Positions 1-33,248 of a DNA stretch of 33,248 nucleotides are shown here, piece by piece. Numbering within the stretch: the first letter of the stretch is position 1; the number at the start of each line of letters is the position of its first letter. The DNA is from Flavobacteriia bacterium (GTDB lineage Bacteria; Bacteroidota; Bacteroidia; Flavobacteriales_D; Crocinitomicaceae), in contig JACOTM010000118.1 in the NCBI GenBank assembly GCA_016178305.1, positions 1 through 33,248 on the forward strand, given 5' to 3'. A program made the position numbers and the translations under genes. The notes beneath the pieces are model-generated. The model worked only from the letters and a program-made list of their open reading frames with translations, searched no databases and was not told the origin of the DNA.

Positions 1-3000
1 GCAGGTCAACAAGCGGAACAGGAATATACGAACTTAATAACGGCGGCAAATAATTTAAGAGATCAAAAGAAATACGATGATGCGATAGCAAAATACAATG
101 AAGCGATAAAGAAAAAAAGCACAGATCCATATCCGTCTCAGCAAATAGCAGCAATTAATAAATTAAAAGAAGAAGAAAAAAATAAACTGGCTCAAGAAAA
201 CAAATTCAAAGAATTAGTAACAGCTGGAGATAATGCGGTTAAAACGGCCAAATTAGAAGAAGCAAAAGCGAAATATGATGAAGCATTGGCGTTAAAACAA
301 GATCCAGCGGTAAAAACTAAGTTAGATGATGTGAATAAGAAATTAGCTGATTTGCATGCAAAAGAACAAAATAAAGCGAAATATGAAGGTTTAATAACAG
401 ATGCAAATTCTTTACAAAGTCAAGGTAAATTAGAAGATGCCAAAGCAAAATTTGTTGAGGCTGGAAAATTAGATCCTTCACAGACGGTACCACCAACTAA
501 AATAAAAGAAATTGATGATTTAATTGCTAAAAACACAGCGAATAAACAAAAAACGGAAAAGTATAATGCTACTATGACTGTTGCCGATCAGTTAAAAACA
601 GCAGGCAAATTAAAAGAAGCAAAGACAAAATATCAAGAAGCATTGTCAATAGATGCAACGCAATCAGCTCCCAAAGATAAAATAACAGAAATTGATAATT
701 TAATTGCGGATCAAGCTGCAGAAGCAGATAAAAAAGTGAAAATTGACAAGCTAATTGCAGATGGAACAGCTTTGTTGACAAAAAATGACTTTGATAACTC
801 GAAAACAAAATTTGAAGAAGTCTTGAAATTAGATGCTTCTAATACAGTTGCTCAAGCTAAAATTAATGAAATTAATACGAAGCAAAATGCTTTAAAAGGT
901 CAAGCTGAAAAAGACAAACAATTTGAATTGTTAAAATCAGAAGGAATGAAATTGGCTTCTGAGAAAAAGTGGAATGAGGCAAAATCGAAATTAGAAGAAG
1001 CAAATACAATTAAAACAGACGCTACGATTTCAGCAAAATTGAAAGAAGTAGAAGCAGCTTTGTTGGCAGAAAAACAAAAAGCGGAAAAATACACGACAAC
1101 TATGGCTGCTGCTGATCAATTAAAGTCGGCAGGCAAATTAAAAGAAGCAAAAGCGAAGTATCAAGAGGCTCAAGCATTAGATCCAAGTCAAACAGCTCCA
1201 AAAGACAAGATTACGGAGGTTGATAATTTATTAGCAGGGCAAACAGCCGAAGCAGATAAAAAAGTAAAAATAGACAAACTAATTGCAGATGGAACAGCTT
1301 TGTTTACAAAAAATGATTTAGATAATTCGAAAACGAAATTTGAAGAAGTTTTGAAATTAGATGCTTCTAATACCGTTGCTCAAGCTAAAATTAATGAAAT
1401 CAATACGAAGCAAAATGCTTTAAAAGGTCAAGCTGAAAAAGACAAACAATTTGAATTGTTAAAATCAGAAGGAATGAAATTGGCTTCTGAGAAAAAGTGG
1501 AATGAGGCGAAATCGAAATTAGAGGAAGCAAATACGATTAAAACAGATGCAAGCATTACAGCAAAATTAAAAGAGGTTGATGCCGCGATTAAAGCAAATG
1601 AAGGATTAGTACAATTGGATAAAGATTATTCAAAAATAATGGCAGATGCAGATGCAATGGTGGCTAATAAAAATTACGATGGAGCGATAGCATTGTATAA
1701 AGAAGCACAAGTAAAAAAGCCATCTGAAAATTTACCTAAAACAAAAATTGTCGAAGTTGAAGAACTTAAAAAGAATTCAGCAAACCAAGCGCAGATTGAT
1801 GTGAAGTATAAAGCTTTGATGGCAGATGGAGACAAGCTTGTAGCGGCAAAAAAATATTTAGAAGCTATCAAAAAATACAATGAGGCGTTGGCGTTAAAAC
1901 CAACAGAAAAAGAACCCGTAGAAAAAGCAGCAAAGGCTCAAATAGATGATGAAGCCCAAGGGTCTGAAGATAAAAAAAATTATGAAAAAATAATAACAGG
2001 AGTGACTAAAGCGATAACAGAAAAAGATTATGTTAGAGCGAAGGATTTAATTGAGCGTGCGAAAAGTTATAATAAACAATTTAATATTGTTCCAAATGAT
2101 AAGCGACCAGATGAACTTTTAGCCCAAGTGAATGCTGTTGAATTAGCAGAAAAACAATATAAAGAAAAAATATCTACAGCAGAAAATGCTGAAAAATCAA
2201 AAGATTACAAAAAAGCAATTCAGTTGTATGAAGAAGCAAAAAAATTAAAACCAGAAGAAGCATCACCTCCACAAAAAATAGAGGAGTTGAGTAAAATATT
2301 AGCGGCTATGTCATCAGAGGCAGAGAAATTGAAGCTTTATTCAGAAGCTATGGCGAATGGAGAGAAAAATGTGAAATCTAAGAAATACAATGACGCATTA
2401 AGTAATTATCAAAATGCTTTGGTAAATAAACCAGATGATGTCTTGGCTAAAGCTAAATTAGCAGAAGTTCAACAATTAATTGATAATGCAGCTAGTGCAA
2501 ATAATTCAGAAGCTGAAAAGAAAGTGCAATTTGATAAATACATCAAAGAAGCAGATGCCATGTTTACTCAAAAAGATTACAAAGAAGCAAAACGAAATTA
2601 CGAATTAGCGTTAACTGTTATTGCAAATGATAAATATGCAGCGAAGCAAGTTTCTGAAATGGATAGATTGTTGAACAACAGCAATGCATTAGAAAAAGAA
2701 TTAGCATACAAAAAAGTTGTAAAAACAGCAGAAGATTTTTATAAAACAAAAGATTATTTAGCTGCAAAAGAAAATTATAATAAAGCTTTAGAATATAAAC
2801 CAAATGATGCTTATGCGACTAAAAAATTAAAGGAACTTGAAGTTATTTTGAATACAACAGTTGAAAGTGGTGAAAAATTAAAGCCATTAGGAGACCCAAT
2901 TGATAATTCTTTAATTGACGGTATGGCCGCTTTAAATGCTGCGGAAGAAGAACGTAAAAAATTAGAAAAAGCAAAATTAGCTGAAGGAATAAAAAATGTA

Positions 3001-4647
3001 AATGATAAAGAATCAAGTTTAACAGTACAGAAACAAAATGAACATTATGATGCTTCTCAACAAATTTCAAATGTTCAAACAGAAGTAGAGGAAACAGCAA
3101 TTCAAAAAGATGAGAACCGTTTAAATACAGTTGAAACTTATACAGAACTATTTAAAGAAAATGAATTAAAAAACAGCGAAGATGTAAATTTTGAAAAGCA
3201 ATCGAATTTAAAAGATAAAGAAAAAATTGCGACTATTGAAACGGAAAAAAGTGAATTCGATACTGAAAAATCTAAAGTAAGTTCAGAAAATGGGGATAAA
3301 ATGAAAAAGCTCCAAACAGCAAATGATGACCATTTGATAGAACAAAATAAAAAAGAATATGAAGCCGAAATGTCAACAGATGAAAAAATGAAAGAAATTC
3401 ATTTGAAAGAAGTATTGGAACCTGAAAATGATGATGAACAAAGGAAAAACACACAACTCGCTATAGAAGATAAAGATAAAAAATTAAATAGTGACTTTAC
3501 TTCAACGGAAGAAAATAAAGCTAAAGATAGACAGGATGGATATACAAATATAGATGGGGCAATCAATAAAATTGCTGCGTCGGAATATGAAAAAAGTCAA
3601 AGAGCTCCATCCTTAAATGAAGAAATTAAAAAAGTTGAAAAAGAAACGAATGATATTCACAACGAAGAAAGTGTTAAAGACATCAATAATGGAATTGAAG
3701 TTACTTCTCAAGTGTCTGAATTGGTATCTAATACAATGGTAGAATTTAATGAAAAAGATGAAAATAGAAAGGAAACTACAGAAACTATTAAAACCATTGA
3801 AATTACAGCTGAGGAACAAAGAACTTTAAAGGATGAGAATGACGTTCAAGGTGGTCAAAAAATAGATAAGCATCTTGATGAAGCTAAAACAATCGTTTCT
3901 CAAAATTCAATTGAAAGCGATTTAAATAGACAAGAAACCGTGGAAGTTTACAAAGAAACTGCTAAATCCCAAGAAGAGGCTTTATTTGATAAAGGGAACT
4001 CTGAAATTGAAAAACATCAAACGGCAAAAAATAGTATTGAAGAGGAAAAAAGTTCAATAGGCGCGGATAATTATGAAAAAGAAAAAGAAAAAAATGATAA
4101 CAATATTGCAGTTACCAAATCTATAACTACCGAATCAAGTAAAATAGCTACTGAAAAATCAAGTGCTGAGGAACAAAAAATAAAAGAGACAAACGATGCG
4201 CTTCATTCTGCAAAAGAAAATAACGAAAAAGATGCAAATAGCTCGAATGAAAATGAAAAAGTTAATACTGCTTTAGTTCAAGACGTCAATAAATCAATGC
4301 AAGATGCAAATACCAATAATGCAGCAACTCAAACAGATAAACATTTAGCAGCTCAACAAGAAATTCATGATAAACAAAATGAAGAAGAAGTAAAGCCAGT
4401 CGTTAAAAATTCAATCGGTAGTCAATATCCTGAGGGCGTGTCACAAGAATCTTTTACCAATAAAGATCAAAATGGGTTAATGACTTCAATTATTACACGT
4501 CGAATAGTTGTTATAGAAGGTAAAGGAACGGTTTATGTAAGAACTCAAACGTTACAAGGAACTACATATTCTAAAAATGATGTTCCGATTACGGAATATC
4601 TTTGGCAAAAAGAAACACAAGGAGCGAATTTAAAAAGAAACTATTAA
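1..4647 (+). CDS. Giant TPR-like/coiled-coil repeat protein, 5' end missing
   Basis: The frame is open from the first base, so the gene enters from upstream; 1548 residues are visible and the first possible internal start (TTG at 286) is not a believable one. Residues 1 to about 960 are degenerate helical repeats of roughly 56-61 residues with TPR-like hallmarks (A/G-K-L-x-E-A-K-x-K-Y, then a D-P-type turn). Residues about 960-1465 are E/K/N-rich, low in aromatics and probably coiled coil, with the degenerate motif D-x-N-R-x-x-T-x-E recurring near residues 1036, 1252 and 1306. The last 80 or so residues change character (QYPEGV, then TRRIVVIEGKG and ITEYLW) and look like a small folded C-terminal domain; I recall similar tails on large Bacteroidota TPR proteins but cannot verify this. 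There is no T9SS sorting motif. Two 528-bp units are tandemly duplicated. A structural, cytoskeleton-like or envelope-scaffold role is inference; the function is unknown. Confidence 0.85.
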   Translation, partial: AGQQAEQEYTNLITAANNLRDQKKYDDAIAKYNEAIKKKSTDPYPSQQIAAINKLKEEEKNKLAQENKFKELVTAGDNAVKTAKLEEAKAKYDEALALKQDPAVKTKLDDVNKKLADLHAKEQNKAKYEGLITDANSLQSQGKLEDAKAKFVEAGKLDPSQTVPPTKIKEIDDLIAKNTANKQKTEKYNATMTVADQLKTAGKLKEAKTKYQEALSIDATQSAPKDKITEIDNLIADQAAEADKKVKIDKLIADGTALLTKNDFDNSKTKFEEVLKLDASNTVAQAKINEINTKQNALKGQAEKDKQFELLKSEGMKLASEKKWNEAKSKLEEANTIKTDATISAKLKEVEAALLAEKQKAEKYTTTMAAADQLKSAGKLKEAKAKYQEAQALDPSQTAPKDKITEVDNLLAGQTAEADKKVKIDKLIADGTALFTKNDLDNSKTKFEEVLKLDASNTVAQAKINEINTKQNALKGQAEKDKQFELLKSEGMKLASEKKWNEAKSKLEEANTIKTDASITAKLKEVDAAIKANEGLVQLDKDYSKIMADADAMVANKNYDGAIALYKEAQVKKPSENLPKTKIVEVEELKKNSANQAQIDVKYKALMADGDKLVAAKKYLEAIKKYNEALALKPTEKEPVEKAAKAQIDDEAQGSEDKKNYEKIITGVTKAITEKDYVRAKDLIERAKSYNKQFNIVPNDKRPDELLAQVNAVELAEKQYKEKISTAENAEKSKDYKKAIQLYEEAKKLKPEEASPPQKIEELSKILAAMSSEAEKLKLYSEAMANGEKNVKSKKYNDALSNYQNALVNKPDDVLAKAKLAEVQQLIDNAASANNSEAEKKVQFDKYIKEADAMFTQKDYKEAKRNYELALTVIANDKYAAKQVSEMDRLLNNSNALEKELAYKKVVKTAEDFYKTKDYLAAKENYNKALEYKPNDAYATKKLKELEVILNTTVESGEKLKPLGDPIDNSLIDGMAALNAAEEERKKLEKAKLAEGIKNVNDKESSLTVQKQNEHYDASQQISNVQTEVEETAIQKDENRLNTVETYTELFKENELKNSEDVNFEKQSNLKDKEKIATIETEKSEFDTEKSKVSSENGDKMKKLQTANDDHLIEQNKKEYEAEMSTDEKMKEIHLKEVLEPENDDEQRKNTQLAIEDKDKKLNSDFTSTEENKAKDRQDGYTNIDGAINKIAASEYEKSQRAPSLNEEIKKVEKETNDIHNEESVKDINNGIEVTSQVSELVSNTMVEFNEKDENRKETTETIKTIEITAEEQRTLKDENDVQGGQKIDKHLDEAKTIVSQNSIESDLNRQETVEVYKETAKSQEEALFDKGNSEIEKHQTAKNSIEEEKSSIGADNYEKEKEKNDNNIAVTKSITTESSKIATEKSSAEEQKIKETNDALHSAKENNEKDANSSNENEKVNTALVQDVNKSMQDANTNNAATQTDKHLAAQQEIHDKQNEEEVKPVVKNSIGSQYPEGVSQESFTNKDQNGLMTSIITRRIVVIEGKGTVYVRTQTLQGTTYSKNDVPITEYLWQKETQGANLKRNY
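544..1599 (+). repeat. Tandem duplication of a 528-bp unit inside the giant repeat gene
   Basis: Positions 544-1071 and 1072-1599 align without gaps at an offset of 528 bp (176 codons, three helical repeat units). Identity is uneven: 874-980 is identical to 1402-1508 over 107 bp, while the ends of the unit have diverged (for example around 1023-1068 against 1551-1596). The in-frame unit length keeps the protein readable, so copy number could change without a frameshift. Confidence 0.85.
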
Positions 4648-4675
4648 GTTGATTGATAGTGTTAACAATATTAAA

Positions 4676-6034
4676 ATGAATGTACATTTTATTGCTATAG
4701 GAGGAAGCGCGATGCATAATTTAGCTATCGCATTGAGTAGAAAAGGAATATTTGTGACGGGGTCTGACGATGAAATCTTTGAACCCTCTAAAACAAGATT
4801 GGAAAAACAAGGGATTCTACCTGCTTCAATAGGATGGGATGATTGTAGAATTTCGAAAAATTTAGATGCTGTTATTTTAGGAATGCATGCTAGAGAAGAT
4901 AATCCTGAATTATTAAAAGCAAAAGAATTAAATATTCCCATTTTTTCGTACCCAGAATATTTATTTGAGCAAAGTAAAGATAAAATAAGAGTTGTTATTG
5001 GTGGTAGCCATGGTAAAACTACGATAACTTCTATGTTATTACATGTTATCAATGAATTAAAAATGAATGTCGATTACATGGTTGGAGCTCAATTAGATGG
5101 TTACGATTGCATGGTCAAACTTTCTGATGATGCGAAAATAATGATTTTAGAAGGAGATGAATATTTGAGTTCGCCAATTGACAGAAGACCCAAATTCCAT
5201 TTATATAGACCAAACATCGCAATAATAAGTGGTATAGCTTGGGATCATATTAATGTCTTTCCAACTTTTGAAAATTATGTAGCTCAATTTGACCAATTTT
5301 GTAGTCTTATTGAACCAAATGGATTATTGGTTTACAATACAGAAGATGCAGAAGTAAATAAATTGGGTGTAAAATATGCGTCAAAAATTAATACCAAAGC
5401 TTATTCAACTCCTGAATATGTGGTGACAGAATCAGGTACAAAATTATTTTATGAAAAGGAAAGTTTTGATTTAAAATTGTTTGGACAACATAATTTGCAA
5501 AATTTAATGGGAGCGATGCGGTTAGGTGAAGCAATTGGAATTGAACCAAAGGTGTTTTTTAAAGCAATTTCTACTTTCAAAGGAGCTGGAAAAAGATTGC
5601 AAAAAGTTTTTGAGAAAAATAATTTTGTAATGTTTAAAGACTTTGCCCATTCACCTTCAAAATTAAAAGCGACTACTAAAGCAGTAAAAGAGCAATATGC
5701 CAAAAGAAATGTTGTAGCTTGCATGGAGTTGCATACGTTCTCTTCTTTGAAAAAAGAATTTTTACCCCATTATTTGGATTCAATGAATCAAGCTGATGAA
5801 GCAATTGTTTATTTTAGCCATGAAGTCGTTAAACACAAAAAATTAGAACCAATCACTAAAGAACAAGTTCAAGAAGCATTTGGAGGAAAAGTGAAAGTGA
5901 TGACAGAAACTTCTGAGGTTTTAAATTACATCCAAAATCATTCTTGGGACAATGCCGTATTATTGATGATGTCTTCGGGTAATTTTGACGGAATAAATTA
6001 TGACGATCTCGCAAAAGAAATAAATTTTGTTTGA
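4676..6034 (+). CDS. mpl: Mpl-like UDP-N-acetylmuramate--peptide ligase (Mur ligase family)
   Basis: Mur-ligase-family enzyme. Mpl joins recycled L-Ala-gamma-D-Glu-meso-DAP peptide to UDP-MurNAc in the cytoplasm at the cost of ATP. The 452-residue length fits the family. Near the N-terminus is the nucleotide-type loop AIGGSAMHNLA, the ATP P-loop GGSHGKTT is at residues 109-116, and EGDEYLSSPIDRRPKF starts at residue 159; this E-x-D-E-Y type segment and the early GSAM loop favour Mpl over MurC. The frame extends back to a TTG at 4649, but the ATG at 4676 places the Rossmann strand (VHFIAIGG) right after the start as in homologues, so I chose it. It begins 28 bases after the giant repeat gene on the same strand and may share its transcript. 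The closest alternative is MurC itself. Confidence 0.78.
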   Translation: MNVHFIAIGGSAMHNLAIALSRKGIFVTGSDDEIFEPSKTRLEKQGILPASIGWDDCRISKNLDAVILGMHAREDNPELLKAKELNIPIFSYPEYLFEQSKDKIRVVIGGSHGKTTITSMLLHVINELKMNVDYMVGAQLDGYDCMVKLSDDAKIMILEGDEYLSSPIDRRPKFHLYRPNIAIISGIAWDHINVFPTFENYVAQFDQFCSLIEPNGLLVYNTEDAEVNKLGVKYASKINTKAYSTPEYVVTESGTKLFYEKESFDLKLFGQHNLQNLMGAMRLGEAIGIEPKVFFKAISTFKGAGKRLQKVFEKNNFVMFKDFAHSPSKLKATTKAVKEQYAKRNVVACMELHTFSSLKKEFLPHYLDSMNQADEAIVYFSHEVVKHKKLEPITKEQVQEAFGGKVKVMTETSEVLNYIQNHSWDNAVLLMMSSGNFDGINYDDLAKEINFV

Positions 6035-6091
6035 GATTAAGAAACTATAAGCGTAGTTTTTTTTGTATTTTTATGCATTATTGAATAATAA

Positions 6092-7963
6092 ATGAAAAAA
6101 ATATTTTTGCTGTGGATATTAACTTTTAATTTAGTTGTTTCCTTTTCTCAGGGTGATACTCCTTGTACAGCAACAACATTAACACCTGCAACGTCTTGTT
6201 CTTATTCCGCTGGAACGAATGTCGGTTCTACTTCAGGATTAGATGGTTTCGGAACTCCTTCGTGTGCATCTTATTCTTCATCACCAGATGTGTGGTATAA
6301 ATTTGTAGCTCCAAGTTCTGGAACAGTGACAATTACAACTACTTCTGGAACATTGACAGATTCTGGAATGTCTTTGTATTCAGCAACTAATTGTTCAACT
6401 GGTCCGAGTGAAATTACATGTGATGATGATAGTGGAGCTGGGACTATGTCTGAAATATCAGCAAGTGGATTGACATCTGGAAACACTTATTACATACGGA
6501 TTTGGGATTATAATGATGGGACAGGAACATTTAATATTTGTATTACAAAGCCGGCAGATCCACCTGCAAATGACGATCCTTGTAATGCGACTTCATTAAC
6601 AGTGAATACAAGTTGTTCCTATACTTCAGGGACAAATGTTTCCGCTACAGCAAGTTCAGGAGTTCCAGCTCCTGGTTGTGCATCTTATGTCAGTGGTGAT
6701 GTATGGTATAAAATTGTCGTGCCAGCTTCAGGAAGTGTAAAAGTGAATACGAATACAGGTGGGGTGACAGACAGTGGGATGGCTATTTATTCTGGTGCAT
6801 GTGGTTCATTGACGCTAATTAGTTGTGATGATGATTCTTCTCCAAATGGATCTATGTCTATGATTACATTAACAGGACAATCAGTTGGTGCAACATTGTA
6901 TGTGCGATTTTGGGCATATAACAATGCACAATCAGGAACGTTTAGTATATGTGCCACAAGTATTAATGCCTGTGGAAATGAGGCAGATAATGATTATTGT
7001 AGTAATCCCGCAACATTAACACAAGGAGGAGCTGGTTGGACAGCGTCAACATCCAGCATTTTTACATCTGATGTACCCGACAATTTAGGTTCTGTTTTTT
7101 GTGGATCGATAGAAAATAATTCTTGGTATAAATTTACGGCGTCTTCAACAACTGAAACATTCAATTTCACATCTGTTTATAATTGTACGGGAGCTTCAGG
7201 AATTCAGGCAGAAGTATTTTCATTAACAGCAAGTGGTGACGGATGTTGTTCTTCTTTTGCTTCAAAATCGAATTGTTGGAATCCAGGAACTCCTACATCA
7301 GGAACTGTGACAGCAACAGGGTTAACCATAGGGAATCAGTATTATTTGATGGTTGATGGATATGGAGGAGATGCCTGTAGTTTTGATGTGTCAGGATGGT
7401 CAGCATCGGGAATATTGCCAGTGAAACTATTGTATTTTAAAGGTGTTTCTGAAAATAATACCAACTTGTTAAGTTGGGCTACAGGAGTAGAAATCAACAA
7501 TGATTACTTTACTGTTTTAAGATCTTATGACGGGGTTAATTTCGAAGAAATAGCACATATTAAAGGTTCAGGAAATACGGTCGTTACAAAAGAATATTGG
7601 TACGAAGATATAGTGAGTAGAGCTGGAATTGTATATTATCGTCTTTCACAAACGGATTACAATGGACATAAAGAATTTACTAAAATAATATCCTTAAACG
7701 AAGAATTCACAATCGAAAGTAGAATTTTAATTTATCCGAATCCAGCTAAAGATTATTTCATTGTCGAAATAAAAGAGGATGAAAATTTGGGAGGAAGTTT
7801 GGAATTATTCAATCAATTAGGGAAATCAATCGATTCTAAAATATTAGAAGGCAAAGATAATAACATTATTTTCGATGTTCGAAATATTGCAAAAGGGATG
7901 TATTTATTGAAATATATAAATAGCAATCAAGAGATTTATTATTCTGAAATAGCTGTGAATTAA
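6092..7963 (+). CDS. T9SS-exported protein with three PPC-like domains
   Basis: Secreted protein of 623 residues. An N-terminal signal peptide (about residues 1-19, ending VVSFSQ) is followed by three repeats of about 130 residues (roughly 22-152, 158-288 and 292-440). They share a layout seen in bacterial pre-peptidase C-terminal (PPC)-like domains: VWYK(F/I)V, a conserved DSGM(S/A)(L/I)Y, a CDDD box, and Y(I/V)R(I/F)W. All are rich in cysteine. The third repeat differs, with a CCSSF insertion. From about residue 547 the sequence IYPNPAKDYFIVEI starts a type A T9SS C-terminal sorting domain ending in YYSEIAVN. I infer export through the Sec and T9SS systems to the cell surface or medium. No catalytic domain is visible, so adhesion or carbohydrate binding is only a guess. 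The stop codon overlaps the next start by one base (TAATG). Confidence 0.85.
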   Translation: MKKIFLLWILTFNLVVSFSQGDTPCTATTLTPATSCSYSAGTNVGSTSGLDGFGTPSCASYSSSPDVWYKFVAPSSGTVTITTTSGTLTDSGMSLYSATNCSTGPSEITCDDDSGAGTMSEISASGLTSGNTYYIRIWDYNDGTGTFNICITKPADPPANDDPCNATSLTVNTSCSYTSGTNVSATASSGVPAPGCASYVSGDVWYKIVVPASGSVKVNTNTGGVTDSGMAIYSGACGSLTLISCDDDSSPNGSMSMITLTGQSVGATLYVRFWAYNNAQSGTFSICATSINACGNEADNDYCSNPATLTQGGAGWTASTSSIFTSDVPDNLGSVFCGSIENNSWYKFTASSTTETFNFTSVYNCTGASGIQAEVFSLTASGDGCCSSFASKSNCWNPGTPTSGTVTATGLTIGNQYYLMVDGYGGDACSFDVSGWSASGILPVKLLYFKGVSENNTNLLSWATGVEINNDYFTVLRSYDGVNFEEIAHIKGSGNTVVTKEYWYEDIVSRAGIVYYRLSQTDYNGHKEFTKIISLNEEFTIESRILIYPNPAKDYFIVEIKEDENLGGSLELFNQLGKSIDSKILEGKDNNIIFDVRNIAKGMYLLKYINSNQEIYYSEIAVN

Positions 7964-8319
7964 TGAAAAATAGTATCGTAATTCTGTTTTGTATTTTTGC
8001 ATTGAATGCAATTTCACAAACAAATAAACTTTTTTCCAAAAAAAAAGAAGAATGTATTTATTTAGTCAATGAAAATAATTATAATGCTATAAAATTGACC
8101 GTTAATTTTGAAGAAAAATTGACAGATTCGATATATCTGGAATTAGAAAATGAATTGATTAGAAAAAAAGGTTTTTATGATTTTGTTTATAATGAAACCG
8201 AAAATATATTGACGATTTATTATATTTCTCTGGTTAAAGATGAAATTGTAGAATCGATCCTTGAAAAATTTAAAAAGAAATATTTCATTATAGAGAAAAA
8301 AACAGATGGTAGTTTTTAA
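7963..8319 (+). CDS. Small exported protein with HMA-like fold pattern, no metal ligands
   Basis: A 118-residue protein with a clear signal peptide (MKNSIVILFCIFALNAISQ). The remainder reads as strand-helix-strand-strand-helix: AIKLTVNF, then a helix around DSIYLELENELIRKKG, GFYDFVYNETENILTIYY, and a helix around DEIVESILEKF. This resembles the ferredoxin-like heavy-metal-associated fold in which a G-(V/F)-x-x-(V/F) strand precedes a second strand and helix, but the metal-binding CxxC is absent; the single mature Cys sits at EECIY. The ATG overlaps the stop of the T9SS protein by one base, implying translational coupling and perhaps a shared function. The fold assignment is inference, the function unknown. 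Confidence 0.75.
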   Translation: MKNSIVILFCIFALNAISQTNKLFSKKKEECIYLVNENNYNAIKLTVNFEEKLTDSIYLELENELIRKKGFYDFVYNETENILTIYYISLVKDEIVESILEKFKKKYFIIEKKTDGSF

Positions 8320-8370
8320 TTTTTCAAATTATACTTTTTCTTTTTGAAGTTGTATTAATTATCGTTGAAC

Positions 8371-9132
8371 ATGAAAATTGAATCCATATTTATTATTGGA
8401 GCGGGAAATGTAGGAGTGCATTTAGCAAATGCATTTAAGGATAAAATTAATATTAAAGGGATTTACAGTAAAAATGGAATAAATGCTAAGGATGTTGCGA
8501 ATAAGTTAAATATCCCTTATTATGAATCGATTTTACAGCTTCCTACATGTGATTTAGTACTTATCTGTTCCAGCGATGATTCGATTGAAGAGTTAATAAA
8601 TCAAATACCCAACTTTTTTTCAATAGCATATACGTCAGGAAGTGTATCATTGGATTCATTGCCGAAAAAACCAAATCTAGGGGTGTTTTATCCATTGCAG
8701 ACATTTTCAAAAAACAAGGAAATAAAATTAGAAAAAGTTCCTTTTTTTATCGAAGCTAATAATGAAAATTTGGCACAAAATCTTTTTGATTTAGCTTGGC
8801 TGTTGAGTAATGAAGTAAATTTTGCAGATTCTTTTCAACGTCAAAAATTACATATTGCGGCAGTATTTATTAATAATTTTACAAATCATTTGGCGTATTT
8901 AGCAAAAGAGTTCTTAAATAAAAATGATTTGGATTGGAAATTTATGTTACCTCTTTTAAATGAGACAATTCAAAAAGTAAATGAGGTCAATCCATACGAT
9001 GCTCAAACAGGTCCTGCCAGACGAAATGACCAAAAAATAATAGATAAACATTTGGAATTATTAGGTGAAAATTACAAAGAAATTTATACCTCAATTACAA
9101 AAAGTATACAAAAAACATATTTGAAAAAATGA
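8371..9132 (+). CDS. Rossmann-fold, DUF2520-type oxidoreductase-like protein
   Basis: A cytoplasmic protein of 253 residues. The N-terminus carries the dinucleotide-binding loop IIGAGNVGVHLANAF; the first half is a Rossmann domain of the F420-dependent NADP oxidoreductase/ketopantoate-reductase-like type. The C-terminal half is helical and has the DUF2520 hallmarks: GVFYPLQTFSK, HIAAVFINNFTNHL and, near the end, NPYDAQTGPARRND. Members of this family often lie beside kdsC-like genes in Bacteroidota, as here. The substrate is unknown. An in-frame TTG at 8365 would add two residues; the ATG at 8371 places the beta strand at the normal distance. The gene overlaps kdsC by four bases (ATGA), indicating coupled translation. 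Confidence 0.85.
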   Translation: MKIESIFIIGAGNVGVHLANAFKDKINIKGIYSKNGINAKDVANKLNIPYYESILQLPTCDLVLICSSDDSIEELINQIPNFFSIAYTSGSVSLDSLPKKPNLGVFYPLQTFSKNKEIKLEKVPFFIEANNENLAQNLFDLAWLLSNEVNFADSFQRQKLHIAAVFINNFTNHLAYLAKEFLNKNDLDWKFMLPLLNETIQKVNEVNPYDAQTGPARRNDQKIIDKHLELLGENYKEIYTSITKSIQKTYLKK

Positions 9133-9647
9133 TTAGTTACAAAGAAAGATTAGCCAAAGTAAAGACTTTTATATTTGATGTAGATGGAGTTTTGACTGAT
9201 AGTTCCTTACTTTTATTTAAAGGTGAAATTTTAAGAACATTGAATTCAAAAGATGGCTATGCAATTCAATATGCGATTAAAATGGGGTATCGGATTGTAA
9301 TTATTACTGGAGGTAATTCTTTGGATGTTAAAGATGTATTGTTAAGTTTAGGAGTGAATGAAGTTTGTTTAAGTTCATTTAATAAGCTAAGTGTGTATAA
9401 TCGACTTAAAACTAAATATAACATGGTGGACGAGGAGGTATTGTATATGGGGGATGATCTTCCTGATTATGAAGTTATGCAAAATGTTGGAGTTGCAAGT
9501 TGTCCTCAAGATGCTTGTATGGAAATTAAACAAATATCACATTATCAATCTCCCTTTAATGGTGGTCAACATTGTGTAAGAGATGTTATTGAACAAACAC
9601 TTCGAGTACAGCATAAATGGTTTAGTGAAAAGGCTTTTGAATGGTAA
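9129..9647 (+). CDS. kdsC: 3-deoxy-D-manno-octulosonate 8-phosphate phosphatase (KdsC)
   Basis: HAD-superfamily subclass IIIC phosphatase that removes phosphate from Kdo-8-phosphate in the synthesis of Kdo for the lipopolysaccharide core. The 172 residues have the cap-less KdsC layout: motif I FDVDGVLTD with nucleophile D17 and acid/base D19, motif II around T60 (VIITGGNS), and motif IV GDDLPDYEVM with metal-binding D109 and D110. The typical N-F/S-P-F-N-G-G-x-H-x-V-R-D-V segment (SPFNGGQHCVRDV) near the C-terminus supports KdsC over other IIIC phosphatases. The start overlaps the preceding DUF2520 gene by four bases. Only one base separates its stop from the stop of the convergent downstream gene. 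Confidence 0.9.
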   Translation: MISYKERLAKVKTFIFDVDGVLTDSSLLLFKGEILRTLNSKDGYAIQYAIKMGYRIVIITGGNSLDVKDVLLSLGVNEVCLSSFNKLSVYNRLKTKYNMVDEEVLYMGDDLPDYEVMQNVGVASCPQDACMEIKQISHYQSPFNGGQHCVRDVIEQTLRVQHKWFSEKAFEW

Positions 9648-9648
9648 A

Positions 9649-11112
9649 TTAATGCGTAATTGTTAATTTATAGATTCGTTCTGTACCATTGTTTAAAATT
9701 AATTTTAAAATATATTGACCTGAATCAAAGTTGTTTAATTGAATTTGATGGTCAAGTTTAAATTCTGAGAGGGCATTTCCTAAAAGATCCAGAATGAGAA
9801 GTTTACCTGAGATTTCTTCATCGTATTCAATCGTTAATATTGTAGATGTTGGATTTGGATAGTAATGGAAAAAAACAGTGTTTGTGTTAATTTCATTTAC
9901 TGAAACCAAATTTGTAACTGTTGGATTTTCAGAAGTATTAGGAAAAACTTCATCAGCACCTATCTTAATTGCGAATACATTGTTTCCGCCAAAACCAAAA
10001 TGAGTATTGTATCCAACCATTATAACTCCTCCATCAGATGTGCCAATGATTTGACCTCCAATATCATCTCCTGTATTAGAGACATTCACTCCATGATTAT
10101 CCCATAGTAATGGTTCAGTATATCTTGAGAACGTAAGATCTTTACCTTCAGGATAAGTCGTACCTTCGTTAATAATATTTGTAGCAATATATAGTGAGTT
10201 TGGATTTTGAAAAGTAGAAATCAATTCATGAGAATCATATCCTGGAAATGAGTTGTCAAAGATGTAACTGATGCCCCCGCTAAGATATATTTTCCCTAAA
10301 AATGCATCAACTAGACCTGTTAGCGTATCTGTTTTGTTTCCAATAATATTAATTCGGTTTGGAGTAATACAGAGATCATTTACAATATAGTGACCATGTT
10401 GACCATATTGTTTAATCCATTCAATAGTCCCATTTGTTTTTAACCGCATTAAAAATCCTTTATTGAGAGTTGAATCTGAGTTGAAAATTTGTCCTCCAAC
10501 ATAACAGATAGAATCATTTAATATTTTAATACTTGTTGCAAAATCTTCTCCTTCATTTTGAATTTGCTTTGTCCATAATGTATCTCCTTCTTTATCTGTT
10601 TTCACTAAATAAATATCATTGTCACCAAATGTATTTGAATTTGTTTGACCAACCATCAGAATACTAGTGTCAGCTAAAATAACAGCATCATTTACTTTTT
10701 CCCATCCACTTTCACCGTATGCTTTTTCCCAAAGTAAATTTCCATTTAAATCTGTTTTCACGAGAAAAAAGTCGTAACCTCCATGCCCTATTGAATTTGT
10801 ATAGCCACTCACATAATATGCATAGTTTTTAACTGCTAATACACGGCGTCCCCAATCAGATTCAGTACCGCCATAATTTTGAGACCATTTAAAATTTCCA
10901 AGACTGTCAATGTTCATTAAAAAAGCTTGTGAGGCATGGTCGTCACTAAAACTACTTGAAGATCCAGTAATTAGATAACTGCTATCTTCCAATTGAACAA
11001 TTCCTTGACCAAAATCATAGCCATTATTTGAGTATAATTTGTAGAACTGGATTTGCGTCCAACTTAATAATGGACTACAAACTATCAATATTAAAGTTAT
11101 TAAATTCTGCAT
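9649..11112 (-). CDS. T9SS cargo with propeller-like repeats and type A sorting domain
   Basis: Secreted protein of 487 residues with an N-terminal signal peptide (QNLITLILIVCSPLLSWTQ). The body consists of repeats of about 50 residues centred on W-x-K/Q-x-Y-G, then a strand such as YYVSGYT, then D-x-x-L-(V/I)-K-T-D-x-x-G. This is the delta-60/SBBP-like beta-propeller pattern of surface proteins in Bacteroidota. From residue 417 YYPNPTSTILTIEY starts a T9SS type A sorting domain ending IYKLTITH. It is the last gene of a three-gene minus-strand unit, and its start lies 13 bases inside the upstream barrel gene. The context suggests that this cargo works with, or is anchored near, the barrel and lipoprotein encoded upstream. 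Its ligand or partner cannot be read from sequence. Confidence 0.85.
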   Translation of the reverse strand: MQNLITLILIVCSPLLSWTQIQFYKLYSNNGYDFGQGIVQLEDSSYLITGSSSSFSDDHASQAFLMNIDSLGNFKWSQNYGGTESDWGRRVLAVKNYAYYVSGYTNSIGHGGYDFFLVKTDLNGNLLWEKAYGESGWEKVNDAVILADTSILMVGQTNSNTFGDNDIYLVKTDKEGDTLWTKQIQNEGEDFATSIKILNDSICYVGGQIFNSDSTLNKGFLMRLKTNGTIEWIKQYGQHGHYIVNDLCITPNRINIIGNKTDTLTGLVDAFLGKIYLSGGISYIFDNSFPGYDSHELISTFQNPNSLYIATNIINEGTTYPEGKDLTFSRYTEPLLWDNHGVNVSNTGDDIGGQIIGTSDGGVIMVGYNTHFGFGGNNVFAIKIGADEVFPNTSENPTVTNLVSVNEINTNTVFFHYYPNPTSTILTIEYDEEISGKLLILDLLGNALSEFKLDHQIQLNNFDSGQYILKLILNNGTERIYKLTITH

Positions 11113-12329
11113 TGTAATCTAAATAATAATGATTGACCATTTCCTCTTTTTGAAATGAAGCCTATACAGTTTTCTGAAGCAATACCTAAGGTTATTTTTC
11201 GAATTTTATAATTCATATATAATCCTGTTTTGAATTTTGAGAATCCACCATAACTTTCTTGAAATCCAACGGCAATAGATGAATTCAATTTGTATTGAAA
11301 TCCAATATATATTAATGGAATGTATGATATTGTAGGGTAAAGTCTGACACCGAAATACGATTGAATTTTATTTGGATAATATTCATCAATAATTTTACCG
11401 ACTTGAATCATACACGGTAAGAAAAAATTGGATTTATGTGTAGATGTTTTAATACCTAATTTAGAATATATAGAAGATGTATCGGTGAAAAGTGTTTGTT
11501 TACCTACAAATTGGTGAATTTGAAATCCATCATAGTGATATGTCGAATCAAAAATATAATAATTCATTCCTGTATTCATAGTCGCGAAACCTAAGTTTTT
11601 GATGTTGAATTGAATAATAGCAGTTTGAGTAGTTGACCAATCTATTTTAACTTTAAAATCAAAATCTGCTCCTATTCCATAGCCAGCATTGAATTTAGGG
11701 GATGTGTTATAACCGTAATAGCCAGTCATTCTGATGCTATCGTTGGAGCCTTCAGTATTTTGATATAAATATCCATTTAGAATTGTCCCGTTGATGGAAT
11801 TTTGGATGTTATAATAATTGAAATTGATACTTGATTTACTTTTTTTAAAAATAATTCCGAATCCAATTTTTTGAAATGTGCTTATTTTGAGGTTTATACC
11901 TGAAAAATTTGCTGTTTTACCTAGATAATTATCATTTCCATAAAATGTCAGTCCAAAGGCATCTTTTGAGTATGCCATTGAGCCTATTGAAGAATAACCT
12001 GTTTTTACAATTAAACCAATATTGTTTTGTTTAAAAAGATTCACTTTTAAATTTCTATATTCAATTTCTGAAGTGACATCATATCCAATTAAATTTTGTC
12101 CTCCATGTTTATCAAAAGATTTATTTTTAATTGTTTCAGTAATTTCACCACCATGTATCAATTTTGAAAGGAAGTCATTTCTTAGTGAAGTCGCACCATA
12201 TTCTCCATTTCCTTGAATTAAAATTTCTGAATAATCAAATGTGGTATCGTATTGTATCGGTAATATTAATTGAGCAAAAGAAGAACAACTAATGAGAATA
12301 AAAATATATGTGAGAATATTATGAGACAT
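11100..12329 (-). CDS. Predicted outer-membrane beta-barrel protein (DUF5723-like)
   Basis: A 409-residue protein with a signal peptide (SHNILTYIFILISCSSFAQ). The mature part is full of alternating amphipathic strands ending in aromatic residues, and its last segment (SLLFRLQCRI) reads as a terminal barrel strand. The N-terminal block GGQNLIGYDVTSEIEY and the general length resemble the DUF5723 family of outer-membrane proteins in Bacteroidota; PorP/SprF-like barrels are the alternative. The assignment rests on pattern, not on a motif. The start codon overlaps the stop of the upstream lipoprotein gene by one base, and the stop lies inside the downstream T9SS cargo gene, so the three are very probably one translationally coupled operon. 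Confidence 0.75.
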   Translation of the reverse strand: MSHNILTYIFILISCSSFAQLILPIQYDTTFDYSEILIQGNGEYGATSLRNDFLSKLIHGGEITETIKNKSFDKHGGQNLIGYDVTSEIEYRNLKVNLFKQNNIGLIVKTGYSSIGSMAYSKDAFGLTFYGNDNYLGKTANFSGINLKISTFQKIGFGIIFKKSKSSINFNYYNIQNSINGTILNGYLYQNTEGSNDSIRMTGYYGYNTSPKFNAGYGIGADFDFKVKIDWSTTQTAIIQFNIKNLGFATMNTGMNYYIFDSTYHYDGFQIHQFVGKQTLFTDTSSIYSKLGIKTSTHKSNFFLPCMIQVGKIIDEYYPNKIQSYFGVRLYPTISYIPLIYIGFQYKLNSSIAVGFQESYGGFSKFKTGLYMNYKIRKITLGIASENCIGFISKRGNGQSLLFRLQCRI

Positions 12330-13921
12330 TAAATTTTCGCTTTTAATTTGAACGCGGTTTTGATTTTTACTCCAATGAATGCTCCTTCAGGGATCATGAT
12401 CATTTCATTTTGATTTGTAGATGGATTAGGAGTATTTAATATGACTCGAATGACTAATTTTTGAACTTGATTTAATGAATGAATAATATTCTCATTTATA
12501 TCAAGCGTTATTTTTGATGCATTCACTAATAATCCTTGTGCGTTAATGCTGTTCCCATAAAGCGATGATGCAATCACATGATCGGTATTTAAGGTTGTAA
12601 TAAGTTGATTGTTTGCATCTAATAAATCAATTGCAAAATCAGCTTGCATTGGGAAAGCATTTTGAAAATCGAATATAAATTTCCCAGACTCTATATTAGA
12701 TTTATCTTCATTTTGTTTCAATGAAAAGTTAAATGTGTCTTGTGCTGATAGGCCATCCAATCCAATTGTTAAAGGTAAGTTTGCATCTATCGTAACCTTA
12801 ATATGGCTGTTAGGAAAAACTTCATTCCAGCCTCCGGAAACATTTCCCCATGGATTTAACTGTATAGCATAGCCAATGGTGTTTTTAGCACCAATATTTT
12901 CAAGGAAATTTTCTATGTTACTATTGGTAGAATTAAACTCAATTGTTTTTTGACTAGGTGTGAAATTTTCCCAAGTTCCCGTAGCTGGATCCAAATAAAA
13001 TGGTTGTCCAATTTGAGGGTGTGTTAAAGAAATTGAATTGAAATTGAAATTTTCATTTTTAATTTCATATAACGTTGCTTTTGCGGGTATTTTTAAACCG
13101 TTTGAAATATTGAATTTTAAGATCGTAGCGGGTAAATTAATAGATCCAGCTGTTAATTTGCTTAAAGCATCTAGTAATACGGTAGTTGTATCACTAATTA
13201 TTTGATTTCCTAAATAGCCTCTTGCATAATCAACTTTTAAGTCTTTAATAGTCGCTTCTAAACGAGTAATGTCGTTGTTTGTGATAACAACTGAAGGACC
13301 TTGAGGGTCTGTTTTAACAGATACAAAAGATTGTAATTTGTTAAATGAACCTCCATTTGCTCCCGTTAAATCCATGTAGTAACCAGATATATCAATCGTT
13401 TCTTCAATTATTCCAGGATTTGATTCGTTACCAGCAGGTGCAGCATAGACATGTTGGAAATCAATTCCATTTTTGGAAACACCAGGTAATGTGACAGTGA
13501 AAAAAGTTTTGGTGTTAATGACATTTTTTAACTTTAAAGAAATTTTCCCTTCTTTTAACCGTATTTTTTTTAGTTGAACATCTTTTAGGTCAATGTCATG
13601 TTCATCAACTTGCGATGGGTTTACAAAATTAGTTCCTGGAGGAATTGTTAAACTCGAGACTGATAAGGTATAACTTTCATAAATGGTTGTGTCTGGAATT
13701 TTTATTAAGTCAATTAAATTTACATCTAACAACGTGCGGTGTAAATCTATTTCATAATACCCAGTAGAATTAATTGCCATTGTTGAATCGTTGACAAAAC
13801 GATCGAGGGTAATTGTATCATTAATTACAGGGATAGTCCAATTTGAATCCCAAGTTGTTTTTTCTTTCCTACATGAAAAAAGAAATACGTTTAATAAAAG
13901 TAAATAAACAATATTTTTCAT
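12329..13921 (-). CDS. Large lipoprotein of unknown function
   Basis: A 530-residue protein with a lipoprotein signal ([17 protein letters not shown], lipidated Cys17, followed by RKEK). The rest is predicted all-beta: many short strands with Asn, Thr and Gly turns, and segments such as [22 protein letters not shown] and [17 protein letters not shown] typical of surface beta-sandwich lipoproteins. I do not recognise a named domain. It is the first gene of the lipoprotein-barrel-T9SS cargo unit, joined to the barrel gene by a one-base TAATG overlap. It starts 42 bases after the thiolase stop on the same strand, so read-through from the thiolase promoter is possible. An outer-membrane location is inferred from the company it keeps. 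Confidence 0.8.
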
Positions 13922-13963
13922 AGCTACATTATCAAACGTATTTCACGCATTAATGGTTGGAAA

Positions 13964-15172
13964 TTACGCTCTCTCAATTACAACCGCATATCCTTGGCCA
14001 ACACCAATGCACATTGTTACCAAAGCATATCTTTTGTTCGTTTTTTGTAATTCGATAGCTGCGGACAATAATATTCTTGCGCCAGACATTCCAAGAGGAT
14101 GGCCTAAAGCAATCGCACCTCCATTTGGATTAATTCGGGGATCATCATCTGCTAAACCTAATTTACGGGTACAAGCTAAAACTTGGGCAGCAAAAGCTTC
14201 GTTTAATTCTAAAATATCCATTTGATCCAACGTTAATCCCGCTCTTTTTAATGCTTTTTGAGATGCGTAAACAGGACCAATCCCCATGATTCTTGGTTCA
14301 ACACCTGCAACTGCACCAGAGACAATTCTAGCCAGAGGTTTTAAATTATGTTTTGCAACGGCTTCACCAGATGCTAACAATAAAGCTGCTGCTCCGTCAT
14401 TTAGTCCTGAAGCATTTCCTGCTGTAACCGAACCTTCTTTTTTGAAAGCAGGTCTTAACGAACCCAATGTTTCCATTGTTGTTTCGGGTCTTGAAAATTC
14501 ATCTTGGTCGAAAATGATTGGATCTTTTTTTCGTTGAGGAATGAACACCGGAACGATTTCTTCAGCGAATCTTCCAGAAGCAATTGCATTTGCTGCTTTT
14601 TGCTGTGACCAAACAGAAAATTTATCTTGAGATTCTCTGTCGATTCCGTACATTTCGACTAAATTTTCAGCGGTATTTCCCATGCCATCTACACCATATA
14701 ATTCTTCCATTTTAGGGTTGATAAATCGCCATCCAAATGAAGAATCAAACATCTGTGCATCTCTTCCAAAAGCAGTAGAAGTTTTTGAAATAACCCAAGG
14801 TCCTCTTGTCATATTTTCAATTCCTCCTGCAATGTAAATATCCCCAGCTCCATCTTTAATTGCACGAGAAGCATTAATTGTTGCCGCCATTCCAGAAGCA
14901 CACAATCTATTTACAGTTTCACCTCCCAATTGATAAGGTAAACCAGCCAATAAACTAGACATTCTAGCTACATTACGATTATCTTCCCCCGCTTGATTTG
15001 CACATCCCATAATTACATCTTCGATTAATAAGGGATCTAGTTCAGGATGTCGATCCATCAAACCTTTAATAGTAATAGCACCTAAATCATCTGGTCTTAC
15101 GGTAGATAATGTTCCACCAAAACTTCCAATGGCAGTTCTAACGCCATCAACAATATATACTTCTTTAGACAT
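13964..15172 (-). CDS. Acetyl-CoA C-acyltransferase (thiolase), PcaF/PaaJ-like
   Basis: Thiolase of 402 residues, a length typical of degradative and beta-ketoadipyl-CoA thiolases. The active site is complete: nucleophile Cys91 in NRLCASG, His358 in GHPLG and Cys388 in CIGVGQG. The stretches [29 protein letters not shown]-like MGNTAENL and [19 protein letters not shown] are closest to the beta-ketoadipyl-CoA thiolases PcaF/PaaJ as I remember them, suggesting 3-oxoadipyl-CoA or a general 3-ketoacyl-CoA as substrate. No other aromatic-degradation or beta-oxidation gene is in the window, so substrate is undecided. A promoter-like pair (TTG, 21 bases, TACCTTTA) lies just upstream on the minus strand. 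Confidence 0.9.
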
Positions 15173-15190
15173 AGTTCAAATTTTATGGTC

Positions 15191-15222
15191 TAAAGGTAAT
15201 CATTTTGATAAATTAATAACAA
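15191..15222 (-). promoter_or_regulatory. Candidate promoter of the thiolase gene
   Basis: On the minus strand, TTG (15222-15220) is followed after 21 bases by TACCTTTA (15198-15191), one base from the Bacteroidota -7 form TAnnTTTG with a -33 TTG at the usual distance. The thiolase ATG starts at 15172. Confidence 0.45.
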
Positions 15223-15346
15223 AAAATAGACAGGTTTAGATTTTGAATTATTTTCTTTTTTTGACTGAAAACATTGATTTTTGGAATAGAAATTGAACCT
15301 GAAAGCATGATTTAGAATTGAAAAAATAAAAGGAGATTATTGAACA

Positions 15347-16525
15347 ATGTTGAAAACTTCTATGTATAAAAGTGAAACAGACTTTGTATATTCGAAATCG
15401 CTAAAAATTAAAAACCGAAAACAAGTGAGATTAAAAAAAACGAGTATTTTATTAATGGTGTTATTGATTTCAATGGGGTTGAGAGCTCAAGTGGAAGATT
15501 TAACTCCTTCAGAAATCGCATATCGTGATTCCATTGCTAAATTAAATTCGCAAAATGATGCTATCGCAAAAAGTCAAGAAGCCTACAATAAAGGGATTCA
15601 TCTTTTTGGAGAAAAAAATTATAAAGGAGCGATAGAACAATTTTCAACTTCTGTTAAATTGGACCCAAAATTTACGGGGGCTTATTATAATAAGGGGGTT
15701 GCGGAAAACGAGGCAGAATTATATTCCGAAGCCTCGAAAACATTGAATGAACTAATTCAAATTGACCCGAATTATTCGAAAGCATATTTTCAAAGAGGTA
15801 GAGCTTATCAAGGCTTAAGTGATTATTTGAATGCAGAAAAAGATTATGAAAAATCAATTCAAATTGATCCTAAAAGTGCGAAAGCATATTATAATTATGG
15901 AACATTACGTTTTTTACAAGCTGATTATAATGGAGCAATCAAACATTTTACAAAAGCAATTGAACTAGATCCAAATTACGCCTTTGCTTATAACGACAGA
16001 GGAAGTTGTTACCGAATGCTTGGGAATTATCCAAAGGCAATTACTGAATATGAAGAAGCTGTTAAAAAGAATCCCAAATTAGCTTTTGTTTTAAATAATA
16101 TTGGCACTACAAAAAAGAAAATGAAAGACTATATTGGTGCTATGGCAGCTTTTAATCGAGCAATTTCTGTGGATGCTAATTTTTATATGGCTTATAACAA
16201 TAGAGGTGTAGCTTTGATGGAGCAAGGGAAATTAGATGATGCGAAAAAAGATTTTGAAAAAGCCCTAGCAATCAATCCTAAATATGCCCCAGCAGCATCT
16301 AATTTAAGCGCCATTTATTTTAAACAAAAGGATTATAAAAAAGCATTGGAATATGGAGATAAAGCTGTTGCAGCAGACACGAAATATGCAAGTGCTTATG
16401 TGAATAGAGGGATGGCTCGAGAAATGAATAGAGACTTAAATGGAGCGTGTGAGGATTGGCACAAGGCAAAAGAATTGGGGGCTGAACTTGGAAAAACATA
16501 TTATTCCGGAAATTGTAACAATTAA
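15347..16525 (+). CDS. Exported TPR-repeat protein
   Basis: A 392-residue protein with about eight canonical TPR units from residue ~80 to the end (A-Y-x-N-x-G-x-x, then Y-x-x-A-I-x-x-F/Y-x-x-A-I-x-L-D-P-x). It closes with GACEDWHKAKELGAELG, a tail common in Bacteroidota TPR proteins. The N-terminus is unusual: about 30 mainly polar residues precede a signal-like core (TSILLMVLLISMGLRAQ), so either the n-region is very long or translation starts later, at an internal ATG such as 15365. An AGGAG at 15331-15335, rare in this window, supports the ATG at 15347. The OmpA-family gene follows after 11 bases, so the two probably form an operon, and a scaffold role for envelope or T9SS assembly is inferred. 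Confidence 0.85.
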   Translation: MLKTSMYKSETDFVYSKSLKIKNRKQVRLKKTSILLMVLLISMGLRAQVEDLTPSEIAYRDSIAKLNSQNDAIAKSQEAYNKGIHLFGEKNYKGAIEQFSTSVKLDPKFTGAYYNKGVAENEAELYSEASKTLNELIQIDPNYSKAYFQRGRAYQGLSDYLNAEKDYEKSIQIDPKSAKAYYNYGTLRFLQADYNGAIKHFTKAIELDPNYAFAYNDRGSCYRMLGNYPKAITEYEEAVKKNPKLAFVLNNIGTTKKKMKDYIGAMAAFNRAISVDANFYMAYNNRGVALMEQGKLDDAKKDFEKALAINPKYAPAASNLSAIYFKQKDYKKALEYGDKAVAADTKYASAYVNRGMAREMNRDLNGACEDWHKAKELGAELGKTYYSGNCNN

Positions 16526-16536
16526 AACTAGAAGAG

Positions 16537-18606
16537 ATGCTTAAAAAATATATTACATTCATTTTATTGGCTGCAACTTCTAGTTTGTTTGCACAAAATA
16601 TTGAGTTTAAATCGTCAAATTTTAAAGATAATAAAGAAGGATTGAAAAAAGCGCAAGATGCAATTGATGCAGGGGATGTTTTTTTTAAACAAGCAAATGA
16701 AGCTTTTTTTATGGTTCAAAATACAGGACTAAATTATAAAAAAGCGTTAAAACAATATGAAGTTGCTCAAAAATTTAATCCTAACAATGGACAATTAAAT
16801 TTTAAAATTGGTGTTTGTTATTCCAATTCAACAGATCCTTTCAAAGGAATTGATTACATTAAAAAAGCAAAATTACTAGACCCAACTTGTGATCCTTTTT
16901 TGGATTATTATGTAGGGTTCTCTTTACAATTGGAACAGAAATTTGATGAAGCTTTAGCTTCTTATCAAACATTTGAAACAAATTATAAAAAAGCAGATAA
17001 TTTTGCAAAATTTGTTACTCAAAGAAAAAATGAATGTAAAAATGCAAAATCGAATATTTCAAATAGTATTCGTGCATGGGTTGATAATTTACCAGAATTA
17101 AATTCGGAATTTGATGATTTTGCACCTTCTATTTCGACTGATGGAGCGGAAATAGTTTTTACATCTAATAGACCGAATGGACATACTCCAAATGAAGTGG
17201 GTGGTTTTGATTGTGATATTTATTCATCGTCATTGGGAGATGTAAAATGGAGTGCGCCTAAAGATTTACCAGGTAGTATAAATTCTGGAGTTGATGATGT
17301 TTCTGATAATTTGAATTATAGTGGGACAGCTATGTTGTTGCATAGAGATGTAAATGGCCAGACAGATATTTTAGAATCAAAATTAAAAGGAGCAAGTTGG
17401 ACTGAACCGACACCTTTGAGTTTTTTAATTTCTTCTCCGAAATCAAATGAACGATTTGCTTCATATAGCAATGATGGATGGAGTATTTATTTTGCAAGAG
17501 ATAACGATTCCAAAGAAACAGGTTTTGAAATCATGAATTCTGCGATGCAAAGTAAAATTCAAAAAGATTTCATGACAGCATCTATGGTTAGTATCGTAAA
17601 TTCAAAATTTGATGATGGTCCAATTTATATTCATATTGATGGTGAAACGATGTATATAGCTTCAAAAGGACATGAATCAATGGGAGGATATGATATTTTT
17701 ATGTCAAAAAGAGTTCAAGGATCTTGGACAAAACCAGTGAATATGGGATACCCAATCAATACGCCTTATGATGATTACTTTTTTGCGTCAACTGCGAATG
17801 GTAAATTTGCTTATATAGCTTCAAACAGAGCAGGAGGAAAAGGTGGCTATGATATTTATAAAGTAACATTTTGGGGAGCAGAGAAAAAACCAGTGGTTGA
17901 TGTAGAAGATTATTTATTAGCTTCTGTTGCGATGCCCGTGAAAGATCATCAAATTGAAGCTGCTGTAGATGTTAATAAAAAGTCTTTCACTGTTTTTAAA
18001 GGAATGACAATTGATGCCATTTCTAGAAAGCCTGTTGAAGCAGAAATTGAAATTACAGATAACGTTACAGGTAAAATAATTGAAACTTTTACAACGAATA
18101 GTGCGACAGGAAAGTTTATCATTACTTTGATTTCAGGTAAAAATTACGGTATTGCCGTGAAAGCGAAAGGATATTTGTTTCATTCAGAAAACTTTGATAT
18201 TCCTGAAGGTAGTGGAGATAATTTGGTTAATACGGTGATTGAATTGAAAAACATAGCTGTAGGTAGTAAAATCGCCCTTCGAAACATATTCTTTGATTTA
18301 GGGAAAGCAACTTTGAGAGCAGAATCAAATGCTGAATTAGATCGTTTAGTGAAATTAATGAAGGATGTACCGACTTTAAAAATAGAAATATCTGGTCATA
18401 CGGATAATACGGGGTCAGCAAATATTAATGAGACTTTATCGCAACAAAGAGCAGAAGCGGTTGTAACTTACTTGGCAAGTAAAGGTGTTGCTGCGAATAG
18501 AATGGTAGCAAAAGGATATGGTTCAAGTAAACCAATTGCTCCGAATACAACAGATGAAGGAAAACAACAAAATAGAAGAACTGAATTTGAAATTAAAGGA
18601 AATTAA
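16537..18606 (+). CDS. PorE-like OmpA-family protein (TPR, PD40 propeller, regulatory-like domain, OmpA_C)
   Basis: A 689-residue envelope protein. Order of parts: signal peptide (residues 1-19, ending SSLFAQ), TPR region about 30-175, PD40/WD40-like propeller about 185-450 with repeated FTSNRP, YIASKG and YIASNRAGGKGGYDI-type blades, a carboxypeptidase-regulatory-like beta domain about 490-565, and a C-terminal OmpA domain from about 575. The peptidoglycan-binding pair is present: Asp623 in GHTDNTG and Arg638 in QQRAEAV, 15 residues apart as in other OmpA domains. This order matches PorE of Porphyromonas gingivalis, which links the T9SS to peptidoglycan. Unlike PorE, which is a lipoprotein, no lipobox cysteine is seen, so a type I signal is predicted. 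A strong terminator follows. PorE equivalence is inference; many Bacteroidota carry several paralogues. Confidence 0.88.
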   Translation: MLKKYITFILLAATSSLFAQNIEFKSSNFKDNKEGLKKAQDAIDAGDVFFKQANEAFFMVQNTGLNYKKALKQYEVAQKFNPNNGQLNFKIGVCYSNSTDPFKGIDYIKKAKLLDPTCDPFLDYYVGFSLQLEQKFDEALASYQTFETNYKKADNFAKFVTQRKNECKNAKSNISNSIRAWVDNLPELNSEFDDFAPSISTDGAEIVFTSNRPNGHTPNEVGGFDCDIYSSSLGDVKWSAPKDLPGSINSGVDDVSDNLNYSGTAMLLHRDVNGQTDILESKLKGASWTEPTPLSFLISSPKSNERFASYSNDGWSIYFARDNDSKETGFEIMNSAMQSKIQKDFMTASMVSIVNSKFDDGPIYIHIDGETMYIASKGHESMGGYDIFMSKRVQGSWTKPVNMGYPINTPYDDYFFASTANGKFAYIASNRAGGKGGYDIYKVTFWGAEKKPVVDVEDYLLASVAMPVKDHQIEAAVDVNKKSFTVFKGMTIDAISRKPVEAEIEITDNVTGKIIETFTTNSATGKFIITLISGKNYGIAVKAKGYLFHSENFDIPEGSGDNLVNTVIELKNIAVGSKIALRNIFFDLGKATLRAESNAELDRLVKLMKDVPTLKIEISGHTDNTGSANINETLSQQRAEAVVTYLASKGVAANRMVAKGYGSSKPIAPNTTDEGKQQNRRTEFEIKGN

Positions 18607-18634
18607 AAGCCTGATTTCGATTAAAATAAAATAC

Positions 18635-18673
18635 AAAAAAGGGATTTTGAAATAGTTCGAAATCCCTTTTTTT
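18635..18673 (+). terminator. Rho-independent terminator after the OmpA-family gene
   Basis: An inverted repeat pairs AAAAAAGGGATTTTGAA with TTCGAAATCCCTTTTTT, with a short loop (ATAG) and one mismatch, and ends in a run of T. It lies 29 bases after the stop codon of the OmpA-family gene. Confidence 0.8.
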
Positions 18674-18733
18674 ATGGATTCATATCAAAAGGATATTCAA
18701 TCCGAAATTATAGCGTAAAATTTGTAGAAGTCT

Positions 18734-18760
18734 AAATCAAAAATTTAAAATCAAAAATTC
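18734..18760. repeat. Short AT-rich direct repeat in the gap before the GH3 gene
   Basis: Two copies of AAATCAAAAATT at 18734 and 18748, offset by 14 bases, followed by further AAAATTC units up to about 18768. It lies in the 258-base gap between the OmpA-family gene and the GH3 lipoprotein, which otherwise holds only the terminator and the -7 promoter element. No function is visible. Confidence 0.6.
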
Positions 18761-18844
18761 AAAATTCAGAGAGCTGGCTTAATTATTGACAACCTTCCTT
18801 TGATAAACTCTAAAGAGAATGGATAAAATAGATGATAAAGCTAT

Positions 18845-18852
18845 TAACTTTG
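18845..18852 (+). promoter_or_regulatory. Candidate -7 promoter element of the GH3 gene
   Basis: TAACTTTG matches TAnnTTTG exactly and is identical to the element before thrS. No TTG lies at the usual -33 distance. It falls inside the longer reading frame that opens at the ATG at 18832, which argues that translation begins at the later ATG (18865). Confidence 0.5.
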
Positions 18853-18864
18853 CAATACAATAGT

Positions 18865-20034
18865 ATGAAAAAAATGAAAAAAATAGCAGCGATAGGGTCG
18901 ATTGGAATGTTCTTGTTTTTAGCTTGTTCACAAGGGACAAACAATGAAAATAGTGATGTAAAAGTAGAAAGAAAAAAAATTGAGCTACCTAAACATCAAG
19001 TTGAATTTAAATTAGCTGATTATCTTACAGATAATAAAGATTTAGATGCTGAAGTAGAAAAGATTTTTGAAACTTTGGATGACACTGCAATTGTTGCTCA
19101 GCTGATAATGCCAGCTGTTGGAAGATTAGGGCAAACAGAAGCAACAATTAAACAACATATTAAAGATCGAGTGATAGGAGGAGTTTTGATGTTGAATGGT
19201 ACGAAAGATGGTTTCACATCGTGGATTGAAAATTTTGAAAGAATGAACGATTCAATTGGAAATATACCATTTTTATACAGTGCAGATGCAGAGCCAAGTT
19301 TGGTGAATCGTAAAATTGAAGGTTCGACAAAAGTGAAAAAAGCGAATGAAATGACAACGATAGATGAGGTGACAGCTTGCGCTAAAACAATTTCAGCAGA
19401 TTTAAATGCTATTGGGATTAATTACAACTTTTCACCAGTGGTAGATATGTCGCCAAACACTACTGTTGGATTTAGAAGTTTTGGTAAAGTACCAGCGAAT
19501 ATTATACCTTGGTCGAATGCATTTATTCAAGAAACACAAGCGCATAACATTTTAGCAACTGCAAAACATTTTCCAGGACATGGTTTAGTTTCCGGAGATA
19601 CGCACAAATCATTACAGATGATTGATGGTGAATTAAAAGAAATTGGAAATTATCCTACATTGATAGAAAATGGTGTATTGTCTATAATGGTAGCGCACAT
19701 AGCAGTGAAAAATAATCCAAAATATGATACCAAAGGTTTACCTTCAACTTTATCGGAAGAAATCGTGACTAATTTATTAAGAAAAGAATTTGGATTTAAA
19801 GGATTAGTAGTGACTGATGCAATGAATATGGGGGGGGTAGCTTCTATTCCACAAGCGAATATGAAAGCAATTTCGGCAGGATGTGACATTATTCTAATGC
19901 CTTTAGATGCTAAAAAAGCACATGCAGAAATTATTAAAAAATATAAAGAAGATAAAGAATTTAAAGCAAAAGTAAATGCTACAGCGAAACGAATTATTCG
20001 AATGAAATTGTGTGTTGGTTTATTGAAAAATTAA
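18865..20034 (+). CDS. GH3 beta-N-acetylglucosaminidase-like lipoprotein (NagZ-like)
   Basis: Glycoside hydrolase family 3 catalytic domain (389 residues, no second domain), related to NagZ, which releases GlcNAc from peptidoglycan fragments. The acid/base dyad is visible in KHFPGHGLVSGDTHKSL (Asp245-Thr-His247) and the nucleophile is Asp318 in VVTDAMNM. The upstream ATG at 18832 would add 11 residues (MIKLLTLQYNS) and would start before the promoter element; the ATG at 18865 gives a clean lipoprotein signal (FLFLAC, Cys21), so I chose it. The cell position is therefore an envelope membrane rather than the cytosol where enterobacterial NagZ works. An eight-G run (19830-19837) lies four residues after the nucleophile. 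Together with Mpl it suggests murein recycling, although the genes are far apart. Confidence 0.85.
   Translation: MKKMKKIAAIGSIGMFLFLACSQGTNNENSDVKVERKKIELPKHQVEFKLADYLTDNKDLDAEVEKIFETLDDTAIVAQLIMPAVGRLGQTEATIKQHIKDRVIGGVLMLNGTKDGFTSWIENFERMNDSIGNIPFLYSADAEPSLVNRKIEGSTKVKKANEMTTIDEVTACAKTISADLNAIGINYNFSPVVDMSPNTTVGFRSFGKVPANIIPWSNAFIQETQAHNILATAKHFPGHGLVSGDTHKSLQMIDGELKEIGNYPTLIENGVLSIMVAHIAVKNNPKYDTKGLPSTLSEEIVTNLLRKEFGFKGLVVTDAMNMGGVASIPQANMKAISAGCDIILMPLDAKKAHAEIIKKYKEDKEFKAKVNATAKRIIRMKLCVGLLKN
19830..19837 (+). repeat. G8 homopolymer inside the GH3 gene
   Basis: Eight consecutive G in codons ATG-GGG-GGG-GTA (residues 322-325), directly after the catalytic VVTDAMN segment. GGG glycine codons are uncommon in the neighbouring genes, which mostly use GGA and GGT. 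A one-base slip would truncate the enzyme just after its nucleophile. Confidence 0.9.
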
Positions 20035-20054
20035 ACTTAGTTCAAGCAGAATTG

Positions 20055-20089
20055 AAAGCTCCAATCTATTTTAGAAAGGAGCTTTTTTT
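20055..20089 (+). terminator. Rho-independent terminator after the GH3 gene
   Basis: Stem AAAGCTCC (20055-20062) with GGAGCTTT (20078-20085), a 15-base loop and a following T run. It lies 20 bases downstream of the GH3 stop codon. Confidence 0.8.
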
Positions 20090-20140
20090 ATGTTAGATAA
20101 AAATAATAAGAAAACTAGCTTCGTATTTAACTAAATACCT

Positions 20141-20148
20141 TAACTTTG
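20141..20148 (+). promoter_or_regulatory. Candidate -7 promoter element of thrS
   Basis: TAACTTTG, followed by CA, matches TAnnTTTG and equals the element before the GH3 gene. It lies 21 bases before the thrS ATG, allowing a short leader. A clear -33 TTG is not seen. Confidence 0.55.
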
Positions 20149-20169
20149 CACACATAATTTTAAAATGTC

Positions 20170-22113
20170 ATGATTAATATTACACTTCCTGACGGAACAG
20201 TGAAACAATTTAATGCAGGAGTTACAGCAATGGATGTAGCTTTGAGCATTTCTGAGGGGCTTGCTAGAAACGTATTAGCAGCTAAAGTAAATGGAACAGT
20301 TATCGATGCTAACAGAACCATAACCGAAGATGCGGCATTACAATTATTGACCTGGAACGACACGGATGGTAAATCAACTATGTGGCATTCTTCTGCGCAT
20401 TTGATGGCTGAAGCAATTGAATTTCATTTTCCAGGTGTAAAATTAGCGATTGGGCCTCCAGTTGCAAATGGTTTTTATTACGATGTCGATTTCTTGGATA
20501 ATACTATTTCTGAGAAGGATTTAGAAAAAATCGAACTGAAAATGAAAGAATTGGCGAAAGAAAAAAATAAGTTTATTCGCCAAGAGATCTCTAAAGCAGA
20601 AGCCATTGCATACTTTCAAGAAAAACAAGATCCCTATAAATTAGAATTACTTGAGAACTTAGAAGATGGAAATATTACATTCTATACTCAGGGAAATTTT
20701 ACAGATTTATGTCGTGGTCCACACATTCCTGATACAGGGTTTATTAAAGCTGTGAAATTAACTTCAATTGCTGGTGCATACTGGAGGGGAGATGAGAAAA
20801 ATAAGCAATTAACACGTATTTATGGAATTACATTTCCGAAACAAGCTGAATTAACAGAGTATTTAGAAAAAGTTGAAGAAGCGAAAAGGAGAGATCACCG
20901 TAAATTAGGAAAAGAAATGGATTTGTTTGCTTTCTCTCAAAGAGTAGGGCAGGGACTCCCATTATGGTTGCCAAAAGGTGCCGCATTAAGAGAAAGATTG
21001 GAAAATTTCTTAAAAAAAGCACAGAAAAAAGCAGGATATAGCCAAGTAATAACACCTCATATTGGAAGTAAAGATTTATATGTTTGTTCGGGACATTACG
21101 AAAAATATGGAGCAGATTCATTTCAACCAATTCATACACCAGATGATAACGAAGAGTTTTTGTTGAAACCAATGAACTGTCCGCATCACTGTGAAATTTT
21201 CAAAACAAGACCACGTTCATATAAAGATTTACCAATTCGTTTTGCTGAATTTGGTACCGTTTATCGATATGAGCAAAGTGGTGAATTACATGGTCTAACA
21301 CGTGTAAGGTGTTTTACGCAAGATGATGCACATATTTTTTGCAGTCAAGATCAAGTAAAAGAGGAGTTTAAGAAAGTGATTGATTTAGTGTTATATATTT
21401 TCAAAACATTAAAATTCGATAATTTCAAAGCTCAAATTTCATTAAGAGACCCAGAGAATCCTACTAAATATATTGGGACAGATGAAAACTGGGCAAAAGC
21501 AGAAAGTGCAATCATTGAAGCAGCAGCAGAAAAAGGATTGCCAACTGTAGTTGAATATGGAGAAGCGGCATTTTACGGACCGAAATTAGATTTTATGGTG
21601 CAAGATGCTTTAGGGAGAGAGTGGCAATTAGGAACAATCCAAGTTGATTATAATTTACCTGAGCGTTTTGAATTAGAATATACAGGAGCTGATAATCAAA
21701 AACATAGACCCGTAATGTTGCACAGAGCACCATTTGGTTCAATGGAACGATTTGTTGCAGTATTGCTAGAACATTGTGCTGGTGATTTTCCATTATGGTT
21801 AACAACAGAACAAGTTGCTATTCTTCCAATTAGCGATAAATACAACGACTATGCAGAAAAAGTTTTAGAATTGCTAAATAATTCCGATATTCGCGGATTC
21901 GTTGACGATCGTAGTGAGAAAATAGGTAAAAAAATTCGTGATTCAGAATTGAAAAAAATACCTTTCATGTTAATTGTTGGAGATAAAGAAGCTGAAAATG
22001 AAGAAGTTTCTGTTCGTCAAAGAAGTGAAGGAGATTTAGGATCAATGAAAATCGAAGAGTTTGGGCAGTTAGTCCAAAAAGCGATTGAACATGAATTATC
22101 AATAAACGCATAA
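20170..22113 (+). CDS. thrS: Threonine--tRNA ligase
   Basis: Class II aminoacyl-tRNA synthetase that charges tRNA-Thr. All parts are present in 647 residues: TGS domain (about 1-60, [10 protein letters not shown]), second additional/editing domain with [10 protein letters not shown] and the C-x-G-P-H motif ([12 protein letters not shown]), the catalytic core with motif 2 ([12 protein letters not shown]) and motif 3 ([11 protein letters not shown]), and the anticodon-binding domain at the C-terminus. The zinc ligands that recognise threonine are Cys337 (MNCPHH), His388 (DDAHIF) and His518 (LHRAPFGS), with the same 51-residue first spacing as the E. coli enzyme. infC follows after eight bases, then rpmI and rplT, the classical order. 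Confidence 0.98.
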
Positions 22114-22121
22114 TAAATTGA

Positions 22122-22670
22122 ATGAGAAAAGACTTTAGAAAACCAAATTCAAAAAGAGAAGATAACGAGAAGCATAAAATAAACGAGAAAATTACGGCTC
22201 GTGAGGTGCGTATTGTATTTGAAGGTCAAGAACCACAAGTAATGAAAACTTCGGAAGCTATTCAGTTAGCAGAAGAGCAAGAGTTGGATTTAGTTGAGAT
22301 TTCACCAAATGCAGTTCCGCCAGTTTGTAAGATTATGGACTATCGTAAATTCTTATACAATCAAAAGCGTAAAGAGAAAGAATTAAAAGCGAAACAAAGT
22401 AAAATCGTTATCAAAGAAATCCGTTTTGGACCGAATACAGATGAACACGATTTTAACTTTAAATTAGCACATGCACGTAAATTCTTAGAAGAAGGAAGTA
22501 AGTTGAAAGCTTATGTATTCTTTAGAGGACGTACAATTGTATTTAAAGATAGAGGAGAATTGTTGTTGTTGAAATTCGTTACAGAATTAGAAGATTTAGG
22601 TACTGTTGAACAAATGCCGAAATTGGAAGGGAAACGAATGATCATTATGATTAATCCTAAGAAAAAATAA
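22122..22670 (+). CDS. infC: Translation initiation factor IF-3
   Basis: IF-3 binds the 30S subunit and checks start-codon/initiator-tRNA pairing. The 182 residues show the N domain ([41 protein letters not shown], here quoted in part) and the C domain ([32 protein letters not shown]). The start is an ordinary ATG, not the rare AUU/AUC found in enterobacteria, so the discrimination-based autoregulation known there cannot apply in the same way. The spacing to thrS is eight bases, indicating co-transcription. Confidence 0.97.
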
Positions 22671-22679
22671 TATAGACAA

Positions 22680-22750
22680 AAGACTTAAAGACAAAAGACC
22701 AAAAGACAATATGTTTAAACTTGTCTTAAAATCTTGAATCTTTAAATCTT
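22680..22750 (+). ncRNA. Imperfect periodic hairpin between infC and rpmI
   Basis: Five AGAC boxes at 22674, 22681, 22689, 22696 and 22704 (spacing 7-8 bases) are mirrored by TCT boxes at 22724, 22732, 22739, 22747 and 22755. The arms can pair over 30 positions (22 pairs by eye, AGACAA with TTGTCT nearest the loop), around an 11-base loop containing most of the palindrome GTTTAAAC (22713-22720). No T run follows, so it does not look like a terminator. It could be a leader structure for rpmI-rplT or a dispersed repeat element. Confidence 0.5.
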
Positions 22751-22797
22751 AAAGTCTTTGAAGGTTGTGTAGAGGTAAACTTTAAAAACGAAGAGAG

Positions 22798-22995
22798 ATG
22801 CCAAAAATGAAAACTAAATCTAGTGCAAAGAAGAGATTCACTGTAACTGGAAGTGGTAAAATTAAAAGAAAACATGCTTTTAAAAGTCACATCTTAACAA
22901 AGAAGTCGACAAAGCAAAAAAGAAATTTGACAAAAGCTGGATTAGTACATCCTGCTGATATGTCGAATGTGAAATTACAATTGTGTATGAAATAA
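22798..22995 (+). CDS. rpmI: 50S ribosomal protein L35
   Basis: A 65-residue basic protein with the L35 signature [20 protein letters not shown] at the N-terminus and [14 protein letters not shown] in the middle. Length and content are standard for the family. It is preceded by a purine-rich GAAGAGAG just before the ATG. It sits between infC and rplT as in most bacteria, but with unusually long gaps (127 and 109 bases), both of which hold hairpin candidates. Confidence 0.97.
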
Positions 22996-23015
22996 TATAT
23001 TCTCCGGAATATATT
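22994..23015 (+). promoter_or_regulatory. Perfect hairpin with UCCG tetraloop at the rpmI stop codon
   Basis: AATATATTC (22994-23002) pairs perfectly over nine bases with GAATATATT (23007-23015) around TCCG. The C(UCCG)G loop belongs to the very stable UNCG class. It begins within the rpmI stop codon and has no T run, so it is more likely a processing, stability or regulatory element than a terminator. Confidence 0.65.
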
Positions 23016-23104
23016 GACACAATGGTTTAGTATTGTTTAACCCGGTAACGAGTACAAAGTTTTCTGAAATAATGAAACACTCCTTATCAAAAAACTAAAA
23101 AATT

Positions 23105-23452
23105 ATGCCAAGATCGGTAAACCATGTTGCTTCTAGAGCTCGCAGAAAGAACTTTATGAAGCTTGCCAAAGGTTACTTTGGAAGAAGAAAAAATGTTTGG
23201 ACAGTTGCAAAAAATGCAATTGAAAAAGGATTAAATTATGCTTATGAAGGTCGTAAGCAAAAGAAAAGACATTTCCGTTCTTTATGGATCGCTCGTATTA
23301 ATGCGGGTGCTCGTCAACACGGAATGAGCTACTCTCAATTCATGGGTGCTGTTCACAAAAGTGGAATTGAATTGAACCGTAAAGTTTTAGCTGATTTAGC
23401 GATGAACCAACCGGAAGCATTCAAAGCGATTGTGGAAACTATTAAAAAATAA
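23105..23452 (+). CDS. rplT: 50S ribosomal protein L20
   Basis: An assembly protein of the large subunit that binds 23S rRNA and in several bacteria represses its own operon. The 115 residues carry the full signature: [20 protein letters not shown] with the extended basic N-terminus, [37 protein letters not shown], and the [10 protein letters not shown] helix. The 109-base gap after rpmI contains a tetraloop hairpin that could be a regulatory target. A clear terminator follows the gene, closing the thrS-infC-rpmI-rplT unit. Confidence 0.98.
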
Positions 23453-23486
23453 TTTAAGTAACCTTAGGGAAACTCTATACAGCTTG

Positions 23487-23517
23487 AGCCATTCGCGTTT
23501 GTGAATGGCTTTTTTTT
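23487..23517 (+). terminator. Rho-independent terminator after rplT
   Basis: Stem AGCCATTC (23487-23494) with GAATGGCT (23503-23510), an eight-base loop and seven T. It closes the thrS-infC-rpmI-rplT unit. Confidence 0.88.
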
Positions 23518-23550
23518 GTCTGAAATTTTTTATCCAAATAATTTATTGAA

Positions 23551-23913
23551 ATGAAACTAAATAAATCTAATCCAGAGTTTTGGATTGAAAAAGAAAATTT
23601 TTATAACGATTTAAATCGTTTAATAGATGAGTTTATTAACTTTTTAAAAAATAAAAACACTTCTGTTGGAAATTTGAGTGGTTATGAACGCGTAGCTAGA
23701 CTCTTTGTAAAGCATATCAAAGATTTTACAGACTATTTAAATTTTGAAGATATTAAAGTTTCTGATGCAACTACAAAATTTTATGCCCATGTAAAATGGG
23801 AGGGACTTAAAGATTGGGATAAAAATGAAATTAGAATTAAATTAAAAGGATTTGTGGAATTTGTAATTTCAAAAGGACATCAGAATCATTTGGTTTTTGA
23901 AAGTTTGAAATAG
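23551..23913 (+). CDS. Small helical protein; possible orphan core-binding (SAM-like) domain
   Basis: A 120-residue protein with no signal peptide or membrane segment. It reads as four or five helices: LNRLIDEFINFLKNK, then SGYERVARLFVKHIKDFTDYL, SDATTKFYAHVKWEGL and KNEIRIKLKGFVEFVISKG. The order (L-I-x-x-F-x-x-F/Y-L, then a long helix, then a helix ending in G-L, then a helix ending F-V-x-x-K-G) resembles the N-terminal core-binding domain of tyrosine recombinases, but no catalytic domain follows; the stop comes soon after and the downstream 130 bases hold no remnant I can see. The resemblance is by eye only. The gene lies between two terminators and appears to be transcribed alone. Codon use looks like that of its neighbours. 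Confidence 0.65.
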   Translation: MKLNKSNPEFWIEKENFYNDLNRLIDEFINFLKNKNTSVGNLSGYERVARLFVKHIKDFTDYLNFEDIKVSDATTKFYAHVKWEGLKDWDKNEIRIKLKGFVEFVISKGHQNHLVFESLK

Positions 23914-23993
23914 TTACAAAAACTGAAGCCGTTTGTTAATTGTCGATTAGTAAGAAGTTTGAAATTATACCCTTGTTGTATTGAATGTCCAAT

Positions 23994-24030
23994 TAAAAAT
24001 GGCCATCCTTTTGAGACAGCCATATTAAAA
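23994..24030 (-). terminator. Probable terminator of the TPR-PD40 gene (minus strand)
   Basis: Read on the minus strand, ATGGC and GCCAT form a short stem around a 15-base loop and are followed by TTTTTAATT. It lies just after the stop of the minus-strand TPR-PD40 gene. The stem is short, so confidence is moderate. Confidence 0.5.
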
Positions 24031-24046
24031 AAATGAATAAATTATA

Positions 24047-25426
24047 TTAGAAAAATTTCGGAAAAATAAAGTTGCTCATATCTACCTCGTAAATATCACG
24101 ACTTGACTTTTGACCTATGATTTCAATACCTGACATTACAGCTAATTTTAATTCAGGATAATATTGGAAATGTGTATCATCATTTACGGTATTAACAATT
24201 AATCCTAAATTGATTGGTTTTGACCATGTATCGCCTCCTAAATTCTCGGAGACAAAAATATCTAATCCACCCATTCCTTTATGTCCATTTGAGCTGAAGA
24301 ATAAATATTTTCCATCAGGAGTAATGAAAGGAGTTGTTTCATCTCCATTTGTATTAATACTATCTGATAATGCTACTGCTGTTCCCCAATTTTTCCCTTC
24401 TTTATGTACGACATAAATCTCTTTTAATTTTTTATCATGATTTCTATCTGACATAAAGTACATTGTATTTCCATCTGCGGTTAATGTTGCACCAGATTCT
24501 CCGAATGGGGAATTGATAGATTTATTTTTAATAATTTTTGGAGAAGACCATTTTCCCTTATCTGTAAATTCAATTTCACAAATTTCACCGCTTTTTGTTT
24601 TATGTTTTGATTCAATCATGGAAGTATTTAAAGTCATAAAAGCATGTAAGCCATTTACTGTAATATATGATAGAGCATCAAAGCCATCTGAATTAATTCG
24701 ATCAATTTCATTTGTCACACTATCCCATCTTTGCTCTGTTTCATTCCATTCTGATCGGTAAATATCTTCAAAAAATTCTTGATCATCTTGATTTACTTTT
24801 CCTCCCGTTGTATTGTTTCTTCGTGAAGTGAAATACATGATTTTACCATTATGAGACAATATTGGGGCATATTCGTTAAACCCCGTGTTGATATCGCCAA
24901 CAAGCTTTACACGTAAAGATTTTTTGCCTAGAGCGATTTGTTCTTTTGTGAAATTACATTGCTCAATTTTTTCATTAATTTGAAGATCCTTGATTCGTGT
25001 TTTAGAAAGTAAGCCTAAAGATTTATTATAATAAAAAATGGCAGAGTCTAATTGCCCCAATTGATGAAAACTTCTCCCTATTAATTCATACACATCTTTA
25101 TCGACATTTTCAGCATCGGTTTTTACAGCTTCTTTTGCGTACTTAAGTGCAAAACCAAAATTGTATAAACCGTAATGACAATTTGAAATCCAATAAGTAG
25201 GTTTCCAATTATAAGGATCTTTAGCAGCAGCTTCACGAAATAAATTTAAAGCGTCTTTAATTTTTCCTTCATCAAATAAAAGACGACCCTCATCGACAAG
25301 CAACATTGAGCTTGCCTGATCAATAATTTTAGAGGTTGAATCAGGAGGAGTTAAGTGGTTGTTTATTGCTTTGACATTCAGAGAAATAGCAGTTATTACG
25401 AATGTAATAAGTAATCTAAGATTCAT
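24047..25426 (-). CDS. Exported TPR-PD40 propeller protein without OmpA domain
   Basis: A 459-residue exported protein. Signal peptide about residues 1-20 (LLITFVITAISLNVKA). TPR-type helices occupy about 40-170 (EGRLLFDEGKIKDALNLF, YELIGRSFHQLGQLDSAIFY). PD40 propeller blades run from about 185 to the end (SHNGKIMYFTSRR, TADGNTMYFMSDR, TPDGKYLFFSSNGHKGMGG, LDIFVSE). It ends at SNFIFPKFF with no OmpA, regulatory-like or T9SS sorting domain, so it looks like the front half of the PorE-like protein in this window. A soluble periplasmic or surface propeller that binds a partner is the natural reading. It is transcribed divergently from purB across a 229-base gap; a weak TATCTTTA (25466-25459, minus strand) could be its -7 element. 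Confidence 0.82.
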   Translation of the reverse strand: MNLRLLITFVITAISLNVKAINNHLTPPDSTSKIIDQASSMLLVDEGRLLFDEGKIKDALNLFREAAAKDPYNWKPTYWISNCHYGLYNFGFALKYAKEAVKTDAENVDKDVYELIGRSFHQLGQLDSAIFYYNKSLGLLSKTRIKDLQINEKIEQCNFTKEQIALGKKSLRVKLVGDINTGFNEYAPILSHNGKIMYFTSRRNNTTGGKVNQDDQEFFEDIYRSEWNETEQRWDSVTNEIDRINSDGFDALSYITVNGLHAFMTLNTSMIESKHKTKSGEICEIEFTDKGKWSSPKIIKNKSINSPFGESGATLTADGNTMYFMSDRNHDKKLKEIYVVHKEGKNWGTAVALSDSINTNGDETTPFITPDGKYLFFSSNGHKGMGGLDIFVSENLGGDTWSKPINLGLIVNTVNDDTHFQYYPELKLAVMSGIEIIGQKSSRDIYEVDMSNFIFPKFF

Positions 25427-25575
25427 ATTATAGCTTTAATGATGTTTGTAATACTAAATAAAGATACAAATAAAAGAATAATAGATCATTTTTCATAAAA
25501 AAGAAGAGTTATTTTATTCAAAAACAGTAAAAAAACTTTATAAACTATTCTTTCTTCGTTTTAATAATGAATTAC

Positions 25576-25583
25576 TATCTTTG
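25576..25583 (+). promoter_or_regulatory. Candidate -7 promoter element of purB
   Basis: TATCTTTG matches TAnnTTTG exactly. It lies 72 bases before the purB ATG, giving a leader of roughly 65 bases. No convincing -33 TTG is visible; the region upstream is T-rich. Confidence 0.5.
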
Positions 25584-25655
25584 TGGTTTAATTTTTTCTT
25601 TTAAAAGTTAAGAGATATTTAACATAAAAAATTCTTTCAATTAAGATTTAAACAA

Positions 25656-27011
25656 ATGATTTTAAACGCACTTACTGCAATTTCACCAGTTGACGGTCGA
25701 TACCATTCAAAAACACAAGAATTACAACCTTTTTTCTCTGAATTTGGGTTGTTTAAATATAGAGTAATTGTTGAAGTAGAGTATTTTATTGCTCTGGTAG
25801 ATTCTGGGGTTGGACCTTTGAAAGATTTTCCAAAAGAGAAATATACTGATTTACGTGCCCTTTGTTCTAATTTTTCGGAAGAAGATGCCTTGTGGATAAA
25901 AGATACTGAGAAAGTTACAAATCATGATGTGAAAGCGGTTGAATATTTTTTAAAAGAAAAAATGACCTCTTTAGGTTTGGAAAAGTATCTTGAATTTATT
26001 CATTTTGGTTTAACTTCTCAAGATATTAATAATACAGCGATTCCATTATCATTGAAAGAAGCAATTGATTATGTTTATTTGCCTTTTGCAGAAAAAATTA
26101 TGACGAAATTGACGACTATTCAATCTGATTGGAAGGATATACCAATGTTAGCTCGAACGCATGGTCAACCTGCATCTCCTACACGATTAGGAAAAGAAAT
26201 TCAAGTTTTTTCTGAAAGGTTAAAGAAACAAATAGATGTATTAAAACAAATTCCATTTTCAGCTAAATTTGGTGGAGCAACAGGAAATTTTAACGCTCAT
26301 TTTGTAGCATTTCCAAAACATGATTGGGTTTCTTTTGCAAATGATTTTGTAAATAATCGTCTAGGTTTAGATCGAAGTCAAACAACAACTCAAATTGATC
26401 ACTACGATAATATTGCCGCTCTTTTTGATGCTATGAAACGTATCAACACGATTATTTTAGATTTGGACCGTGATATGTGGACATATATTTCAATGGAATA
26501 TTTCAAACAAAAATTGAAAGAAGGGGAAGTTGGCTCTTCTGCAATGCCTCATAAAGTAAATCCGATTGATTTTGAAAATTCTGAAGGTAATATTGGTTTG
26601 GCAAATGCGATTTTGGAACATTTAGCTTCTAAATTACCTGTTTCTAGATTGCAAAGAGATTTAACTGATTCTACTGTTTTACGTTCAATAGGAATGCCTT
26701 TTGCTCATACATTAATTGCTTTTAAATCTACATTACAAGGTTTAGATAAATTATTATTAAATGAAAATGCAATAACTGATGAGTTGGAAAATAATTGGGC
26801 GGTTGTTGCTGAAGCTATTCAAACAATTTTAAGAAGAGAAGGTTTTCCAAAACCTTACGAAGCATTGAAAGGATTAACGCGTAAAAATGAGGCTGTTACA
26901 CAATTAACAGTACATGCTTTTGTTGATGCGTTGAATATATCAGATGATTTAAAAAATGAATTAAAGGCAATTTCTCCTCGTAATTATACAGGTATTCAAT
27001 TGGTGAAGTAA
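25656..27011 (+). CDS. purB: Adenylosuccinate lyase
   Basis: Fumarase/aspartase-superfamily enzyme that acts twice in purine synthesis, on SAICAR and on adenylosuccinate, releasing fumarate each time. The 451-residue length and the N-terminus (LTAISPVDGRYHSKTQEL) match the E. coli-type PurB. Catalytic elements are seen: His169 in ARTHGQPASPT and the signature loop GSSAMPHKVNP with Ser295. Other family hallmarks are HFGLTSQDINNTAIPL and LQRDLTDSTVLRSIG. The stop overlaps the next start by one base (TAATG), so purB is translationally coupled to an exported protein with no evident purine role. Confidence 0.97.
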   Translation: MILNALTAISPVDGRYHSKTQELQPFFSEFGLFKYRVIVEVEYFIALVDSGVGPLKDFPKEKYTDLRALCSNFSEEDALWIKDTEKVTNHDVKAVEYFLKEKMTSLGLEKYLEFIHFGLTSQDINNTAIPLSLKEAIDYVYLPFAEKIMTKLTTIQSDWKDIPMLARTHGQPASPTRLGKEIQVFSERLKKQIDVLKQIPFSAKFGGATGNFNAHFVAFPKHDWVSFANDFVNNRLGLDRSQTTTQIDHYDNIAALFDAMKRINTIILDLDRDMWTYISMEYFKQKLKEGEVGSSAMPHKVNPIDFENSEGNIGLANAILEHLASKLPVSRLQRDLTDSTVLRSIGMPFAHTLIAFKSTLQGLDKLLLNENAITDELENNWAVVAEAIQTILRREGFPKPYEALKGLTRKNEAVTQLTVHAFVDALNISDDLKNELKAISPRNYTGIQLVK

Positions 27012-28573
27012 TGAGAACTAAGCTCTTTATATTAATGTTTTTTGTATTTATTTATAGGAATAATTATGCACAAGATACAACTTTATGGGGGCAATTAATT
27101 AAAACAAAAGGTCAAGTGAATATGTTGATGCCTTTGAATGGTTCTACATATTATACTGTTCGTTATCAAGGTGGAGGATTGTTAGGTTCTAACTATTTTA
27201 GTTATCATTCAAATTTTAAATTAAAAGAAACAGGGAAGATAAAATCGGCTGTAAACAATAGTACAGCAATTGTAGAATACGTGTCATTGATTAATGGCTT
27301 TCCGATCGCTTTCTTAACAGATAAAGTTGAAAATAAAAGACTTTTATACGCTCAAAAGTATGATTCTACCTGTAAAGAAATTGATGCTCCAATAAAATTA
27401 TCGGAATATACAATTTCCAAAAATGGTTGGAAAAGTAGAGGTTTTTACAATTTTTTATTTTCAAAAAACAAAGAATATTTTTGTATAGAATACGATATAC
27501 CTGCTACGAAAGATGAAAATGAGAGATTTGGATACCGAATTTTCTCAAAGAATTTCGAATTAATATCCTCAGGGGAATATGAATTACCTTTTTTGAAAAA
27601 TGAAGCTACAATTTCAACGAGATATATTTCAGATACGGGAGATTATTTTATTTCTGTAAAAGTATTTGAACCAGAAGAAAAAAAGAAAATATTCAAAGAT
27701 AATAGCTTGCTTTCGAAAGTGATTTTGATGCAAGTGACTCCAAGTGGACTGATTGAATATGAATTAAAATTTGAAGATAAAAAAATTACAGAAATGACGT
27801 TTTCTTCAGATAACAATCGAATTATTACTTTTTCTGGTTTATATGGTGATAAAAATACTTCAGGAATTAAAGGCGTTTTTTATTTTGTAATGGATTTTGA
27901 TAAAAAGAAAATACTAAATGAAGGTTTCAAAGAATTTGATAAAGATTTCATAACTGAGGATTGGACTGAACGTCAAAAAGATCGATCCGAAAAAAATATT
28001 GAGAAAGGAAAAAGTAGCCCTCAATTATTTAATTACGAAGTAAAAGAAATGTCAACCTTATCAGATGGTAGTTTAATAGGTTTGTTAGAGCAATATTATA
28101 TTAATACAGTCACTTATACTGATCCGAGAGGTTATATTAAAACGACAAGTAGCTACAATTATAATGATTTAATTATTTATAAAATCAACCATTTAGGTGA
28201 ATTTGTTTGGGTAAAGAAAATTCCAAAAACACAAATTACAGTAGATGATTATGGTTATTTTAGTTCCATCGCAAGTTGTGTAAATGATGAAAAAATAGTA
28301 GTGTTTTTCAATGATAATTCTAAAAATTATGATTCAAATGGTGTGTGGAATCAAAAAGATTTTTCTGCGAATTTTACACGAAAAACGAATGTTGTTGCGA
28401 AAGTAGTAATTGATGTGCAAACTGGCTCTGTTAATAGAACTACTTTCGTAGATGCAAAAGAAACAAATTCAATTTCAATACCAAAGTTATTTAAAGTTGA
28501 TTATATTAAAAATGAGATGTTGATGGTTCTACGTTATGGTAAAAAAGAAAAATACGGGTTGTATAAATTCTAA
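27011..28573 (+). CDS. Exported protein of unknown function coupled to purB
   Basis: A 520-residue protein with an N-terminal signal peptide (RTKLFILMFFVFIYRNNYAQ). I recognise no domain. The body appears mostly beta, with repeated short strands and turns such as YTVRYQGGG, YFISVKVFEPE, MTFSSDNNRIITFSGLYG and LIIYKINHLGEFVWVKKI. The D-N-x-R-I-(I/F)-T-F and H-L-G-x-F-V-W units resemble propeller blades of exported Bacteroidota proteins. It has no T9SS sorting domain or lipobox. Its ATG overlaps the purB stop by one base. Its own stop overlaps the stop of the convergent MscS gene by four bases, leaving no room for a separate terminator. Confidence 0.8.
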   Translation: MRTKLFILMFFVFIYRNNYAQDTTLWGQLIKTKGQVNMLMPLNGSTYYTVRYQGGGLLGSNYFSYHSNFKLKETGKIKSAVNNSTAIVEYVSLINGFPIAFLTDKVENKRLLYAQKYDSTCKEIDAPIKLSEYTISKNGWKSRGFYNFLFSKNKEYFCIEYDIPATKDENERFGYRIFSKNFELISSGEYELPFLKNEATISTRYISDTGDYFISVKVFEPEEKKKIFKDNSLLSKVILMQVTPSGLIEYELKFEDKKITEMTFSSDNNRIITFSGLYGDKNTSGIKGVFYFVMDFDKKKILNEGFKEFDKDFITEDWTERQKDRSEKNIEKGKSSPQLFNYEVKEMSTLSDGSLIGLLEQYYINTVTYTDPRGYIKTTSSYNYNDLIIYKINHLGEFVWVKKIPKTQITVDDYGYFSSIASCVNDEKIVVFFNDNSKNYDSNGVWNQKDFSANFTRKTNVVAKVVIDVQTGSVNRTTFVDAKETNSISIPKLFKVDYIKNEMLMVLRYGKKEKYGLYKF

Positions 28574-29685
28574 AATTTTGAACGTTGATCAAAAATCCGA
28601 ACATCTGTTTGATGAAAGGGAATTATTACTTTATATTCTCTAAATAAACGGTCTATTTCAAAACGTATATCTGATTTATAAAAATTAATATCCCAACTTT
28701 GATCGGCCCAAAAAACTAATTCTAACTCCATTCCATTTTCACCAAATTTGGCTAATCGAACTTCTACTGGTTGTGTTTTTTTTACTTTAGGATGACTCAT
28801 TGCCGCTTGTCTTAATAATCTTGAAGCTAATTCAGCGTCTGAGCCATAAGCAACTGTTACTGGAATAATAAAACGTGTTAACTCAGAACCATGTGTCCAA
28901 TTTTCGACAAATTCTTGCGTTAATTTGACATTTGGCATGATTAATACATTGCCATCTCGTGTCTGAATTTGAGTCGTTCGGACATTAATCTTTAATATTT
29001 TGGCAACAATTGGTTCGCTAACCCCATTTTTACTGCCTATTTCAATTACGTCTCCAACTCGAATGTTCCCTTCAAATAATAAAATTATGCCTGAAAACAT
29101 ATCTTTAAAAACATCTTGTAAACCCAAACCAAGACCAACTAAGATACCCGCAGATCCTAAAAGTAAACTTTCAATTTTCACATCTAAGGCTTGCAAACTT
29201 AATATTCCAGCAATAAGATACACGACATATTTTGCCAATTGCATATACACGTATTCTGTCCCTTGGTCAAAACCTTCTTTTTCCTTAAATTTTCTATTGA
29301 TGTATAATTTAACAACATTCAATAACATTCTTGCTCCGAAAAAGATAGCAAAAATGATAATGAAATGGTAAAATGAAAATTGAAACTTTTTAGTGTTTAC
29401 CAATTTAAAGTTCAATAAATCAATAAAAGTAACATCTTCATTGTTGAAATTAAAACTCCAGACACTGATATATATCGCAAGAATATAAACACTTTGACTC
29501 AATAATCTTAACCAAGTTGTGCGTTGACCTTCCATACGAATATTGGCTTGTGTCAAATATCTTTTCAATAAGCGGTGAATGATTCTTCTTAACCCAATGG
29601 AAAGAATTACAATTAGTGAAATGAAAAAAATGTTTAACAAACAAACTTTGTATGGTCCTAATGAAAATAATGTTGTACTCAGCAT
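28570..29685 (-). CDS. MscS-family mechanosensitive channel
   Basis: A 371-residue inner-membrane channel that opens under membrane tension and releases solutes on osmotic downshock. About five hydrophobic segments are visible (about residues 10-30, 65-80, 103-125, 150-170 and the pore-lining LLLGSAGILVGLGLGLQDVF). The pore helix is followed by the MscS consensus FKDMFSGIILLFEGNIRVGD with GDVIEIG starting the beta domain, and a C-terminal alpha/beta vestibule (RFIIPVTVAYGSD). It has two more N-terminal helices than the 286-residue E. coli MscS. The start lies two bases after the dnaG stop, so it probably rides on the dnaG transcript. The stop overlaps that of the convergent neighbour. Confidence 0.92.
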   Translation of the reverse strand: MLSTTLFSLGPYKVCLLNIFFISLIVILSIGLRRIIHRLLKRYLTQANIRMEGQRTTWLRLLSQSVYILAIYISVWSFNFNNEDVTFIDLLNFKLVNTKKFQFSFYHFIIIFAIFFGARMLLNVVKLYINRKFKEKEGFDQGTEYVYMQLAKYVVYLIAGILSLQALDVKIESLLLGSAGILVGLGLGLQDVFKDMFSGIILLFEGNIRVGDVIEIGSKNGVSEPIVAKILKINVRTTQIQTRDGNVLIMPNVKLTQEFVENWTHGSELTRFIIPVTVAYGSDAELASRLLRQAAMSHPKVKKTQPVEVRLAKFGENGMELELVFWADQSWDINFYKSDIRFEIDRLFREYKVIIPFHQTDVRIFDQRSKF

Positions 29686-29687
29686 TT

Positions 29688-31682
29688 TTATTTGATTATT
29701 CGTCCTAATTTTTCCGAAATTAATACTTTAACTTTATCAAGAGCAATTTTTTCTGAAATTAAATCAGCTAGTTTTTCATCTTCTTCGTGAGCATTGATTT
29801 CTCCTAAAGCTTTTTGTATTTCATGAATACGTTTTTCGATTTTATCAACTTTAAACCCATAGACTGAACTCATAATTGCTTGATTTAGATTGTCTAACTC
29901 TGTATTGGTGTAGATGTTGTGTTTGAGTAACCAATTGGGACTCACTTCTGATAATTCTGTTTCAATGTTTGTTACAAAATTTACAATATCTTGATCTTGT
30001 AATTTTAAATAATAACTGGATTTATAGAGTTCATTCTTTGAAATTCCATCGACAATCATTTGATGAATGCGATTATATAAAGGTGTGTCAAAAATTAATT
30101 CATCTTTATCCAATTCATGACATATCAGTTCCACAACACTTGTTGATGTTTTTTGTTTGTTTCCTTCTTCATCAAGGTGTTCAGTGATTATTTCATATCG
30201 ACCATATTTAATCATTTTACGAATTAAGTCATATTCACAATGATTGAAAGAATCTTTTTGCGAAGGAGTATGTTGAGAGAATGAATCAATTTGCTCCTGT
30301 TGAAGATTATTTTCTTGAACGAAAGATTGGGAGTGTATTTGAGATTCTGCCTCGTTATGTTGTTTTGTTAATGTATTGGTTCTTAATTTATTTAATTCAT
30401 TTGTAACAATTTGCTCACTTAATTCAAACTGTTTCGCAATTTCTTGAATATAAATAGTTCTCGTGATTTGATCTGGAATTAATGAAACAGAATGCACAAT
30501 TTCACGAATTAGCTCCGCTCTTTTGATCGGGTCTTTTCCTCCATCTTTGAGAAGAATATCCGTTTTAAATGAAACGAAATCTTGTGTGTGTTCTTTGATG
30601 TATGCTTCTAATTCTGAAGTGCTTGATTTTTTTGAAAAGGAATCAGGATCTTCACCTTCGGGAAACAAAACGACTTTTACGTTCATTCCTTCTTGTAAAA
30701 TCAAATCAATTCCTCGGAAAGAAGCTTTTATTCCTGCGGCATCACCATCATAAAGAATCGTTATGTTTTGAGTGTAACGACGAATTAATTTGATTTGATC
30801 TTTGGTTAAAGATGTTCCTGATGATGCAACCACATTTTGAATACCTGCTTGGTACATGCTGATTACATCGGTGTAACCTTCGCATAGAAAACAATTATCG
30901 TACTTAATTATATCACCTTTCGAAAAATACAATCCATATAAAATTTCACTCTTATTGTAGATGATACTTTCAGGCGAATTGAAATATTTCGCAACTTTTT
31001 TATCTGTAAATAAGGTTCTTCCTCCAAATCCAAGTGTTCTTCCAGAAACACCATGAATAGGAAACATCACACGGCCTCTAAAAAAATCAAAATGGCGGTC
31101 TTCTTTCGTTTTAACAAGACCAACTTTCTCTAAATATTCTAATTTGTATCCTTTGTCTAATGCAGCTTTTGTAAAGTCTGTACCCGAATTTAGACAATAA
31201 CCCAATTGAAATTTTTTGATAATATCCAACCGAAATCCACGCTCTTCGAAATATGAAACAGCAATTGCTTTTCCTTCTTCTGTTTCATGCATGGATTTAA
31301 CGAAATATTCCTTCGCAAATTCATTTATAATTGTAAGACTTTCCCTTTCAGAAATTGCTTCTAATTCTTGTGCAGTAGCAGGCGCTTCTTCAGGTAATTG
31401 AATCGCGTATTTGTCCGCAAGCCACTTCAATGCTTCGGGATATGAAAAATGTTCTTTTTCCATTAAGAAAGAAACAACATTTCCTCCTTTACTAGTCGAG
31501 AAACACTTAAAAATCTGTTTAGCAGGTGACACCATGAATGATGGCGACTTTTCATCTGTAAAAGGACTTAAACCTTTCAAATTTGAACCCGCTCTTTTGA
31601 GGTTGACAAACTCCCCTATGACTTCCTCAATGCGAGCAGTCTGTATAATTTCGTCAATTATATGTGGGGGAATTTTAGCCAT
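29688..31682 (-). CDS. dnaG: DNA primase with altered zinc-binding motif
   Basis: Primase that makes RNA primers for replication. The 664 residues show the usual order: N-terminal zinc-binding-type domain (about 1-100), RNA polymerase core with basic motif (RGRVMFPIHGVSGRTLGFGGR, quoted in parts; YFNSPESIIYNKSEILYG), Toprim acidic residues Glu268 (CEGYTDVI) and Asp312/Asp314 (YDGDAAG), and a C-terminal helicase-interaction region. The zinc-ligand positions of CPFH/CxxC are replaced: Ser39 and Thr42 in SPFTDEKSPSF, and only Cys60 remains in KCFSTSKGG (position 63 is Thr). I recall the same loss in Flavobacteriia DnaG, so the gene should be functional. Its ATG directly abuts the stop of the lipoprotein gene upstream. 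Confidence 0.95.
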   Translation of the reverse strand: MAKIPPHIIDEIIQTARIEEVIGEFVNLKRAGSNLKGLSPFTDEKSPSFMVSPAKQIFKCFSTSKGGNVVSFLMEKEHFSYPEALKWLADKYAIQLPEEAPATAQELEAISERESLTIINEFAKEYFVKSMHETEEGKAIAVSYFEERGFRLDIIKKFQLGYCLNSGTDFTKAALDKGYKLEYLEKVGLVKTKEDRHFDFFRGRVMFPIHGVSGRTLGFGGRTLFTDKKVAKYFNSPESIIYNKSEILYGLYFSKGDIIKYDNCFLCEGYTDVISMYQAGIQNVVASSGTSLTKDQIKLIRRYTQNITILYDGDAAGIKASFRGIDLILQEGMNVKVVLFPEGEDPDSFSKKSSTSELEAYIKEHTQDFVSFKTDILLKDGGKDPIKRAELIREIVHSVSLIPDQITRTIYIQEIAKQFELSEQIVTNELNKLRTNTLTKQHNEAESQIHSQSFVQENNLQQEQIDSFSQHTPSQKDSFNHCEYDLIRKMIKYGRYEIITEHLDEEGNKQKTSTSVVELICHELDKDELIFDTPLYNRIHQMIVDGISKNELYKSSYYLKLQDQDIVNFVTNIETELSEVSPNWLLKHNIYTNTELDNLNQAIMSSVYGFKVDKIEKRIHEIQKALGEINAHEEDEKLADLISEKIALDKVKVLISEKLGRIIK

Positions 31683-32093
31683 TTATTGTTCCTTTGGTTG
31701 TCCGTAGTCTATTTTTTCTTTAAAATTACCTTTTTCATCATAAAACTCCCAAACACCAATTTGTTGATCTTCGAAGTATTCACCAACATAATTTAAAGCT
31801 CCATTTGGGTGTTTTACTATCGAATGGCCATGTTTTTTTCCATTTTTATAAAAACAAATAGACATTTCTTTTCCATTTTTAGATAAAAAAGTCCATTTAC
31901 CATCTCTTACATTGTTATCGCCAACTGGGCCTGTAATCCGAACTTCTTTTTTTCCAGGATAAAATTCCTTATAAATTCCATCTTTAATTTCGATTAAATT
32001 TTCTGTCTCAACTGTTTTTGATTTTTTAACATTTTCATTCTCACTACAAGCGACAACGAAGAAAAGCAAACTAAAAATGGCTGCAAATTTCAT
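31683..32093 (-). CDS. MORN/YwqK-like lipoprotein
   Basis: A 136-residue lipoprotein: signal MKFAAIFSLLFFVVAC with lipidated Cys16. The mature part has repeats of about 20-23 residues with a MORN-variant pattern: DGIYKEFYPGKKEVRITGPV, DGKWTFLSKNGKEM, HGHSIVKHPNGALNYVGEY and IGVWEFYDEKGNFKEK. This is the pattern of proteins labelled YwqK-type, often described as antitoxins by annotation pipelines; no toxin partner is adjacent and a lipoprotein is a poor antitoxin, so I read it as a surface or periplasmic repeat protein. It is placed between the prenyl synthase and dnaG, with zero bases to the dnaG start and 15 to the upstream stop, so it is clearly part of that operon. Confidence 0.85.
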   Translation of the reverse strand: MKFAAIFSLLFFVVACSENENVKKSKTVETENLIEIKDGIYKEFYPGKKEVRITGPVGDNNVRDGKWTFLSKNGKEMSICFYKNGKKHGHSIVKHPNGALNYVGEYFEDQQIGVWEFYDEKGNFKEKIDYGQPKEQ

Positions 32094-32108
32094 AATTTTA
32101 TTTTTTAT

Positions 32109-33080
32109 TTATTTTTCTCGATGGACTGTATATTCAACCAATCCAATTAAAGCATTTTTGGACTCATTTTCAGGGATTTCTGTTAATAAACTTAAAGCCT
32201 GATTTTTTAATTCGATCATTTTTTTGTGTGCATAATCGATTCCACCGTTTTTTACAACTAAGTCAACCGCAATTTTTACCTTTTTAGGTTCTTCATTGTA
32301 ATTTTTAATAATGTTAATTAGTTCTTTTTTGGTAGTTTTATCACATACAGATAAGGTATGAATTAATGGTAAAGTCATTTTACGTTCACGAATATCTAAT
32401 CCTGTTGGTTTTCCTATGTTACCAGAAGAACCATAATCAAAAATATCATCTTTGATTTGAAATGCTAATCCTACTAATTCTCCAAATTTTCGCATATTTG
32501 CGGCTTGATCTTCTCTATCTACAGAAGATGCTGCAGCTTCACAAACAGTAGCGATTAATGAAGCCGTTTTTTGGCGAATAACTTCAAAATAGATTTCTTC
32601 TGTGATGTCTAAATTTCTAGCTTTTTCAATTTGTAATAATTCACCTTCACTCATTTCTCTTACAGCTCTGGCTACAATTTCGAGTAATCGGATATTATTT
32701 TTTTCAATGGACAAAAGCAAAACTCTGGATAACATAAAGTCGCCAACAAGAACAGCAATCTTATTTTTCCAAAGTGCATTCACAGAGAAAAAACCTCTTC
32801 TTTCATTTGCATCATCAACAACATCATCATGAACGAGTGATGCTGTATGTAATAATTCAACTAAAGATGCTGCTGTATAAGTGTTGTCATTGATATTTCC
32901 CAACATTTTTGCAGTAAGAAATAAAAACATCGGTCGAACTTGTTTTCCTTTCCTTTTGATGATGTAATGAGTTATTTTGTCCAATAAAGGTACTTTTGAT
33001 TTCATACTGTCACGAAAACGAACTTCAAATTCGTTCATTTCAGTTTCAATCGGAGCCATTATCTCTTTTACATTCATCAT
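32109..33080 (-). CDS. Long-chain trans-polyprenyl diphosphate synthase
   Basis: Isoprenyl diphosphate synthase of 323 residues that extends FPP/GGPP to the side chain of menaquinone (IspB-like). The first aspartate-rich motif is DDVVD (Asp85, Asp86, Asp89) in HTASLVHDDVVDDANERRG and the second is in FQIKDDIFDYG. Small residues at positions -4 and -5 before the first motif (Ser, Ala) fit a long-chain product of about C30 to C40; this is inference. The segment ALWKNKIAVLVGDFML and GELLQIEKARNLDI are typical of Bacteroidota homologues. It is the first gene of the minus-strand unit. The promoter-like TATATTTG ends only five bases before the ATG, so the mRNA may be leaderless or have a very short leader. 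Confidence 0.93.
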   Translation of the reverse strand: MMNVKEIMAPIETEMNEFEVRFRDSMKSKVPLLDKITHYIIKRKGKQVRPMFLFLTAKMLGNINDNTYTAASLVELLHTASLVHDDVVDDANERRGFFSVNALWKNKIAVLVGDFMLSRVLLLSIEKNNIRLLEIVARAVREMSEGELLQIEKARNLDITEEIYFEVIRQKTASLIATVCEAAASSVDREDQAANMRKFGELVGLAFQIKDDIFDYGSSGNIGKPTGLDIRERKMTLPLIHTLSVCDKTTKKELINIIKNYNEEPKKVKIAVDLVVKNGGIDYAHKKMIELKNQALSLLTEIPENESKNALIGLVEYTVHREK

Positions 33081-33085
33081 AAGTA

Positions 33086-33093
33086 CAAATATA
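33086..33093 (-). promoter_or_regulatory. Candidate -7 promoter element of the prenyl synthase operon
   Basis: On the minus strand TATATTTG matches TAnnTTTG exactly. It lies five bases before the ATG. The nearest upstream TTG (33108-33106) is only 12 bases away, shorter than the normal spacing, so the -33 part is uncertain. Confidence 0.45.
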
Positions 33094-33171
33094 ATAGTTT
33101 TTGGACAATGGGATAATTTTATTTTGAGGTGCTGGGAGTTTTAAATAGAAAAAATTTCTACTTTAGGATTC

Positions 33172-33248
33172 ATGGAAAAAAAGAGTACCGATCAAAGTTC
33201 AATACAATCTCATTTGTATAGTTTATTAGTTCCTCAAGAGATATTAAA
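33172..33248 (+). CDS. Start of a + strand gene, cut by the window edge
   Basis: An ATG at 33172 opens a frame with no stop to the window end (25 full codons: MEKKSTDQSSIQSHLYSLLV, then PQEILK in part). It runs divergently from the prenyl synthase operon, 91 bases away. The short hydrophobic LYSLLVPQEIL followed by the edge resembles the N-terminus of the small first ORF of ISAon1-type elements as I remember them (L-L-P-x-x-I/L-x-x-Y/F), so an insertion sequence could begin here, but 25 residues cannot settle it. The bases just before it (33126-33140, GAGGTGCTGGGAGTT) are richer in G than their surroundings. Confidence 0.45.
   Translation, partial: MEKKSTDQSSIQSHLYSLLVPQEIL

Follow-up and report, generated by a model that had tools for sequence, protein, structure and literature searches.

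A conserved lipoprotein, outer-membrane barrel and T9SS cargo gene trio of Crocinitomicaceae points to an undescribed cell-envelope module

Introduction

PorP/SprF-like barrels, in the SprF-SprB and PorE-PorP-PG1035 systems, are reported in the accessible text of their descriptions to shuttle or anchor type B T9SS cargo. The accessible portion of a 2025 paper likewise gives dedicated shuttles to type B cargo, and assigns type A tails to PorV. A further relevant family, DUF5723 (PF18990), is of unknown function and is often fused to OmpA. Here we analyze a window, i.e., the whole stretch of 33,248 nucleotides of Crocinitomicaceae DNA, in which genes for a lipoprotein (LIPO), an outer-membrane barrel (BARREL) and a T9SS cargo protein (CARGO) overlap. 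A literature search, with subscription papers and preprints outside its range, found neither a description of a module of these three proteins nor a paper naming DUF5723. One candidate from that search, on tandem spreading genes of F. collinsii, deals with other proteins as far as its accessible text goes.

Results

The three genes lie on the minus strand in the order LIPO (12329..13921; 530 residues), BARREL (11100..12329; 409 residues) and CARGO (9649..11112; 487 residues). LIPO and BARREL overlap by 1 nt (TAATG), and BARREL and CARGO by 13 nt (11100..11112), the latter overlap being seen again in 52 of the 69 family pairs in which these two genes adjoin. The preliminary description had reported three overlapping genes; its coordinates and overlaps are correct and the observation of the trio is confirmed, while its interpretation, discussed below, is partly supported. 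A thiolase gene (13964..15172) is located on the same strand, 42 nt upstream of LIPO.

Independent occurrence of the three genes in most genomes was not seen in the genomes and neighbourhoods surveyed. Within the family Crocinitomicaceae, 134 of 150 genomes had all three genes, 10 had none and 6 had a part, as read by hand from the tables with a CARGO orthologue defined by E ≤ 1e-40 and with the weak LIPO match of genome G127 (1e-7) scored as absent. In five of the six partial genomes the last gene lies, by coordinates, at or near a contig end; genome G097 (67% complete) has CARGO only, and contig ends do not account for its partial trio. Eight of the ten genomes lacking the trio belong to a single genus (g2), and represent 8 of its 13 sampled members. 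In another genus (g13; G013, G033 and G048) the trio is split, yet all three genes are retained.

Gene order was compared in 80 family loci (the best 80 of 161 relatives), 20 order loci from 8 families and 40 class loci, the last picked by hand from the listed LIPO matches as strong and away from contig ends, with some families taken twice. Open reading frames were called mechanically by script and labelled by profile, with thresholds of 100, 35 and 50 bits. Loci with short downstream sequence (16 family, 1 order and 3 class loci) were set aside from the adjacency counts; BARREL was still the next gene in 14, 0 and 3 of these, respectively, and the remaining three ran into a contig end before that. 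The 64 family loci kept in the count had 3.2 kb or more of sequence 3' of LIPO; BARREL directly follows LIPO in 63 of them and CARGO follows BARREL in 61. Across family loci the gene order and overlaps are kept while the neighbours change. Where there was room downstream, BARREL adjoins LIPO in 19/19 order loci and 36/37 class loci; among all the chosen class loci, which sample 36 other families, the two are adjacent in 39 of 40, the one without an adjoining barrel being locus L283. CARGO is immediately 3' on the same strand in 12 of the 37 class loci, and comes after one intervening gene in 6 more; by blind clustering it is the commonest gene following BARREL (41 of 60 order and class loci). 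Of the 295 class genomes sampled, 219 encode a member of the LIPO family. Because CARGO often does not adjoin the pair outside the family, we regard LIPO-BARREL as the core of the module. Mirror-tree correlations within the trio (0.47-0.63) were barely higher than those with ordinary neighbours (0.31-0.55), a weak signal. The conserved linkage and co-loss support the view of the trio as a unit fixed in evolution.

LIPO had been described as an all-beta lipoprotein of 530 residues, and both properties hold: a lipobox (LFSC) with the lipid cysteine at Cys17 (codon 13871..13873, minus strand) was found by pattern and by eye, and the predicted model is almost all-beta with a mean pLDDT of 86. No Pfam or NCBIfam model gave a convincing match to LIPO. 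The best solved structure was 4h3w (Z 14.5 over 288 aligned residues; next best 7.5), and the other fold matches were generic sandwich matches only. In the literature, 4h3w was found only within a crystallography survey. Residues after the lipid cysteine are conserved and the first strand begins six residues on, which leaves little tether; the conserved residues include a basic segment, usually C-K/R-K-E, and W24. In the accessible text of a paper on the BAM complex (PMC12578637), surface lipoproteins are called by at least two acidic residues among the six positions that follow the lipid cysteine. The window's LIPO has one (RKEKTT). Among proteins for which a lipobox was picked, 9/77 of the family, 6/18 of the order and 11/32 of the class had two or more; some of these picks lie plainly too early. 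Since the N-terminus is basic and mostly lacks two acidic residues, LIPO may face the periplasm rather than the surface. Paralogues of LIPO adjoin DUF5723 genes in four of the six paralogue loci read, one of them in the window's own genome, and at L101 and L108 no barrel adjoins. The lipoprotein and DUF5723 families are thus paired a second time via paralogues.

BARREL has a predicted outer-membrane barrel model (pLDDT 86) with the fold of FadL (Z 16.9, 273 residues, rmsd 5.3). Its top structural matches are the transporters FadL, TodX and CymD, and it also resembles the F chains of two T9SS translocon structures, 8gl6 and 6h3i (Z 15), which are probably PorV. The term 'DUF5723-like', used for this protein earlier, stands at the level of the superfamily: PF18990 was matched by 6 of 27 BARREL relatives (best 1e-14), and an order-wide BARREL profile aligned to a true DUF5723 domain with an hhalign probability of 97.6% (E 4e-12, 179 columns), with a conserved segment, SKDxFGLxFYGNxxYLGxTxxxSG (11898..11972, minus strand), common to both. 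The term does not stand for the window protein itself, which matched no Pfam family at E ≤ 1, PF18990 included, and is absent from the PF18990 matches of its own genome. The model that we take to represent PorP/SprF in NCBIfam, and PF03349, presumably the Pfam family of FadL/Toluene_X transporters, were unmatched by the window protein at E ≤ 1 and by the 27 relatives at E ≤ 0.1. Nor did the PorV model, NF033710, match the window protein or those relatives.

The claim that CARGO is a propeller-type T9SS substrate was borne out by two matches. The CARGO family profile matches the CylK chain, the matched part of CARGO being residues 61-290 (E 3e-34), and the C-terminal tail (about residues 415-487; 9652..9870, minus strand) scored over the curated cut-offs of two type A sorting-domain models, TIGR04183 (32.5 bits against 23) and PF18962 (Por_Secre_tail; residues 418-483; 33.5 against 27). 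A signal peptide was read by eye. Matches of window proteins to DUF371, ilvE and an EMC1 propeller were below cut-off and judged to be chance, those to DUF371 and ilvE also not being common to relatives. Mean pairwise identity is 42% over residues 21-200, a conserved part, but 24% in the tail, which is not conserved. The nearest tail from another locus was operonic for 40 of 68 operonic tails and for 30 of 54 other tails, i.e., operonic tails did not separate, and the CARGO tail is not specific to the operon. Because CARGO ends in a common type A tail, and tails encoded in the operon form no group of their own, CARGO is likely exported by the generic PorV route; PorV itself adjoins PorU on another contig (C25) of the window's genome. 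LIPO was found in 216 of the 284 genomes that have SprA and in 3 of the 11 that lack it (Fisher p 0.001), a comparison confounded by phylogeny and completeness, and SprA_N is hardly discriminating, since it occurs in 284 of the 295 class genomes. The trio-less g2 genomes retain SprA, which rules out the module as a core part of the T9SS.

Discussion

The conserved linkage points to an undescribed cell-envelope module in which the LIPO-BARREL pairing is well supported. LIPO would dock close to the membrane on BARREL, a FadL-like barrel of DUF5723 type, and CARGO would be exported via the ordinary T9SS and then bound by BARREL. We tentatively favour, at somewhat under an even chance, a reading in which the LIPO-BARREL complex of this clade receives, holds or works with the CARGO propeller at the cell surface; retention of CARGO by BARREL or LIPO is the more conjectural part of it. 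More doubtful is an extension to a Bacteroidia-wide machine, in which paralogous lipoprotein-DUF5723 pairs, some of them tied to peptidoglycan via OmpA, would have their own T9SS propeller subunit in many lineages, and BARREL would be a dedicated type A partner beside PorV.

Two alternatives seem unlikely, to a similar degree. LIPO-BARREL could be a general pair for outer-membrane assembly or integrity, laid out like BamG-BamH, with CARGO a clade-specific co-transcribed addition. The pair is indeed commoner than the trio, the BARREL fold is near to that of FadL-like chains in the BAM complexes of Bacteroidota (Z 14-15), and BamG2-BamH2 is reported, in the accessible text, to be a putative operon whose products are predicted to form a complex. 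However, the LIPO and BARREL profiles matched no PDB chain by sequence, BAM entries included, members of genus g2 live without the pair, and the acidic residues described for BamH-K are mostly missing from LIPO. Equally improbable in our judgement, BARREL could transport hydrophobic compounds, as its best structural matches do, with LIPO as a periplasmic acceptor, a position that its basic N-terminus permits, and CARGO as a surface capture protein; BARREL and its 27 relatives nevertheless left the PF03349-type family unmatched, and FadL folds in this phylum also act as protein partners (PorV, BamG).

We consider it very unlikely that the module acts on lipopolysaccharide, e.g., by binding at the surface. 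A KdsC gene is found 3' of CARGO in 29 of 63 family loci, and a KdsA gene directly 5' of CARGO in 6/17 order and 7/22 class loci having CARGO, but KdsA occurs in only 10/40 class loci overall, Kdo genes are missing from most of them, and the trio proteins bear no sign of lipid binding. Least probable of all is an ordinary operon kept by chance with functionally meaningless overlaps, for which it counts that short gene overlaps are common in bacterial operons and that the flanks are partly conserved in the family (thiolase in 74/80 loci), and against which LIPO-BARREL persists outside the family, where none of the 60 order and class loci showed a thiolase, the trio genes are co-lost, and lipoprotein-DUF5723 pairs exist as paralogues. 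Because it was found in none of those 60 loci, thiolase lies outside the module.

If the Bacteroidia-wide extension is correct, a single complex would combine a lipoprotein and a barrel with a third protein delivered through a different secretion pathway. If BARREL retains the propeller, dedicated partners in the outer membrane exist for type A cargo as well. Through their pairing, LIPO and DUF5723 each gain a partner that can be tested, and in many lineages one T9SS cargo accompanies them.

Such a module would operate in the manner of PorP/SprF barrels and their surface proteins, or of BamG and BamH, while being neither by sequence. As in the PorP/SprF systems, to the extent that the accessible reports describe them, an outer-membrane barrel is encoded together with T9SS cargo, and a PorE-like OmpA gene is also a recurrent neighbour; in contrast, BARREL fits no PorP/SprF model, the CARGO tail is type A rather than type B, and the most constant partner in the trio is a dedicated lipoprotein. 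With BamG-BamH the trio shares a FadL-like barrel, a lipoprotein partner and conserved residues beside the lipid anchor, but profiles A1, A2, A7 and A8 find no BAM chain in the PDB, no BamH is among the matches listed for the LIPO fold, and the LIPO N-terminus is basic. The predicted fold of BARREL is similar to that of the probable chain of PorV, the general type A shuttle, and BARREL lies beside a type A cargo gene; BARREL differs in lacking a match to the PorV model, and the genome has its own PorV beside PorU. For LIPO, 4h3w (secreted BDI_1231 of Parabacteroides distasonis, of unknown function) is the sole stand-out structure, although it has 313 residues, superposes at an rmsd of 8.2, has a profile E-value of 0.006 and was missed by the wider profile A7. 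The window's BARREL differs from DUF5723 in being unmatched by that model and in having no OmpA domain, whereas BARREL relatives match the model, the barrel segment is common to both, and DUF5723 and BARREL both pair with lipoproteins of the LIPO family.

A three-gene operon encoding a lipoprotein, a barrel and a T9SS cargo

The window, contig C122 of a 124-contig, 3.6-Mb assembly, carries three minus-strand ORFs encoding a lipoprotein (12329-13921), an outer-membrane barrel (11100-12329) and an exported propeller protein with a T9SS tail, here termed the cargo (9649-11112). The overlapping layout of the preliminary description was borne out, with 1 nt shared by lipoprotein and barrel and 13 nt by barrel and cargo. 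A thiolase gene lies on the same strand 42 nt upstream of the lipoprotein, and a convergent KdsC-type phosphatase gene (9129-9647) lies downstream of the cargo. Elsewhere in the window, 6092-7963, near the operon, encodes another T9SS cargo, which carries a GBD_T9SS_assoc domain as well as a sorting tail; 15347-18606 and 24047-25426 hold a TPR protein, then a PorE/CHU_0125-like OmpA protein, plus a separate OmpA-less relative of the N-terminal part of the latter; and a 520-aa ORF unmatched in Pfam (27011-28573) overlaps an adenylosuccinate lyase gene by one base.

The lipoprotein has a lipobox, and its predicted model (mean pLDDT 86) is almost all-beta. It gave a single weak match under cut-off in Pfam and none in NCBIfam; 28 relatives hit 8 different Pfam families, one member each, hence no real family match. 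In a fold search one solved structure stood out, with a Z of 14.5 over 288 residues (rmsd 8.2) and the runner-up at 7.5: 4h3w, an uncharacterized P. distasonis protein.

The barrel of the window itself matches nothing in Pfam. Its description as DUF5723-like holds through its relatives, 6 of 27 of which match that family, and through an order-wide profile that aligns over 179 columns with the DUF5723 domain of a protein on contig C44 of the same genome. Structural matches of the barrel model (pLDDT 86) include FadL (Z 16.9), the T9SS translocon's chain F, taken as PorV (Z 15.4), and chains of Bacteroidota BAM entries, taken as BamG (Z 14.1-14.9). A transporter is one alternative reading, a role that FadL-like barrels can have.

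For the cargo, the proposed propeller and sorting domain were both recovered: a signal peptide (read by eye) precedes the propeller region, whose relatives are CylK and SBBP repeats, and the C-terminus is a type A sorting tail. Because the tail is of type A, PorV and PorU are encoded together on contig C25 of the same genome, and operonic tails form no separate group among tails, the cargo probably leaves by the ordinary T9SS route. Mean pairwise identity among 26 family sequences was 42% over residues 21-200 versus 24% for the tail; the propeller is therefore the most likely contact site, should the barrel or lipoprotein bind the cargo.

Linkage of the three genes within the probable family, Crocinitomicaceae

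Co-occurrence of the three families was surveyed in 150 genomes from 24 genera, and it was kept: 134 genomes had all three genes, 10 none and 6 some. The barrel and the lipoprotein were each found in 137 genomes; cargo-like proteins occurred in all 150, with orthologue-level matches in 138 (hand tally). Eight of the 10 genomes lacking the trio belong to one genus (8 of its 13 sampled members), and these retain SprA.

Named relatives include Crocinitomicaceae assemblies, Taishania and Fluviicola. Among the best 80 of 161 relatives, 64 loci had at least 3.2 kb downstream of the lipoprotein gene; the barrel came next in 63 and the cargo then followed in 61. The exceptions were L145 (Taishania pollutisoli, where the lipoprotein stands apart) and L160, without a cargo adjoining the barrel, and L189, with one gene between. 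Rearrangements were also seen: barrel and cargo on a separate contig (G033), two tandem cargo genes (L171), and the order lipoprotein-cargo-lipoprotein-barrel-cargo (G008). Thiolase was present in 74 of these best 80 loci versus none of 60 order- and class-level loci, and the linkage of the operon is therefore not general synteny.

Linkage beyond the family

Relatives of the lipoprotein were found in 241/249 order genomes and 219/295 class genomes, from which we read 20 loci (8 families) and 40 loci (36 families), respectively. At order level the barrel followed the lipoprotein in all 19 loci with room, with the cargo directly next in 10 and one gene later in 7. At class level it followed in 39/40 (36 of the 37 that had room and 3 with less downstream sequence), and a same-strand cargo came next in 12 of the 37 and one gene later in 6; in L272 and L301 the cargo is next but inverted. 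In the single exception, L283 (8116-10923), the lipoprotein relative has no barrel and the next protein resembles, on visual inspection, an LptF/LptG permease. Nine loci from other families (L288-L294, L296 and L297) encode long lipoprotein relatives of 684-790 aa, with the barrel next and no cargo following on the same strand; in L289, which was checked, the additional segment had no clear Pfam match. Blind clustering of ORFs across the 60 loci ranked the barrel (57) and cargo (41) top, followed by a RarA-like ATPase (19, named by eye), KdsA (17) and the PorE-like OmpA protein (15).

KdsC follows the cargo convergently in 29/63 family loci, and KdsA directly precedes it in 6/17 order and 7/22 class loci having a cargo. 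These adjoining Kdo genes may hint at lipopolysaccharide. Clades differ in which of the two lies beside the cargo (L228, L230, L264, L265 and others). The PorE-like OmpA gene, whose NCBIfam scores fall under the curated cut-offs, recurs near the operon in 35 of the best 80 of 161 family relatives, 6/20 order and 10/40 class loci.

The lipoprotein-barrel pair as the core of the module

The genome to which the window belongs has a second version of the pair: in L308 (220-4315, contig C44), a divergent lipoprotein paralogue (hhalign 508 columns, probability 99.9, E 9e-38) precedes a gene for a DUF5723-TSP3-OmpA protein by 16 nt. Six paralogue loci were read, a subset of those existing. L103 and L110 share this arrangement, the DUF5723 part of L110 being 51% identical to that of L308, and in L105 the paralogue stands beside an OmpA-less DUF5723 protein. 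L101 and L108 had no DUF5723 neighbour, the next gene being an AAA ATPase in L101 and L108 having no labelled neighbour. That the lipoprotein family is joined to the DUF5723 superfamily in both versions is the strongest argument in these data that the two function as a pair.

A surface complex in which barrel and lipoprotein hold or display the cargo at fixed stoichiometry had been proposed. This interpretation was partly supported. Its premise of conserved linkage stood; however, the pair is not always accompanied by the cargo, and the cargo tail is not operon-specific. Mirror-tree partial correlations within the trio (0.47-0.63) were barely above those of ordinary neighbours (0.31-0.55), and one unrelated neighbour pair reached 0.65. 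Judged from gene content and order, the operon is a deeply conserved envelope module of putative role, whose core is a lipoprotein-DUF5723-type pair and whose frequent third member is the T9SS propeller.

Comparison with known systems

By sequence, the barrel fell outside PorP/SprF and PorV, and neither barrel nor lipoprotein fell within BamG/BamH. In the BAM structures, BamG holds the N-terminus of BamH (PMC12611786, PMC12578637). The lipoprotein may likewise dock tightly, which would fit the conserved residues that follow its lipid Cys and a first strand starting six residues on; its usual start is C-K/R-K-E, and two acidic residues are mostly missing there, so that it may lie on either side of the membrane. 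As a working model, the PorP/SprF barrels come closest; they are reported to work with type B cargo in a complex completed by PorE (PMC9143113, PMC12618676). The cargo tail here is instead of type A, and a recurrent neighbour of the operon is a gene resembling that of PorE.
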